Shown here: piece by piece, positions 1-59,878 of the stretch
Layout: every line of letters begins with the position of its first letter
Position numbering within the stretch: the first letter of the stretch is position 1
Source of the DNA: Vicinamibacterales bacterium
GTDB taxonomy: Bacteria; Acidobacteriota; Vicinamibacteria; Vicinamibacterales; UBA2999
Length of the DNA stretch: 59,878 nucleotides
NCBI GenBank assembly: GCA_030680175.1
Contig: JAUXWO010000067.1
Location: 1 to 59,878, forward strand
Direction of reading: 5' to 3'
Position numbers and translations under genes: made by a program
Notes under the pieces: generated by a model
Told to the model about the DNA's origin: nothing
Seen by the model: the letters and a program-made list of their open reading frames with translations, nothing else
The model's database searches: none

Positions 1-480
1 CAACCCCGCGAGCGTCTCCCGCACGGTCTGCCCGGTCACCGGGTCCCGCCACTCCCCCGCCACCTCGGCCAGCGGCTCCAGCACGAAGGCGCGGCCACGA
101 TAGCGTGGGTGGGGCACGACCAGGCCGGGTTCGTCGATGATGGCGTCGCCATAGAGGATGAGGTCGAGGTCGAGGGTGCGGGCGGCCCCTGGATGCGGAC
201 GGGCGCGGCCGGCCTCCCGCTCGATGGCGAGCAGCGCGTCGAGCAGGGCGCGCGCGCCGAGCGTCGTCGTGCCGGCGAGCGCCCCGTTCAGGAACGGCGG
301 CTGCACGCCGACGCCGACCGGCGCGGTCTCTATCCAACGGGAGACGTGGAGGTCGTCGAGGAGGGGGCGGAGGCGCGTGACTGCGCCATCGAGGAACCGG
401 GCGCGGTCGCCGAGGTTGCTGCCGAGCGCGATCGCGATCGGCGTACGCGGGGGGCCCCCGGGCGAGGCCGGCCGCGGCAT
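1..480 (-). CDS. folK: Dihydropterin pyrophosphokinase (HPPK), 3' end outside window
   Basis: Transfers pyrophosphate from ATP to 6-hydroxymethyl-7,8-dihydropterin in cytoplasmic folate synthesis. The visible 160 residues show the HPPK hallmarks: IAIALGSNLGDR near residue 13, a middle ETAPVGVGVQPPFLNGAL segment, and the signature RTLDLDLILYGD followed by VVPHPRYRGRAFVLEPLAE. The ATG at 480 is 4 bases past the stop of the ferritin-like gene, so it is probably the third gene of an operon starting with the DksA-like gene. The frame is open to base 1 with no stop, so only the extreme C-terminus is missing. Function is well supported by motifs. Confidence 0.93.
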   Translation of the reverse strand, partial: MPRPASPGGPPRTPIAIALGSNLGDRARFLDGAVTRLRPLLDDLHVSRWIETAPVGVGVQPPFLNGALAGTTTLGARALLDALLAIEREAGRARPHPGAARTLDLDLILYGDAIIDEPGLVVPHPRYRGRAFVLEPLAEVAGEWRDPVTGQTVRETLAGL

Positions 481-484
481 GACC

Positions 485-976
485 CTACTCGAGCCAGCGG
501 TCGCCGAGGACCTTGCCGGAGTGCTCGTTGATCGCCAGCGACGTGCCCAGCAGGTCGGTCCGCCCTTCGGCGGCCTGCTCGAAGAAACGCTTGTGCTCGA
601 GCGTCTCGCCCAGAATGACCTTCATCATGCCGCGATGGCGCGCGTGCGTGATGCCCTCGATGCGGTCCCTCCAGCGATCGACGAACGCCGCAGCGAACCG
701 CGCGTCCTCGGCCGCGAGCACCCGCGCGGCGGCTTCGCCCTTCCCGCTGACGGCCACCGCCTGCGGCGCGGGGTCGGCCGGCACCGGGGTGCCGAGGTCG
801 AGCAGGGCGCGCTGGAGCCACGACAAGTGCGTCTCTTCGCGCGCGATCAGGTACTGGTAGGCGTTGTTGGCGTCGTACCCGGGCACACTGCGCGCCACGG
901 CTTCGTGGCGCTGCAGGAGCGCCACGCGCTCGAGGTAGAACTCCCGGAGGAGGCCCTGCAGGTCGGCGGGGGTCAC
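485..976 (-). CDS. Ferritin-like / rubrerythrin-fold protein
   Basis: 163 residues if translation starts at the GTG at 976, whose bases overlap the TGA of the upstream DksA-like gene (GTGA), suggesting coupled translation. The protein is helical and shows spaced acidic/His pairs typical of ferritin-like four-helix bundles: YQYLIAREETHLSWL and, near the C-terminus, GETLEHKRFFEQA. A metal- or oxygen-related role is inferred from the fold only; no specific substrate can be named. A longer in-frame reading from 1060 exists, but its extra residues are antisense to the zinc-finger gene and look non-native. Confidence 0.72.
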   Translation of the reverse strand: MTPADLQGLLREFYLERVALLQRHEAVARSVPGYDANNAYQYLIAREETHLSWLQRALLDLGTPVPADPAPQAVAVSGKGEAAARVLAAEDARFAAAFVDRWRDRIEGITHARHRGMMKVILGETLEHKRFFEQAAEGRTDLLGTSLAINEHSGKVLGDRWLE

Positions 977-1311
977 AGCTTCTGCTTTTCCTTGCAGGTG
1001 ATGCACACCCGCGTCCACGGAATCGCGTTCAGACGGGCCTCGGCGATCGGCTCGCCGCAATCGCGGCAGAGGCCGTAGCTGCCCTTCTCGATGCGGGTCA
1101 GGGCTTCGTCGATCGCCTGCAGGATCTTCGCGTCGGTCTGCTTCAGCCGGAGCTGGATGTGGACCTCGTTGTTCCCGCTGGCCTGGTCCGCCATGTCGCC
1201 CTGGCGGCCGTTGTTGTGCTCGATCGAGTGCTGCAGTGGTTTCAGTCCGCCGAGGGCGACGAGCTCTCCCCGCTTCCTGAGCAGGACATCCTTGAAAGCC
1301 GACACGTCCAT
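973..1311 (-). CDS. DksA/TraR-family C4 zinc-finger protein
   Basis: 112-residue protein of the DksA/TraR family, which bind the RNA polymerase secondary channel and adjust promoter output, often with ppGpp. An N-terminal helical region precedes a C4 finger with Cys82-x2-Cys85 and Cys103-x2-Cys106 (LCRDCGEP and VCITCKEK). The ATG at 1311 is preferred over the TTG at 1314; AGGAG lies at 1321-1325. An extended -10 promoter is upstream. It heads a three-gene run with the ferritin-like gene and folK. It is shorter than E. coli DksA (151), closer to the small paralogues. Confidence 0.9.
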   Translation of the reverse strand: MDVSAFKDVLLRKRGELVALGGLKPLQHSIEHNNGRQGDMADQASGNNEVHIQLRLKQTDAKILQAIDEALTRIEKGSYGLCRDCGEPIAEARLNAIPWTRVCITCKEKQKL

Positions 1312-1359
1312 CAACCTGTGCTCCTACAGTGCCCGGCCCCGACGGTCCGGTAACGTCCG

Positions 1360-1368
1360 ATCATAGCA
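1360..1368 (-). promoter_or_regulatory. Extended -10 promoter for the DksA-like gene
   Basis: On the minus strand the bases read TGCTATGAT, an extended -10 element (TGn followed by TATGAT). It lies about 50 bases upstream of the ATG at 1311. No recognisable -35 sits at 17 bp spacing, consistent with an extended -10 promoter. Sequence-based prediction only. Confidence 0.45.
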
Positions 1369-1402
1369 CGACCCCGTCGTGGGGCGGGGCCTGACCGGCC
1401 GG

Positions 1403-3946
1403 CTACTCCGCCCGCAGCGTGGCCAGCGGCTTGCGCTGAAGCACCTCCCACGACGCGATGACCCCCACGGCCGCCACCAGCACCGAGGCGATGACGATCC
1501 CCGAGAGGCTGAGGAGCGGCAGCGGCCGCCACGGGATGTCGAGGGCGAACCGGCTGATGCCCCAGGTCAGCCCGATGGCGCCGACCGAGCCGATCGTCCC
1601 GGCCAGGGCGCCGAGCACCCCGTACTCGAGCAGCAGGATGCTCGCGATGGTCTGCCGCGTGGCCCCCAGCGTCTTGAAGATGGCCGCCTCGTAGACACGG
1701 CGAAACTTCGTCATCGCCACGGCGCCGATGAGGATCAGCAGCCCGCTGAACAGCACCAGGGTGCCGACGACGGTCACCGCCAGCGTGATGTTGTCCACCA
1801 GCACCCTGGCGGCCTGCAGGATCTCGCGGACATCGATCACCGACACGTTCGGGTACTGCGCCACCAGCTCGCCCTGCAGCGTCCCGCGCGCCGTCACGTC
1901 GTCGGGACCACGGAACGGCGCGAAGTACCAATGGGGCGCCGATTCCAGCACCCCGGGGCGGAACACGAACATGAAGCCGCCGGCCCGTCCGTCACTCCAG
2001 TTGACGCGCCGTACGCTGGTGACCCGGGCGTCGACCGTCCGGCCGAGGACGTCGAAGCGCATGCGATCGCCGACGTCGATGCCGTAATCGCGCCGGATGT
2101 TCTCTTCGATCGAGACTTCGGCCTCGCTCGACGGCGTGTCCGCCCAGAACGCGCCCGCGAGCACCGACTCGTTCTCCTCGAGGGCGCCGCGGAACGTGAC
2201 CGTGTACTCGCGCGACGGCCCGCGCCGCGCGCGGACCTCCTCGTAGGAGTCCATCGAAACGGTGCGGCCGTCGACGCCCGTGACGCGCGCGCGCAGCACC
2301 GGCACGAGGCGCACGGGCTCAGTCGCGTCCGCCGGGCGCCACTGGTTCAGGAACGCGCGGACGCCGGCCGCCTGATCCGACTGCACGTCGAGCAGCACCA
2401 TGTCGGGGCCGTTCAGCGTCAGCCCGCCGTTGAACTCGGCGATCAGCGTCTCCTGGAGCGACCGCACGCCCACGATGAAGAAGCTGCCGAGTCCGACGGC
2501 CAGCAGCACCACGCGCGCCTGGCTGCCGGGGCGGCTCAGCTGCAGCACGGCGTGCCGGAGCGCGAACCAGCGCGTGCGCGACAGCGGCGCGATCGCGCGG
2601 ATGAGCACCCACCCGGCCAGGTTCAGCACGAGCGCGGCGGCGGCGAAGCCCGTGGCCACGACCAGCCCGATACGCCAGGACCCTGCCTGCCACACCGTGA
2701 GCGCGATGAGCATCGAGGCGACCGCCGCGATAGCCGCCCATCGCAGCGGATCGAACCCGCCCGGGCCCGCCTCGTCGCGGAGCAGCAGCGAGGGCTTCAC
2801 CTTGCGCACCTCGAGCAGCGGGACGAGCGAGAACAGCAGGGCGACGGCGAGGCCGATGCCGAGCCCCTGGGCGGCCGCCCCGGGCGTCACGCCGTACGCC
2901 ACCTCGACGCCCGGTGTCGCGGCCGCGGCCAGCGCCGGCGGCACGGCCGCGATCGCCACGGAGGCGAGGGCCACACCGAGCAGGCTCCCCGCCAGGCCGA
3001 GCACGATCACCTGGAGCAGGTAGATCGAGAGCAGCTGCCACGACGACCCGCCAAGACACTTCAGGATTGCGATGCTGCGGATCTTCTGCTGCACGAACAC
3101 CCGGACGACGCTCGACACCCCGATGCCGCCGAGGATCACGATGACGAGGCCGACCAGGCTCAGGTAGTTCTCGGCCCGCTCGAGATTGCGCCCGATGTTG
3201 TTCTCGGTGTTCTTGTGCGAGCGGACGCGCAGGAAGCCGCCGGCGGTGTCCTCGCGGAGCGCAGCCACGAGGGGCTCCAGCCGCGCGTCGTCGACACGAA
3301 TCAACTGGTCGTAGTCGGCGCGACTGCCGAACGTCAGCAGGCCGGTGGCGCGCAGGTTGTCGAGGTCGGCGAACACGCGCGGCCCCAGGCTGAAGCCGCC
3401 GCCCATCTGCCGGCCCGGCTCGAGCAGGACGACGCCGCGGATCTCGAAGCGTTCCGTGCCAATCAGGAGGCCGTCGCCCACGGCGAGGCCGAGCTGTGCG
3501 AGCAGCTCCGGCCGCACCACGACGCCGAAATCGCGGAGCAGCGCGTGGTCGAACGGGAGGCCCCCGTCGAGCACGATCTCGCCGTAGAAGGGAAACCCGG
3601 GCTCGACCGCCTTGAGCTCCACCATCCGCGTGCGCGCGCCGGCGCCCTCGGCCGGCCGCACCATCGTCGCGACCTCCACCAGGTGCAGCCGCTCGGCGCC
3701 AAACTCCGCGAGCCGGGCATCGATCTGCGCCGCCATCGCCTCGGTCGCCGGCGCGTTGCCGGAGATGAGCGCGTCGGCGCCCAGCATCGAGCGGGCCTCC
3801 TGCGTCAGGACCGCCCGAACGTTCTGCACGACCGACCGGAGCGCGACGATCGCGCCCACCCCCACGGCGATGCAGATGAAGAAGAACAGGAGCCGGCGGA
3901 AGGACGCCCGCATCTCGCGCCCCGCCATCGCCAGCACGAATCTCAT
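1403..3946 (-). CDS. ABC transporter permease, YbbP-like FtsX/MacB family
   Basis: 847-residue inner-membrane permease. An N-terminal membrane helix (about residues 20-42) is followed by a large periplasmic MacB-PCD-like domain. A first FtsX block of three helices is near residues 265-400, a further pair of helices near 410-450, a second periplasmic domain, and a C-terminal FtsX block near 715-835. Length and double-FtsX layout match E. coli YbbP. Its ATG overlaps the stop of the ATPase gene (ATGA at 3943-3946), the third gene after tesA. E. coli has the same neighbourhood (tesA next to ybbA-ybbP). The substrate is unknown; lipid or lipoprotein handling is a family-level guess. Confidence 0.9.
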
Positions 3947-4635
3947 CGCGCGGTCCCCACGGCGGCCAGCGGCGCCTCGTCCACCACGCGTCCGTCGCGG
4001 AGCGTCAGGCGCACGTCGGCCACGGCGGCCACCGACGGGTCGTGCGTAACGAGCACGAGCGTGGCGCCGCGCTTGCGCTGCACATCGAGCAGCAGGTCGA
4101 GGATGTGGCGGCCGTTGTTGCTGTCGAGGTTGCCCGTGGGCTCGTCCGCGAGGATCAGCGGGGGATCGTTGGCCAGCGCGCGCGCGATCGCGATGCGCTG
4201 CTGCTCGCCGCCCGACAGCTGCGACGGGTAGTGGTGGCCGCGGTCGTGCAGCCCGACCTCGTCGAGCAGCGCCTGAGCACGCACCCGCGCGTCGCGCCGG
4301 CCGGCAATCTCCATGGGCACGAGGATGTTCTCGAGCGCGGTCAGCGACGGCACGAGATGGAAGAACTGGAAGACGAACCCGATCTTCTCGCCGCGCAGGC
4401 CCGCCAGCCGGTCTTCATCGAGCGCGGCGATGTTGGTGCCGTCGATGAGGATCTCGCCGCTCGTCGGCGCGTCGAGCCCCGCGATGAGGCCGAGCAGCGT
4501 GGACTTGCCGCTGCCCGAGGGCCCGATGATCGCGACGATCTGTCCGCGCGTGACCGTGAAGTCGAGGGGGTGAAGGATGGTGAGGGGCTGTTCGCCGCTC
4601 ATCACCGTCTTGCTGACGCCGCGCAGTGCAATCAT
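3943..4635 (-). CDS. ABC transporter ATP-binding protein (YbbA/LolD type)
   Basis: 230-residue ATPase partner of the downstream permease. Walker [10 protein letters not shown] is at residues 38-46; the signature LSGGEQQR, Walker [13 protein letters not shown] and H-loop LVTHDP are all intact. The ADEPTGNLD form is typical of the MacB/LolD/FtsE subgroup that pairs with FtsX-type permeases, so it most likely powers a mechanotransmission-type pump rather than classical import. Start and stop overlap both neighbours by four bases (ATGA), marking a translationally coupled operon tesA-ATPase-permease. Confidence 0.95.
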
Positions 4636-5336
4636 GGGGTGGACTTGGACTCTTCGAGCACCGGCTCGAGCGCGCGCCAGACCGTCTCGGCCAGGATCAC
4701 CGCGCCTTCGGCGTTGGGATGGATGCCGTCCGGCTGGTTCAACTCGGCGACACCGCCGACCCGGTCGAGCAGAAACGGGATGAGCCGCACGTCGTACTCG
4801 CGCGCCAGGTCGCGGTACACCTGACGGAAGGCGGTCGTGTAGTCCGCGCCGAAGTTGGGCGGGGCTTCCATGCCCGCCAGGATGACCGTCAGGCCGCGAC
4901 GCTGGCCGTCCTCGATGATCGCCGCGAGGTTCGCCTTCAACTGCGCCGGCGCGAGTCCGCGCAGGCCGTCGTTGCCGCCGAGCGCCACGATCAGGATCGC
5001 GGCATCCGCGTCGATCGACCAGTCCATCCGGCGCAGCCCGCCCGCCGACGTATCTCCCGACACGCCGGCATTGACGATGACGTGCGGGTAGCCGTCACGC
5101 GCCAGCCGGCGCTGAAGCACGGCGGGATATGACTCGTCGGTGGGCAGGCCGAGGCCGGCCGTCAGGCTGTCACCGAGCAGGACGACCTTCGGCGTCCCCG
5201 CAGGCGCGGCCGGGACCGCGATCGCCGGACGGGCCTCGGTGGAAGCCGGCGGCGGGGCGCTGCCCTCCGGTTCCGTGCCGCCGCACGCCGCACCGAGGAG
5301 CGCCCCGGCCAGGAGCAGCCATATACGCGCGCGCAT
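4632..5336 (-). CDS. tesA: SGNH/GDSL esterase, TesA-type, probable lipoprotein
   Basis: 234 residues. Family members hydrolyse acyl esters or thioesters (TesA = thioesterase I / lysophospholipase L1). The N-terminus MRARIWLLLAGALLGAACGG looks like a lipoprotein signal with Cys18, though the residues before it deviate from the strict lipobox. Catalytic blocks: GDSLTAGLG (Ser57), GGNDGLRG (block III) and the Asp-x-x-His pair in DGIHPNAEG. The ATG at 5336 is chosen because upstream in-frame residues add a charged leader before the signal peptide. First gene of the coupled cluster with the YbbA/YbbP-like transporter. Confidence 0.9.
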   Translation of the reverse strand: MRARIWLLLAGALLGAACGGTEPEGSAPPPASTEARPAIAVPAAPAGTPKVVLLGDSLTAGLGLPTDESYPAVLQRRLARDGYPHVIVNAGVSGDTSAGGLRRMDWSIDADAAILIVALGGNDGLRGLAPAQLKANLAAIIEDGQRRGLTVILAGMEAPPNFGADYTTAFRQVYRDLAREYDVRLIPFLLDRVGGVAELNQPDGIHPNAEGAVILAETVWRALEPVLEESKSTP

Positions 5337-5400
5337 CCTTCGTATTATGCCGGAACTTCCGCGCGACACTGGGGGGGCCACTGCTTGATGGACGCACGCG

Positions 5401-5423
5401 GCCCGGCGCGGGTTCCGCCGGGC
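5401..5423 (-). terminator. GC-rich hairpin after the PP2C gene
   Basis: GCCCGGCG, a 7-base loop, then CGCCGGGC: an 8-bp perfect stem 18 bases downstream of the phosphatase stop codon on the minus strand and upstream of tesA. No T-run follows, so it may be a terminator or only an attenuating hairpin. Confidence 0.4.
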
Positions 5424-5440
5424 GCGCCCGAATCGGAAGG

Positions 5441-6196
5441 TCAGTCGATGTGGATGACGAGCGCGGTCACATTGTCACTGGCACGCCGGGCCAGCGCGTC
5501 CTCGATCAGCGCGGCCGCCGCCTCGTCCGGCGGGCCGCTGCCGCCCAGGCGGGCGCCCAGGTCCGCCTCCGCCACGACCGTATGCAGCCCATCCGTGCTG
5601 AGGAGCACCCGGTCGCCGGGGAGCAGCGTCTGCTCCACCAGTTCGGGGGGCCGGTCGTCGGAGGCCCCGATCACACTGGTCAGCACGTGCCGCATCGGAT
5701 GATGCTCGGCCGGCCCGCGCTGCGGATCCTTGCCGAGGACGGTCTCGACCCAGGTGTCATCCGTCGTCAACTGCGTCAGCGTCCCGAGCCGCCACAGGTA
5801 GGCGCGCGAATCCCCCACCGCCGCCACCGTCAGCCGCCCGTCCCGGACGAGCGCGGCCACCAGCGTCGTGCCCATGCCACTGAACTCGCTGTGGAGCGCC
5901 CCCGACTGACAGACACGGCGGTTCGCCAGCCGCACCGCGGTCACCAGGCGGTTCTGGTCCGACGACAGCGAGGGATCGAAGCCGAAGGGCCACGTCAGAT
6001 CCTGCGCGTCCACGCTCTGCGCGACGAACTGCTGCACCGTCTCGATGGCCAGATGGGCGGCGACCTCTCCGGCACGGTGCCCGCCCATCCCGTCGGCGAC
6101 CAGGAACACCCCGAGCGCAAGGTCCCACTCGAGCCAGTCCTGATTCACGGGGCGTACGGTCCCGGCATCGGTGCGCCCGGCGGCCGTTATCCGCAT
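5441..6196 (-). CDS. PP2C-family (PPM) serine/threonine protein phosphatase
   Basis: 251-residue cytoplasmic metal-dependent phosphatase. All key PPM motifs are visible: VRPVNQDW near the N-terminus, VADGMGGHRAGE (metal Asp plus Gly), GDSRAYLWR, LLSTDGLH and the C-terminal SDNVTALVI. There is no signal peptide or extra domain. It is divergent from the TPR/sigma-54 activator (146-bp gap), so the pair may share a regulatory region; a direct functional link is inference. A TATAAT lies on its strand at 6251-6256. Confidence 0.95.
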   Translation of the reverse strand: MRITAAGRTDAGTVRPVNQDWLEWDLALGVFLVADGMGGHRAGEVAAHLAIETVQQFVAQSVDAQDLTWPFGFDPSLSSDQNRLVTAVRLANRRVCQSGALHSEFSGMGTTLVAALVRDGRLTVAAVGDSRAYLWRLGTLTQLTTDDTWVETVLGKDPQRGPAEHHPMRHVLTSVIGASDDRPPELVEQTLLPGDRVLLSTDGLHTVVAEADLGARLGGSGPPDEAAAALIEDALARRASDNVTALVIHID

Positions 6197-6250
6197 CGCC
6201 GCGGCTCCGACGGGACTCGGTCGGTCAGTGTCGTCTGCATGTGCGTCACC

Positions 6251-6256
6251 ATTATA
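6251..6256 (-). promoter_or_regulatory. Candidate -10 box for the PP2C gene
   Basis: The minus strand carries a perfect TATAAT 55 bases upstream of the ATG at 6196. No TTGACA-like -35 occurs at normal spacing, so the evidence is one hexamer in a very GC-rich background. Confidence 0.35.
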
Positions 6257-6341
6257 GAGGGCCGATCCGCCCGGCGCCGCCTGGCGTCCGGCGACACGGT
6301 CCTCGACGGCGGCGGCTCCGGGCCGTGTCGTATACTCGGGC

Positions 6342-9275
6342 GTGGTCAGTGCGGGCTTTCAGCCGGTGGCGGCGCGCGCCGCGGCGCTGCTCGAGCGTGG
6401 ACAGGGTGCGGCCGCCGTCGACCTGCTCACGCCCGTGCTCCAGTCCTCGTCGCTCCGGCGCGACGACGAACTGGGCCTCCGCAGCATCCTGGCGGAAGCC
6501 TGGCTGCTCCAGGGCGACCTCGCGCAGGCCAGCACGGCACTCGGCCGGTCGCCTGACACGCTCCGCGAGGCCATTCCCCCGGTCCTGCTCTCCACCCTCT
6601 GGCGGCTCCACGGCGTCGTCGCCTTCGGCCGCGGCGAGCAGTCGCGCGCCATTGCGCTGCACGGCCGCGCGCTGAAGCAGGCCGAGATCGCGCACGACTC
6701 GCGCGCCATCGGCCTGGCCCACTACGAACTGGGCCTCTGCTACAAGCGGGTCGGGGACGCCGCCATCGTCCGCGAGCACATCGCCGAGGCCGCGGCCGCG
6801 CTCCATGCGGCCGGGGACCGCCGCCACCTGGCACTCGTCCATCAGCTGTCCGGCGTGATGCTGGCGCAGACCGGCCGCTACGACGAAGCGATCGCCGCCC
6901 TCCGCCAGGCCGAACGGCTCGCGGCCGCCCTCCAGGCCGACGATGTCCTCGCGACGGTGTGCGGCAACCAGGCGAACGTGGCGCTGCTGCGCCATCGCTA
7001 CGATCAGGCGCTGACGCTCGCCGAGCGCTCCGTGTCGCTCCACGAGACGGTCGGACGCGGCCATGGCCTCGCCGTGGCGCTCGCCACGCTCGGGCAGATC
7101 TGCGTGCGCATCGGCCATCTGGACCGCGCCGAAGAGGCGCTGCACCAGGCGCTGAACGTCCGCAGCACGGTGATGGTCCACGAGCGGACGGGCGCCATCT
7201 ACGACACGCTCGCGCAGATGTCGCTGATGCGCGGCGACTACGAGAACGCCGCCGAGTACCTGCGCCGCGCGGCCGAGGCCTACGGCGCCTACGGCCGCCA
7301 GACCAGCCAGTGGTACGAGTGGTCGGTGCGCGCCATCACGGCGCGCCTCGCCATCCGGCGCGGTGAACCCGCGACGGCGCTCTCGATCGCCGAGGAGATC
7401 ATCCGCTCGGCCGACGCGCCGCCGGCCGAAGCGCTCGAAGCGGAGCTCATCTGCGCCGAGGCGCTGCTGGCCGCCGACCGCTCCGGCGAGGCCGAACAGC
7501 GTCTCAGCCAGGTCGAAAGCCGGCTCGATCCCCGCACGACGCCGGGCGCCTGGGGCGAGTTCCTGCGCCTCCGCGGGGAACTGAACACCCGCATCGGCAA
7601 GACGACCGAGGCGTACCACGACATCGCGCAGAGCTCCAGCGTCTTCGAACTGGTCGGCGAGCGGTACCAGGCCGCCGTCAGCCAGCTCGCGCTCGGCCGT
7701 CTGGCCGCGCGCGCCGGCGCACGTTCGACGGCGGACCGCCACTTCTCGAATGCCGCCGAGGTGTTCAAGTCGCTCGGCGCCGCGCGCGACCTCGAGAAAG
7801 CGCAGGAGGCCCTTGCCTCCTCCCAGACGCACGGCACCGGCGAGTACGTCGGCTCCCCGGCCGACGCCGACGATGCGCTGGTGCGGCGCCTCGTGGACGC
7901 GGCGATCATGCCGGACCTGCTCGCGCGGGAGTTGACGGCCGCGCTCATCGAGGCCGTGAGCGCGGACGTGGCGGTCGTCTTCACCGAGCTTCCGGGCCAT
8001 GACATTCGCGTCAGCGCGCACGCTGGCGCCGATCCCGAGGGCGCGCGCGCCGTGGCGCGCCTGGCGGTGCAGGGCGCCGGCTACGGGTCGGGCAGCCTCG
8101 TCGTCGAGCCGATCGGCCGCGACGTGGACGGGCCGCGCGCCGTGGCGGTCGCGTCCGCGCGCCCGCTCGGGCCGCACCTGCTCCGCCGCATCCGGATGAT
8201 GGCCGCCGTCGGCCGCCAGGGCTTCGCGCTCTGCGGCGCACGCGAGCGTCCCGTCCAGGCCGCCGACCTGACGACCGAGCGGCCGCTCGAGCCGCTGCTC
8301 CCCGGCTTCGTCTGCGCCAGTGCGGCGATGCACCGCGTCGTCGATCAGATTCAACGCCTGCAGGGCAACGACCTCACCGTGCTCATCACCGGTGAGAGCG
8401 GCACGGGCAAGGAACTCGTCGCGCGCGCGATCCACGTGGGGTCGCCGCGGAGCGCGGCGATGTTCCTGCCGTACAACTGCACGACGACCACCCGCGAGCT
8501 GGCCGACAGCCAGCTGTTCGGCCACCGCCGCGGCGCGTTCACCGGCGCGGTGAGCGACCAGCCCGGACTCGTGCGCACGGCGGCGGGCGGCACCCTGTTC
8601 CTCGACGAAGTCGGCGACCTGCCGCTCGACGTCCAGCCGAAGCTGCTGCGCTTCCTCGAGCACGGCGAGGTGATGCCGGTCGGCGAGACGCGGCCGCAGG
8701 CCGTGGATGTACGCGTGATCACCGCCACCAACGCCGATCTCGAGCAGCGCGTGGCGGAGGGCAAGTTCCGCGAGGACCTCTACTACCGGCTGAGCGTGAT
8801 CCGCATCCACGTGCCGCCGCTCCGGCAGCGGCGCGAGGAGATCCCGCACCTGAGCACGTTCTTCCTGCGCGATGCGGCCGAGCGCCTGGGCAAGCCGGAC
8901 GTGCAGTTGAGCTCGGACGTCCTCGACCTCTTCTCGCAGTACTACTGGCCGGGCAACGTGCGGCAATTGCGGAACGAGATCCAGCGCGCGGTGGCCATGT
9001 CGGCGCCCGGGGGCGTCATCGGCCCCGACCATCTCTCCCCGGATCTGACCTCGGAGCCGCCGGCCGGCGTCACAGCGGTCGCCGGCGAGTCTCGGCCGAG
9101 CCTGCGGGGTGGCCAGACGCTGGCCTCGGTCGTGGACGACGTGGAGCGCGAGCTGATCCGGGAGACGCTGGCCAAGCACCGGGGCAATATCTCGGAGTCG
9201 GCGCGGTCGCTCGGGCTGACCCGGCGTGGACTCTACCTGAAGCTGCGGCGCCTCGGCCTCGAAACACCCGCCTAA
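6342..9275 (+). CDS. TPR-containing sigma-54-dependent transcriptional activator
   Basis: 977 residues. About residues 1-510 are helical TPR-like repeats; 520-650 resemble a GAF-type sensor; 650-890 form the AAA+ sigma-54 interaction domain with Walker A GESGTGKE, the sigma-54 contact loop GAFTGA (about residue 730) and Walker B GGTLFLDEVGDL. The last 45 residues are a Fis-type helix-turn-helix (ISESARSLGLTRRGLYLKLR). There is no receiver domain, so it is not a classical response regulator; input probably comes through the TPR/GAF part. The GTG at 6342 is the longest start; GTG at 6366 is an alternative, because a TATACT lies only 5 bases before 6342. Confidence 0.93.
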   Translation: MVSAGFQPVAARAAALLERGQGAAAVDLLTPVLQSSSLRRDDELGLRSILAEAWLLQGDLAQASTALGRSPDTLREAIPPVLLSTLWRLHGVVAFGRGEQSRAIALHGRALKQAEIAHDSRAIGLAHYELGLCYKRVGDAAIVREHIAEAAAALHAAGDRRHLALVHQLSGVMLAQTGRYDEAIAALRQAERLAAALQADDVLATVCGNQANVALLRHRYDQALTLAERSVSLHETVGRGHGLAVALATLGQICVRIGHLDRAEEALHQALNVRSTVMVHERTGAIYDTLAQMSLMRGDYENAAEYLRRAAEAYGAYGRQTSQWYEWSVRAITARLAIRRGEPATALSIAEEIIRSADAPPAEALEAELICAEALLAADRSGEAEQRLSQVESRLDPRTTPGAWGEFLRLRGELNTRIGKTTEAYHDIAQSSSVFELVGERYQAAVSQLALGRLAARAGARSTADRHFSNAAEVFKSLGAARDLEKAQEALASSQTHGTGEYVGSPADADDALVRRLVDAAIMPDLLARELTAALIEAVSADVAVVFTELPGHDIRVSAHAGADPEGARAVARLAVQGAGYGSGSLVVEPIGRDVDGPRAVAVASARPLGPHLLRRIRMMAAVGRQGFALCGARERPVQAADLTTERPLEPLLPGFVCASAAMHRVVDQIQRLQGNDLTVLITGESGTGKELVARAIHVGSPRSAAMFLPYNCTTTTRELADSQLFGHRRGAFTGAVSDQPGLVRTAAGGTLFLDEVGDLPLDVQPKLLRFLEHGEVMPVGETRPQAVDVRVITATNADLEQRVAEGKFREDLYYRLSVIRIHVPPLRQRREEIPHLSTFFLRDAAERLGKPDVQLSSDVLDLFSQYYWPGNVRQLRNEIQRAVAMSAPGGVIGPDHLSPDLTSEPPAGVTAVAGESRPSLRGGQTLASVVDDVERELIRETLAKHRGNISESARSLGLTRRGLYLKLRRLGLETPA

Positions 9276-9329
9276 TCCCACATTTATTTCTGGGCGGAGC
9301 CCGCTGAATCCCCCCTCAGCTCCTCCGGA

Positions 9330-9345
9330 GCCTCTTGGCAGAGGC
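9330..9345 (+). terminator. Short hairpin after the sigma-54 activator gene
   Basis: GCCTCT-TGGC-AGAGGC, a 6-bp perfect stem 55 bases after the stop codon at 9275, followed by a mildly A-rich stretch rather than a T-run. Weak terminator candidate. Confidence 0.3.
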
Positions 9346-9420
9346 CAAATAGGCTACTTCGTATCCAGTTAGCTTGTTAATGGATACCGTCTATCCACCA
9401 CCTGCTCATTTTACATAGGA

Positions 9421-9438
9421 ACAGAAGTTCGCTTCTGT
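9421..9438 (+). other. UUCG tetraloop hairpin upstream of the PilZ-like gene
   Basis: ACAGAAG-TTCG-CTTCTGT: a perfect 7-bp stem closed by a TTCG loop, an exceptionally stable loop in RNA. It lies 140 bases before the PilZ-like start codon and could be a leader structure or a terminator without a T-run. Confidence 0.4.
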
Positions 9439-9577
9439 CTCATAGAGCGCCCGTGTAGACACCAAGTATCCACTCCTGCGACCTGCACGCAAACACGGCC
9501 CGGAGTTTGGTATGGGATCTGGCGTTGAAGTTTTTCTTTGCAAGACCTTGATGTGAACGTAACCCTGGGGGTTTCCT

Positions 9578-10006
9578 GTGGCCGAACGCTTTTCGACGCC
9601 ACGAGCCGTAGCAGCAACATCCCGTGGCCCAATCGGCCACGCGGTGAAGGTGCCGGCTCGCTTGACCTGGAAGGATCAGACCGGTGCGACCCGCGTCGCG
9701 TCGGTCGTAACGCGTGAAGTAACCGACGAGAGCGTGTTCGTGGAGTGCGAGACCCGCACCGCGATCCCGCTCTACCGCCTGGTGCACCTGCAGCTCGAGC
9801 AGGCGGCCCAGGGCCATGACGCCCTCCCCGCGCCCTTGCGGGACGGGCGGGTGCTCTCGGCCGTGTGGCATGTGGCGCCGACGCGCCCGAGCACCGGGAC
9901 GCCGGGCGGCTACCGGCTGCGATTTCTTGTCGACCCGGGCCACCGCACGGGTGGGGCGCCGGAGACGCTTGCGGGTCGTGCGCGGCTGATGGCCGTGGCC
10001 AGCTGA
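9578..10006 (+). CDS. PilZ-like domain protein
   Basis: 142 residues from a GTG. The core VKVPARLTWKDQTG...ASVVTREVTDESVFVEC, followed by a C-terminal YRLRFL strand, resembles PilZ-type beta-barrels used as c-di-GMP receptors. The classical RxxxR motif is not clear; the N-terminal arm is SRGPIGHAVKVPARL. It could be a PilZ variant that does not bind c-di-GMP. It stands alone behind an unusual AT-rich leader with repeated motifs and ends at a strong hairpin. Family assignment is by pattern only. Confidence 0.6.
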   Translation: MAERFSTPRAVAATSRGPIGHAVKVPARLTWKDQTGATRVASVVTREVTDESVFVECETRTAIPLYRLVHLQLEQAAQGHDALPAPLRDGRVLSAVWHVAPTRPSTGTPGGYRLRFLVDPGHRTGGAPETLAGRARLMAVAS

Positions 10007-10039
10007 TCCGACACGGCACGCACCTCACGCGTTGCTCGA

Positions 10040-10078
10040 GGCCCGGCGCCTGTCTTCCCTGGTTACAGGCGCCGGGCC
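10040..10078. terminator. Strong bidirectional hairpin between convergent genes
   Basis: A perfect 14-bp inverted repeat (GGCCCGGCGCCTGT and its complement) with an 11-base loop, 34 bases after the PilZ-like stop and 43 before the convergent hydrolase stop. No T-run, but position and stability fit a two-way transcription terminator. Confidence 0.7.
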
Positions 10079-10120
10079 GCTCTCCACGCCCGTCCCGCGC
10101 GGCGTCCCGGTGACGCGGCC

Positions 10121-11023
10121 CTATCCGGCCGCGCGCTTGCGGTAGTACCGTGCCAGGCCCTGCCACAACTGACCGAAGGGCGCCGCCAGCTCCGTCGCGC
10201 GCGCCTCCTCTGGCGGCATCGCGCTCGACACGTCCGCGCGCAGCCGGTCGGCAAACGCGGCCATCTTCTCGTCGTCATCGCCGTCGAGCGTGAGCGTCGC
10301 CTGCACGGTGGCGGCGGCGCCGGCGAGGGCCTCGCGGAACCGCGCGAGGTGATCGCCCACGGGCGACACCGCGCCGAAGTGCGTCAGGAAGAGCCCCGAC
10401 GGCCGCCAGGCCTCGAGGGCCTGCAGGCTCTCCTCCCAGCGCTCCAGGTCGATGTCCGGCGGCGGCGTGGGCGCGATCAGGTACCCGGCACTGACACGGA
10501 TGCCCGCGGTGTCGCCGACGTAGGCCAGGCCCGTCTCCTCGTCCAGGTAGCTCACGTGATGCACGGCATGGCCGGGCGTATACGCCACGGTCAACGCCCG
10601 GCCCGCGACATCGATGCGTTCGCCCCCGTTGAGCACGGTCACGTCGCCTTCGGGCGTCGGCAGGAACGGCCCCCACAGGCGGTCCATCGCGTCGCCGTAG
10701 AGCCGCGTCGCGCTCGCCAGGAGCTTCTCGGGATGCACCATGTGCGGGGCGCCGCGTGCGTGCACGTAGACGCGCAGCCCGGGCAGCCGCGCGGCCAGCG
10801 CGCCGGTGGCCCCGGCGTGGTCGAGATGGATGTGCGTGAGGAGCAGCGCGCGCACGTCCTCCAGCGAGTGGCCGAGCGCGCGCAGGCCGCGCTCGAGCGC
10901 GGGCAGGCACGAGGCCGGGCCCGGGTCCACCAGCACCAGCCCTTCGGGCGCGCGAATGACCCCGGTCGCGATCACGCGCGGCTGGTCACGAAAGTGCAGA
11001 TCGATCACCAACGGTTCCGTCAT
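10121..11023 (-). CDS. Metallo-beta-lactamase-fold hydrolase
   Basis: 300 residues with the MBL metal signature LLTHIHLDHAGATG (HxHxDH), a later His in YTPGHAVHHVSYLDE and an Asp in LAYVGDTAGI. The C-terminal part (SGLFLTHFG) continues the fold. No signal peptide, so probably cytoplasmic. It is the last gene of a minus-strand operon that starts with cysteine dioxygenase and is 7 bases after the SnoaL-like gene. A sulfur role (for example glyoxalase-II or persulfide dioxygenase-like) is possible from context but not shown by motifs. Confidence 0.88.
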   Translation of the reverse strand: MTEPLVIDLHFRDQPRVIATGVIRAPEGLVLVDPGPASCLPALERGLRALGHSLEDVRALLLTHIHLDHAGATGALAARLPGLRVYVHARGAPHMVHPEKLLASATRLYGDAMDRLWGPFLPTPEGDVTVLNGGERIDVAGRALTVAYTPGHAVHHVSYLDEETGLAYVGDTAGIRVSAGYLIAPTPPPDIDLERWEESLQALEAWRPSGLFLTHFGAVSPVGDHLARFREALAGAAATVQATLTLDGDDDEKMAAFADRLRADVSSAMPPEEARATELAAPFGQLWQGLARYYRKRAAG

Positions 11024-11030
11024 CTCCCCC

Positions 11031-11540
11031 TCACGACAGCGGCTCGAGTCCCCCGACGAGGACGACCTCGCGGATCACCCATCGGTCCTCGTGGCGCACC
11101 ATGACGATGTCGAGTTCCCGGGCTTCGTAGGCGCGCCCGGCCGCGTCGCCGTCCCGGAAGCGCGCCTCCGCCACGAGCGAGACGCGCGCCTGCAGGCCCG
11201 CGCCGTCCACGGCGACGACGACATCCACGAACGAGATCTCGAGTTCGCGCAGCATGCCGCCCGTGCGTGCGGCCGCCGCGATCACCGCCTCACGTCCGCG
11301 CAGTTCCCGAAACGGCGGACCCGCATCCACGAACAGGTCGGGATGGAACTCCTGCCGGAGCCCGGCCACACGGCCCAGCCGCGCGAGGTCCCCGTCTCCC
11401 GCATCGGACCCGACGGCGGCGGCGACCCGGCCGAGCGCGGCGCGGATCTGGGCCTCATCGCCCGGGAACAGCCAGCCCCACGCGATCCAGCCCGCGAGCA
11501 ACGCGAGGGCACCGGCCAGAAGTTGAACGGGGCGCACCAT
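11031..11540 (-). CDS. Membrane-anchored SnoaL/NTF2-like protein
   Basis: 169 residues. An N-terminal hydrophobic anchor (QLLAGALALLAGWIAWGWLF) is followed by a compact alpha+beta domain of NTF2/SnoaL appearance, including REAVIAAAARTGGMLRELEI and a C-terminal MVRHEDRWVIREVVLVG strand typical of that fold. The function is unknown; the fold is used by both enzymes and binding proteins. It lies 7 bases from both lepB upstream and the MBL hydrolase downstream, so it is probably co-translated with them and exposed outside the cytoplasm. Confidence 0.7.
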   Translation of the reverse strand: MVRPVQLLAGALALLAGWIAWGWLFPGDEAQIRAALGRVAAAVGSDAGDGDLARLGRVAGLRQEFHPDLFVDAGPPFRELRGREAVIAAAARTGGMLRELEISFVDVVVAVDGAGLQARVSLVAEARFRDGDAAGRAYEARELDIVMVRHEDRWVIREVVLVGGLEPLS

Positions 11541-11547
11541 GTGGGGC

Positions 11548-12072
11548 TCAGAAGATGACGGGGCCCAGGAGGCGGGCGCGCGAGGTCGTGCCCATCGTGT
11601 GCAGCGCCATCGGCATCCCGCGGTTGTCCCCGACCACGAAGTACTCGTCGGGGCCGAGTTCGGTCTCGTCGAGATTCCAGGCCTGCCGCGCGATCACGTA
11701 CGGCTCGTCGAGCCGCTCGCCATTGATCATCATCTGGCCGCCCCGCATCGCCAGCCGCTCGCCCGGCAACGCCACCAGCCGCTTCACGTAGACGGCACGG
11801 CGTCCCGCCAGCCGCACCGCCACGATGTCTCCGCGTGCGGGCGCCCGCCAGCGGTACGTCAGCAGGCTGACGAGGACGAATTCGCCGGGCCGGATGGTGG
11901 GGTCCATGCTGACGCCCACGCCCCGCACCGGCAGGAGCACGAACGTGAAGACGACGACCGCGACCGCGATGACGACCGTGATGCGCGCGAGTGTGCGCAC
12001 GGGCCGGCGCCCCAGCACGACCCGTTGCCAGGCGGGGGGATCGGGCGCCGCGGCCGCCGTGTCGATGCTCAC
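11548..12072 (-). CDS. lepB: Signal peptidase I
   Basis: 174 residues from a GTG whose first bases overlap the cysteine dioxygenase TGA (GTGA). One membrane anchor (residues 31-48) precedes the catalytic domain: Ser55 in VGVSMDPT and Lys97 in YVKRLVALPGE, the Ser/Lys dyad that cleaves Sec signal peptides on the outer face of the inner membrane. The last conserved box reads VVGDNRGMPMALHTMG rather than the more usual GDNR...SxDSR...G. It is short for the family but complete. An upstream ATG would run far into the preceding gene and is not believed. Confidence 0.93.
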   Translation of the reverse strand: MSIDTAAAAPDPPAWQRVVLGRRPVRTLARITVVIAVAVVVFTFVLLPVRGVGVSMDPTIRPGEFVLVSLLTYRWRAPARGDIVAVRLAGRRAVYVKRLVALPGERLAMRGGQMMINGERLDEPYVIARQAWNLDETELGPDEYFVVGDNRGMPMALHTMGTTSRARLLGPVIF

Positions 12073-12629
12073 TCGTGGTACGACAGCGCCTTCACGACCT
12101 CGCGGTACCGTCCATCCCCGTCGGCCACGAACACCTTGCAGTTGTCCAGGCTGCCGCCGTAGATGTGGAGGGTCACGGAGGCGCGATCCGCGCGCCCATT
12201 GCCCAGGACGTGGTAATCGGTGGGCGGGATGAGACGCCCGGCCGATCCGACCCCGGCGGCGATGGTGCCGAGCGGGGTCGCGCGGAAGCGGCCGTCGTCG
12301 TCGGGGGCCACGTCGTACTGCGTCACCGACATCTCGCCTTCGACCACGCCCTCGACGCACCAGAGGCCGCCGTGGTCGTGGACGGGGGTCGCCTGGCCGG
12401 GGCCCCAGGTCATGACGACCGCGGTGTAGCGGCCCTGCGGATCCTGGTGCAGCAGGCGGCGGGCGTAGCAGTCGGGCCGCGCCGCGCGGAAGTGGTCGGG
12501 CAGGCCGAGCGCCGCGCGGCCGAGCAGATCCTCGAGGTCGCGCTTCACCTGGATCGTGATCGTCTCGGGATCGCCGGACGCGACCGCCGCGTCGAGCCGG
12601 GTGATCAGTTCGTCGAGCCCCGCTACCAC
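12069..12629 (-). CDS. Cysteine dioxygenase (type I CDO family)
   Basis: 186-residue cupin that oxidises L-cysteine (or a related thiol) to the sulfinic acid with iron and O2. Metal ligands: the His pair in TPVHDHGGLWC and a third His in TLHIYGG. The Cys in GGLWC corresponds to the Cys of the eukaryotic Cys-Tyr cofactor. The GTG at 12629 is favoured by GGAGG a few bases upstream; the longer in-frame extension to 12746 is Arg-rich and unlikely. It is the first gene of the CDO-lepB-SnoaL-MBL operon. A mercaptopropionate or other thiol substrate cannot be excluded. Confidence 0.88.
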   Translation of the reverse strand: MVAGLDELITRLDAAVASGDPETITIQVKRDLEDLLGRAALGLPDHFRAARPDCYARRLLHQDPQGRYTAVVMTWGPGQATPVHDHGGLWCVEGVVEGEMSVTQYDVAPDDDGRFRATPLGTIAAGVGSAGRLIPPTDYHVLGNGRADRASVTLHIYGGSLDNCKVFVADGDGRYREVVKALSYHE

Positions 12630-12817
12630 CGTGCCTCCTCTGCGGGGAACCTCCCGCGCCACTCGCGCGATTCTCCCCCGAAAGCTCCCGGCGCCGCAAC
12701 CCGCGCCGCGTGCGCGTACGCCCGTGCGCCGCGTGCGGCTGCGCATCCGCGCTCACGGGGCGCCATCCGGGGAGGCGGGCTCAAGTCCGTGACGGCGCGG
12801 CCGATTACGTGACCGCT

Positions 12818-13036
12818 ATGACGTGGAACTACGAACTGAACGGCCTGACCGTCTCGCACGAACTACGCCGGCTGCCCGGGGGGCACTGCGAACTCCGGAT
12901 GACGGACTTCGACGGTTACGCCAAGCTCGAACGGTACGACGACGAGTTCGCCGCCCTGCGGCGCCAGATGGACCTCGAGCGCACGCTCATCGTCCGCGGC
13001 TGGGGTCTCGGCGGCTTCGTCGGCTACTGGGCGTAG
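12818..13036 (+). CDS. Small hypothetical protein, 72 residues
   Basis: Begins with MTWNYELNGLTVSHELRR and ends with GWGLGGFVGYWA. It has no signal peptide or known domain. The composition (mixed acidic and aromatic residues, DGYAKLERYDDEFAALRRQ) looks like a real folded polypeptide rather than an Arg-rich shadow frame. It is divergent from cysteine dioxygenase (188-bp gap) and convergent with the S9 peptidase. I do not recognise the family. Confidence 0.55.
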   Translation: MTWNYELNGLTVSHELRRLPGGHCELRMTDFDGYAKLERYDDEFAALRRQMDLERTLIVRGWGLGGFVGYWA

Positions 13037-13042
13037 CCGCCG

Positions 13043-15466
13043 TCAGCGCGGCTTCAGGGTGTTGTCGAACAGCTTGAGGACGCGCTTGTACTCGTCTGCC
13101 CAGCCCGTCTCCTCCACGAACCCGTGATCCTCGACCGGATACACGGCCAGTTCCCAGTTCTCCTTCCGAAGCTCGATCAACCGCTGGGCCAGGCGCACCG
13201 AGTCCTGGAAGTGGACGTTCACGTCCACCATGCCGTGGCACATCAGGAGCGCGCCCTTCAGGCCGTCGGCGAAGTAGATCGGTGAACTCTTCCGGTAGGC
13301 CTCCTGATCGGTCTGCGGCTCGTTGAGGATGTTCGACGTGTACGGGTGGTTGTAGTGCGCCCAGTCCGTCACGGGACGCAGGGCCGCCCCCGCGGCGAAC
13401 ACGTCCGGGGTCGTGAACATCGCCATCAGCGTGATGAAGCCGCCGTAGCTGCCGCCGTAGACGCCGATGCGGCGCGGCTGCACACGATGCGACTTCGCCA
13501 GGTACGCCGCCCCGTCCACCACGTCCTCGAGATCCTTGCCGCCCATCCACCGGTAGATCGCCGTCCGCCAGTCGCGACCGTAGCCCGCGCTCGCGCGGTA
13601 GTCGGGATCCAGCACCACGTAGCCCTGTGATGCGAGCAGGTGGTGGAACATGTACTCGCGGTAGTAGCTCGACCAGTAGCGATGCGCGTTCTGCAGGTAC
13701 CCCGCGCCGTGCACGAAGATCACCGCCGGGTTCGACGGGTGACGCCGCGCGCCGACCATCTCCGGCGTGTACAGCCGCGCGTGCACCTGCTGGCCGTCCC
13801 GCGTGGTGTAGGTCACGAGCTGCGGCTCGACCCACTTGTGCGACAGCCACTCCTCCGACGGGCTCGTCGTGATCTTCGTCTGCGCGGCCCCCGCCTGATT
13901 CGCCATCAGGTGCACCTCGGGCGGACGCGTCGCGGTCGAGTGGATCACCGCGAACATCCCATCGTCGGGTGACACTTCCCCGCCGTGAAAACCGGGGGTG
14001 GTCGTCAGGCGCGTCCGCTCGCCGCCGCTCGTCGGGAGCGCGTAGAGGTGCCGCTCGCCGGGATGCACTTCGGTGGACTGGATGTAGAACCGCCGGCCAT
14101 CGGCCGACAGCTGCGCCGTGTCGATCTCCCACGTGCCGGAGGTGAGCTGCCGGCGCTCGGCGCCGGGTGCGGCGGCGTCGACGGTGTAGAGGTGCATCCA
14201 GCCATCGTGCTCGGCCAGGAACCACACGGTGCGGTTGTCCGGCAGCCAGCCGAGGCCGCCCGAGACGTTCGAGGACGGACCGATCTCGCGCACCCAGGCG
14301 TCATCGCGCAGGTGATCGAGCACACGCGTCCGCCCCGTGGCCGGATCGACATGCACCAGCCACCGGTCCTGGTTGTCGTTCGACCGCACCGACGCGACGA
14401 CATGCTGGCCGTCGGCCGACGGCAGCAGCGTCCCCCACCGCACCTCGCGCACGGGCGCGGCCGGTTCGGCCGGCTTCGCGGGCGGCGGGGCCTCCGTGGA
14501 GGCCGGCAGGGGCCGCGGAATCACCTGCGGCTCGATGATGCCGTCGAGCCCGGCCCACACGGCGTCCCCGGTGCGGACGTTCATGACCGCGAGCCGGCGT
14601 CGCTCGAGCGCATCGCCCACACGAATGCGGGTGTCGATCGGTTCGGTGTAAGACGACTCGCTCACGTAGCGCGGCACGTTGGCCGTACGCGCGTTGGCCG
14701 CGGCTTCGGCCACGACGAGATACACGTGGGACTCGTCGCCCGAGAGGGTGGCGTCGACCACGCGCTGGCGCTCGGCCAGCTCGAAGCGCGGCAGCGCGCG
14801 GGCGAGGTCGCGCGCCTCATCGCGCTTGCGGCGCTCGGCCGCCTCCCGGACCCAGTCGATCAGCCGTGCCTCTTCCTCCTTGACGAAGCGCTGGCTGTCG
14901 GTGAGGCGCGGCTCGGCACGGCGGGGGGCCACGTCGGTCAACTGGACCAGCGCGCCGCCGGCCACCTGATCCACCGGCACGACGAAGACGTTGTTGTCGC
15001 GGATGAAGGTGACGTGGGTGCCGTTGCGCGCCCACCGGGGTGCGGACTCGGCGCCGGTCGTACGCGTCACGTCGACGCGCGTGCCGGCCTGCGTGTCGAT
15101 GATGACGATGTCGCCGCGCTCCACGCCCAGCTGGCGCCGCCGGGTCGCATCCCAGGTGCCGTTCGGGAGGGGCGCGGTGCGCCGCTCCTCGTCGGTCAGA
15201 CGCCTGGGCGCGCCGCCATCGCGCCCGACCACCCAGGTGGCGGCCTCGTCCTCGCCGTGCATGCGCCACTCGAAGTAGAGGCGAGAGGAATCGCCGGACC
15301 ACCGCAGGTCGGACGGCGCGTAGCCGACGAGCGCCGGCCCGCGCATGATGCTGTCGACGGTCAGCGGAATGCCGGACCGCGCCTGCTCTTCCGCCGCCGG
15401 GACCGCGATGACACACGCGACCGCGATCGCGGCCGCCATGCACGAAGACCTGAGGGTGCTGCGCAT
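13043..15466 (-). CDS. Secreted S9 family prolyl oligopeptidase / DPP-IV-like peptidase
   Basis: 807 residues with an N-terminal signal peptide (AAAIAVACVIAVPAAEEQ). The middle is a WD/PD40-type beta-propeller with DPP-IV N-terminal-domain repeats; the C-terminal 250 residues form the alpha/beta hydrolase. Catalytic triad: Ser in YGGSYGGFITL, Asp in GMVDVNVHFQDS, and His in VEDHGFVEE. Probably a periplasmic or outer-surface peptidase that trims peptides after Pro or Ala. Its transcript is separated from the upstream lipoprotein gene by a strong hairpin. Confidence 0.95.
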   Translation of the reverse strand: MRSTLRSSCMAAAIAVACVIAVPAAEEQARSGIPLTVDSIMRGPALVGYAPSDLRWSGDSSRLYFEWRMHGEDEAATWVVGRDGGAPRRLTDEERRTAPLPNGTWDATRRRQLGVERGDIVIIDTQAGTRVDVTRTTGAESAPRWARNGTHVTFIRDNNVFVVPVDQVAGGALVQLTDVAPRRAEPRLTDSQRFVKEEEARLIDWVREAAERRKRDEARDLARALPRFELAERQRVVDATLSGDESHVYLVVAEAAANARTANVPRYVSESSYTEPIDTRIRVGDALERRRLAVMNVRTGDAVWAGLDGIIEPQVIPRPLPASTEAPPPAKPAEPAAPVREVRWGTLLPSADGQHVVASVRSNDNQDRWLVHVDPATGRTRVLDHLRDDAWVREIGPSSNVSGGLGWLPDNRTVWFLAEHDGWMHLYTVDAAAPGAERRQLTSGTWEIDTAQLSADGRRFYIQSTEVHPGERHLYALPTSGGERTRLTTTPGFHGGEVSPDDGMFAVIHSTATRPPEVHLMANQAGAAQTKITTSPSEEWLSHKWVEPQLVTYTTRDGQQVHARLYTPEMVGARRHPSNPAVIFVHGAGYLQNAHRYWSSYYREYMFHHLLASQGYVVLDPDYRASAGYGRDWRTAIYRWMGGKDLEDVVDGAAYLAKSHRVQPRRIGVYGGSYGGFITLMAMFTTPDVFAAGAALRPVTDWAHYNHPYTSNILNEPQTDQEAYRKSSPIYFADGLKGALLMCHGMVDVNVHFQDSVRLAQRLIELRKENWELAVYPVEDHGFVEETGWADEYKRVLKLFDNTLKPR

Positions 15467-15490
15467 AGTTCCGAGAGTCTAGCGCAGAGC

Positions 15491-15535
15491 GGCGGCCGTC
15501 CCGCCAGGAAGATGATGAATCGCGGGACGGCCGCC
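15491..15535 (-). terminator. 14-bp-stem hairpin after the glycine-zipper lipoprotein gene
   Basis: GGCGGCCGTCCCGC and its exact complement with a 17-base spacer, 18 bases past the lipoprotein stop codon on the minus strand. No T-run, but a perfect 14-bp stem. It separates this gene from the S9 peptidase gene. Confidence 0.6.
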
Positions 15536-15552
15536 GGTATAAGGCCGTGTGC

Positions 15553-16263
15553 TTAGTCGTCGACGGGCACGCGCACCGTGAGCGGCGCCGTCAGCCTCGT
15601 CGAGACGACCGTGCCGGGCGCGAGGATGATCTCGTCGCCGCGCGTGGCCAGCACCACGCCCGTGCCGGCGGCGGCGCCAAGGCCGGTGCCGATCGCGGCG
15701 CCCTTCTTGCCGCCCGCGATCGCCCCGGCGATCGCCCCGGCGCCGGCGCCGATGCCGATCTTCGTGGCGTCATCCTTCTTGGTCGGCTGGGCGCTGTACG
15801 CGAGCCGCTCGGCGGCGATGGCATACGTCCTCCCTGCCGTCTCGACCTCGGTGAAGGTGAAGGCAATGCGCGCAACGCCCTTCACCTTGCCCGCGCGGTC
15901 CGCCTGCAGCACCGACCCGATCAGCTCGGCGCCTTCGGCCAGCGCGTCCACGCCGTCGACGCGGACGCCGTCGCGCAGGATGCCGCGCACGCGATCCTCG
16001 ACCGCGCTCCCGTCCGAGGAGACGCGCGAGACGAGGCCCACGCGCAGCACCGTGCCGGCCGGGATGGTGACCTCGCGGAACGCGGGGCCGCGGGCGGGCA
16101 ACAGCCGGCCGAGGAGGCCGGGCGCCGCGTCGTCCTTCGCGCGGGCTTCGTTCGTGGCGGACGCCGCCGTGGCGGGCGCCGTGGGCTCGGAGTCGGCGGG
16201 GCTGCCGGCACACGCGATGCCAAGCGCGACCGCCGTGATCGCCGCTGCCAGCCGGCTCGTCAT
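15553..16263 (-). CDS. Putative lipoprotein with glycine-zipper domain
   Basis: 236 residues from an ATG with GGAGGTGG just upstream. The N-terminus MTSRLAAAITAVALGIACAG resembles a lipoprotein signal ending at Cys18. A beta-rich middle region is followed by a Gly/Ala zipper near residues 170-205 (IGIGAGAGAIAGAIAGGKKG and onward) of the kind that inserts in or packs against membranes. It ends with a conserved-looking strand GDEIILAPGTVVSTRL. Probably an envelope protein; no enzymatic motif is seen. Confidence 0.75.
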   Translation of the reverse strand: MTSRLAAAITAVALGIACAGSPADSEPTAPATAASATNEARAKDDAAPGLLGRLLPARGPAFREVTIPAGTVLRVGLVSRVSSDGSAVEDRVRGILRDGVRVDGVDALAEGAELIGSVLQADRAGKVKGVARIAFTFTEVETAGRTYAIAAERLAYSAQPTKKDDATKIGIGAGAGAIAGAIAGGKKGAAIGTGLGAAAGTGVVLATRGDEIILAPGTVVSTRLTAPLTVRVPVDD

Positions 16264-16427
16264 GACCACCTCCCTCTGGATGAATCTCATGCCATGTGGG
16301 AGAGCAAGCGGCGCGCCAGTTCCGCACACAGCAGAGCTGTGGCGACAAGCGCCTATCGCTCATGGACTTACGCAGGCGGACACGCCGGGACTCCCGGGGC
16401 GCACGGCCCGGGTGGGCAGATTCGAGG

Positions 16428-16456
16428 GGACCGGGAGGTAGTTCCTACCTAGTGTC
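16428..16456 (-). terminator. Interrupted hairpin downstream of the GGDEF gene
   Basis: GGAC-cggg-AGGTAG-ttc-CTACCT-agt-GTCC: a 6-bp inner stem with a 3-base loop plus a 4-bp outer stem, 20 bases after the GGDEF stop on the minus strand. No T-run; terminator or operator. Confidence 0.35.
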
Positions 16457-16475
16457 CTGCCGGGGCCGGAGGGCC

Positions 16476-17237
16476 TTAGTCGTGCCCGGGCCGATCGTCC
16501 GGCTGCGTGTGCGGGAGGTCGGTGCCCGCCAGTTCGAGCGGGCCCGCCACGCCGAGATTGACGCGGGTCACGCGGTTGCCGCCGGCGAGACGCGCCTCGC
16601 GGAGGCCGTGGCGCGCCGCCTTGATGAGGTCCAGCTCTTCCCAGGCCGACTCGCGCTCGGGCACGGCGGTGGCGAGCGCCACACTCACCGTCACGACCGG
16701 CGAACCTGCATCGCGCGCATGCGGCACCTGGAGCGCCTCGACGACCTGGCGCGCGCGTTCCGCCACGCTCAAGGCGCCGTGGCTGTCGGTGCCGGCCAGC
16801 GTCAACGCGAACTCGTCGCGGTGGTAGCGGGCGACGAGGTCGCCGGGGCGGCCCACGACGCTCGAGAGCGCGCGGCCGACCTGCTTCAGGCACTCGTCGC
16901 CGGCCCGGCGGCCGTACTGCCGGTTGTAGGCGCGGAAGTCATCGAGATCGACGAGCACGAGGGACACCGGGTACCCGTCGCGCCGCGAGCGGCGCCACTC
17001 GAGTTCGAGAAACCCGAGGAACTGCTCGTGGTTGGCCACGGCGGTCAGGGAGTCTTCCGTGCTCTGGCGGCCGAGCTGGAGCCGGGCGGACTCGAGCTCC
17101 GTCGTGCGGCTCTCGAGGGCCTGCGCCGTCTCCCGCAACCGCGCCTCGAGCGACCGGTGGCGGACGAACAGCCAGGCCACGGCCGCGACCAGTGCGACCA
17201 CGAGGGCCACTATCGCCGAGCCTACGTCCCCTTGCAC
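16476..17237 (-). CDS. Membrane-anchored degenerate GGDEF domain protein
   Basis: 253 residues: one N-terminal membrane helix ([17 protein letters not shown]), a coiled coil of about residues 28-60, then a GGDEF-type domain. The metal Asp segment [13 protein letters not shown] is present, but the active-site loop reads RYHRDEF instead of RYGGDEF, and the NDxxGHxxGD helix is [10 protein letters not shown]. The inhibitory-site RxxD is intact five residues before the loop ([14 protein letters not shown]). It therefore looks like a catalytically weak or dead cyclase that could still bind c-di-GMP through the I-site. Residual activity cannot be excluded. Confidence 0.85.
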
Positions 17238-17439
17238 TGCATTTCCTTCCGGGCCGCGTCGGTGCCAGCCCGGCGCATTCTACCTCGACCGTCCTGTCAA
17301 TCCGCCGGTATATCATCGGCAGTGCGTGCGCTCTCGAGCAGGCGCGTGCAACGCGCCCCTGACAGCGTGGCACACCGTGCCTGCAGAGACAGCGTCAACG
17401 ACCGCGATTACCCCTCATTCCCCGTGGAGGCCGTCTACG

Positions 17440-19461
17440 ATGCCCCGCTCGTTCCTTGCCTGCCTCGCGTTGGTGGTCCTGATCGCCGGCTGCTCGCGGG
17501 AGCCCGCGCCCCCCGCGCCGGTGTCGGGGCTCGATCTGGCGCTCTTCGACACCGCGATCCGGCCGCAGGACGACCTGTCGGGCTACGTGAATGGCGGCTG
17601 GCTCGCGAAGACCGAGATTCCTTCCGACCGGCCGAGCTACGGGGCGTTCAACGAGTTGTTCGACTCCACCCAGGAACAGCTGCGCGTGCTCGTCGAGGAG
17701 GCCGCCGCGCCGGGCGGGTCGTCCGAGTCGCGCAAGATCGGCGACTTCTACACGGCGTTCATGGACGAAGCCCGCGCCAACGCCCGCGGCCTCGAGCCGC
17801 TCGAGGCCGAGCTCGCGGCCATCGATGCCCTGCGGACGAAGGCCGACGTGGCGCGGCACATGGCGCACCTCTTCCTGCACAACGTCAACGCGCCGATCAC
17901 CGGATTCGTCGAGGGTGATGCGCGCGAGCCCGGCACCAACACCTTCTATCTGTTTCAGGGCGGCCTTGGCCTCCCCGACCGCGACTACTACGTCCGCAGC
18001 GATCCGAAGTTCGATGAGTACAAGGCGAAGTACGTCGAGTACCTCACGACGATCCTCACGCTCGCGGGACAGGACGCCCCCGAGGCGGCCGCGCGCGACA
18101 TCCTCGCGATGGAGTCGGCCCTCGCGGAAGGCCACTGGACGAACGTCGAGAATCGCGATTCCGTCCGCACCTACAACAAGGTGGCCGTGGCGGATCTGCC
18201 GAAGGAGTTTCCGGGCTTCGACTGGACGGCCTGGACGACGCCCCTGGGCCTCGACGACGTCGCGGCCGTGGTGGTCTATCAGCCGAGCTATCTGAAGATG
18301 CTGGGCACCCTGATGCAGCGGTGGCCGGCGGATCGCTGGAAGCCGTACCTGAAGGCCGCGCTCGTCGGCAGCTACGCGCCGTACCTGAGCGCGCCGTTCG
18401 TCGACGCGCGGTTCGACTTCTACCAGGGCACGCTGCAGGGCGTGCAGGAGAACCAGCCCCGCTGGAAGCGGGCCGTCAACGCCATCAACGCGAACGTCGG
18501 CTGGCTGCTCGGCCGGATCTACGTCGACAAGCACTTCACCCCGGAAGCCAAGGCGCGCATGGACCAGCTCGTCGAGCACCTGCGCACCGCCTTCCGTGGC
18601 GGCATCGACGGCCTCGAATGGATGAGCCCCGAGACGAAGGCCGCGGCGCAGGACAAGCTCACGAAGTTCCGTCCGAAGGTGGGGTACCCGAACCGGTGGC
18701 GCGACTTCTCCGGGCTGGAGGTCGCCGCCGGCGATCTCGTCGGCAACATCATGGCCGCCCGGCGCTTCGAGAACGCGTACCAGCTCTCGCAGGTCGGCCA
18801 GCCGATCGACCCCGAGCACTGGGCCATGACGCCGCAGACCGTCAACGCGTACTACAACCCCGTGCGCAACGAGATCGTCTTCCCCGCCGCCATCCTGCAG
18901 CCGCCGTTCTTCAACCTGGCGGCCGACGATGCGGTCAACTACGGCGCCATCGGCGCGGTGATCGGCCATGAGATGGGCCACGGCTTCGACGACCAGGGCC
19001 GCAGCTACGACGGCGACGGCGTGCTGCGCGACTGGTGGACCGAGGCGGATGGCACGGAGTACCGCGCGCGCGCCCAGAAGCTTGTCGACTACGTCGGCCA
19101 GTTCGAGCCGCTGCCCGGCCTGCCGCTGAACGGCGCGCTCACGCTCGGCGAGAACATCGGCGACCTGACGGGCCTGATGATGGCCCACCGCGCGTACACG
19201 CTCTCGCTGGGCGCCCAGCCCGCCCCGGTCATCGACGGCCTCACCGGTGACCAGCGCTTCTTCGCCGGGTGGGCGCAGGTCTGGCGCGCGAAGTACCGCG
19301 AGGAGGCGCTGCGCCAGCAGGTGCTGAACGGGCCGCACTCGCCCGCGCACTACCGCGCGACCCTGCCCCTGCCGCACGTCGAGGCCTTCTACCAGGCGTT
19401 CGACGTCAAGGAGGGCGACCGGCTGTTCGTGGCGCCGGAGGCGCGCGTCCGGATCTGGTAG
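17440..19461 (+). CDS. M13 family zinc metalloendopeptidase (neprilysin/PepO-like), lipoprotein
   Basis: 673 residues. The lipoprotein signal MPRSFLACLALVVLIAGCS has a clean lipobox (IAGC). After the N-terminal M13 domain, the catalytic domain carries NAYYNPVRNEIVFPAAILQ, the zinc motif His510-Glu-x-x-His514 (VIGHEMGHGFDDQG) and the third ligand Glu571 with its Asp in GENIGDLTG. It ends with a Trp-containing tail, as family members do. The ATG at 17440 follows GTGGAGG. An oligopeptidase of the cell envelope; substrate unknown. Confidence 0.95.
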   Translation: MPRSFLACLALVVLIAGCSREPAPPAPVSGLDLALFDTAIRPQDDLSGYVNGGWLAKTEIPSDRPSYGAFNELFDSTQEQLRVLVEEAAAPGGSSESRKIGDFYTAFMDEARANARGLEPLEAELAAIDALRTKADVARHMAHLFLHNVNAPITGFVEGDAREPGTNTFYLFQGGLGLPDRDYYVRSDPKFDEYKAKYVEYLTTILTLAGQDAPEAAARDILAMESALAEGHWTNVENRDSVRTYNKVAVADLPKEFPGFDWTAWTTPLGLDDVAAVVVYQPSYLKMLGTLMQRWPADRWKPYLKAALVGSYAPYLSAPFVDARFDFYQGTLQGVQENQPRWKRAVNAINANVGWLLGRIYVDKHFTPEAKARMDQLVEHLRTAFRGGIDGLEWMSPETKAAAQDKLTKFRPKVGYPNRWRDFSGLEVAAGDLVGNIMAARRFENAYQLSQVGQPIDPEHWAMTPQTVNAYYNPVRNEIVFPAAILQPPFFNLAADDAVNYGAIGAVIGHEMGHGFDDQGRSYDGDGVLRDWWTEADGTEYRARAQKLVDYVGQFEPLPGLPLNGALTLGENIGDLTGLMMAHRAYTLSLGAQPAPVIDGLTGDQRFFAGWAQVWRAKYREEALRQQVLNGPHSPAHYRATLPLPHVEAFYQAFDVKEGDRLFVAPEARVRIW

Positions 19462-19489
19462 CCCACGGGGGCCCCTGGCTCAGCCTGCG

Positions 19490-21115
19490 ATGACGTACGA
19501 GTTCGGCGCCTATCGTCTGGATGTCGCCAACGCGCGCCTCGAGCGCGAGGGGGCCGTGGTGCCGCTGCCCCCCAAGGCCTTTGCCCTGCTGCAGTGCCTG
19601 CTCGAGCGCGCCGGCCGGCTCGTGACGAAGCCGGAGCTGCTCGAGACGGTGTGGGCGGGCACCTTCGTCGGCGATGCCGCGCTCAAGGTCGCGATCCGCG
19701 ACGTGCGGCGCGCGCTCGGCGATGACGCCGCCCAGCCGGCCTTCATCGAGACCGCCCATCGCCGCGGGTACCGCTTCATCGCGCCCGTGACGGTGGCCGC
19801 GCCGCCGGTCCCGTCTCGACCCGCGGCCACGCCGCCCGCGACGCACTACGCGCGCAGCGGCGACGTGAACATCGCCTACCAGGTCGTCGGGGACGGCCCG
19901 ATCGATCTCGTGTTCGTGATGGGCTGGGTTTCGCACCTCGACTACTTCTGGGCCGAGCCGTCGTTTGCTGCGTTCCTCACCCGGCTCGCGTCGTTCTCGC
20001 GCCTCATCCTCTTCGACAAGCGCGGCACGGGCCTCTCGGATCCCGTCACCGCGCTGCCGACGCTCGAGCAGCGGATGGACGATGTCCGCGCGGTGCTCGA
20101 GGCCGTCGGCTCGACGGAGGCGGCGCTGCTCGGTGTCTCGGAGGGCGGCCCGATGTGCGCGCTCTTCGCGGCCACCTACCCCGAGCGCACGCGGGCCCTC
20201 GTGACCTTCGGCACCTACGCCCGCCGCCTCCGCGCCGACGACTACCCGTGGGGGCCGACCCCCGAGGAGCGCGATGCGTTCTGCCAGCAGATCCGCGACC
20301 ACTGGGGCGACCCCGTCGGCCTCGACACGCGCGCGCCCTCGCGCGTCAACGACCCCGACTTCCGGGCCTGGTGGGCCACCTACCTGCGCATGGGCGCGAG
20401 CCCCGGCACCGCCATCGCCCTCACCCGCATGAACGCGGAGGTGGATGTGCGGCATGTGCTCCCGGCCGTCCGCGTGCCGACGCTGGTCCTCCATCGGCGT
20501 GGCGACCGCTGCCTGCTCGTGGAGGAGGGGCGCTATGTCGCCGAGCAGATTCCCGGCGCCCGATTCGTCGAGCTCGACGGCGACGATCACCTGCCGTTCG
20601 CCGGCGATCAGGAGAGCGTCCTCGGCGAGATCGAGGCGTTCCTGACCGGCGAGGCCGCCACGAGCGCGTTGCCCGGACGCCTGCTGGCCACCGTGCTGCG
20701 CCTGGTCATCGACGGTGACGGCCCCGGCGCCGCCGTCTACGACGACGCGCTGCTCGGCCTCCTGCGCGGCGGCCGGGGCACGCATGCCAGCGCGAGCGAC
20801 GAGGGGATCACGGCCATCTTCGATGGCCCGGGCCGCGCCATCGCCTGCGCGCGCACGGTCGCGGCCCACCTGGCCCGCGCCGGCCGCGCCGGCCGCATCG
20901 GGCTCCACACCGGCGAATGCACCGTCGCCGGAGGCCACGTGACCGGCCTCGCCGTGACGATCGCCAGCCCCGTGGCGCACCATGCGCGTCCCGGCGAGGT
21001 GGTGGCGTCACGCACCCTGCGCGACCTGCTGGCCGGATCGGCCATCGAGTTCGAAGACCGTGGCGCCCGCCCGGTCGGCCCGGTCGGCGAGGCCTGGGAC
21101 CTGTACGCCGTCTAG
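19490..21115 (+). CDS. Winged-helix / alpha-beta hydrolase / cyclase-like fusion regulator
   Basis: 541 residues in three parts. Residues 1-100 are an OmpR/CadC-type winged helix (LPPKAFALLQCLLERAG ... ETAHRRGYRFIAPV). Residues 115-385 are an alpha/beta hydrolase (YARSGDVNIAYQVVGDGPID, FDKRGTGLSDP, nucleophile-elbow GVSEGGPMCALF, final GDDHLPFAGD). Residues 390-541 resemble a class III nucleotide cyclase (RIGLHTGECTVAGGHVTGLAV and VVASRTLRDLLAGS), but the usual N-terminal FTDIVGST metal segment is missing. It probably binds DNA and senses a ligand with the other domains. It starts 28 bases after the M13 gene. Confidence 0.85.
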   Translation: MTYEFGAYRLDVANARLEREGAVVPLPPKAFALLQCLLERAGRLVTKPELLETVWAGTFVGDAALKVAIRDVRRALGDDAAQPAFIETAHRRGYRFIAPVTVAAPPVPSRPAATPPATHYARSGDVNIAYQVVGDGPIDLVFVMGWVSHLDYFWAEPSFAAFLTRLASFSRLILFDKRGTGLSDPVTALPTLEQRMDDVRAVLEAVGSTEAALLGVSEGGPMCALFAATYPERTRALVTFGTYARRLRADDYPWGPTPEERDAFCQQIRDHWGDPVGLDTRAPSRVNDPDFRAWWATYLRMGASPGTAIALTRMNAEVDVRHVLPAVRVPTLVLHRRGDRCLLVEEGRYVAEQIPGARFVELDGDDHLPFAGDQESVLGEIEAFLTGEAATSALPGRLLATVLRLVIDGDGPGAAVYDDALLGLLRGGRGTHASASDEGITAIFDGPGRAIACARTVAAHLARAGRAGRIGLHTGECTVAGGHVTGLAVTIASPVAHHARPGEVVASRTLRDLLAGSAIEFEDRGARPVGPVGEAWDLYAV

Positions 21116-21123
21116 TCACTCAA

Positions 21124-21171
21124 GGCACTTCGGCACTTCGGCACCTCGGCACTCCGGCACCCCGGCACCTC
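21124..21171 (+). repeat. Six 8-bp tandem units (GGCACTTC type) before the AlkB-like gene
   Basis: Six consecutive 8-base units: GGCACTTC twice, GGCACCTC, GGCACTCC, GGCACCCC, GGCACCTC. The array fills most of the gap between the fusion-regulator stop (21115) and the hydroxylase start, and shares the GGCAC core with the 9-bp tract at 34 kb. Confidence 0.85.
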
Positions 21172-21206
21172 TTCTCGCCCCGAGCCACCTGTGGCACCCT
21201 GATGGC

Positions 21207-22244
21207 GTGTCCGCCCTGCCGTACGCCCTCGGCTTCCTCCTTCCACCGCTCGTGGTGTGGATGACCGCGCTCGGCGGGGCGTGGACGTTCGTGCCGGTGG
21301 TGGTGATCTTCATCGGGGTGCCGATTGTCGATACGCTCGTGGGTCTCAACGAGCACGATGCGGACCCGTCGGTCGAGCAGTCGATCGCCTTCCGGCTGGT
21401 GACGTGGCTGTGGGTTCCCGTCCAGGTCGCGGTTGTCGGGTGGGCCCTGTGGCGGATCTCGTCGGGCACGTTGACCTGGGTCGAGTCGATCGGGTTGATG
21501 CTCGGGATCACGGCCTGCACCGGCAGTATCGGCATCACGTACGCGCACGAGCTCATCCACCGCACGTCCGCGTGGGAGCGTGCGCTCGGCGATGTCCTGC
21601 TTGCGACGGTCAGCTACCCGCACTTCGCGATCGAGCACGTCTTCGGGCACCACCGGCACGTCGCCACGCGCCAGGACCCGGCCACGGCGCGGTTCGGCGA
21701 GCCGCTGTTTCGCTTCATCCCCCGCACGCTGGCCGGCAGCCTCGTGAGTGCGTGGCGGATCGAGCGCGAGCGCCAGGCACGGCGCGGCCGCCCGGTGTGG
21801 CACCCGGCCAACCGGTTCTGGCGCTACGGCATCGTCCAGATGACGATGTACGGCGGCATCTGGGGGTGGCTCGGTCCGTGGGCGGCGGCCTTCATGGCGG
21901 GACAGGCGTTCCTTGCGGCCACGCAGCTCGAGGTGATCAACTACATCGAGCATTACGGCCTGGAGCGCCGGGAGATCGCGCCGGGCAAGCCCGAGCCGGT
22001 GGCGCCGTGGCACTCGTGGGACTCGCACTACCGCCTGAGCAACTGGCTGTTGATCAACCTGGCGCGCCACGCCGACCACCACGGCACGGCCAGCCGCCGT
22101 TATCCGGCGCTCCGGGCCGAGCATCGCGCGCCGCAGCTTCCGGCCGGCTACGGCACGATGTTCATCCTCGCGCTGCTGCCGCCGCTCTGGCACCGCGTGA
22201 TGGATCCGCGCGTGGAGCGGTGGCGGGCGGAGCATCTGTCCTGA
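21207..22244 (+). CDS. alkB: AlkB-type alkane 1-monooxygenase / integral membrane hydroxylase
   Basis: 345 residues from the GTG at 21207, a multi-helix inner-membrane di-iron hydroxylase. All histidine boxes of the AlkB family are present: HELIHRTSAWE (box 1), EHVFGHHRHVATRQDP (box 2), NYIEHYGLER and LARHADHHGTASRRYPALR (box 3). AlkB oxidises medium-chain alkanes or related terminal methyl groups with rubredoxin electrons; no rubredoxin gene is visible nearby. Box 1 is HELIH rather than HELGH. The start is uncertain, because the upstream DNA is an 8-bp tandem repeat without a good ribosome site. Confidence 0.88.
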   Translation: MSALPYALGFLLPPLVVWMTALGGAWTFVPVVVIFIGVPIVDTLVGLNEHDADPSVEQSIAFRLVTWLWVPVQVAVVGWALWRISSGTLTWVESIGLMLGITACTGSIGITYAHELIHRTSAWERALGDVLLATVSYPHFAIEHVFGHHRHVATRQDPATARFGEPLFRFIPRTLAGSLVSAWRIERERQARRGRPVWHPANRFWRYGIVQMTMYGGIWGWLGPWAAAFMAGQAFLAATQLEVINYIEHYGLERREIAPGKPEPVAPWHSWDSHYRLSNWLLINLARHADHHGTASRRYPALRAEHRAPQLPAGYGTMFILALLPPLWHRVMDPRVERWRAEHLS

Positions 22245-22372
22245 CGTGCGCACAAACACGTCCGCCTCCGCGGCCGAAGGCCGCTACGGCGAGACCTCGC
22301 CGTAGCTCGCCAGTGCGTTATCTGCGAGCGGAGGCGGGAAGGACACGAAGGACACGAAGGTCCACACAAAGG
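22243..22372. repeat. One-armed 9-bp (ACACGAAGG) array interrupted by a GC-rich element
   Basis: After the AlkB-like stop the DNA reads CAAACACG, then a 79-bp GC-rich element (22261-22339), then AAGGACACGAAGGACACGAAGG. Removing the element restores a continuous 9-bp-period array. Unlike the copies near 40-43 kb, no inverted right arm is seen. It lies immediately 5' of the tRNA gene. Confidence 0.75.
22261..22339. mobile_element. Small GC-rich element with terminal inverted repeats, copy 1
   Basis: About 79 bp bounded by TCCGCCTCCGC and its imperfect complement GCGGAGGCGGGA, with an internal segment (GGCCGCTACGGCGAGACC) nearly identical to a second copy at 40679-40755. It encodes no protein. 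It looks like a small non-autonomous or REP-like element. Confidence 0.7.
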
Positions 22373-22412
22373 ACGTTTTTCACTGTGTTCGTCGTGGTCA
22401 AATGGTGGCTGG

Positions 22413-22501
22413 GCCGGGGTGGCGAAACTGGCAGACGCACGGGACTTAAAATCCCGAGGCCCGCAAGGGCCGTGTGGGTTCGACCCCCACCCCCGGCACC
22501 A
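22413..22501 (+). tRNA. tRNA-Leu (UAA anticodon)
   Basis: 89-base type II tRNA. The acceptor stem GCCGGGG (22413-22419) pairs with CCCCGGC (22491-22497), followed by discriminator A and an encoded CCA (22499-22501). The anticodon stem CGGGA/TCCCG closes the loop CTTAAAA, giving anticodon TAA. A long variable arm (GGCCCGCAAGGGCC) is typical of leucine tRNA. The T-arm GTGGG-TTCGACC-CCCAC is perfect. Confidence 0.97.
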
Positions 22502-22516
22502 CATCGTCGACGGGGA

Positions 22517-22607
22517 TCGGCTATCGGCTATCGGCTACCAGCTATCGGCTATCAGCAATCAGCAATCAGCAATCAGCAATCAGCGATCAGCGATCGGCGA
22601 TCGGCCA
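22517..22607 (+). repeat. Thirteen 7-bp units (TCGGCTA/TCAGCAA type)
   Basis: Exactly 13 heptads without interruption, for example TCGGCTA three times, TCAGCAA four times, TCAGCGA, TCGGCGA and TCGGCCA. It starts 16 bases after the tRNA. The same heptad family occurs near 26.2, 41.3 and 44.5 kb. Confidence 0.9.
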
Positions 22608-22618
22608 CTGCTCGACAC

Positions 22619-22674
22619 AAGCTGAAGGCTGAACGCCGAAAGCTGAAAGCCGAAAGCCGAGAGCTGGTCGCTGA
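22619..22674 (-). repeat. Eight 7-bp units in inverted orientation (AAGCCGA type)
   Basis: Heptads AAGCTGA, AGGCTGA, ACGCCGA, AAGCTGA, AAGCCGA twice, GAGCTGG, TCGCTGA. They are largely the reverse complement of the TCGGCTT/TCAGCTT unit, so together with the preceding array they can form a long imperfect hairpin just upstream of the DUF302 gene. Confidence 0.85.
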
Positions 22675-22694
22675 CAGCCCCACGAGGCATTCCC

Positions 22695-23078
22695 ATGTAT
22701 TACATCGTCGAAAGCGACAAGCCCTTCTCACAGGCGTCCGCGGACTTGCAGGACGCGGTTGCGCGGCACAAGTTCGGCGTCCTTCATGTCCATGACCTCG
22801 GCGCCACGCTGCGCGGCAAGGGCGTGGACTTCGGCGAGGAGTGTCACATCCTCGAGGTCTGCAACCCCGCACAGGCGGCCAAGGTCCTGGCGGCGGACAT
22901 GCGCCTCAACATGGCGCTCCCCTGCCGCATCTCGGTCTTCACCGAGCACGGGAAGACACGGCTCGGTTTGATCTCACCGGCCGCGATGCTCGGGGCCCTG
23001 TCTGCGGATCCCGCACTCGCCATCGTCGCGCAGGAAGTGGAGACGGCGACCAAGGCGATGGTGGACGAGGCGCGCTGA
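22695..23078 (+). CDS. DUF302 family protein
   Basis: 127-residue single-domain protein. The N-terminal FSQASADLQDAVARHKFGVL, central EECHILEVCNPAQAAKVLAAD and ALPCRISVFTEHGKTRLG match the DUF302 pattern, a small alpha/beta fold whose members may bind heme or metal; the biochemical role is not settled. It has no signal peptide. It follows the 7-bp repeat arrays and a GAGG ribosome site, and precedes the hybrid kinase. Confidence 0.85.
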   Translation: MYYIVESDKPFSQASADLQDAVARHKFGVLHVHDLGATLRGKGVDFGEECHILEVCNPAQAAKVLAADMRLNMALPCRISVFTEHGKTRLGLISPAAMLGALSADPALAIVAQEVETATKAMVDEAR

Positions 23079-23133
23079 GCGCCGCGGCCCCTGAATCCGC
23101 ACCCCACCGTCGCGTTGTGCAGTTCAGCACAGT

Positions 23134-25740
23134 GTGGCGGGCCGCCACGTGCAACTGTACGGGGGAGCTGTGTGCAGACCCCCGGGTGCACGCACGCCCA
23201 GCGGGGAATCGGGCATCGCCACCATCCTGATCGTCGACGACGTGCCGGCCAACCGGACGTTTCTGGCCAACCTCCTGCGCCAGCACGGGCATCGCACGCT
23301 CGAAGCGGTCAATGGCCGGGAGGGCCTGGCCGCCGTGGGAACCGAGCGCCCGGATCTGGTCATCACCGACGTGCTCATGCCGGTGATGGACGGCTACGAG
23401 TTCGTCCGCCACCTGCGGCTCGACCCGGCAACCGCCCACATTCCCGTGCTGTTCTACACGGCGAACTACGGCGCGCGCGAGGCGCGCACCCTCGCCATGT
23501 CGGTCGGGGTCGCCGCGGTGCTCACCAAACCCGCCCTGCCCGCCACGTTGCTCGAGATCATCGGCCGGGTGCTCACCGGCGCCCCGGACCGGCCGCCCCC
23601 GGCCGACCCGGCGCCGCCGGCGGCCTGGTCCGATCACGAACACCTCCGCCTGCTCACGGCCAGGCTCGCCGGCAAGGCCGACGACCTCCGGGCCGACAAC
23701 GCGCGGCTGCGCGCGCTCGTCAACATCGGACTGGACTTCGCGTCGGACCGGGATCCGCAGAGGAGGCTCGCCGATGTGTGCGCCTCGGTCCACGATCTGT
23801 TCGGCGCCACCTATGTCACGCTCGGCATCCTCGATCAACAGGCCCACACGGTGCGCCGGTTCGTCACCTGCGGGCTCGGCCAGGCGCCGTGGATCAAGGC
23901 CGGCGACGAGGTGGCGGGGCCGCTCCGCACGGCGATCGCCGAGCGGCGCACACTGCGTGGCAACAGTGCTGACGGCAATCCCGCCTGCCTGACGCCCGCC
24001 GCGGGTCACCCGCCCGTGCATGCCTATCTGGCGGCGCCGATCACCTCCTCCTCCCATGCGTACGGCTGGATCTGCCTGGTCGGCAACGATGGACAAACGT
24101 TCACCGAGGACGATGAGGAACTCATGCTGGCACTGGCGGGCCAGGTGGGCCGTGTCTACCAGCTCGAGGAGGAGGTCATCGAACGCCGGCAGGCCGAGAC
24201 GGCCCTGCGTCAGGAGCGCGATCGGACGCAGAACTACCTGGACACGGCCGAGGTCATGCTGCTGGCCCTGGATGCCGAGGCCCGGATCACGCTCGTCAAC
24301 CGGCATGCCTGCACCGTGCTCGGCCGGCCGGCCGGCGCCCTGCTCGGGCACGACTGGGTCTCGACGTGCCTGCCGGCGCACCTGCACGAGGCCTTCCGCG
24401 AGGGCTACCCCGATCTGCTGGCGGGTGTGCGACCCATCGCCGAGAATCCGGTCCTGACCGGCGCCGGCGACGAGCGCCTCATCGAGTGGCACAACACCGT
24501 GTTGCGCGACGGTCAGGGACGCCTCTGCGGCACCCTCAGCTCAGGTACCGACGTGACCGACCGTCGCGTCCTCGAGGAGCGCTACCGCCAGGCGCAGAAG
24601 ATGGACGCGATCGGCCAGCTCGCCGGTGGCATCGCACACGACTTCAACAACCTCCTGACCGTCGTCCTGATCTACGCGGAGCTGTTGCTGGAGGACCTCA
24701 CGGCGGAACACCCGTGCCGGACGCACGCCACCGAGATTCTCCGGGCGGGGACGAGCGCCGCCGCCCTCACGCGGCAGTTGCTCACGTTCAGCCGCCAGCA
24801 GGTCGTCGCACCCGCCGTGACCGGCCTCAACGCGGTGGTCGCCGACCTGCATCCCATGCTGGCCCGGCTCATCCGCGAGGACGTGACGATCGTGCTGGAC
24901 CTCGAACCCGCACTGGCATCCGTCCTCGCCGACCGCAATCAGATCGAACAGGTGATCCTGAATCTCTCCGTGAATGCCCGGGACGCGATGCCTCGGGGGG
25001 GCACCCTGACGCTCCGGACGGCCAACGTGACCCTCGACGAGCGCGACACACGCACGCACTACCCGCTGACCCCTGGCGCGTACGTCTCGCTCACGGTCAG
25101 CGACACCGGCATCGGCATCCCCCCGGACGCGCTGGCGCGCGTCTTCGAGCCGTTCTTCACCACCAAGCCCCCCGGCGAAGGCACCGGGCTCGGCCTGGCC
25201 ACCGTCCACGGCATCGCCGTGCAGAGTGGGGGGAGCGTCCACGTCGACAGCGAACCCGGCCGCGGCACGTCATTCACGGTCTACCTTCCCCGCGCCACGG
25301 TAAACGTCACGCCGTACGAGCGCACGGCGACGGCCGCGACCGCGCGGCTGGGCACGGAGACGGTGCTCGTCGTCGACGACGCCGAGCCGCTTCGCGAACT
25401 CGTCCGCACGCTGCTCGCGCGCCGCGGGTACACCGTGCTGACCGCCGCGAATGCGGAAGACGCGCTGGCCATGGCCGGCGCGCATGGCGCGATCGACCTC
25501 CTCCTGACGGATCTCGTCATGCCAGGCACCGGCGGCCCCGAGCTGAGCCGGCAGATCCTCGCCCGTCAGCCCGCGCTCAGGATCGCCTACATGTCCGGGT
25601 ACGCGCAGGGCGACACGCACCAGCAGGAGATGTCCCCGGGCATGCCCTTCCTGCACAAGCCGTTCACGGCCGACGCCCTCGAACGGGTCGTCAGAGGGAC
25701 GCTCGACGCGCCCGTCCCGTCGAAGTCACCAGGCGCTTGA
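23134..25740 (+). CDS. Hybrid histidine kinase: REC-GAF-PAS-HisKA-HATPase-REC
   Basis: 868 residues, no membrane segment. First receiver at about 28-150 with phospho-acceptor Asp79 (LVITDVLMPVMDG); GAF-like sensor at 190-350; PAS at 370-485; HisKA with His502 (GGIAHDFNNLL); HATPase at 590-720 with the N box (LNLSVNARDAMPRGG), DTGIGIPPD and GEGTGLGLAT; a second receiver at 750-860 with Asp near 793 (LLTDLVMPGTGG). This is a soluble phosphorelay hub. The true start is uncertain among in-frame GTGs at 23134, 23149 and 23170; the last has GGGGGAG just before it. Its 3' end overlaps the convergent DinB gene by 50 bases. Confidence 0.93.
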   Translation: MAGRHVQLYGGAVCRPPGARTPSGESGIATILIVDDVPANRTFLANLLRQHGHRTLEAVNGREGLAAVGTERPDLVITDVLMPVMDGYEFVRHLRLDPATAHIPVLFYTANYGAREARTLAMSVGVAAVLTKPALPATLLEIIGRVLTGAPDRPPPADPAPPAAWSDHEHLRLLTARLAGKADDLRADNARLRALVNIGLDFASDRDPQRRLADVCASVHDLFGATYVTLGILDQQAHTVRRFVTCGLGQAPWIKAGDEVAGPLRTAIAERRTLRGNSADGNPACLTPAAGHPPVHAYLAAPITSSSHAYGWICLVGNDGQTFTEDDEELMLALAGQVGRVYQLEEEVIERRQAETALRQERDRTQNYLDTAEVMLLALDAEARITLVNRHACTVLGRPAGALLGHDWVSTCLPAHLHEAFREGYPDLLAGVRPIAENPVLTGAGDERLIEWHNTVLRDGQGRLCGTLSSGTDVTDRRVLEERYRQAQKMDAIGQLAGGIAHDFNNLLTVVLIYAELLLEDLTAEHPCRTHATEILRAGTSAAALTRQLLTFSRQQVVAPAVTGLNAVVADLHPMLARLIREDVTIVLDLEPALASVLADRNQIEQVILNLSVNARDAMPRGGTLTLRTANVTLDERDTRTHYPLTPGAYVSLTVSDTGIGIPPDALARVFEPFFTTKPPGEGTGLGLATVHGIAVQSGGSVHVDSEPGRGTSFTVYLPRATVNVTPYERTATAATARLGTETVLVVDDAEPLRELVRTLLARRGYTVLTAANAEDALAMAGAHGAIDLLLTDLVMPGTGGPELSRQILARQPALRIAYMSGYAQGDTHQQEMSPGMPFLHKPFTADALERVVRGTLDAPVPSKSPGA

Positions 25741-26203
25741 TCGCCTGAATCTGGCCCGCGTGATACAGGTCGTGCGCGGCCACGCCGCGGATCATCGCGC
25801 CCCACGTGAAGCCGCCCCCCGGCGGGGTCCGGCCCAGCGTCGCCGCGGGGAACGCCTCGACCACCGCGCGCAGTTCCCGATGCATCTCGGCCAGCAGGCG
25901 CACGTCGCGCCGCCAGAGCGTGGCCCAGTCCGCCTCACGCGTCATGCCCGGACGGGGCCAGAAGTTGCTGCCGGTCAGCGGAAACGACCCGCGCTTCTCG
26001 CCGGCCAGCCGCCGGCGCACCGCGTACTTCCAGTACGCGGCGTGCACGACCAGTTCCCAGATATTGTGGCGGCCGGGGCCGGGACGCCGCGCGGCGATCG
26101 CGGGCGTCATCCCGCGAATCGACCCGCGCAGGTTCGTGCCATGCCACGACCGCGTGTCGTAGGCCTCGTCCAGCATCGCCAGCAGTTGCGCCCGTTCGCT
26201 CAT
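25691..26203 (-). CDS. DinB-family four-helix protein
   Basis: 170 residues. The DinB/YfiT pattern is visible: NIWELVVHAAYWKYAVRRRL (first metal His), and C-terminal GAMIRGVAAHDLYHAGQIQAIKRL (His pair). Members are metal-binding four-helix bundles, some acting as thiol-dependent transferases; the substrate here is unknown. The stop lies 50 bases inside the convergent kinase gene, so the last 16 codons are antisense to it. Confidence 0.88.
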   Translation of the reverse strand: MSERAQLLAMLDEAYDTRSWHGTNLRGSIRGMTPAIAARRPGPGRHNIWELVVHAAYWKYAVRRRLAGEKRGSFPLTGSNFWPRPGMTREADWATLWRRDVRLLAEMHRELRAVVEAFPAATLGRTPPGGGFTWGAMIRGVAAHDLYHAGQIQAIKRLVTSTGRARRASL

Positions 26204-26217
26204 GTCATCGCTCTCTC

Positions 26218-26273
26218 TCGGCTCTCGGCTCTCGGCTATCAGCTTTCGGCTTTCGGCTTTCGGCTTTCGGCCA
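26218..26273 (+). repeat. Eight 7-bp units (TCGGCTT/TCGGCTC type)
   Basis: Uninterrupted heptads TCGGCTC, TCGGCTC, TCGGCTA, TCAGCTT, TCGGCTT three times, TCGGCCA. The array begins 14 bases upstream of the DinB start codon on the opposite strand, so it occupies that gene's promoter region. Confidence 0.9.
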
Positions 26274-26331
26274 CCCCACTACGCCGTTTGCCTTCTGTCA
26301 TTTTGCACTCTGCATCCTGCGCCCCGCCCCC

Positions 26332-26393
26332 CCCACTACCCACTACCCACTACCCACTACCCACTACCCACTACCCACCACCCACTACCCACT
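26332..26393 (+). repeat. 7-bp CCCACTA tandem array
   Basis: About nine copies of CCCACTA with single-base variants (one CCCACCA), just after the stop of the MATE gene on its strand. It is preceded by the short T/C-rich stretch 26281-26330 with no gene. Same period as the other heptads but a different unit. Confidence 0.85.
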
Positions 26394-26406
26394 CCCGCCA
26401 TTCACT

Positions 26407-27846
26407 TCAGACCTGCTTCTGCTTCCACCCGCCGCGCCGGAAGACGATCGCACTGACGACGGCGAAGGTCGAGAACGCGATCGTGATGGCCCAGTAGACC
26501 CCGGACGGCCCCCAGCCCAGCTCGAGCGCCAGCAGCCACGCCAGCGGGATCTGCCACAGCCAGAAGCAGCCGAAGTTCAGCCACGTCGGCGTCCACGGAT
26601 CGCCGGCGCCGTTGAACGCCTGCGTCAGCACGAGCCCGTAGGCGAAGAACAGGAACCCTGAGCTGACGATGCGCAGGCACGTGACGGCGTGGCCGACGAT
26701 GACGGGGTCGGGCGTGAAGACGCCGGCGATCTGCGGGGCGAAGACGATGAACACCACCCCGATGCCGCCGAGCAGGTACATCGTCAGGCGTCCCGCCGTC
26801 CACACGGCCTCCTCGGCGCGATCGGGCTTCCCCGCCCCGAGCGCCTGTCCCACCATCGTGGCGGCCGCGTTGCTCAGGCCCCAGGCGGGCAGAATCGCGA
26901 ACATCACCATCCGGATCCCGATCGTGTAGCCCGCCATCGCCTCGCTCCCGAACGAGGCGACGACGCGCACGAGGCCGATCCAGCTCGACGTGTCGATCAG
27001 GATCTGCAGGAAGCCGGTCGCCGACAGCCGGCACACCGTCCACATCACGGCCGGCATCAGCCGGAGGTGGACCCAGCGTACGCGAATGCGGGCCGATCCC
27101 GACATCAGCACCGCGAGCTGGACCACGACCGCCGTGCCGCGTCCGATGTTCGTTGCGACGGCCGCGCCGGTCACGCCGAGCTCTGGCAATGGACCCACGC
27201 CGAAGATCAGCAGCGGATCGAGCACGAGGTTGATGGCGTTGGCCAGCCACAGCATCCGCATCGCGATCGCCGCGTTCCCGGCGCCCCGGTAGATCGCATT
27301 GATCAGGAACAGCAGCGTCACCGTCAAGTTGCCGCCGAACATGATCCGCGCGTAGCCGGAGGAGCTTTCGATCATCGACGGCGTCGCGCCCATCAGCCCC
27401 AGCAGCCGCTCGGTCTGCCAGGCCCCCACGACGCCGATCGAGGCCGCGACGATCAGCCCGAGCAGCAACGCCTGCGCCGCCGCCTCCGCCGCGCCCGCCT
27501 CGTCGCGTTCGCCGATGCGGCGCGCCACGACCGCCGTCGCGCCGATCCCGAGCGCGAGCGCCACCGTGTAGACGATCGCCAGCATCGCCTCGGTGAGTCC
27601 GACGGTCGCCACGGCGTCGGCCCCAAGCCGCGACACCCAGAAGACGTCCACGACGGCGAAGATGGACTCCATCGCCATCTCCATCACCATCGGGATCGCC
27701 AGCAGCACCACCGCGCGTCGGACGCTGCCCGCCGTGTAGTCGTGCTCGACGCCGCGGAGCGCATCCACCACGATGCGCCACGCGGGGACCGCGGCCACCG
27801 ACGCGCCCGGTGGCGCCGCCACTGTTTGTTCCCGCACCGTACTCAT
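26407..27846 (-). CDS. MATE family multidrug/sodium efflux transporter
   Basis: 479 residues, about 12 predicted membrane helices in two homologous halves, typical length for NorM/DinF-type MATE proteins. Characteristic segments: LAIPMVMEMAMESIFAVVDV in the first helix, a central loop, and the second-half equivalent with SFGSEAMAGYTIGIRMVM. It would export cationic compounds in exchange for Na+ or H+. The ATG at 27846 is preferred to the upstream start at 27864. Confidence 0.93.
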   Translation of the reverse strand: MSTVREQTVAAPPGASVAAVPAWRIVVDALRGVEHDYTAGSVRRAVVLLAIPMVMEMAMESIFAVVDVFWVSRLGADAVATVGLTEAMLAIVYTVALALGIGATAVVARRIGERDEAGAAEAAAQALLLGLIVAASIGVVGAWQTERLLGLMGATPSMIESSSGYARIMFGGNLTVTLLFLINAIYRGAGNAAIAMRMLWLANAINLVLDPLLIFGVGPLPELGVTGAAVATNIGRGTAVVVQLAVLMSGSARIRVRWVHLRLMPAVMWTVCRLSATGFLQILIDTSSWIGLVRVVASFGSEAMAGYTIGIRMVMFAILPAWGLSNAAATMVGQALGAGKPDRAEEAVWTAGRLTMYLLGGIGVVFIVFAPQIAGVFTPDPVIVGHAVTCLRIVSSGFLFFAYGLVLTQAFNGAGDPWTPTWLNFGCFWLWQIPLAWLLALELGWGPSGVYWAITIAFSTFAVVSAIVFRRGGWKQKQV

Positions 27847-28219
27847 GATCACACGCCGATCCACGGCCGGGGCCGTCGCGCACGGGGCGCGGCAGCCGCA
27901 CCGGCCGTCACGGGACCTGACACCACTGGCCGCAGGGCGCCCGGTCCCGGGACGCGCGCAGCACGATTCGTTGACGAGGAGAGGGAGTGGGCGGTGGGGG
28001 CCGTCAGCCGGCGTCAGGCCGGCCGTGCACGGTCAGAGGAACGGGACGCGCGCACACGGCGCCACACCGGCCGCGACAGGCGTCGCGGTCACTCCGAGCA
28101 GGGGGGCATGCATGCGCATCGGCGTGGGGTCCTTGAAGCCGGCGCACGTCACCGCGCGCCGGGTGTCGCAGGATACACCAGCCCCGCGCGAGGGGGCAAG
28201 CCGTGATCGCGCGCGGGGG
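27847..28219. other. 373-bp gap, no gene recognised
   Basis: Between the MATE start and the enoyl-CoA hydratase stop. Open frames here are Arg-rich shadows. The only structure seen is an inverted repeat CGGGACC (27911-27917) and GGTCCCG (27943-27949), the latter within the palindrome GTCCCGGGAC; it could belong to the MATE promoter region. No tRNA, repeat array or clear promoter was found. Confidence 0.5.
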
Positions 28220-28990
28220 CTACTCGCCCGTCCACACCGGCGCACGCTTCTCGATCCACGCCTGGATGCCCTCCACGGCGTCCTTCGTCTTGAGCAGGCC
28301 GTTCAGGTAGATCCGTTCGGCCCGATCGAGCGCGGGCTCGACCTGCGCGCGCAGCACGAGCCGCGAGGCCTCCACGGCGTAGCGCAGGCCCACGGCCGAG
28401 CGCGGCGCCAGGTGCCGGTCGAACCAGTCGCCCGCCGCCTCGAGGACGGTCGCCTGCGGCGCGACGATCGACACGAGTCCCGCCTCATGCCAGTAGCGCG
28501 CTCCCATCGGGTCCCCGGTCAACACCGCGCGCGAGGCCCGTGACGCCCCGACGCGGCCCGGCAGCAGGGCCGCCGCCGCGGGCGGGAACGCCGCCAGCGC
28601 GATCTCGGGCAGGCCGAACACCGCGTCGGCCGACGCAATCACGTCGTCGCACGACAGCGCCAGTTCGAACCCGCCGCCGAGGCAGCGGCCGTTGACGAGG
28701 GCGGCCGTGCTCACCGGGCACGCCAGCAGGTCGCGGAACAGGCCGTGCGATTCGGGCAGCACCGTCTGCATCGGTTCCGGCAGGTGCTCCTGGATCTTGG
28801 CGCCGTAGCTGAACTCGTCGCCCGCGCCCTCGATGGTGAGCCACTTCAGCCCGCGTGCGCCGGCGTGGGCCGCGACGGCCGCGCGCAGGGCGCGCACCAT
28901 CTCGACCGAAAGCAGGTTGCCCTTCGGGGCATTCATCACGATGCGGATCCAGCTGCCGTCCCGCTCGCTGATCGTCGTTACTATCGCCAT
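28220..28990 (-). CDS. Enoyl-CoA hydratase/isomerase family protein
   Basis: 256-residue crotonase-fold protein. The oxyanion-hole segments are present: GAGDEFSYGAKIQEH and NGRCLGGGFELALSCDDVIA, then FGLPEIALAAFPPAAAALLP. The FSYGA and downstream pattern resemble cyclohexa-1,5-diene-1-carbonyl-CoA hydratases more than short-chain fatty-acid hydratases, from memory of that family. It is the last gene of a minus-strand run after YyaL (42 bp gap). The substrate is therefore uncertain; a general beta-oxidation role is equally possible. Confidence 0.85.
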   Translation of the reverse strand: MAIVTTISERDGSWIRIVMNAPKGNLLSVEMVRALRAAVAAHAGARGLKWLTIEGAGDEFSYGAKIQEHLPEPMQTVLPESHGLFRDLLACPVSTAALVNGRCLGGGFELALSCDDVIASADAVFGLPEIALAAFPPAAAALLPGRVGASRASRAVLTGDPMGARYWHEAGLVSIVAPQATVLEAAGDWFDRHLAPRSAVGLRYAVEASRLVLRAQVEPALDRAERIYLNGLLKTKDAVEGIQAWIEKRAPVWTGE

Positions 28991-29032
28991 CAGTCGCTCG
29001 CCTCGTTCCCGGGTTCAGAGTGCATGCGAAAT

Positions 29033-31162
29033 TCAGAGTGCGTCGGGCGTCGTGACCGGCCGCTCGCATGTGAAGTTGCGGCACACGTACGCCGCCGGGG
29101 CGCCGTCCACCATCGTCATCGCGCCGATCCACGGCATCAGCTCCGCCAGGGCGGCCTGCTGCGGCCCCGGCTCGACCGGCAGCACGACGCCGTAGGGCGT
29201 GTAGCGCCGGTTGGCGGCCGCGAGCAGCGCCCGCGTACGCGCGTCGGCCCGGGGGCCGACGACCACGGTCTGACGCCAGGGCGCCAGCCATGCCCCGAGC
29301 GACGCCAGCATCATCGGAACGCCGCGCGCCTGCTCGCGCAGCCGGGCGCCGAACGACGTCAGGGCGCGCTCGGCCCGGGCACGCTCCGGCGCGCCGCCCG
29401 ACAGGTGTGCCAGCATCACGAGGTTCATCACCGCCACGGAACTCGGGGCGGGCTCGGCGCCATCGTAGTCCTCCTTCATGCGGAGGAGAACCGACGGGTC
29501 ATCGCCCGTCGTGCTGAACCACGCCCCGCCCTCGTCGTCCCAGAAGCGCGCGTCCATCCGTGCCTGCAGCACCTGGGCCCAGGCGAGCCAGGCCGGGTCC
29601 CCGTCCGCCTGCACTAATTCGAGCAGGCCCCAGATGAGGTACGCGTAGTCCTCGGCGTACCCCTCGATGGCCGCGTCGCCACCGCGATACCGCCGGAGCA
29701 GCCGCGTGCCGTCCCACATCGTCTCACGCAGGAACGTGGCCGCGCGGCGCGCGGCGATGAGATGCCGGGCTCCGGGATCGTCGCCGACCTCCTGCCCCAG
29801 GATGGCGCCGTCGTCGAGCACACGCGCCGCCCGCGCGCAGGCGGCGATCATCAGGCCGTTCCACGCCGTCAGCACCTTGTCGTCGAGGGACGGGCGCGGC
29901 CGCGCCGCGCGGACGTCGAAGAGGCGCCGACGGGCGCGCAGCAGGGCGTCGGCGACCTCGGCGGGGGCCAGGCCCGTGTCGCCGGCGATGTCCGACAGCG
30001 AGCGCGCGGTGTAGAGCAGATTGCGTCCCGTGAACTCGCTGTGCGGGTCGAACGGCGCATTGCCGTCGGGCAGCACGCCGAACCGCCGCTCGAAGACCTC
30101 GCTGTCGTCGCCGAGCGCGGCCCGGAGCTCGTCCTGCCGCCAGATGTAGAACGCGCCCTCCATCTTCCGCGCGCCGGGCGTCGCCGCCTGCTCGGGCGGC
30201 ACGCTGTCGGCGTCCTCTGCCGAGTGGAAGCCCCCGGCGCGGTCGGTCAGCTCCCGCTCGACGTACTGGAGGGTGTCTTCGGCGATCTGCGCGTAGAACG
30301 GATCCGCCGTCACCTGCGCCGCCTCGAGGCAGGCCAGCACGATCTGCGCCTGGTCGTACAGCATCTTCTCGAAGTGCGGGACGCGCCAGTTGCCGTCCAC
30401 TGAGTAGCGATGGAAGCCGCCGCCGATGTGGTCGCGCATCCCGCCAAGCGCCATGGCCCGCAGGGTGTGCAGCACGATGTCACGCGGCAGGTCCTGCCCC
30501 GTGCGCGCGTGTTCCCGCAGCAGGAACAGCAGCTCGCTCGGCCGGGGGAACTTCGGCGCGTCCCCGAACCCGCCCCGGCGCGCATCGAAGGCGCGCGCGA
30601 AGTGCTCCGCCCCCGCCACGAGGGCCAGGGCGTTCGGGGCCTCTTCCGCCGCACGCGACCGGTTCGACGCCACCAGGCGCTCGACGATGTGGGTGGCGGA
30701 GCGGAGGACGCGCTCGCGCTCCTCGCGCCAGGCACGCGCCAGCTCCTCGAGCACGTCATCGAAGCCGGGGCGTCCGAACTGGGCCGTCGGCGGGAAGTAC
30801 GTCCCGCTGAAGAACGGCTGCAGGTCCGGCGTGAGGAAGACGCTCATCGGCCAGCCGCCCGCACCCGTCGTGGCCTGCACGAACGTCATGTAGACGCGGT
30901 CGACGTCCGGGCGCTCCTCGCGGTCCACCTTGATCGACACGAAGTCGCGATTGAGCCGGCCGGCGATCGCCGGGCTCTCGAACGACTCGTGCTCCATCAC
31001 GTGGCACCAGTGGCACGTGGAGTAGCCGATCGAGAGGAAGATGGGCTTGTCCTCGGCGCGCGCGCGTGCGAACGCCTCCTCTCCCCACGGATACCAGTCG
31101 ACGGGATTGTGCGCGTGCTGCAGCAGGTACGGACTCTGCTCGGCGGCGAGACGATTGGGCAT
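29033..31162 (-). CDS. YyaL/SSP411-like thioredoxin-domain protein (DUF255)
   Basis: 709 residues. It begins with the family hallmark [20 protein letters not shown], then a thioredoxin-like fold with [17 protein letters not shown] (CxxC), followed by a long (alpha/alpha)6-barrel-like region typical of the human SPATA20 / B. subtilis YyaL family. The biochemical function is not settled; a redox or sugar-epimerase-like role has been suggested from the fold. The ATG at 31162 matches the conserved family N-terminus; ATG at 31174 adds four residues. It follows yihY by 28 bases. Confidence 0.92.
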
Positions 31163-31190
31163 TCCCACGATCATACTCGGAGCGTCCGAG

Positions 31191-32102
31191 TCAGAGCGTG
31201 TCCTTGACGAGCTCCGGATGGCGTTCGGTGGCGGCCTTGAGCCGCGCGTAGCTGGCGGTGACCTCGACGCCGTAGATCAGGATCGCGGCGCACACGTAGA
31301 CCCACAGCAGGAACACCACGACGGCCGCGATGGAGCCGTGGATGCTCCACCGGGCCAGGTCGGCGGCGTACCAGGAGAACGCCGACAGCGCCGCCTGCCA
31401 GAGCAGCCCCGTGAGCAGGGCGCCCGGCCAGACATCGCGGAAGTAGACCTTGGTGTTCGGGATGAAGTAGAAGACGAGGGCGACGCACAGCACGAGCAGG
31501 CCGGCGGCGGCATAGCTGGCGGTGACGGTGCTCAGCCAGAGGAGCCACGGGAGTTCCTCGAGCAGCGGGGCAAACAGCTGCGTCTGCAGCAGCCGCACCG
31601 CGCTGGCGAGGAGCAGCGCCACTGCCAGGATCACGCCCGTCGACAGCATCATCACGAACGACATCAGGCGGTGGGCCAGGAAGTTGCGATGCTGTTCCAC
31701 GCCCCAGGCGTGGTTGACGGCCGAGCTGACCGCATTGAACACGCCGAGCGAGGCCCAGATCAGGGCGACCGCGCTGCCGATCCCGAGCGAGGTCGAGTCC
31801 GACTGGTAGGCGTCGAGCTGGCCGGTGATGAAGTCGAACTGGCGCGGGAAGTACTGAAAGACGAAGCCCACCACCGCCGTGCGGACGTCCGGGTCCGAGG
31901 TGAACCAGCGCAGCACCGAGAGGAGGAGCAGCAGGAACGGGAAGAGCGACAGCAGCGAGAAGTACGCGATCGAGGCCGCGTGCGTCAGCACGGAGCTGTT
32001 GACCATCTCCAGGAACCCGCGCCACGCGGCGAGCCCGAGGATCTTCAGTTCCCGCCAGACCCGCGCGGACACGGTCGCTGGCGTGATCGCGGCCTCGGCC
32101 AC
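31191..32102 (-). CDS. YihY/BrkB-family inner-membrane protein
   Basis: 303 residues with about six membrane helices. Family segments are visible: [34 protein letters not shown] at the start, [10 protein letters not shown] in the middle and [35 protein letters not shown] near the end. The function is unknown; old names (ribonuclease BN) are wrong for this family. The start is a GTG two bases after the YtxH-like stop, so the two are translationally linked. Confidence 0.92.
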
Positions 32103-32104
32103 GT

Positions 32105-32344
32105 TCAGGCCGACCGCCTCGGCCAGGTGGGGCGCGGCTCCGGCGGGCCGTCACCGGCGAGTCCGTCGCGGACGTGCTGCACCGCCTCCTGCACGCGGCT
32201 CACCTCGCGCACGAGGTCGGTCACGAGCGGCTCGAGTTCCGCGCGCAGGGCGCGGCCGCGATGGGTGAAGAAGAGATAGCTCACCGCCACTCCGGCCGCG
32301 GCGCCGAGCAACGATCCGGCCATCAGTTTCGCGCGTTCGTCCAT
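32105..32344 (-). CDS. YtxH-like small membrane protein
   Basis: 79 residues: a Gly/Ala-rich membrane helix (LMAGSLLGAAAGVAVSYLFF) followed by THRGRALRAELEPLVTDLVREVSRVQEAV, an amphipathic helical tail as in YtxH/general stress small proteins. GGGGGCGG sits just before the ATG. It lies between the sigma-54 response regulator and yihY with near-zero gaps, so it is part of that operon. Function unknown. Confidence 0.75.
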   Translation of the reverse strand: MDERAKLMAGSLLGAAAGVAVSYLFFTHRGRALRAELEPLVTDLVREVSRVQEAVQHVRDGLAGDGPPEPRPTWPRRSA

Positions 32345-32364
32345 GCCGCCCCCTGTCCCGCGCG

Positions 32365-33759
32365 CTACGTGCGCCGCGGGTCCTGAATCTCGTGCTTCCG
32401 CATCTTGCTGTAGAGCGTCGGGCGGTACAGCCCGAGCCGCTGCGCCGCCTCCTGCTTGTTCCAGTTCGTCCGCTGCAGCGTCTGCTCGATCGTCATCTTC
32501 TCGATCTCGGCCAGCGTCCGGTGCGGCGGAATCAGGGCCTCCTGCTGGCTCGCTTCGTCCCGCAGCGTCTCCGGCAGGTCGGCGGGCTGGATCTCGGGGC
32601 CCTTGCCGACGAGCACCGCGCGCTCGATGGCGTTCTCGAGCTCGCGCACGTTCCCCGGCCATGCACTCCTGATGAGCAGATGGTACGCCGACGGCGCGAT
32701 TCCCCGAAGCTGTTTCTGATAGCGCTTGTTGTACTTGTCGATGAACCACGAGCACAGCAGCGGGATGTCCTCGGTGCGCTCGCGCAGCGGCGGCACGCGC
32801 ATGGTGATGGTGTTGATCCGGAAGTAGAGGTCCTCCCGGAGCCGGCCGTCCTTGAGCGCGGTCTCGAGATCGACGTTGGTCGCGCAGATCAGCCGGAAGT
32901 TGACCGACACCAGGCGGTCGCTCCCGATGGGCCGGTACTCGCGCTCCTGCAGCACGCGCAGGAGCTTGGTCTGCAGGATCGGCGGCATCTCGCCGATCTC
33001 GTCGAGCATCAGCGAGCCGCCCTCCGCCAGCTCGAGCAACCCCACCTTGTCGGCCGTCGCCCCGGTGAACGCGCCCTTCTTGTAGCCGAAGAGCTCGGAT
33101 TCAATCAGGTCCTTCGGCAACGCCGCGCAGTTGATCTTGATGAACGGCCCCTTGGCGCGCGTGCTCCGGTAGTGCACGGCATTGGCGATCAGCTCCTTGC
33201 CCGTGCCGTTCTCGCCCAAGATCAGGATGTTCGCGTCGCTGGCGGCCACCGCCTCGATGAGCTCGAACAGGTCGCGCATCGGCTTGCTCTTCCCGATGAT
33301 GTTCGAGAAGGCGTACTGGTTGCGCACACGGTCGCGCAGCTGCTCGTGCTGGTGGCGTTCCTCCTGCAGCAGCGCCGCCCGCTCCACGATCGGCACCAGC
33401 CCGCCCGGATCGAGGTCCGACTTCTCGATGAAGTAGAAGGCGCCCTCCCGCCCCGCCTCGAGCGCCCGCTTCACCGACCCCTGGCCGCTGACGACGATGA
33501 CCTCGGGGGCGGGATCGATGGCCTTGAGCCGCTTGAGGAGGGCGATGCCGTCGATGTCGGGGAGCAGCAGGTCGAGGAGCACCACGTCCGGACGCCAGGA
33601 CTCGTACAGCTCCTCGCCGCGCGCCCCGATCCCGGCCGCACGCACTTCGTAGCCGGGCGGCCCGGGCAGCTGCTCGATGACCATCCTCAGCCACTCGGTC
33701 ACCATCGGCTCATCGTCGATCACGAGCACCCGGCGCCGGCGCCTGGCAGGCTGCGGCAC
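32365..33759 (-). CDS. NtrC-type sigma-54-dependent response regulator
   Basis: 464 residues from a GTG with GGGAGGGG upstream. Receiver at 10-130 with Asp63 (VVLLDLLLPDIDG); AAA+ domain at about 155-395 with Walker A GENGTGKE, GAFTGA in YKKGAFTGATADK and Walker B GGSLMLDEIGEM; C-terminal Fis-type HTH (WNKQEAAQRLGLYRPTLYSK). The longer in-frame start at 33885 would add a Cys-containing leader and is unlikely. It is the first gene of an apparent operon with YtxH, YihY, YyaL and the enoyl-CoA hydratase. No cognate kinase is adjacent. Confidence 0.95.
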   Translation of the reverse strand: MPQPARRRRRVLVIDDEPMVTEWLRMVIEQLPGPPGYEVRAAGIGARGEELYESWRPDVVLLDLLLPDIDGIALLKRLKAIDPAPEVIVVSGQGSVKRALEAGREGAFYFIEKSDLDPGGLVPIVERAALLQEERHQHEQLRDRVRNQYAFSNIIGKSKPMRDLFELIEAVAASDANILILGENGTGKELIANAVHYRSTRAKGPFIKINCAALPKDLIESELFGYKKGAFTGATADKVGLLELAEGGSLMLDEIGEMPPILQTKLLRVLQEREYRPIGSDRLVSVNFRLICATNVDLETALKDGRLREDLYFRINTITMRVPPLRERTEDIPLLCSWFIDKYNKRYQKQLRGIAPSAYHLLIRSAWPGNVRELENAIERAVLVGKGPEIQPADLPETLRDEASQQEALIPPHRTLAEIEKMTIEQTLQRTNWNKQEAAQRLGLYRPTLYSKMRKHEIQDPRRT

Positions 33760-33780
33760 GTCAACCCCTCCCGTACAGGA

Positions 33781-33809
33781 CTGTATCAAATCGAATGAAT
33801 TCAATACAG
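33781..33809. promoter_or_regulatory. Dyad CTGTAT-N17-ATACAG between divergent genes
   Basis: A 29-bp imperfect palindrome with 6-bp outer arms (CTGTAT and ATACAG) and partial inner symmetry (AAT/ATT), in an AT-richer pocket between the response regulator and the zinc-ribbon gene. Possible operator for either gene; no regulator is identified. Confidence 0.4.
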
Positions 33810-33861
33810 AGATGGAGCGGGCGTCCTGTTTCAAGTCATCCGCGAAGGCGCACCCGCACGT

Positions 33862-33867
33862 TATAAT
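33862..33867 (+). promoter_or_regulatory. TATAAT -10 box placing transcription start at the zinc-ribbon ATG
   Basis: Perfect TATAAT ending 8 bases before the ATG at 33876. Standard spacing would start the RNA at about 33874-33876, so the mRNA would be leaderless; there is also no Shine-Dalgarno sequence. No clear -35. Confidence 0.5.
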
Positions 33868-33875
33868 GCGGCCTG

Positions 33876-34055
33876 ATGGAGACACCGCCGCGCAAGGTGA
33901 CGATCACCCCGATTGTGTCGGCGCTCCGGCGCGAGATCGTGGCCACGAGCGATGAGAAGACGCTCTGCGAGCGCTGCGGCGCCGAGATGTACCGCATGCA
34001 CGCGGTCTGGCGCTGCCCGAACTGCCGGTTCAAGACGGACTGCTGTGGGTGGTGA
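33876..34055 (+). CDS. Small zinc-ribbon protein, 59 residues
   Basis: Reads METPPRKVTITPIVSALRRE, then a C4 ribbon: Cys31-x2-Cys34 (LCERCGAE) and Cys47-x2-Cys50 (WRCPNCRF), with an extra Cys56-Cys57 before the C-terminal GW. It looks like a short zinc-ribbon adaptor. It is divergent from the response regulator and on the same strand as the leucine-degradation operon, with the 9-bp repeat tract between. A TATAAT 8 bases upstream and no ribosome site suggest a leaderless message. Function unknown. Confidence 0.75.
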   Translation: METPPRKVTITPIVSALRREIVATSDEKTLCERCGAEMYRMHAVWRCPNCRFKTDCCGW

Positions 34056-34066
34056 AGACAGGCCAG

Positions 34067-34181
34067 GGGTGCTCAAGGTGCCCTCGGTGCTCAGGGTGCT
34101 CAGGGTGCTCAGGGTGCCCGGGGTGCCCGGAGTGCCCAGGGTGCCCGGAGTGCCCAGGGTGACCGGAGTGCCCGGGGTGCG
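34067..34181 (+). repeat. 9-bp tandem tract, GGTGCTCAG/GGTGCCCAG orientation
   Basis: About 12 imperfect 9-base units (GGTGCTCAG, GGTGCCCGG, AGTGCCCAG and similar). Read on the other strand they equal the GGGCACCTT/GAGCACCCT units of the next tract, so the two form a giant inverted repeat with a spacer of about 65 bp. Confidence 0.9.
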
Positions 34182-34246
34182 GCTGCCTGCCGGGATTATT
34201 GACACTGAGTGCCTGACCACGGCAACCCACTCGAACATCCACGCCC

Positions 34247-34543
34247 AGCACCTTGGGCACCCTGGGCACCTTGGACACCCTGAGCACCCTGAGCACCCTG
34301 AGCACCTTGGGCACCTTGGGCACCATGGGCACCTTGGGCACCTTGGGCACCTAGGGCACCGTGGGCACCCTGAGCACCCTGAGCACCCTGGGCACTCTGG
34401 GCACCTTGGGCACCTTGGGCACCCTGAGCACCCTGAGCACCCTGAGCACCCTGGGCACCCTGGGCACCTTGGGCACCTTGGGCACCTTGGGCACCCTGGG
34501 CACCCTGAGCACCCTGAGCACCTTGAGCACCTTGAGCACCCTG
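34247..34543 (+). repeat. 9-bp tandem tract (GGGCACCTT/GAGCACCCT), about 33 units, abutting the carboxylase start
   Basis: Nearly 300 bp of 9-base units that differ only at two or three positions. The last unit ends one base before the ATG of the carboxyltransferase gene, so there is no normal ribosome site. All three frames on both strands stay open through it (Gly-Thr-Leu, Val-Pro-Lys and Gly-Ala-Gln repeats), a consequence of the 9-base period rather than of coding. Confidence 0.92.
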
Positions 34544-34544
34544 A

Positions 34545-36146
<1,602 letters not shown>

Positions 36147-36147
36147 G

Positions 36148-36182
36148 CACCGTCCACCGTCCACCGTTCACCGTCCACCGCC
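36148..36182 (+). repeat. Five 7-bp CACCGTC units filling the liuB-liuC gap
   Basis: CACCGTC, CACCGTC, CACCGTT, CACCGTC, CACCGCC: exactly 35 bases, from one base after the carboxyltransferase stop to the last base before the liuC ATG. The complete spacer is repeat, so no Shine-Dalgarno sequence is available. Confidence 0.92.
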
Positions 36183-36971
36183 ATGCCCTACCAGTTCCTG
36201 ACCATTCGCCGCGACGGCCCGGTCGAGCACCTCACGCTCAACCGGCCCGACGTGCGCAACGCCTTCAACGAGCACGTCATCGCCGAGCTCACGGCCTGGG
36301 CGCGCGCGGCGCATGACGACCCGGGCCTCCGTGCCGTCGTGCTCGCGGGGGCGGGCAAGGTGTTCAGCGCCGGCGCCGACGCGTCGTGGATGGCGAAGAT
36401 GGTCGACTACTCGCACGCCGACAACGTGCGGGACGCGACCGCCATGGCCGAGATGTTCCACCTGTTGAACACCGTCCCGGCCGCCGTCATTGGCCGCCTC
36501 CACGGCGCGGCCCTCGGCGGCGGCGCCGGCCTCGCCGCCATCTGCGACATCGTCGTCGCGGCCGACGACACGCTGTTCGGCTTCACCGAGACCAAGCTCG
36601 GCATCCTCCCGGCGGTCATCTCGCCCTACGTGCTGCCGAAGATCGGCCCCTCGGCGGCGCGCGAGCTGTTCCTCACGGGGATGCGCTTCGGCGCGGCGCG
36701 GGCGCAGGAGATCGGGCTGGCGCATGCGGTGGTGCCGGCCGCCGAACTCGACGACGCCGTGGCCCGCTATGTCACCGAGATCCTGAGCGCGGCGCCGACG
36801 GGGGTGGCCGCGGCCAAGGCGCTCATCCCGAAGGTGTGGGGCCACCATCCCACCGACGCCATGGCGATCACCGCCGAGGCCATCGCGGCGCAGCGCGTCT
36901 CCCCCGAGGGACAGGACGGCCTGCGGGCCTTCCTGCAGAAGCAGAAGCCGGGCTGGGTGATCGAACCGTGA
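36183..36971 (+). CDS. liuC: Methylglutaconyl-CoA hydratase (enoyl-CoA hydratase family)
   Basis: 262-residue crotonase. Oxyanion loops GAGKVFSAGADASWMAKM and HGAALGGGAGLAAICDIVVA, and the catalytic Glu region FGFTETKLGILPAVISP, as in AUH/LiuC enzymes. It hydrates 3-methylglutaconyl-CoA to HMG-CoA, the step after the carboxylase. Its TGA overlaps the GTG start of the biotin carboxylase gene (GTGA). The start ATG sits directly after a 7-bp repeat array. Confidence 0.92.
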   Translation: MPYQFLTIRRDGPVEHLTLNRPDVRNAFNEHVIAELTAWARAAHDDPGLRAVVLAGAGKVFSAGADASWMAKMVDYSHADNVRDATAMAEMFHLLNTVPAAVIGRLHGAALGGGAGLAAICDIVVAADDTLFGFTETKLGILPAVISPYVLPKIGPSAARELFLTGMRFGAARAQEIGLAHAVVPAAELDDAVARYVTEILSAAPTGVAAAKALIPKVWGHHPTDAMAITAEAIAAQRVSPEGQDGLRAFLQKQKPGWVIEP

Positions 36972-38479
36972 TTTCACGTGTCCTCATCGCGAATCGCGGC
37001 GAGATCGCGCTGCGCATCATCCGCGCCTGCCGTGAGCTGGGCGTGGAGACGGTCGCGGTCTACTCCGACGCCGACCAGGCGGCGCCGCACGTGCTGGCCG
37101 CCGATCATGCCGTGCGCCTCGGGCCTGCGCCGCCGGCCGAAAGCTACCTCAATATCCCCGCCCTGCTCGACGCGGCGCGTGTGAGCGGCGCCGATGCGGT
37201 CCACCCCGGGTACGGCTTCCTCTCGGAGCGCGCGCGCTTTGCGCGTGCGGTGGAAGAGGCCGGCCTGATCTTCGTCGGCCCGCCGGCGGACGCGATCGAA
37301 CGCATGGGCTCGAAGATCGGCGCGCGGGCCATCATGCAGGAGGCCGGCGTGCCCGTCGTGCCCGGCGAGGCCCCGGAGGACCAGTCCGACGCGTCGCTCG
37401 CCGCCGCGGCCGAACGCATCGGCTTCCCCGTCCTGATCAAGCCCTCGGCCGGGGGCGGCGGGATCGGCATGAAGGTGGTGCGCGAGACCGCCGGCCTCGG
37501 TGACGCGCTGCAGGCGGCCCGTCGCGAGGCGCTGGCCGCCTTTGGCGACGGGACGATCTACGTGGAGCGGCTGGTCGAGCGTCCGCGGCACGTCGAGATC
37601 CAGGTCTTCGCTGACGCCCACGGCCACGCCGTGCACCTCTTCGAGCGGGAGTGCTCCGTCCAGCGCCGCCACCAGAAGACGATCGAGGAGAGCCCCTGCC
37701 CGGTGCTCACCCCCGCCCTGCGCGAGCAGATGGGCGCCGCGGCGGTGGCGGCCGCGCGGGCCGCCGGCTACCGCAACGCCGGCACCGTGGAGTTCCTGCT
37801 CGACGGCGAGGGCGCCGACGCGCGGTTCTACTTCCTCGAGATGAACACGCGGCTGCAGGTCGAGCATCCCGTGACCGAGTGCGTCGTGGGCGTCGACCTC
37901 GTGCACGCGCAGATCCTCGTGGCCGGGGGCGCGCCCCTGCCGTGGTCCCAGGCCGATCTCACGCAGCGCGGTCACGCCATCGAGTGCCGCATCTACGCCG
38001 AGGATCCCGCGCAGGCGTTCCTGCCGCAAGCCGGCCCGCTGCTGCTCTACCGCGAGCCGCAGGGCCCTGGCATCCGCGTCGACTCTGGCGTGGTGGAAGG
38101 CGGTGAGGTCTCCGTCTATTACGACCCGATGCTCGCCAAGCTGATCGTGTGGGGCGAGACGCGCGAGCGCGCCCGCGCCCGCGCCATCGCCGCGCTGCAG
38201 GAGTACCCCGTGCTCGGCATCCGCACCAACATCCCGTTCCTGCTGGCCATCCTGCGGCACGAGCGGTTCGCGGAGGCGACCATCGACACCGGGTTCCTCG
38301 ACGTCAACGGCGCGGACATCGCCCGCGAGGCGGCCGAGGGCGGCCTTCCCGACGCCGCGTTCGCCGCGGTGTCCATGCACGGCACCCTGGGCACGATGGG
38401 CACCGTGGGCACCCCGGGCACCTCGGGCACTGTGAGCCCCCTGGATCCCTTCACGACACTGACGGGCTGGCGAGGCTGA
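36968..38479 (+). CDS. liuD: Acyl-CoA carboxylase biotin carboxylase subunit (methylcrotonyl-CoA carboxylase alpha, without carrier domain)
   Basis: 503 residues from a GTG. Biotin-carboxylase motifs: VLIANRGEIALRIIRACRE, HPGYGFLSE, the Gly-rich ATP-grasp loop SAGGGGIGMKVV, RDCS-like ERECSVQRRHQK, and EMNTRLQVEHPVTE. It ATP-dependently carboxylates biotin. Unlike usual MccA (about 660 residues) it has no biotin domain; that is a separate downstream gene. The last 34 or so residues are unusual: a Gly-Thr repeat encoded by 9-bp tandem DNA (38379-38430), which looks like repeat intrusion into the 3' end. Confidence 0.93.
   Translation: MISRVLIANRGEIALRIIRACRELGVETVAVYSDADQAAPHVLAADHAVRLGPAPPAESYLNIPALLDAARVSGADAVHPGYGFLSERARFARAVEEAGLIFVGPPADAIERMGSKIGARAIMQEAGVPVVPGEAPEDQSDASLAAAAERIGFPVLIKPSAGGGGIGMKVVRETAGLGDALQAARREALAAFGDGTIYVERLVERPRHVEIQVFADAHGHAVHLFERECSVQRRHQKTIEESPCPVLTPALREQMGAAAVAAARAAGYRNAGTVEFLLDGEGADARFYFLEMNTRLQVEHPVTECVVGVDLVHAQILVAGGAPLPWSQADLTQRGHAIECRIYAEDPAQAFLPQAGPLLLYREPQGPGIRVDSGVVEGGEVSVYYDPMLAKLIVWGETRERARARAIAALQEYPVLGIRTNIPFLLAILRHERFAEATIDTGFLDVNGADIAREAAEGGLPDAAFAAVSMHGTLGTMGTVGTPGTSGTVSPLDPFTTLTGWRG
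38379..38430 (+). repeat. 9-bp GGGCAC-type units inside the biotin carboxylase C-terminus
   Basis: Five to six 9-base units (GGCACCCTG, GGCACGATG, GGCACCGTG, GGCACCCCG, GGCACCTCG) in the reading frame, encoding Gly-Thr-Leu-Gly-Thr-Met-Gly-Thr-Val. The unit is the same as in the long tract before liuB. Confidence 0.85.
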
Positions 38480-38481
38480 CC

Positions 38482-38955
38482 GTGACGACGATGGAGATTC
38501 GGCTCGAGGAGACGACGACGCGGGTCACGATCGGACCTGACGGGCAGGTGGAGATCGCGGACGCGGCGTATGTGGTGACGCGGGTCTCGTCCGGCATCTA
38601 CCGCGTCACGAGCGGCGATCGACGCTGGACGGTGGCGGTCGCGGGACCGGCCGACGCGCGGTGGGTCTCGGTGAATGGCCGGGTGGCGGTGGTCGACACC
38701 ACGCCGGCCACGTCGGCCCGCCGGCGCACGAAGAGCGGCGGCCACGATTCGACGGCCGCGCCCATGCCGGCGACCGTCGTGAAGATCCTCGTCGAGCCGG
38801 GCGCAACGGTGGCCAAGGGCGACACGCTGCTCGTGCTGGAGGCCATGAAGATGGAGCTGCCGATCCGCGCGCCACGCGACGGTGTCGTCAAGTCGATTGC
38901 CTGCCAGGCCGGTCAACTGGTCCAGCCCGGCGTCAACCTGCTGGAGTTCGAGTAG
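38482..38955 (+). CDS. Biotin carboxyl carrier protein of the acyl-CoA carboxylase
   Basis: 157 residues from a GTG 2 bases after the carboxylase stop (GAGG ribosome site nearby); ATG at 38491 is an alternative. The C-terminal 75 residues form a biotinyl domain with the biotinylation site EAMKMEL (Lys123). The N-terminal half is a beta-rich extension. It replaces the C-terminal carrier domain that is normally fused to the biotin carboxylase. Translationally linked to both neighbours. Confidence 0.9.
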   Translation: MTTMEIRLEETTTRVTIGPDGQVEIADAAYVVTRVSSGIYRVTSGDRRWTVAVAGPADARWVSVNGRVAVVDTTPATSARRRTKSGGHDSTAAPMPATVVKILVEPGATVAKGDTLLVLEAMKMELPIRAPRDGVVKSIACQAGQLVQPGVNLLEFE

Positions 38956-39848
38956 TGGCGCGGCCGGCGCGCGTCACGCTCGTCGAGGTGGGGCCGCGCG
39001 ACGGCCTGCAGAACGAGAAGGCCACGATCCCCACGGGTGCCAAGATCGCGTTTGTGGACGCGCTCGCGTCGGCCGGGCATCAGGTCATCGAGGTCTCCGC
39101 GTTCGTCTCGCCCAAGTGGGTGCCGCAGATGGCCGATGCGCGCGAGGTGTTCGCCGGCCTCACCCCGGCCCCGGGCGTGCGCTACACGGCCCTCGTGCCG
39201 AATCTGGCGGGCCTCGAACGCGCCATGGCCGCCGGCGTCACCGAGGTCGCCATCTTCGCGGCGGCCTCCGAGACGTTCAGCCGCAGGAACATCAATCAGA
39301 GCATCGACGAGTCGCTCGCCACCTACCGGGCGGTCTGCGATCGCGCGCGGTCCGCGGGTGTGCGCGTGCGCGGCTACCTCTCCACCTGCTTCGGCTGTCC
39401 GTTCGAAGGCGCCATCGCCCCGGCCGCCGTGGCGGAGGCCGCCGCGCGGCTGCTCGATCTCGGCGTGTTCGAGGTGGCGATCAGCGACACGATCGGCATC
39501 GCGCACCCCGGCCAGATCCCCGGCGTCCTCGACGCGGTGACGGCGCGCGTGCCGTTGCCGCAGGTCGCGCTGCACTTTCACGACACGCGCGGCACGGCCC
39601 TCGCGAACGTCCTCGCCGGCCTCGACTACGGCGTCACCACCTACGACAGCTCAGCCGGCGGCCTCGGCGGCTGCCCCTACGCCCCGGGCGCCGCGGGCAA
39701 CCTCGCCACCGAAGACCTGCTCTACATGCTCGACGGCCTCGGCATCGAGACGGGCGTGTCGATCGACGGCGTGATGGCCGCCTCGCTCGCCATCGAACCC
39801 CACCTCGACCATCCCCTCCCCTCCCGCTACGTCACGGCGACCCGCTGA
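38955..39848 (+). CDS. liuE: Hydroxymethylglutaryl-CoA lyase
   Basis: 297 residues from a GTG overlapping the carrier TAG by one base (TAGTG). TIM-barrel of the DRE family: VEVGPRDGLQNEKA, FVSPKWVPQMAD, YLSTCFGCPFEGA, metal site ALHFHDTRGTALAN, and the catalytic Cys loop GGLGGCPYAPGAAGN. It splits HMG-CoA to acetoacetate and acetyl-CoA, the last step of leucine degradation. Final gene of the operon; a palindromic repeat starts 4 bases downstream. Confidence 0.95.
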   Translation: MARPARVTLVEVGPRDGLQNEKATIPTGAKIAFVDALASAGHQVIEVSAFVSPKWVPQMADAREVFAGLTPAPGVRYTALVPNLAGLERAMAAGVTEVAIFAAASETFSRRNINQSIDESLATYRAVCDRARSAGVRVRGYLSTCFGCPFEGAIAPAAVAEAAARLLDLGVFEVAISDTIGIAHPGQIPGVLDAVTARVPLPQVALHFHDTRGTALANVLAGLDYGVTTYDSSAGGLGGCPYAPGAAGNLATEDLLYMLDGLGIETGVSIDGVMAASLAIEPHLDHPLPSRYVTATR

Positions 39849-39851
39849 TCA

Positions 39852-39979
39852 CGGACAAACACGAAGGACACGAAGGCCACGAAGGCTCTCTTCAGGGCGT
39901 TCGGGCCGGAACCCGATGCGAGCGCGTGGCATCCTGATGAGTCTCTTCGTGACCTTCGTGTCCTTCGTGTTTTGTACGT
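39852..39979. repeat. Palindromic element with 9-bp-period arms, copy A
   Basis: Left arm CAAACACGAAGGACACGAAG and one further unit; right arm CTTCGTGACCTTCGTGTCC then TTCGTGTTTTGTAC. The arms are complementary apart from a few positions, and enclose about 58 unrelated bases. Lies between the HMG-CoA lyase stop and the DUF4159 start. Confidence 0.85.
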
Positions 39980-40006
39980 TTCGCACTCTGCGGTACGATC
40001 GCTGCC

Positions 40007-40654
40007 ATGCAGGCTGCCACGGGACGTCCGCGCGCGCATGAGTTCGTGTTCGCGCGGCTGAGGTACGACTCCGGCGACTGGGAGTACAACCCCAAGGTCG
40101 CCGCCAATGTCCTCAACTCCGTGGTCGAGTACACGCAGATCCCCGTGTACCCGGAGGAGATCGTCATCACGGCCGACTCGGCCGAGCTTGGCGCCTTCCC
40201 GTTCCTGTTCATGACGGGCCACAAGCTCGTCCGCTTCTCGAGCCGCGAGCGCGAGGGCCTGCGCCGCTACGTCGAACAGGGCGGGCTGCTCTTCTCCGAC
40301 GACTGCAATCACGATGTGGCGGGCCTCTACGCCGTGTCGTTCGAGCAGGAGATGCAGGCGGTCTTCCCCGAGCCGGGCACGCTCGACAAGCTGCCCAACA
40401 CCCACCCGCTGTATCGCACCTTCTTCGCGTTCCCCGACGGCCCCCCGCAGACCGTCCACGAACTGAACGGCTGGGGCGACGACATGGTGCACGACTACCT
40501 GAAGGCCGTCGAGCATCGCGGCCGGATCGGCGTGCTCTACTCGAACAAGGACTACGGCTGCGAGTGGGACTACGACTGGCGCAACAAGCGCTTCCGCCGC
40601 GACGACAACACGCAGTTCGCCGTCAACATCGTCGTCTACGCGATGTCAGCCTGA
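40007..40654 (+). CDS. DUF4159 domain protein
   Basis: 215 residues with the DUF4159 appearance: EFVFARLRYDSGDWEYNPKV at the start, LFMTGHKLVRFSSREREGLRRYVEQGGLLFSDDC in the middle, then a conserved NGWGDDMVHDYLKA and NKDYGCEWDYDW. The fold resembles glutamine-amidotransferase-like domains often found with MoxR/BatA clusters. It has no signal peptide and the function is unknown. It is flanked by palindromic elements on both sides and opposes the TldD/MoxR genes. Confidence 0.9.
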   Translation: MQAATGRPRAHEFVFARLRYDSGDWEYNPKVAANVLNSVVEYTQIPVYPEEIVITADSAELGAFPFLFMTGHKLVRFSSREREGLRRYVEQGGLLFSDDCNHDVAGLYAVSFEQEMQAVFPEPGTLDKLPNTHPLYRTFFAFPDGPPQTVHELNGWGDDMVHDYLKAVEHRGRIGVLYSNKDYGCEWDYDWRNKRFRRDDNTQFAVNIVVYAMSA

Positions 40655-40875
40655 CACGTACAAAACACGAAGGACACGTCCGCCTCCGCGGCCGGAGGCC
40701 GCTACGGCGTGACCTCGCCGAAGCTCGCCTGATCCTGAGGCGAGCGGGGGCGGGAAGAAACGAAGGACGCACGAAGAAACTCTTCTGCTATGGATCCGGT
40801 GACCGCTACCGGATCCCTGAAGTCGTCTATCGTGCGTCTTCGTGGCCTTCGTGGCCTTCGTGTTTGTACGTAACA
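40655..40875. repeat. Palindromic 9-bp-period element, copy B, carrying a nested GC-rich element
   Basis: Left arm ACGTACAAAACACGAAGG, then the 77-bp GC-rich element, then more array (AAACGAAGGACGCACGAAG); right arm CTTCGTGGCCTTCGTGG with TTCGTGTTTGTACGT. The right arm is part of the convergent PH-like gene and encodes its C-terminus. Confidence 0.85.
40679..40755. mobile_element. Small GC-rich element with terminal inverted repeats, copy 2
   Basis: About 77 bp beginning TCCGCCTCCGCGGCCG and ending GCGGGGGCGGGA, highly similar to 22261-22339 except in the 15-20 bases before the right end. Both copies sit between CACG and AAG of a 9-bp unit. Confidence 0.7.
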
Positions 40876-41294
40876 GCCTTCTCGACGGCGCGGGCAAGTT
40901 CGCGGGGTTCGTCGGTGCCGATGCGAAGCGTGATGCCGTTCTGCTGCGCCACGCGGATGGCGTCGACGCCGGCGACGTTGTAGAGCCAGCCATCCGGGGT
41001 GATGCGGATGCCCCAGCCCCACCACCAGGAATTCCGCACGGGCTCGACCGACGTGATCGCCGCCAGCGGGATGCGCGTCCGCCAGAAGCCGCCGCCGAAC
41101 CAGAAGCGCAGTTCGCCGCCGTCCACTTCGGTCGTCAGGCGCGAGAAGATGAGCGGCACGGGCAGCACCGCCCCGAGGATCGCGGCCGGCACCCAGGGCA
41201 CGGCCGGGGACGCCAGCATCGCCGCCACCCCCAGTGCCTGAACGCCGGCAATCCCCAGCGCCAGGCGGCTCACCTGTGTGTGCCGGTAGGCCAT
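40827..41294 (-). CDS. Bacterial PH-like membrane protein
   Basis: 155 residues: two membrane helices (about 8-45), then a PH-like beta domain (GELRFWFGGGFWRTRIPLAA, SVEPVRNSWWWGWGIRI, TLRIGTDEPRELARAVEKA). It resembles bPH2-type proteins of unknown function. The last 14 residues, TYKHEGHEGHEDAR, are encoded by the right arm of a palindromic 9-bp repeat, so the natural C-terminus was probably extended by repeat insertion. GTG at 41300 is an alternative start. Confidence 0.75.
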   Translation of the reverse strand: MAYRHTQVSRLALGIAGVQALGVAAMLASPAVPWVPAAILGAVLPVPLIFSRLTTEVDGGELRFWFGGGFWRTRIPLAAITSVEPVRNSWWWGWGIRITPDGWLYNVAGVDAIRVAQQNGITLRIGTDEPRELARAVEKAVTYKHEGHEGHEDAR

Positions 41295-41307
41295 CGTCAC
41301 TCGCCTG

Positions 41308-41356
41308 TCAGCGATCAGCTTTCAGCTATCAGCTATCAGCGGCCGGCTCTCGGCTC
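41308..41356 (+). repeat. Seven 7-bp units (TCAGCTA type)
   Basis: TCAGCGA, TCAGCTT, TCAGCTA, TCAGCTA, TCAGCGG, CCGGCTC, TCGGCTC, just upstream of the PH-like gene start and adjoining the 9-bp hairpin at 41357. Confidence 0.85.
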
Positions 41357-41396
41357 ACGTACAAACACGAAGGACGTGACCTTCGTGTTTGTCCGT
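41357..41396. repeat. Minimal hairpin form of the 9-bp palindromic element, copy C
   Basis: ACGTACAAACACGAAGG, a 6-base loop, then CCTTCGTGTTTGTCCGT: a 17-bp stem with one mismatch. It is the shortest copy, showing the conserved tips of the family. It lies 16 bases after the TldD stop on that gene's strand and could act as its terminator. Confidence 0.88.
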
Positions 41397-41412
41397 GATC
41401 TCCGTTGCCCGC

Positions 41413-42993
41413 CTACGAGTACGCCGCCCCCACCATGATGCGGCGGATCCGCATCCACGGCGAGCCGTGCGACGGGTGGTTGATCTGCACGGGCTGGCCC
41501 TTGGCGTCGCCCGTCGTGCCGAACATCTCCCACGAGTCCTTCCCCGTCACGGCGTCGAGGTTGTTCCAGAAGTCCGTGGTGATGGCGTTGTAGGTGACGT
41601 CGCTCAGCATGCGCGTCCGCTTGCCGTCCTTGATCTCCCAGAACGCATCGCCGCCGAACTGGCCGTTGTAGCGCTGCTGGTCGATCGAGTAGCTGCCGCG
41701 GCCGTCGATGAGGATGCCGTCCTTCGTGTCGGCGATCAGCTGCTCCGGCGTGGGCGACCCGGCCGGGCCGGCGTCCACGTGCAGGTTCGGCATCCGCAGG
41801 AACGGGAAGTTCCGCCACGAGGTGGCGAACGTGCACCCGCGGGAGAAGTTCTGGTTCATGAAGTGCGCGGTTTCCCGGTTGGTCTGCAGGTCGATCAGCT
41901 TTCCTTCGCGGATGATCGGCCACTCCTGCGACTTCACCCCGTCATCGTCGTACCCCACCGTGCACATGCCGCCCGGCAGCGTCCGGTCGCACGTGACGTT
42001 GAGGTGCTTGGACCCGATGACGGCCTTGCCGACGTCCTCGAGCTTGATGAAGCTCGTCCCGGCGTAGTTGGCCTCGAAGCCGACGACGCGGTCGAGTTCC
42101 GTCGGGTGGGCGATGATCTCGTGGATCGTGAGCATCGCGTGCGACGGCGTCATGATGATGTCCTTGAGCCCCGCCCCCGCCGGCGGCGCCGTGCAGTGCT
42201 CGGCCGCTTCGGCGCAGATCCGCTCGACGTTGTCGAGCATCTTCGCGTCGAGGGCGACTTCGTAGCCGGCCGACTTCGGCGCCACGGTGAACGTCCGCGA
42301 CTTCACCTTGCCGCCCTTCCGCGCCGTGACGGTGAAGCCCGGCGCCGTCCGCCAGATCTCCTGCTCGAGGTAGGAGCCCTCGGAGGTGGCCAGGTACTTC
42401 CACTCGTGGTCGAAGGCAATCTGCGCCTGCACGCGGATGATGTCGGGCTGCTTGAGGGCGGCCTCGGTGATCTGCATCAGGAACTGGATCTTCTCGTCGA
42501 GCGAGACGTCCTCGGGCTTCACCCGGACGGGCACCGTCCAGTAGTCGGTGTACGCGTCCACGGGCGACAGCCGGACGTCGAACTTCTTGGCCACGGCGCT
42601 CGCCCGTGCGACCTCGGACGCGCGCGCCGTGATCCGGCGGATCTCCGCCTCCGTGGCGATGGGGCTGCTGGCAAAGCCCCAGACGCCGCTGTGGATGACG
42701 CGCACGCCGAATCCGGCGCTCGTCCGCAGCCCGGCGCCGCCGAACCCGCCGCTGTCCACGACGATCTTGTCGCGCACGGCGACGCTGTCGTTGATGTTCC
42801 GGGTGAAGCGGATGTCGGCGTACGTGCAGCCGAGCCGTTTGGCCTCGGCCAGCGCCACATCGGACAGCCCCTTGTAGGCCGAGTCCAGCACGCGCCCCTG
42901 GGGCGACTGCGCGATCAGCCCGCCCATCAGGTCGCTCGCATAGAGCGCCACGCCGGTGGCGCTGAGCGTCTTGACGAAATCACGTCTCTTCAT
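41413..42993 (-). CDS. tldD: TldD-family metallopeptidase with twin-arginine-like signal
   Basis: 526 residues. The N-terminus MKRRDFVKTLSATGVALYAS has a Tat-like RRDFVK box and hydrophobic stretch. The catalytic zinc motif HEIIAH (TIHEIIAHPTELDR, near residue 290) is intact, followed by GTSFIKLEDVGK. TldD works with TldE as a heterodimeric protease of unfolded peptides. E. coli TldD is cytosolic, so the signal is unusual. The ATG at 42993 is preferred over the residues upstream. A paralogue lies 1.6 kb away, with tldE between. Confidence 0.9.
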   Translation of the reverse strand: MKRRDFVKTLSATGVALYASDLMGGLIAQSPQGRVLDSAYKGLSDVALAEAKRLGCTYADIRFTRNINDSVAVRDKIVVDSGGFGGAGLRTSAGFGVRVIHSGVWGFASSPIATEAEIRRITARASEVARASAVAKKFDVRLSPVDAYTDYWTVPVRVKPEDVSLDEKIQFLMQITEAALKQPDIIRVQAQIAFDHEWKYLATSEGSYLEQEIWRTAPGFTVTARKGGKVKSRTFTVAPKSAGYEVALDAKMLDNVERICAEAAEHCTAPPAGAGLKDIIMTPSHAMLTIHEIIAHPTELDRVVGFEANYAGTSFIKLEDVGKAVIGSKHLNVTCDRTLPGGMCTVGYDDDGVKSQEWPIIREGKLIDLQTNRETAHFMNQNFSRGCTFATSWRNFPFLRMPNLHVDAGPAGSPTPEQLIADTKDGILIDGRGSYSIDQQRYNGQFGGDAFWEIKDGKRTRMLSDVTYNAITTDFWNNLDAVTGKDSWEMFGTTGDAKGQPVQINHPSHGSPWMRIRRIMVGAAYS

Positions 42994-43027
42994 GAGAAAC
43001 CCCACCGCGGCTCACGGCCGCGCCGAA

Positions 43028-43169
43028 TACGTACAAACACGAAGGACACGAAGGCCACGAAGAACACCGAAAAGGAACGACACCCACTCAACGACGCCGT
43101 TGATGTCTCGCCGGCATGGAAACGGGATGTCCTGCTTCGTGGCCTTCGTGTCCTTCGTGTTTGGTACGT
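43028..43169. repeat. Palindromic 9-bp-period element, copy D
   Basis: Left arm TACGTACAAACACGAAGG plus two further units; right arm CTTCGTGGCCTTCGTGTCC then TTCGTGTTTGGTACGT, separated by about 65 unrelated bases. It lies between the tldE stop and the downstream TldD start. Confidence 0.85.
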
Positions 43170-43175
43170 GTCTGC

Positions 43176-44531
43176 CTACACCGCGGGCGAGATCGAGGTC
43201 ATCGTGAAGTCCTCGATCTTCATGGGCGGCACGAGGGCCGTCCCCGGGTTGTCGTACGCCTCGCCCGTGTGCATCGGCACCGGCGCGCCCAGCATGGAGA
43301 TGTTGTTGAAGCCGACCGCCGGCCCATCGTTCCAGCGGAAGTTCTGGACCGGGCCGACAATCTCGCCGTTCTCGATCAGGAACAGCCCGTCGCGCGTCAT
43401 CCCCGTGTAGAGGAGCGTCATCGGGTCCACGCCGCGGATGTACCAGAAGAACGACACCAGCAGGCCGCGCTTGGTCGTCTTGATCATCTCCTCGACCGTC
43501 GCCGTGCCGCCGTCCATCACCAGGCTCATGTTGGCCGTGGTGGCCGTCGGCGCCTTCTTCTGCCGCTCCGCCCAGTAGCGCGAGTAGAAGAGGTTCTTCA
43601 CGACGCCCTTCTCGATCCAGGTCACGTCGCGGGCGGCCAGGCCGTCCTCGCCCACCGGCGACTGGCGCAGGATGGGGTTGCCGATGTGGCTGCGCAGCGT
43701 CACGTTGTCGCCGAACACCTTCTGGCCGATCTTGGTCTCGCCGCGCTCCTTGCCGCTCATGAAGCTCCGGCCTTCCTCGGCCGCGCGTGCGTCGAGCGAC
43801 CCCAGCATCAGCTGCAGGAAGCGCGCGGCCGGACGCGGCTCGAGCACGACGGTGTAGCGGCCCGGCTCCACGGCGCGGGGCTTGCGCGACTGGAGCGCCT
43901 TGCGCGCCGCCACCTCGCTCAGCCCGCGGGCGTCGATGTTGCCGATGTCCTTCACGCCCGTCGTCCCCGCCCACCCCGACCCCGTCTGGTCGGGGGTGCG
44001 GCACGTCAGGATGAAGCTGGCATCCGCGTAGCGGAAGTAGGAGAACAGGCCCTCCGAGTTCGCGGTCGCCTCGGTCCAGTGGAACTTCGGGATGTAGCCG
44101 GCGCCCAGCACGCCGAGCTTCTCGCACACCTCGACGCTCTGCCGCACCATCTCGGCGCGCTCGCCCGGGCCGAAGTTCACGGCCGACGGCAGCGCCGCCT
44201 CGACGTCGAGGTACTCCTGCGGCGGCTTGACCGGCGGCATCAGCTCCGGGTTGTCGGGCCGCCGCTTCGCCAGCGCCTGCACGGCCTCGATGGTGCGCTT
44301 GAGCGACGCGTCATCGAACTGGTGCGTCGTCGCCGATGCGCTCTTCTGGCCGTAGTAGACGGTGATGTTGACCTGCTGATCGTTCTCGATCAGGTTGGCC
44401 GTGATGCTCGAGTTGGCAAACCGGGTGGCCGACCGCTCGCCACCCGAGAAGGCCACCTCGACGGCATCGGCCTGGCACATGTTCATCACCTTGTCGGTGA
44501 TCTGCTTGACTTCGTCGCGGGAGTAACTCAT
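43176..44531 (-). CDS. tldE: TldE/PmbA-family protein
   Basis: 451 residues, typical TldE length. N-terminal half with AVEVAFSGGERSATRFANSS and a C-terminal modulator domain (GNPILRQSPVGEDGLAARD, WYIRGVDPMTLLYTGMTRDG, FRWNDGPAVGFNNISMLG). Like other TldE subunits it lacks the HExxxH site and would support a TldD partner. It has no signal peptide, in contrast with both flanking TldD paralogues; if the complex is exported, TldE would need to travel with TldD or the complex stays inside. Confidence 0.92.
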   Translation of the reverse strand: MSYSRDEVKQITDKVMNMCQADAVEVAFSGGERSATRFANSSITANLIENDQQVNITVYYGQKSASATTHQFDDASLKRTIEAVQALAKRRPDNPELMPPVKPPQEYLDVEAALPSAVNFGPGERAEMVRQSVEVCEKLGVLGAGYIPKFHWTEATANSEGLFSYFRYADASFILTCRTPDQTGSGWAGTTGVKDIGNIDARGLSEVAARKALQSRKPRAVEPGRYTVVLEPRPAARFLQLMLGSLDARAAEEGRSFMSGKERGETKIGQKVFGDNVTLRSHIGNPILRQSPVGEDGLAARDVTWIEKGVVKNLFYSRYWAERQKKAPTATTANMSLVMDGGTATVEEMIKTTKRGLLVSFFWYIRGVDPMTLLYTGMTRDGLFLIENGEIVGPVQNFRWNDGPAVGFNNISMLGAPVPMHTGEAYDNPGTALVPPMKIEDFTMTSISPAV

Positions 44532-44545
44532 TCGTCTGATCCTTG

Positions 44546-44580
44546 TCGGCTATCAGCTGTCAGCTATCGGCGATCGGCGC
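44546..44580 (+). repeat. Five 7-bp units (TCGGCTA/TCAGCTG type)
   Basis: TCGGCTA, TCAGCTG, TCAGCTA, TCGGCGA, TCGGCGC in the gap directly upstream of the tldE start (44531) on its strand. Same heptad family as at 22.5, 26.2 and 41.3 kb. Confidence 0.8.
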
Positions 44581-44636
44581 TGGGCTGCCGGCGCTGGCCC
44601 GGCATCCCGCCGACCACCGACGGTTCACTGTGGGTG

Positions 44637-46232
44637 CTACGAGAACGCGGTGCCGACCATCACGCGGCGGATCAGCATCGGCGCGGATCCGTGCGACGGG
44701 CGGTTGGACTGCACGGGCTGGCCCTTGGCGTCGCCGCCCATGCCGTGGTGTTCCCAGGTCTCGGGCGGACCGACCGCATCGAGGTTCGCCCAGAAGTCGG
44801 TGGTGATGGCGTTGTAGCTGAAGTCGGTCACCATCCGGGTCTTCTTGCCGTCCTTGATCTCCCAGAACGCGTCGCCGCCGAACTGGCCGTTGTAGCGCTG
44901 CTGGTCGATGCTGAAGCTGCCCTGTCCGTCCACGAGGACGCCGTCCTTGATGTCGGCGATCATCTGGTCCACCGTCGGCGACCCGGCGGGACCCGGCCCC
45001 ATCTGCACGTTCGGCATCCGGAGGAACGGGTAGTTGCGCCAGTGGTTGGCGAAGGTGCAGCCGCGCGACGTCTCCTCGCCCATGTAGTGCGCCGTCTCGC
45101 GATTCGTCTGCAGGCCCACCAGGATCCCGTCCTTCACCAGATCCCACCGCTGCGCCTCGACACCGTCATCGTCGTAGCCCACGGTCGACGCGCCGCCCGG
45201 ATGCGTGCGGTCGGCGTAGACGTTCATCAGCTTGGTGCCGTACTTCAGGTTCCCGACGTCCTTCAGCGTGATGAAGCTCGTGCCCGCGTAGTTGGCCTCG
45301 TAGCCCACGATCCGATCGAGCTCCGTCGGGTGGCCGATGATCTCGTGGATGGTCAGCGCCGAGTGCGACGGCATCAGGATCAGATCCTTCAACCCGGACC
45401 CGACGGCCTTGGCCATCGCATGCTCGACGGCCTCGGCGGCGACGCGCTCGGCGTGGCCGGGCAGATCGGCGCCGGCGATGAACTCCCAGCCCCGCGTCTC
45501 CGTGCCGGGATTGTAGGTCCGGCTCTTCACCACGCCATCCTTGCGCGCCGTGGCGCTCATGCTGCACGAGGCGTAGTGGCTCACCTGCTCGATGAACGAC
45601 CCTTCGGTCGTGGCCAAGAACTTCCACTCGTAGTTGAAGTTCATCGCGGCGTTCGCGAACAGCACGTCCGGGTTCTTCTGCATCGCTTGCGTCGTGCGGA
45701 CGAGCAGCGCCAGCTTCTCCTCGAGCGGCACCTCCCACGCATCGCGCTCGATGGGCGTCTGCCAGAACGTGTCGTACACCTTCACGGGCGCCAGCCGCAC
45801 GTCGAACTTCTTGGCGCGGGCGCTCGCACGCGCCACATCAGAGGCCACCGACACGACCCGCCGGATCTCGTCCGGCGTCACCGTCGGGCTGCTCGCGAAG
45901 CCCCACACGCCGGAATGGATCACGCGGACGCCGAAGCCGTACGTCTCGTTGTCGCCGAACTGGCCGAACCCGATGCTCCCGCTCGTCGTCAGCTGTCCGT
46001 TCCGGACGGCCAGACCGTGCGACCGGTTCAGGGTGAAGCGGATGTCGGCATAGGTGCACCCGAGGCGGCGGGCTTCCCGCAGCGCGTCCTCGGACCAGGT
46101 CCGGTACCGCGGATCCTTGACGACGGGCTGCCCGTCGATGAGGTCCCGGCCATAGAGGAGCGACGGCACCAGGCCGAGGCCAATGGTGCCCAGGCTCAGC
46201 GTCTTCGCGAAGTCGCGGCGATTCTGTCTCAT
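44637..46232 (-). CDS. tldD: Second TldD-family metallopeptidase with twin-arginine-like signal
   Basis: 531 residues, paralogue of the 41.4-kb TldD over its whole length (same motif order, MVTDFSYNAITTDFW versus MLSDVTYNAITTDFW). N-terminus MRQNRRDFAKTLSLGTIGLG is Tat-like (RRDFAK). Zinc motif HEIIGH in TIHEIIGHPTELDR, near residue 292, followed by GTSFITLKDVGN. Ends with RRVMVGTAFS, as the other copy ends with RRIMVGAAYS. Located between the large membrane-protein operon and tldE; probably a duplicated subunit for the same system. Confidence 0.9.
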   Translation of the reverse strand: MRQNRRDFAKTLSLGTIGLGLVPSLLYGRDLIDGQPVVKDPRYRTWSEDALREARRLGCTYADIRFTLNRSHGLAVRNGQLTTSGSIGFGQFGDNETYGFGVRVIHSGVWGFASSPTVTPDEIRRVVSVASDVARASARAKKFDVRLAPVKVYDTFWQTPIERDAWEVPLEEKLALLVRTTQAMQKNPDVLFANAAMNFNYEWKFLATTEGSFIEQVSHYASCSMSATARKDGVVKSRTYNPGTETRGWEFIAGADLPGHAERVAAEAVEHAMAKAVGSGLKDLILMPSHSALTIHEIIGHPTELDRIVGYEANYAGTSFITLKDVGNLKYGTKLMNVYADRTHPGGASTVGYDDDGVEAQRWDLVKDGILVGLQTNRETAHYMGEETSRGCTFANHWRNYPFLRMPNVQMGPGPAGSPTVDQMIADIKDGVLVDGQGSFSIDQQRYNGQFGGDAFWEIKDGKKTRMVTDFSYNAITTDFWANLDAVGPPETWEHHGMGGDAKGQPVQSNRPSHGSAPMLIRRVMVGTAFS

Positions 46233-46319
46233 GCGATCCGTCTCCTGCGATCCGATCCGTTTCCGATCCTACCCGACCCGGTCTCCGTGACGGTACGGAA
46301 ACGCGGCGCTCGTCCCTGT

Positions 46320-48110
46320 TCAGCGCAACCCGTGACGCCGGCGCAGCCACCACTCGCCGCCGAGGGCGCCGGCCAGCGCCAGCATCCACCACCCCGACCG
46401 GAGCGGGTGCATCTCGTGCGGCTCGCGCCGGGGCGGCACGGCATCGACGAGGGCGGCGGCCAGCGCCGCCGTCTCGGCCACACCGAAGGCGGCCCCGCCG
46501 CGCGCGCGCGCGACACGGCTCAGCCCGCCCGGATCAGTCGACGCCCCGGCCCCTGGTCCTTCGACCACCTCGACACGTGCCGCAGGCGCCACGGCATCGC
46601 CGCCGGCCGCGGCCACCTCGACCGTGCAGATCCCAGGCATCTCGGCGCCCACCTCGACGCGGTAGCGTCCAGGCTGCGCCATCGGCCACGCCGTCAGGGG
46701 GGTCTGCCCCTGGCCGTCGCACGTCAGCCAGGCCTCGACGGCGGGCCACTCCCCGTCCGGCGTCAGCAGGCTTCGCCACGCCACCTCGAGCGACGTCGTG
46801 GCGCCCACGGCGACGCGCGCCGCCTGCGGCTGCACATCGAGCACGGCGCCGGTGCCGGCGGCGAGCCGCGCGGCAAGCCCTTGCCAGAACCGATCGAACG
46901 CGTCGCCGTCCCCCCGGTACCGCCAGGCGTCCATCGCACCGGAGACGACGATGCGTCCGCGACCGAGCGGGCTCTCGACGATCGCGGCGGCGCCGGAGTC
47001 GAGTGAGGCGAGCACACGATCCACCGGATCCGGCGCGGTCGTGATCGCCCACTCCGTCGCGTGGAGCGCGCCCGCGCGCTCGGGCTGTCCGACGAGCCGC
47101 TCACGAAGGGCGCCCGGCACCAGCCGGACTGCGGGCCCTGACGGCACCATGTCCGGCAGGACCAGCAGGGCGCCGCCCCGACGCTCCACGTAGGCGCGCA
47201 AGAGGGCCGTCTCCGCATCACCGAGCGCCTCCAGACCGCCGACCACCACCAGCGCCACGTCGTTGAGCGCCGCGGGCGTGAGCGTGGGCGCGGCCTCCGT
47301 CGTGACGGAGATGCGCGGCGAGACGCGGCTGCGCGCCTGCACGGTGAGCCGCGGATCGGCCTCGAGGGCGCGCCGGACGAACGTCGTGGCCCACGAGGGG
47401 CGCGGCTCGTAGACGAGCACCGGCAGGCGGGCGCGGACGACCTGCACGGCGAGGGTCATGCGGTTGTCGAGTTCGCTGGCTTCCCCCTCGACGGCCACGG
47501 CCTCGACGGTGAGACGTCGCAGCCCCTCCTCCACCGGCCACCACTCGACATCGACGTCGGCCGTGGTCTGCCCCTCGCGCCACTCGGTCGTTGCCACGCC
47601 GGCCTCGCGGCGGCCGTCGAGCACCCGCACGTCGATCCGCGCGCCGCCCACCCCGGCCCCGTCCAGCGTCACGCGCATCCGCCCGAGCGCCCCGGCATGC
47701 TGCGTGGAGGCCGCCGAGACGCCGCGCACCGCGATGTTCGGCGACAGGGCGTCCGCGGCCACGAGCGCAAACTGCGGCACGGACACCGACGTGCGCACGG
47801 GCGCCGCCGAGTCATCGCCGGCCCACACACAGGCCTCCGCGCCCGCGCAGTCGTCCGGCATGCCCGGTGCCAGGTCGCGCTGCTGCACGCGGTAGCCCTC
47901 GCCGAGCCGCGACTCCAGGGCCGCGACCGCACGGGCGACCGCCTGGCCTCGCGTCGCGCCATCGGCCATCGGCAGATCGAGGGATGCCGTGCGCATCGTG
48001 ATCACGCTGACCGGCACCCGCCGGTCGCGCTCGGACGTGATCACGGGGTCGACGAACGCGGCGATCGCGATCGCCCAGGCGAGGACGCGCAGCGCGCGGG
48101 CCAGGATCAT
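46320..48110 (-). CDS. Large membrane protein of the MoxR/BatA operon, 596 residues
   Basis: One N-terminal membrane segment (ALRVLAWAIAIAAFVDPVI), a long periplasmic Ig-like/beta region, a central glutamine-amidotransferase-like region (LVVVGGLEALGDAETALLRAYVERRGGALLVLPD), and a C-terminal membrane anchor (WWMLALAGALGGEWWLRRR). This arrangement is common for BatA-associated proteins. It has no catalytic motif I can name. Its ATG overlaps the stop of the preceding gene (ATGA). Last gene of the MoxR operon, before the tldD-tldE genes. Confidence 0.7.
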   Translation of the reverse strand: MILARALRVLAWAIAIAAFVDPVITSERDRRVPVSVITMRTASLDLPMADGATRGQAVARAVAALESRLGEGYRVQQRDLAPGMPDDCAGAEACVWAGDDSAAPVRTSVSVPQFALVAADALSPNIAVRGVSAASTQHAGALGRMRVTLDGAGVGGARIDVRVLDGRREAGVATTEWREGQTTADVDVEWWPVEEGLRRLTVEAVAVEGEASELDNRMTLAVQVVRARLPVLVYEPRPSWATTFVRRALEADPRLTVQARSRVSPRISVTTEAAPTLTPAALNDVALVVVGGLEALGDAETALLRAYVERRGGALLVLPDMVPSGPAVRLVPGALRERLVGQPERAGALHATEWAITTAPDPVDRVLASLDSGAAAIVESPLGRGRIVVSGAMDAWRYRGDGDAFDRFWQGLAARLAAGTGAVLDVQPQAARVAVGATTSLEVAWRSLLTPDGEWPAVEAWLTCDGQGQTPLTAWPMAQPGRYRVEVGAEMPGICTVEVAAAGGDAVAPAARVEVVEGPGAGASTDPGGLSRVARARGGAAFGVAETAALAAALVDAVPPRREPHEMHPLRSGWWMLALAGALGGEWWLRRRHGLR

Positions 48111-50152
48111 CGAGGGCCTCCGCCTGTCCGTCCGCGCAAGTACCCCCGCGCGGCATCGCCCTCAACCGGTGATTCCGACGCCGGCGCCAGCCACCTCGCG
48201 GCGCGGGCGCGCAGGAGCGTGGCCGCATGCGCCAGGGCCTCGCGTCGCGCGCCGCCGTCACCGGCCGCGCCAAGGCGCGCCACGGCGTCCTGCACATCGG
48301 CCGCCGCCGCATCGATGGCCGCCAATGCACGCGCCACGTCCGCAAGGGGCACGGACGGCGTGTCGGAGGCGCGGTCCACCAGGCGGAGCGCCGCCTCGAG
48401 CGCCGCGAGTCCCTCGGGCACACCGGCGGCCGCCTCCGCCTCGCGCACCCACGACCGCGCATCGTCGAGCGACCCGGACAGGCGCCGGTCGAGGTCGATG
48501 CGCGAGCGCTCCGGCGTCGTCCGCAGGAAATAGCGGCGGCGGTCGAACGCGGCCTGCAGCGCCTTGAGCGCGAGGCGCTCGGCCACGAGCGCCTCGCCCG
48601 TGTTGCCGTCGATCAGCAGCCGCTCGGCGCGCGACATGTGCGAGGTCGCGGAGAGCATCTCCACCATCGCTTCGTTCTCGAAGCGCCCCTCGGCGATTTC
48701 GTGCGAGGCTTCGGCCTCCTCCACTTCGTCGTGCACGTGGCCGCCGGTCATGAACACGAACTCGGCGCGCACCATCCGCTGCTCGGCCGCCAGATGATGC
48801 GACTCCTCGAGCGCATCCTCGGGCGTCATCTTCGCGCGGGCGGCATGCAGGGATTCGGTCTTGACGATCACCATCTGCTGGCTGATGGCGTGCCGGTGCT
48901 CGTCCTCGGGCAGGGTGAAGCCGCCGGAGGCCGCGCCGGCCATGCCGCCGATCTCGATCAGGAACGAATCCGACAGCGCATCCACGGCGCCGGGACGGCG
49001 GTCGCGGGCGGCCGCGCGGTAGACCAGCGTGTCGCCCACCTCGAGGCCGAGGGCTCCGAGATCGATCTCGACGGCCCCGCGCCAGTCGCGCGTCGATCGC
49101 CGGTCGACACGCACGGGCATCTCGCCCTCGGTGAACGTGAACGTCTCGCCGGATCCCGTGACCCTCGTGTAGCGCAGCGCGAGGCGTCCCAACCCGTGGT
49201 CGTCGACGGCCTCGATGCCGATCGCCACCCGCCCCGTGGGATCCGGGAAGACCTGATCGCGCGCGGGGGCGGCAATCCGTACCGAGGGCAGGCGATCGTC
49301 GACGACGGCGACGGGGAGCAGCCGCTCCTCGAGCACCGCGCCATCCGCCGCGAGCGCCCGCAGCGTCCAGACGGTCGAGGCCGAGGCCGTCAGCACCGCG
49401 GTCCGCGAGGGGGCCGCGCCGGTGACGGGCAGCGGCGCGTCACCAGGGACGATGACATCGAGGTGCGGGGCGCTGGAGTCGATCGCGATCGCCACACGGC
49501 TGCCGGCCGGCAGTTCCAGCCGTGCGGGATTGACCAGCGACGAGGGCGCCTGCGCGAGGTAGTCGGGCGGCGTCACCTCGACACGCAGCTGGCCCAGGCT
49601 CGCGTCCTCCAGCGTGACCGCCGCCGGCTCGCCCTCACGTGCGGGCTCCCGCGTCCCGACGTCCGGGCCGCGCGCCACGAACACCGCCGCCGCCAGGAGG
49701 ACGACACAGACGCCGAGCACGCGGCGGCCGTCGTCCATCGTGCGGAGATCGATCCGGTGAAGCCGCGCGGACGCGGCCTGCGCCACCGCCGGCGCGAGCC
49801 CGGTGCGCGGCGACGGCGTGCCCGCCAGCTCCGCCGCCGTGACGAGCAGGTTGTCGAAACCGGGATGCGCCTGCTCCAGATCGCGCGCCACGTCCACGAG
49901 GGTCGTCGACCGCGCGAGGCGCCAGGCCTCGACGATCGCCGGGACCAGGGCGATGAGCGCCACCAGCGCGAGCGACGGCACGAATGGCAGGCCCGCCACG
50001 CGGGCGATGCCCGCCACCACGAGCGCGGCCGCCGCCGCCCTCACGGCCACGCGGGCGACCCGTCGTCGTTGCCGGCGTGTGCCGGCCTCGCGCAGCCATC
50101 GCACGACGTCGCGCGCCTCCGGCGTCGGCCAGACGGCCGGGTGTTCAGGCAA
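48107..50152 (-). CDS. DUF4175-like membrane protein, 681 residues
   Basis: N-terminal helical region with two membrane helices (ARVAVRAAAAALVVAGIA and FVPSLALVALIALVPAI), then periplasmic beta domains (TPPDYLAQAPSSLVNPARLE; RIAAPARDQVFPDPTGRVAI) and a long helical C-terminal part rich in Ala/Glu/Arg. The layout fits DUF4175-type proteins in MoxR clusters. A TTG start at 50152 is proposed, because GGCGGAGG lies at ideal distance; ATG at 50173 would extend seven residues. It overlaps the BatA stop. Confidence 0.7.
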   Translation of the reverse strand: MPEHPAVWPTPEARDVVRWLREAGTRRQRRRVARVAVRAAAAALVVAGIARVAGLPFVPSLALVALIALVPAIVEAWRLARSTTLVDVARDLEQAHPGFDNLLVTAAELAGTPSPRTGLAPAVAQAASARLHRIDLRTMDDGRRVLGVCVVLLAAAVFVARGPDVGTREPAREGEPAAVTLEDASLGQLRVEVTPPDYLAQAPSSLVNPARLELPAGSRVAIAIDSSAPHLDVIVPGDAPLPVTGAAPSRTAVLTASASTVWTLRALAADGAVLEERLLPVAVVDDRLPSVRIAAPARDQVFPDPTGRVAIGIEAVDDHGLGRLALRYTRVTGSGETFTFTEGEMPVRVDRRSTRDWRGAVEIDLGALGLEVGDTLVYRAAARDRRPGAVDALSDSFLIEIGGMAGAASGGFTLPEDEHRHAISQQMVIVKTESLHAARAKMTPEDALEESHHLAAEQRMVRAEFVFMTGGHVHDEVEEAEASHEIAEGRFENEAMVEMLSATSHMSRAERLLIDGNTGEALVAERLALKALQAAFDRRRYFLRTTPERSRIDLDRRLSGSLDDARSWVREAEAAAGVPEGLAALEAALRLVDRASDTPSVPLADVARALAAIDAAAADVQDAVARLGAAGDGGARREALAHAATLLRARAARWLAPASESPVEGDAARGYLRGRTGGGPR

Positions 50153-51461
50153 CGCGGGCCTCCGCCGGCACATCCGCGTCGCCAGCGACGCCGCGACGCG
50201 CGCGCCGCATCCACTGCTCCACGCCAAGCAGGACCAGCACCAGTGCCCACAGGACGCGCGCATCGGTGTCGCCCGCGCGCGCCACCGCGGCGGCATCGCC
50301 GCGCGCCGCGGGACGCATCCAGGCCTCGCGCGCCTCCGGCGCGATGGTACGCGGCTCGAACGAGTCGAGCTGCGGCGCGGCGTAGGCCGCGCGGATCGCC
50401 GCGCGCGCGATGCCGAGCGCCTCGTCGACGCCCAACTCGCCTTGCCCCGAGATGACGAGCCGCTCGTCCTGTTCGGCGGCGATCAGGCGTCCGGGCCAGA
50501 TCGGCGTCCAGGGGGCTGGAGCGGCGGCGTCAGACGCGCGTGGCGCCGGCCCCACGGCCGACACGAATCGATCGAACGCGCGGCGCACGCCGGGCGAGCC
50601 GATCCCCGTCACGTCCGCAGGCGCGCGGCCGGCATCGGCGCCCCACGCGACGATGACCGGCACGGGATCGCCCTCGACAAGGAACCCCTCGACGAGCACC
50701 GCCTCCATCGCGGCCAGCAGCCTCTGGCGATCCGCCTCGCCGCCTTCCATCGCGACGGGCAGATCCACGGAGGACCGCGCCACCGCCGCAGACAGCGACG
50801 GACGCCCGGCACTGAGCGAGAGCGTGTGACGCGCGATGACGGAGGCCGCACCGTCGCTCGCGAGGCGATGCACCTCACGGGACGGCCGCGCCTCGGCGGG
50901 CAGGGCCACCAGGCGCACGCCGGCGCCTGGCGGAATCACGGCGAGGTCGCGCCCCGAGACGCTCCCCGCGCGGAAGGCGGACATCACGACGAGCTCGCGC
51001 GTGCCAGGAGGGGCGGCGTCGAGCCATGCGGCCGCCTCGACGAGTCCGTCCGCCAGCCGCGAGGTCTCGATCACGGTGGACACCGCCGCCCCGGCTCGCG
51101 CCTCCTCGATGGCGGCGCCGTGGCGGTCCACGGCGGCGGATGGCGCATCGCCCTCCTCCAGGTGGACGACCACGGCCCGGACGAACTGTGACGCCCACGC
51201 CTGCTCGCGCGACGGCGTGACGAGGATGGGCCCGGCGAGTGCCAGCACGGCCAGGGCGAGGATGGCCAGCCGCACGAGCAGCAGCGGCCAGTCGTGGATG
51301 CGTCGGCGGCGTGCCGACGCGAGACGGCTGGCCGGCAGGAAGCGCAGCGAGGGAAACCGCCGGTGGAGGATCTCCGGCCGGAGCAGCAGGTGGATCAGCA
51401 CCGGGACCGCCAGCAGGGCCAGCCCCGCCAGCGCCGCCGGGTTCGCCCACACCACGCCCAT
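50145..51461 (-). CDS. BatA-type aerotolerance-like membrane protein
   Basis: 438 residues. Begins with the BatA N-terminal domain: NPAALAGLALLAVPVLIHLLLRP, then the cytosolic-face segment RRFPSLRFLPASRLASARRRRIHDW and a second helix LLLVRLAILALAVLALAGPILV. The following region resembles a degenerate von Willebrand A domain (VVVHLEEGDAPSAAVDRHG replaces the usual DxSxS site), and a final helix (VLWALVLVLLGVEQW) anchors the C-terminus. Start and stop overlap the neighbours (TGATG and the TTG start of the next gene), so all are co-translated. Confidence 0.85.
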   Translation of the reverse strand: MGVVWANPAALAGLALLAVPVLIHLLLRPEILHRRFPSLRFLPASRLASARRRRIHDWPLLLVRLAILALAVLALAGPILVTPSREQAWASQFVRAVVVHLEEGDAPSAAVDRHGAAIEEARAGAAVSTVIETSRLADGLVEAAAWLDAAPPGTRELVVMSAFRAGSVSGRDLAVIPPGAGVRLVALPAEARPSREVHRLASDGAASVIARHTLSLSAGRPSLSAAVARSSVDLPVAMEGGEADRQRLLAAMEAVLVEGFLVEGDPVPVIVAWGADAGRAPADVTGIGSPGVRRAFDRFVSAVGPAPRASDAAAPAPWTPIWPGRLIAAEQDERLVISGQGELGVDEALGIARAAIRAAYAAPQLDSFEPRTIAPEAREAWMRPAARGDAAAVARAGDTDARVLWALVLVLLGVEQWMRRARRGVAGDADVPAEARVA

Positions 51462-52372
51462 CACGCGGCTCCGCGCGCCCGGCGACGCAGCAGGAAGGCG
51501 CGCAGGGCCTCGGGCAGCGGCCGATCGGACCGAATCGACAGGTAGTCGAGCCCTTCGGCGATCACCGCGCGCTCGACGCGCCGCTCGAAGGCCGACACCG
51601 CCGTACGATAGGCCGCGCGTATCTCACGCGGATCCACGACCCGCGTGGCGCCGGACTCGAGATCCTCGAGCTCGACCTCGCGCGTCTCAGGCAGGTCGAC
51701 CTCCTCTGGCGACAGCACGTGCACCACCACCACCTCGTGCCCCATGCGCGCGAGGCGCCGCACCTCGTCGGTGGACGCGGGCTCGTCGTAGAAATCGGAG
51801 AGGACGACCACCAGGCCTCGCCGCCCCAGCCGGGCCACCGCGTGGCGCAGCACCTCGCTCACCGGCGCGGCCCCGCCCGGCGACAGCCTCGCGAGCGCGG
51901 CGAGGATGGCGTGCAGATGATGCCGGCCGCTGCGCGACGGCAGGTACGTGACCCCGTCGCGGCCCTGCGCCGCGACACCAGCTGTATCGCCCTGATCGAT
52001 CACCAGCGCCGCGAGCGCGGCCGTCGCCGCGCGCGCCACGAGGAACTTCGAGGCCGGCGCGACGCCCTCGGCGGGCGCCTCCGGGTAGGCCATCGACGCG
52101 CTGGCATCGAGCACGAGCAGCGCCGACAGGTTCGTCGTCTCGCGGAACTGCCGCGTGTACAGGCGGTCGCTGCGGCCGAACAGCTTCCAGTCGACGTGCT
52201 TCAGGTCGTCGCCGGGGCGGTAGTGCCGGTACTGCGCGAACTCGGCGCTGTAGCCGTGGAAGGGGCTCCGATGCAGGCCCTGGCGCAGGCCTTCGACCGT
52301 CGTCCGCGCGATGAACTCGAGGTCGCTGAGCGACGAGAGCTCGGCCGGCGAGACGACGTGCGGGCGGGTCAT
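51461..52372 (-). CDS. DUF58 protein with VWA-like domain
   Basis: 303 residues. DUF58 signature SPFHGYSAEFAQYRHYRPGDDLKHVDWKLFGR near residue 40, followed by a VWA-type fold with a partial metal site LLVLDASASMAYPE (DxSxS present). Members partner MoxR ATPases. No signal peptide or membrane helix. It lies 4 bases after moxR and overlaps the BatA start. Confidence 0.92.
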   Translation of the reverse strand: MTRPHVVSPAELSSLSDLEFIARTTVEGLRQGLHRSPFHGYSAEFAQYRHYRPGDDLKHVDWKLFGRSDRLYTRQFRETTNLSALLVLDASASMAYPEAPAEGVAPASKFLVARAATAALAALVIDQGDTAGVAAQGRDGVTYLPSRSGRHHLHAILAALARLSPGGAAPVSEVLRHAVARLGRRGLVVVLSDFYDEPASTDEVRRLARMGHEVVVVHVLSPEEVDLPETREVELEDLESGATRVVDPREIRAAYRTAVSAFERRVERAVIAEGLDYLSIRSDRPLPEALRAFLLRRRARGAA

Positions 52373-52376
52373 GGGG

Positions 52377-53408
<1,032 letters not shown>

Positions 53409-53496
53409 GACGTTTCAAAACTATCACAGAGAATCCGGCGCCATGCCACCCGCACCTGGGCGATACTGTCGGCCACCGTCACCCAGGGAGTCCCCG

Positions 53497-55290
53497 ATGC
53501 AGACGCTCGATCGCACCCGCCGCCGCTTCATGACCCACTTCGCGGGCCTCGGGCTCGCTTCGACGCTCGCGCCAGGGATCCTCTGGGCCCGCATGCAGGA
53601 TGCCGGGGCGCAGACCCTCACCTTGACGATGGTGACCGATGCGTTGAAGCTGTCGGGCATCGAGGCCACGGAGGAGGAGGCGAAGGACATCCTCGAGTCC
53701 GCCAACCGCACCCTCACGCAAATCGAAGAGCTGCGCGCGATTGCGATCCCGAACGACGTGTCCCCGCCCTTTCACTTCAGCGCCGTCGTGCCCGGCATCG
53801 AGGTCGACCGGACGCCGCGCCCGTTCAGGGTGAGCGCCCCGCCGGCCGTCCAGCGTCCCGCCAATCTCGAGGATGCGGCGTTCTGGCCCGTACGCGAACT
53901 GGCGGAGCTCGTGCGCACGCGGCAGGTCACCTCCCTCGAGCTGACCGACATGTACCTAGCGCGCCTCCACCGCTACAACCCCGTCCTCAACAACGTCGTC
54001 ACGTTCCTCGATGCGCACGGGCGCGCCGAGGCGCGGCAGGCGGACGCGGAGATTGCGGCCGGCCGGTACCGCGGGCCGCTGCACGGCATCCCGTGGGGCG
54101 CCAAGGACATCATCTCGCTCAAGGGGCACAAGACCACGTGGGGGTCGCCGGCGTTCCAGGAGCAGACGTTCGACTACGACGCGTCGGTCATCGAGATGCT
54201 GCGCGAGGCCGGCGCCGTGCTGATCGCCAAGCTCACGACGGGCGAGCTGGCGGCGGGCGACAACTGGTTCGGCGGACAGACGAAGAGTCCGTGGGATCCC
54301 GCGCACGGGTCGAGCGGGTCGTCGGCGGGTCCGGGATCGGCGACCGCGGCCGGCTGCGTCGGCTTCGCGATCGGCACCGAGACGAGCGGCTCGATCCTGA
54401 GCCCCGCGGCGCGCTGCGGCGTCGCGGGCCTGCGGCCCACCTTCGGGCGCATCAGCCGCTACGGCGTGATGGCGCTGTCGTGGACGATGGACCGCCTGGG
54501 GCCGATGTGCCGCTACGCGGAGGACTGCGCGCTGGTGATGCAGGCCGTGGCGAAACCCGACGGCCGCGACATGAGCGTGTCGGACGTGCCGTTCCACTGG
54601 GATGCCGAGATCGACATCCGCCGCCTGCGCGTCGGCTACATCAAGGAGTCGTTCGACGACCTGACGAACGATGCCGCCAGGGCGAACGCCCACGCCACGC
54701 TCGACACGTTGCGCGCACTCGGCGTCACCGAGTTCGTGCCGATGACGATCCCCGAGATCTCGACGAACACGAGCGCCATCAACGTGGAGATGGCGGTGTT
54801 CTTCGACGAGCACGCGCGCAGCGGCCGCATGGACACGGCGCGCGGCGGGCGCCGGCCCGCGGCCCGCCTGATCCCGGCGGTCGAGTACCTGCGCGCCCAG
54901 CGCATCCGGATGATGATGATGATGGAGCTGGCGCGGGCGACCGAAGGACTGGACGTCTGGGTCGTCGCCTCGAACAACACGGGGGTGGGCCAGCCGCCGC
55001 GGCCTGCCGGGGAGCCCACGCCGCCGCCGCGCCCGCCGCAGCAGCAGCCGCAGGGGCCGGCGCAGCGCCACTCGTCGATGGCCAACCTCGCGTGCTATCC
55101 CGCGATCAACGTGCCGAACGGCTTCGCCGATACCGGCACGCCGACCAACGCGACGTTCTTCGCGCGGCCGTTCGGCGAGGCGGGCCTGATCGCGCTGGCC
55201 AAGGCCTACCAGGACCGCGCGGGCTTCCACCGGCAGCGGCCCGTGAAGCTCGACGAGGTCACGTCTGCCGCCGCCGGCCTGCGGCGCTAG
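53497..55290 (+). CDS. Amidase signature family protein, exported
   Basis: 597 residues. The N-terminus TRRRFMTHFAGLGLASTLAP is a Tat-like signal. Amidase-signature residues: Lys in PWGAKDIISLKG, the cis-Ser region HGSSGSSAGPGSATAAGCVG, nucleophile loop GTETSGSILSPA and GLRPTFGRISRYGV. The C-terminal half contains a Pro-rich stretch (RPAGEPTPPPRPPQQQPQG) that is unusual for GatA and may be a linker. AGGGAG precedes the ATG. Hydrolyses an unknown amide outside the cytoplasm. Confidence 0.92.
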   Translation: MQTLDRTRRRFMTHFAGLGLASTLAPGILWARMQDAGAQTLTLTMVTDALKLSGIEATEEEAKDILESANRTLTQIEELRAIAIPNDVSPPFHFSAVVPGIEVDRTPRPFRVSAPPAVQRPANLEDAAFWPVRELAELVRTRQVTSLELTDMYLARLHRYNPVLNNVVTFLDAHGRAEARQADAEIAAGRYRGPLHGIPWGAKDIISLKGHKTTWGSPAFQEQTFDYDASVIEMLREAGAVLIAKLTTGELAAGDNWFGGQTKSPWDPAHGSSGSSAGPGSATAAGCVGFAIGTETSGSILSPAARCGVAGLRPTFGRISRYGVMALSWTMDRLGPMCRYAEDCALVMQAVAKPDGRDMSVSDVPFHWDAEIDIRRLRVGYIKESFDDLTNDAARANAHATLDTLRALGVTEFVPMTIPEISTNTSAINVEMAVFFDEHARSGRMDTARGGRRPAARLIPAVEYLRAQRIRMMMMMELARATEGLDVWVVASNNTGVGQPPRPAGEPTPPPRPPQQQPQGPAQRHSSMANLACYPAINVPNGFADTGTPTNATFFARPFGEAGLIALAKAYQDRAGFHRQRPVKLDEVTSAAAGLRR

Positions 55291-55300
55291 TCCAAGCCGC

Positions 55301-55343
55301 CCGGAGAATCGCGCTCCGGACAGTCCGCGACAGGGCCGTCCGG
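55301..55343. terminator. Hairpins between amidase and ADOP permease
   Basis: CCGGAG-AATCGCG-CTCCGG directly after the amidase stop, overlapping a second pairing CCGGAC (55316-55321) with GTCCGG (55338-55343). The genes converge here, so a two-way terminator is likely. No T-run. Confidence 0.5.
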
Positions 55344-55352
55344 GGGCGCGCC

Positions 55353-57830
55353 CTACAGGTTCAGCGCTTCGACCGGGTTCGTGGTTGCCGCGCGACGGGC
55401 CGGCAGCACGCACGCCACAATCGTCACGAGCAGCAGGACGCCGGCGACCGTTGCGATGACGAGCGGGTCGAGGAAGCTGACGCCGTAGAGCTGCGACTCG
55501 AGGGCCGTGCGGAGCAGCATCGCGACCCCGAGTCCGATCACCAGGCCCGCGGACACGATCAGGCCGGCCTCGCCGAGCACCATGCCGAAGATCGCCGGCC
55601 GGCCGGCACCGAGCGCCATGCGGATCCCGATCTCGCGTGAGCGCTGCCGCACCTGGTAGGCCAGCACGCCGTAGATCCCGATCGCCGCCAGCAGCAGCGC
55701 GACCGCGGCGAAGCCCACGGCGAGCACCATCGGCGTCCGCCGGTCCATCAGCGCGCGATCGAGCCGGTCGTCCATCGTGCTGATCGCGTAGACGACGAGT
55801 TCAGGATCGATGCCGGCGACCGCCGTGCGGAGCGCGCCGCCCAGGCTTGCCGGGTCGCCGTCCGTGCGCGCCGCAATCGTCAGCGTGCGTCGTGGCGACT
55901 GCGCGTTCGGCAGGAAGTAGGCCCCGAACAGCCCCGAGTCGCCGCCATCGTCCATCCGGCGCAACCGCATGTCCTTGATCACGCCCACCACCGTCAGCAT
56001 CTGGTCGTCGGGCGGCGGCTCGAGCAGGTTGTTGGGGTTGGCCGGCATGAACATCCGGCGGCCGACGGCGCTCCCGTCCGGCCAGAAGCGGCGCGCCACG
56101 CGCGCGTCGATCATGATGGCGCGCGGCGCCGACTCGCCGTCGCGTGCGTCGATGAAGCGGCCGTCGACGAGCGTGGCGCCCATCGCCTCGAAGTAGCCCT
56201 CCGAGACGGCCACCTGCGTCGGCGAGATGAGCGACTCGCCGGGCGCCATCTGATAGCCCTCCGCCAGGATCACGCTGTCGCTGAAATTGATGCCGAACGG
56301 GATGCTCGACGTCAGCCCCGCCACGCGGACGCCGGGCTGTGCCGCCACGCGCTCCGTGATGCGCGAGGCCACCGTCCTGAGCGCGGCGGCATCCGGGTAG
56401 CGTGCGGCGGGCAGGCTGATGGTGCCGGTGATGACGCCCTCGGGGCGGAAGCCCGGATCCACCGCCAGCAGGCGATCGAAGCTGGCCAGCAGCAGGCCGG
56501 CGCCGAGCAGCAGGACCAGCGCAAACGCCACCTGGCTCGTCACGAGGGCCCGGCGCATCAGGCGTGCGGCGCGTGTCGGGGTCCCCGACCGTCCCTCTTC
56601 GCGAAGGGCCTGGCCGATGTTCGTGCGCGCCAGAGCGACGGCGGGCCACGTGCCGACCGCCAGTCCGACGAGCGTCACGAGCCCGAAGGTGTAGAGCAGC
56701 ACCTCGCGGTCGAGGGCGATCTCGGTGCCGCGCGGCAGCTGGTCGAGCCCGAGGAAGCCGACCGTCTGGAGCGACCACCAGCCGAGCAGCAGCCCCGCGG
56801 CGCCGCCCGCCGCCGCCACCAGCAGCGCCTCGGTCAGCGTCTGCTGCATCAGGCGGCTCATCGTGGCGCCGAGCGCCATGCGCGTCACGAGTTCGCGCGC
56901 GCGCGAGGTCGCCCGCACTGACGCGAGGTTGGCCACATTCACGCAGCCGATGGCGAGCACGAACAGCACCCCACCCCAGAGCAGCAGCACCGTGGGCCGT
57001 GCGCTCGCGACCAGGTCCTCCTGCAGCAGGAAGACGGGCGTGTGGAAGCCGGCGTTAATCAGCAGTTCCTTGAGCGCGGGAAAGCGTTCGAGGTTCCGCG
57101 CGTTGATGGCGTCGATCTGGCCCTGCGCCTCCGCGAGGGTGGCCCCGTCCCGCAGGCGGCCGAACATCTGCCAGCTGTTGCTGTGCCGGGTGTCGTCGCC
57201 GCGGTCCTCGGGACTGAATGCCGCCGGCATCCAGAGCTGCACCTCGGGATCCACGAAGCGGAAGCTGGCCGGCATCACGCCTGTGACGGTGTAGGGCACG
57301 CCGTTGATGCGCAGGTCCTGTCCCGCCACATCGGGCCGCCCGCCGAAAGCGCGCTGCCACAGCCCGTGGCTGAGCAGCACGCGCTGGTCCTGCCCCACCA
57401 CTGCGTCGGACTCGTCGAGCAGGCGCCCGACCTGTGGCTCGGCGCGCAGCACGTCGTAGAACGACGGCGTCACCATCATCGCCGTCAGGCGCTCGGGGTC
57501 GCCCTGGCCGCCGCCGCCCACCGTCACGCCCGTCGTCCGGTAGAGCGCCAGGGCCTCGAACGCCTCCGTCTGCTCGAGCCGGTCGAAGTAATCGGGCACC
57601 CCGTTGGACCCGCGCACGGCCCCGACGCCCGGGTAGGCGTTGAACATCATCACCAGCCGGTCCGGCTCCGGAAACGGCAGCGGCCGGAGCAGCACCGCGT
57701 TGACGACGGCGAAGATGGCCGCGTTGGCCGCGAGGCAGACGGCCAGGGTGAGCACGGTGGTCGTGGTGAACCCCCGGTCCTTCCACAGCAGCCGAATGGC
57801 GAGGGTCAGGTCCTGACGAAATCGGTCCAT
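55353..57830 (-). CDS. ADOP-type ABC permease (MacB/FtsX family)
   Basis: 825 residues. N-terminus DRFRQDLTLAIRLLWKDRGF followed by TTTTVLTLAVCLAANAAIFA and LRPLPFPEPDRLV is the recognised start of acidobacterial duplicated orphan permeases. Two MacB-PCD/FtsX modules: first FtsX block near residues 275-405, second near 700-825, with PCD regions between. No ATPase gene is adjacent, matching the orphan character. Role in export or signalling is unknown. The 9-base-unit repeats are absent here. Confidence 0.95.
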   Translation of the reverse strand: MDRFRQDLTLAIRLLWKDRGFTTTTVLTLAVCLAANAAIFAVVNAVLLRPLPFPEPDRLVMMFNAYPGVGAVRGSNGVPDYFDRLEQTEAFEALALYRTTGVTVGGGGQGDPERLTAMMVTPSFYDVLRAEPQVGRLLDESDAVVGQDQRVLLSHGLWQRAFGGRPDVAGQDLRINGVPYTVTGVMPASFRFVDPEVQLWMPAAFSPEDRGDDTRHSNSWQMFGRLRDGATLAEAQGQIDAINARNLERFPALKELLINAGFHTPVFLLQEDLVASARPTVLLLWGGVLFVLAIGCVNVANLASVRATSRARELVTRMALGATMSRLMQQTLTEALLVAAAGGAAGLLLGWWSLQTVGFLGLDQLPRGTEIALDREVLLYTFGLVTLVGLAVGTWPAVALARTNIGQALREEGRSGTPTRAARLMRRALVTSQVAFALVLLLGAGLLLASFDRLLAVDPGFRPEGVITGTISLPAARYPDAAALRTVASRITERVAAQPGVRVAGLTSSIPFGINFSDSVILAEGYQMAPGESLISPTQVAVSEGYFEAMGATLVDGRFIDARDGESAPRAIMIDARVARRFWPDGSAVGRRMFMPANPNNLLEPPPDDQMLTVVGVIKDMRLRRMDDGGDSGLFGAYFLPNAQSPRRTLTIAARTDGDPASLGGALRTAVAGIDPELVVYAISTMDDRLDRALMDRRTPMVLAVGFAAVALLLAAIGIYGVLAYQVRQRSREIGIRMALGAGRPAIFGMVLGEAGLIVSAGLVIGLGVAMLLRTALESQLYGVSFLDPLVIATVAGVLLLVTIVACVLPARRAATTNPVEALNL

Positions 57831-57886
57831 GAAGGTATTCGACGAGGGAGCACCGCCGTCCGTTCAGCGCCGCAGGTATCCTGCAG

Positions 57887-58046
57887 GTGGCTATTCGCTG
57901 GTCGCTATTCGCTGGTCGCTGGTCGCAATTCGCTGTTCACTGTTCGCTTTTCGCCGTTCGCTGTTCACTGTTCGCTATTCGCTGTTCGTTGTTCGTTGTT
58001 CGTTGTTCCAAATCTGCAATCTGCAATCTGCCATCTGCAATCTGCA
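57887..58046 (+). repeat. Long mixed 7-bp array (TTCGCTG / TCTGCAA types)
   Basis: About 23 uninterrupted heptads: TTCGCTG/GTCGCTG/TTCACTG/TTCGTTG changing to TCTGCAA. The whole span keeps a strict 7-base period. It fills the gap between the ADOP start and the potassium-channel stop and ends one base before that stop codon. Confidence 0.9.
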
Positions 58047-58047
58047 A

Positions 58048-59769
58048 TCAGATCGGCCCTGTCTTCGCGGCGCCGTAGGTCTCCGTGAACGCCGCGCGCT
58101 GCTCCAGGCTGCCCATCATCACGAGCACCGCGCCCGCGGGCAGCACGGTCTCGGAGTGCAGCTCCGTGTTGAACTGGTCGCCGTCCTGCACCGCCATCAC
58201 GCACAGGCCCGTGAGCGAGCCGATGGCGCCGTCCTTCAGCGTCCGGCCGGCGAGCGCCTGCGGCACGGTGCGGGTGAACAGATCCACGCCCTCGCCGAGG
58301 ATCACCAGTTCGTGTCCGCGCAGGCGCGAGAAGATCGCCTCGGCGCCGAGCGAGGCGTAGCTCAGGACGAAGTCGGCGCCGGCGCGGTGGATGGCCTCGA
58401 CGTTGCGATCGTGCGTGACGCGGCTCACGATCCGCAGATCGGACTTCAACCGGCGGCAGTACACCGCCAGGTAGATGTTCATCGCATCGTCGTTGGTCGT
58501 CAGGAGGACGGAGGGCGCGTCCTGCAGGCCGGCCTTCGTCAGGGTCCTGCGGTCGGCGGCATCGCCTTCCGTGAGCCGGTCTGCGATGCCCTCGAGCGGA
58601 TAGAGGGACCGCCGGTCTCGGTCCAGCACGTGCGTGCGGATGCCCTTGGCATGCAGCACCTCCACGGCGGCCTGCCCGACACGCCCGGCGCCAATCACCA
58701 GCACGGGGCGGTCCACCTCGCCCGACGGCGGCAGGAGTCCGTTCAGCGTCGCGACCTGCTCCGCATCGCCCGCCACGACGACCACGCTGCTCTCGGCGAT
58801 TACCGTGTTGGGATAGGCCGGCTTCAGCCGCCCGCGCTCCCAGACGCCGACGACGCTCATGCCGGTCGTCTCGCGCATGCGCGTGTCTCGCACGGTCTGT
58901 CCGGCAAACGGCGTGCCTCGCGCCGGGAGTTCCGCCACCTGCAGGGTCCGGTAGGTGCCCACCACATGGGCCTCGATGCGCCCCGTGTCCACGCGGTTGG
59001 CCAGGTAGGCGCCAAGCTGCTGCTTGAGGGGCAGGACGTAGGTGGCGCCGCTCAACTGCAGCACATCGACGGCGTCCGGCTCCTCGACGATGGCAAGGAT
59101 GGGCACCTGCGCCGACACCTCGCGCACGGTGAGGGTGATGTTGGTGTTGGTCGTGTCCTCGCGGTTGACCACGACGAGCCGCGCCTGCTCCACCTCGAGG
59201 TTCTGGTAGGTCTCCTTGCTGTCGATCTCCCCGGTCACCGCGGAGATCCCCTCGCCGGTCAGCTGCGCGGCGCGCGCCGGGTCCGGCTCGATGACGAAGT
59301 ACGCCTGCCCTGCGGCCTTGAGCCGGCCGATCAGCCCGGCGGCCACGGCATCGTATTCGGTGATGATGACGTGGTCGCGCGTGCCGGCCTCGACCTGGCG
59401 CGGCGCGCGCATGCGCATCCGCGCCTCGAGCCACGGCGCGTAGAACAGGCGGATGAACAGGAACGGCAGCATGACGAGCAGGAACACGACGCCCGACATG
59501 ATCACCACCACGCTGAAGGCGCGGCCGACATCGGTGCGGAACACGATGTCACCGAACCCGAGCGTGCTCATCGTCACGACGGTCCAGTAGAGCCCGGAGA
59601 TCCACGAGTGCTCCTGCCCTTCGAGGCGGAACATGATCAGGTGGAAGAGCACGGTGTAGAGCGCCACCATCGCGACGAGGAACGCAATGTATTGGAGGAG
59701 GCCGCGCAGGTTGGTGCGCATCTCCCGCTCGGTGAAGAAGAAGGCGAGCTGGCTCGGCAGGTACTTCAT
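58048..59769 (-). CDS. Potassium channel with two RCK (TrkA-N) domains
   Basis: 573 residues from the ATG at 59769. Two membrane helices (LRGLLQYIAFLVAMVALYTV and AFSVVVIMSGVVFLLVMLPF) flank the selectivity filter TVVTMSTLGFGD. Two Rossmann-type RCK regions follow: the first has a poor nucleotide motif (IITEYDAVAAGLIGRL), the second is canonical (VLVIGAGRVGQAAVEVL); a final TrkA-C-like part ends the protein. It gates K+ in the inner membrane. A longer frame to 59871 would use codons from the terminal palindrome and is rejected. Confidence 0.93.
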   Translation of the reverse strand: MKYLPSQLAFFFTEREMRTNLRGLLQYIAFLVAMVALYTVLFHLIMFRLEGQEHSWISGLYWTVVTMSTLGFGDIVFRTDVGRAFSVVVIMSGVVFLLVMLPFLFIRLFYAPWLEARMRMRAPRQVEAGTRDHVIITEYDAVAAGLIGRLKAAGQAYFVIEPDPARAAQLTGEGISAVTGEIDSKETYQNLEVEQARLVVVNREDTTNTNITLTVREVSAQVPILAIVEEPDAVDVLQLSGATYVLPLKQQLGAYLANRVDTGRIEAHVVGTYRTLQVAELPARGTPFAGQTVRDTRMRETTGMSVVGVWERGRLKPAYPNTVIAESSVVVVAGDAEQVATLNGLLPPSGEVDRPVLVIGAGRVGQAAVEVLHAKGIRTHVLDRDRRSLYPLEGIADRLTEGDAADRRTLTKAGLQDAPSVLLTTNDDAMNIYLAVYCRRLKSDLRIVSRVTHDRNVEAIHRAGADFVLSYASLGAEAIFSRLRGHELVILGEGVDLFTRTVPQALAGRTLKDGAIGSLTGLCVMAVQDGDQFNTELHSETVLPAGAVLVMMGSLEQRAAFTETYGAAKTGPI

Positions 59770-59802
59770 GATGACGACCGCCAAGTCTACCCTGGAGGGG
59801 TC

Positions 59803-59878
59803 TGGCACCGTGACATCGAAAACGTGGCAGATTCCGCCATATGGCGGAATCTGCTTCGTTTTCGATGTCACGGTGCCA
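59803..59878. repeat. 76-bp palindrome at the window end
   Basis: Symmetric about 59840/59841: 36 of 38 positions pair, with only two mismatched bases 15-16 positions from the centre. The outer arm starts TGGCACCGTGACATCG and the centre is CCGCCATATGGCGG. The window stops on its last base. Resembles REP-type palindromes; no transposase is visible. Confidence 0.9.

Follow-up and report, generated by a model that had tools for sequence, protein, structure and literature searches.

Palindromic elements at the locus

The window, i.e., the whole stretch of 59,878 nucleotides analyzed here, contains four palindromic elements (Table 1), with limits at most 4 bases from those given by an earlier, sequence-only reading. 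The elements have a common plan, with ends ACG[T/G]AC, arms of ACACGAAGG-type units, and weakly conserved centres. Copy 1 starts 2 bp past the stop codon of its upstream neighbor, called at 38955-39848, copy 2 begins 1 bp past the stop of a DUF4159 gene (40007-40654), and copy 4 separates two PmbA/TldD-family genes (41413-43005 and 43176-44531). The ACACGAAGG unit occurs 15 times in the window, compared to a mean of 0.31 and a maximum of 2 in shuffled sequence; one occurrence, at 41721, belongs to no copy. Complementarity of the main arm pairs in the four copies is 88, 94, 95, and 100%, and RNA fold z-scores are -9.3 for copy 1 (129 nt), -9.0 for copy 4 (139 nt), and -5.4 for copy 3 (40 nt). 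Copy 3 had been described as a clean 17-bp hairpin but instead forms 16 pairs with one mismatch.

A further copy at 22.2 kb had been considered one-armed. It is a copy split in its first unit, at CACG^AAGG, by an inserted repeat of 76-78 bp (22261-22338); no right arm was seen past it. The left boundary of this inserted repeat is CACG in 16 of 16 copies found and the right boundary is AAG in 15 of 16; in L074 the repeat aligned across only 46 of 76 bases.

Table 1. Positions of palindromic elements and an inserted repeat in the window.
Feature	Position	Strand	Remarks
One-armed copy	22248..22360	+	Left limit by eye; unit 1 interrupted by inserted repeat
Palindromic element copy 1	39851..39979	.	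Ends ACGGAC / GTACGT
Palindromic element copy 2	40656..40871	.	Contains 76-bp insert
76-bp inserted repeat (TCCGCCTCCGCGG...GCGGGGGCGGG)	40679..40754	+	Splits unit 2 of copy 2 at CACG^AAG
Palindromic element copy 3	41357..41396	.	40 bp, shortest of the four
Palindromic element copy 4	43029..43169	.	Limits read by eye

A genome-wide family at gene ends

A scan of this genome for the two-unit 17-mer gave 218 occurrences, as against 0 for the reversed control; the 17-mer is present in 45 of 396 genomes of the host phylum and in 15 of 199 genomes of another phylum. The copies thus belong to a genome-wide family with sharp ends; uniqueness to this region, which would have spoken against the sequence-only reading, does not apply. 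With few exceptions, the 54 left and 56 right element ends read ACG[T/G/C]AC, beyond which the sequence is near random, and inverted terminal ends are found in 41 of 58 elements. Left and right arms co-vary weakly, with an arm identity of 0.716 within versus 0.693 between elements (permutation p 0.03). The palindromes reached no family threshold in Rfam, where the sole match above threshold was a tRNA, and plasmid and phage records searched by DNA similarity with one element as query yielded no match. The 17-mer is contained in 82 viral-contig stretches, which are possibly host DNA.

Among 67 sampled sites, placed relative to gene calls from a home-made codon-usage caller, none falls inside a gene; flanking genes are convergent at 28 sites, codirectional at 38, and divergent at 1. 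The median distance from element end to stop codon is 11 bp for codirectional and 6 bp for convergent sites. Together with the shuffles, the absence of sites from called genes rules out that the palindromes arose by chance or as part of coding sequence, the latter having been raised in the earlier reading. The placement, along with very stable folds and arms that are conserved while centres are near random, is what could be cited for selected gene-end structures, namely bidirectional 3' hairpins that shield transcripts or terminate them and that were spread by recombination between copies, with the nuclease described below as cargo. This explanation is considered rather unlikely: no U-tract follows the stem, species differ in element presence at the same gap, and the arms are found again at GxxExxY loci in other families, where the unit tracks the protein, a link that a terminator would not require. 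Moreover, REPs are placed likewise (PMC3733652, in the portion of that text available), such that placement alone is no proof of function.

The terminator role suggested earlier for the copies is consistent with their location at gene 3' ends but not with their stem, after which no U-tract was found (the right arm ends TTTGTACGT or similar). An intrinsic terminator was rejected given the missing U-tract and because the 9-mer stem is none of four terminator-like scan matches; a terminator-like match at 43076-43101 sits in the loop of copy 4.

A GxxExxY nuclease gene between the arms

One GxxExxY gene was detected in the genome itself, outside the window (E <= 1e-6), and tblastn likewise returned one, at L077 9409-9804, which is taken as identical to the detected gene. 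It is enclosed by a 580-bp element (9354-9933) with ends ACGTAC/GTACGT and a 76-bp insert in one arm; this coding copy and the many non-coding copies in the same genome have ends, arms, and nested insert in common. The GxxExxY genes of G024 (L112) and G376 (L236) are similarly located between + and - CACGAAG arms. The proteins match GxxExxY / PDDEXK_3 (TIGR04256, PF13366), a family known by motif, with E-values of 2e-36 and 3e-36 for L077 and 5e-41 and 3e-41 for L112. All 57 GxxExxY proteins compared have residues D76, E86, K88, G34, E37, and Y40 (numbered as in L112), and the enclosed gene combines the profile match with the D...ExK and G-x-x-E-x-x-Y residues, as a PD-(D/E)XK member. We take D76, E86, and K88 of the enclosed protein to be catalytic. 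To our knowledge, GxxExxY, the gene of the coding parent element, belongs to no known transposase family.

Sequence search returned no solved structure of a GxxExxY relative, and neither a function nor a link to repeats was found in the literature searched. One of three GxxExxY proteins scored weakly Cas4-like in a defence-library search. Viral contigs yielded no relatives of the L112 protein used as query, nor did tblastn with 70 GxxExxY domains find any in the viral-contig 17-mer stretches examined.

Enclosure across the phylum

Of the 396 genomes sampled from the host phylum, 137 have a detected GxxExxY gene, and the genes examined were the best-scoring among the matches listed. An inverted repeat of at least 11 bp spans the gene in 48 of 69 loci (of 70, one was dropped due to flanks that were too short) versus 3 of 414 shifted control windows, and one of at least 14 bp does so in 31 of 69 versus 0 of 414. 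The enclosing repeats consist for the most part of related units. In 44 of the 48 cases the spanning repeat is longer than any palindrome within either flank. Of 47 small genes of the own genome, 2 are enclosed by an inverted repeat, one of them owing to elements on either side.

A unit C[AG]CNNA[GT], a motif derived from the same loci on which it was scored, is common to both sides in hairpin orientation in 57 of 73 GxxExxY genes; the opposite orientation gave 5 of 73, and shifted controls gave 2 of 141. When unit types were mapped on the GxxExxY protein tree, with 16 of the 73 genes excluded for lack of a shared unit, 26 changes were required versus 38.6 when shuffled (0 of 200 as low), and the last unit base, G or T, required 2 versus 8.5. 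Protein and unit identity are correlated (0.45; 0 of 1000 permutations) after deduplication at 80%, which removed 5 of 57 proteins as near copies. At the level of genomes, GxxExxY is encoded in 16 of 17 with at least five 17-mer matches versus 121 of 379 others.

For a further 20 GxxExxY genes, agreement was partial: the unit rule was satisfied by 4 (in opposite orientation, 1) and an inverted repeat was present in 10 (controls, 26 of 442), while a looser rule, an exact 7-mer recurring at 8-10 bp in the flank, held in 16 versus 4 of 38 single control windows. Nine-base flank autocorrelation was 0.314 versus 0.303, an uninformative average given that unit spacing varies among 8, 9, and 10 bases; a strict run test on the flanks found few arrays, nearly all with lags of 8-10, and none in controls.

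The two features do not coincide everywhere. Of the 45 genomes that contain the 17-mer, 14 have no detected GxxExxY, including G399 with 14 matches, whereas G001, G239, and G324 encode GxxExxY and lack the CACGAAGG 17-mer. In G121, whose commonest palindromes have CACCAAG arms, such arms surround none of 3 genes examined (of 6), and tblastn of 10 loci from the second phylum revealed no GxxExxY. It should also be noted that the own genome has one GxxExxY gene and roughly a hundred copies, a ratio that counts against a reading in which the nuclease acts on them.

Mobility and likeness to known systems

Copy 4 is missing from the corresponding gap in L034 and L035, and, in comparisons at the level of species and genera, the presence of copies at the same orthologous gap differs. 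The earlier suggestion that the elements are non-autonomous mobile repeats is supported by copy number, by sharp ends, and by orthologous gaps that differ in whether they hold a copy. Target duplication was not observed: none of 41 elements has at least 5 identical flanking bases and shorter matches are at chance level, so that the flanks offer no clean proof of insertion. Like MITEs, the palindromes are short and non-coding and have terminal inverted repeats, and the genome also contains a longer coding copy (L077) with identical ends; unlike MITEs, they lack target duplication.

REPINs are REP doublets that form hairpins and occur with RAYT transposases (PMC3116915, PMC3733652, both available in part). 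The palindromes follow the same hairpin plan (an inverted doublet with conserved ends and a variable spacer that folds into a hairpin) and, judging from those portions, also have in common with REPINs the less conserved spacer, high copy number, intergenic sites 3' of stop codons, lack of target duplication, and co-occurrence with a dedicated gene of nuclease type. The elements could accordingly be REPIN-like hairpins moved in trans by a Y1 (RAYT/TnpA_REP) transposase, with GxxExxY genes as passengers that landed in loops. Three Y1 genes are encoded in the own genome, and across 40 genomes including it, 16 have both Y1 and elements, 1 elements only, 11 Y1 only, and 12 neither (Fisher p 0.002; Spearman 0.44, both uncorrected for kinship and completeness). 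However, no counted element (the count excludes one-armed single-unit sites) lies within ~8 kb of any of the three Y1 genes, two of which have other repeats at their flanks, found again in the genome in both orientations, and among the places listed no Y1 gene adjoins an element, the nearest by eye being ~6.5 kb away (G014). The element ends also lack the GTAG or CGTC tag, the arms are tandem 9-base units, and the linked nuclease is PD-(D/E)XK rather than HUH/Y1. Transposition by Y1 is considered improbable.

Paired tandem-repeat sites of classes 1-3 in Geobacter metallireducens, interpreted as regulator sites (PMC2700814), resemble the palindromes in their tandem units (7 or 8 bases there, 7-9 across the shared plan), opposite strands, variable spacing, and tens of copies. 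The unit sequences differ, and the available part of PMC2700814 mentions no nuclease. By analogy with the proposal made for those sites, which in that part is put forward without a test, the palindromes could bind a nucleoid protein of the IHF/HU type. This is very improbable, as it explains neither the gene-end placement nor the enclosed nuclease gene.

A proposed nuclease-linked mobile family

The reading favored here, with a probability of roughly 0.6, is that the palindromes belong, as MITE-like elements devoid of a gene, to a mobile family that also has coding members. In each of the latter, a single GxxExxY gene, encoding a PD-(D/E)XK nuclease, would occupy the loop enclosed by the same type of inverted arms. 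We infer that the nuclease moves the palindromes: it may bind the unit array, as an extruded hairpin or single strand, and may cut at the hairpin foot, upon which arms and loop would be copied or moved. Copies may persist mainly just past stop codons because insertions elsewhere would be harmful, and those at gene ends may double as 3' hairpins in transcripts.

More broadly, there is an even chance that these elements represent an undescribed class of mobile DNA, in which one small PD-(D/E)XK gene within a hairpin of 8-10 base unit arrays is accompanied by a swarm of gene-less hairpins, a counterpart of REPIN/RAYT on an unrelated nuclease fold. The unit would be the address read by the nuclease, with ACACGAAGG, ACACAGAGG, ACACGGAGG, ACACCGATG, ACGCAGATG, and others as candidate variants, and since nuclease and unit would co-evolve, several addresses may coexist in one genome. 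If the arms with their tandem units are indeed read by GxxExxY proteins, a role would emerge for a family recognized by motif alone, and a class of unexplained intergenic repeats would gain a cause. Naturally varying pairs of nuclease and unit could then show how a small PD-(D/E)XK enzyme reads DNA.

Copies of the element in the window and in the genome

The sequence-only reading had described four copies of one element within 3.4 kb, and all four were recovered as such (see the table). The ACACGAAGG unit occurs 15 times in the window against a shuffle mean of 0.31. The shortest copy is a hairpin, as had been proposed, but with 16 pairs and one mismatch in place of a clean 17-bp stem. At the site near 22.2 kb, described as one-armed, no right arm was seen, and its first unit is interrupted by a repeat of 76-78 bp. 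Across the whole window, Rfam thresholds were reached by one tRNA alone.

Element copies and other features in the window and in fetched stretches (L numbers)
Feature	Location	Remarks
Element copy 1	window 39851-39979
Element copy 2	window 40656-40871
Element copy 3	window 41357-41396	shortest copy
Element copy 4	window 43029-43169
76-bp repeat	window 22261-22338 and 40679-40754; 14 more in loci of the same genome (G000)	within elements at CACG^AAG(G)
PmbA/TldD-family genes	window 41413-43005 and 43176-44531	flank the copy-4 gap
tRNA gene	window 22413-22498
Heptamer arrays	window 22503-22666	(ATCAGCT)n and (AAGCTGA)n, inverted, directly 3' of the tRNA gene; another palindrome with tandem-unit arms
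Heptamer arrays	window 26218-26393 and 57890-58049	TCGGCTT, CCCACTA; GCTGTTC, AATCTGC
Nonamer arrays	window 34067-34543	(GTGCCCAGG)n and (CCTGGGCAC)n, facing, ~68 bp between
GGCACC array	window 38381-38441	related to the nonamers; within a called coding region
Y1-flanking repeat	window 59797-59878	L109/L110 type
Palindrome AACCAACCTGGTTGCTCTC..	L036 8960-9050, reverse strand	gap matching that of copy 4
Segment between two copies	L112 3001-6291	from G024; inverted relative to its five congeners
Coding element	L077 9354-9933	same genome as the window
GxxExxY gene	L324 995-1423	Sphingomonas parapaucimobilis plasmid

In the 4.98-Mb genome from which the window derives (as contig C101), a 17-mer of two tandem units (CACGAAGGNCACGAAGG) gave 122 + 96 matches, and its reversed control none. 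Stretches were fetched at those of 181 places that were listed (contigs C5 to C77), at five further 17-mer places and at three genes for Y1 (RAYT/TnpA_REP-type) transposases; together with the window, they contain 58 palindromes, plus 9 one-armed sites with at least two units, one of the latter being the left arm of a copy that encodes a GxxExxY protein (L077). By extrapolation, the genome carries roughly a hundred copies. Both ends are intact in 41 of the 58 palindromes, and these 41 span 40 to 314 bp (median 140). The ends are sharply defined, with A, C and G each present in 52-53 of 54 left and 52-53 of 56 right ends, followed mostly by T or G, and the bases beyond them are near random. None of the 41 full elements had a target duplication of at least 5 shared flanking bases, and matches of 2-4 bases were at chance level. 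The arms run through ACACGAAGG, ACACGAAGG again and finally CCACGAAG. Among 21 elements with lengths of 115-165 bp, conservation is 80-99% in most columns of the arms, whereas the centre is a decayed palindrome about GGATCCGGTTCCGAACCGGATC (identity 0.562 versus 0.512 when shuffled). In other genera the units are kept and the ends and centres are changed: genome G024, from the family to which the genome of the window belongs, has a CGCCAGTGCTGC-type centre, and the ends differ in G002 and G021. CCCACTA, a unit of one window array, also forms a palindrome in the central part of a CACGAAGG element (L098).

Placement was assessed in 420,532 bases (88% coding, with genes from our own caller). None of 67 element sites lay within a gene; the gaps holding them were convergent in 28 cases, codirectional in 38 and divergent in 1, versus 21, 108 and 38, respectively, among element-free gaps of at least 30 bp (Fisher p = 2e-6 for the convergent excess and 1e-5 for the divergent lack). 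Among the 41 full elements, median distances in the 20 codirectional cases are 11 bp to the stop upstream and 29.5 bp to the start downstream; in the 20 convergent cases, the median distance to the nearest stop is 6 bp. This placement is the pattern of REP sequences (PMC3733652). Separately, the flanks of the Y1 genes in two stretches (L109, L110) carry other recurring repeats (e.g. GGGGTCTGGCACCGTG..), and these are possibly true RAYT/REP pairs.

A nested repeat and variation at orthologous gaps

A total of 16 copies of the 76-bp repeat were found in stretches that had been picked around elements. All 16 are bounded by CACG on the left and 15 by AAG on the right; the remaining copy is only partly aligned. 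In seven full elements that carry the repeat, the inserts are 92.5% alike, whereas the likeness of the centres does not on average exceed that of shuffles (0.458 versus 0.444; one pair reaches 0.694), so outer arms and centres seem to have different histories. Either the repeat is inserted in a target-specific way, or it forms a module spreading along with the arms.

The gap that holds copy 4 is ~145 bp shorter in related stretches L034 and L035, and L036 carries a different palindrome there; this gap is thus used by unrelated repeats. The next gap holds a CACGAAGG element in L036 and none in the window or L035. Gaps were also compared among congeners of G024. In one, G024 carries an element that G239 lacks (L115 versus L225). 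A second is free of elements in G239 and G001, but in G324 and G376 it contains CACGAAG palindromes whose centres differ. A third showed no CACGAAG element in G239, G001, G324 or G376, although G324 has a stretch of other units there (TCTGTGTCCTCGGTG..). In a fourth, G239 retains an element that has diverged but whose centre is similar. Such presence/absence differences support mobility of the elements; precise loss of copies may be another source of them, and the intergenic flanks at these gaps are too diverged for placing cut points. Relative to its left neighbor, the G024 segment between two copies is oriented opposite to its counterpart in all five congeners (L235-L239), and element palindromes may seed inversions.

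GxxExxY genes between tandem-unit arms

One copy in G024 (L112) has a long loop that contains a 132-aa gene of the PD-(D/E)XK nuclease family (PF13366 PDDEXK_3, TIGR04256 GxxExxY). A tblastn search of the fetched loci recovered like genes, confirmed as GxxExxY type, in the genome of the window (L077) and in G376 (L236 and three loci overlapping it), between arms each time. The genome of the window gave one TIGR04256 match, which is taken to be the L077 gene; the L077 element ends in ACGTAC/GTACGT as in the family and has a 76-bp insert in the right arm. Of 396 genomes of the phylum, 137 gave a TIGR04256 match, whereas none of 14 named control genomes did.

A first set of 70 GxxExxY loci (30 + 40 more) was taken from among the best-scoring matches listed. 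Of 69 loci, 48 have an inverted repeat of at least 11 bp across the gene, versus 3 of 414 shifted windows and 2 of 47 small genes of the genome of the window. The spanning repeat is longer than any palindrome within either flank in 44 of the 48, which places the gene inside a single loop rather than between a pair of palindromes. The arms inspected were mostly unit arrays (e.g. CACAGAG, CACGGAG, CGCAGAG, CACCGAT, CGCAGAT). A shared C[AG]CNNA[GT] unit, a motif picked on the same 73 loci that it scored (the 70 plus L077, L112 and L236), lies on both sides in hairpin orientation in 57, versus 5 of 73 when reversed and 2 of 141 when shifted.

In a further set of 20 genes from the matches listed, of which 16 belong to genomes of a single family (f38), this unit rule held for 4 (opposite orientation 1; shifted 0 of 38) and the inverted-repeat rule for 10, versus 26 of 442 controls. 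By eye, many of the others are flanked on one side by arrays with different units (ACAGGATTA, ACAGTGATG, CGCGAATGG). A sequence-blind rule, an exact 7-mer repeated at 8-10 bp in the flank, held on at least one side for 60 of 70 first-set and 16 of 20 further-set genes, and on both sides for 33 and 7; single control windows followed it in 19 of 137 and 4 of 38 cases, respectively. A spacing of 11-13 bp gave 17 of 70 and 5 of 20 on at least one side. Taken together, these results make the association of GxxExxY genes with tandem-unit arrays firm, and enclosure by matching arms is not universal. Three of seven plasmid records with a GxxExxY-like match were inspected: in Gemmatirosa kalamazoonensis a (GACGCAGAG)n palindrome adjoins the gene, in S. 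parapaucimobilis the gene lies between fabD and fabG with a left array only (ACGCGAAGG-like) just before it, and in Persicobacter neither palindrome nor array was found at the gene.

Distribution across genomes

Any 17-mer match was found in 17 of 40 genomes and in 45 of 396 genomes of the phylum, the genome of the window included in both, and in 15 of 199 genomes of the phylum to which L057 belongs, whose record is titled Planctomycetota. Reversed 17-mers gave a single match in each of six genomes of the 396-genome set and 0 among the matches listed for the 199-genome set. GxxExxY genes were present in 31 of the 45 genomes with the CACGAAGG 17-mer versus 106 of 351 others, and in 16 of 17 genomes with at least five matches versus 121 of 379 others. 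The 17-mer was also seen in 82 viral-contig stretches (L143-L222), several times in some (L150, L165, L219), and these may be host DNA in misassigned contigs.

Gene-less tandem-unit palindromes were counted in a 400-kb sample from each of three genomes, where the reversed motif gave 0 throughout. G398 had 6 at 5 places (two overlapping), 5 of them carrying the CACGGAG unit that also occurs at one of its GxxExxY genes; G121 had 10, two with CGCAGAT, the unit of one of its GxxExxY genes, and five with CACCAAG, which was seen at none of the GxxExxY genes examined there (3 of 6); and G026, with no GxxExxY among the matches listed, had 0.

Proposed mechanism and inheritance

The D, E, K and GxxExxY residues are invariant in these proteins, which argues for an active nuclease. 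A second profile match to UPF0102, below cut-off, and a weak Cas4-like score for one protein would be consistent with a nuclease acting on branched or single-stranded DNA, but prove nothing. Such an enzyme might bind the unit array and cut at the hairpin foot, after which the element would be copied or re-inserted; a comparable route has been proposed for RAYTs and REPINs (PMC3116915). In the literature searched, with most subscription journals outside its scope, no paper on this element family was found by 17-mer, partner string, GxxExxY or PDDEXK_3, and GxxExxY was named in two papers, with a single mention in each and in other settings. The nearest precedent is the paired repeats of Geobacter metallireducens (PMC2700814). 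Hairpin repeats paired with a nuclease gene are a known kind of system; movement of the present element by the GxxExxY nuclease is our inference.

Unit and protein vary together. On a quick tree of 57 GxxExxY proteins, whose deep branches are weakly supported (28 of the 54 inner branches are open), the unit changes 26 times versus a shuffle mean of 38.6 (0 of 200 shuffles as low). By position, changes number 2 versus 8.5 at position 7 (G or T), 13 versus 20.8 at position 4 and 7 versus 11.9 at position 5 (0 of 300 as low for each), and 10 versus 14.1 at position 2 (4 of 300). With near copies removed (52 left), protein and unit identity correlate at 0.452 (0 of 1000 permutations as high), and the nearest first-set protein predicted the unit in 3 of the 4 further-set genes that have one. 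Paralogs within one genome can differ in unit (CACGAAG and CACGGAG in G024; CACGGAG and CACAGAT in G398). This co-variation points to a unit recognized by the protein, or to arms and gene having descended together as one element; on either reading, the arms and the gene would form one unit of inheritance.
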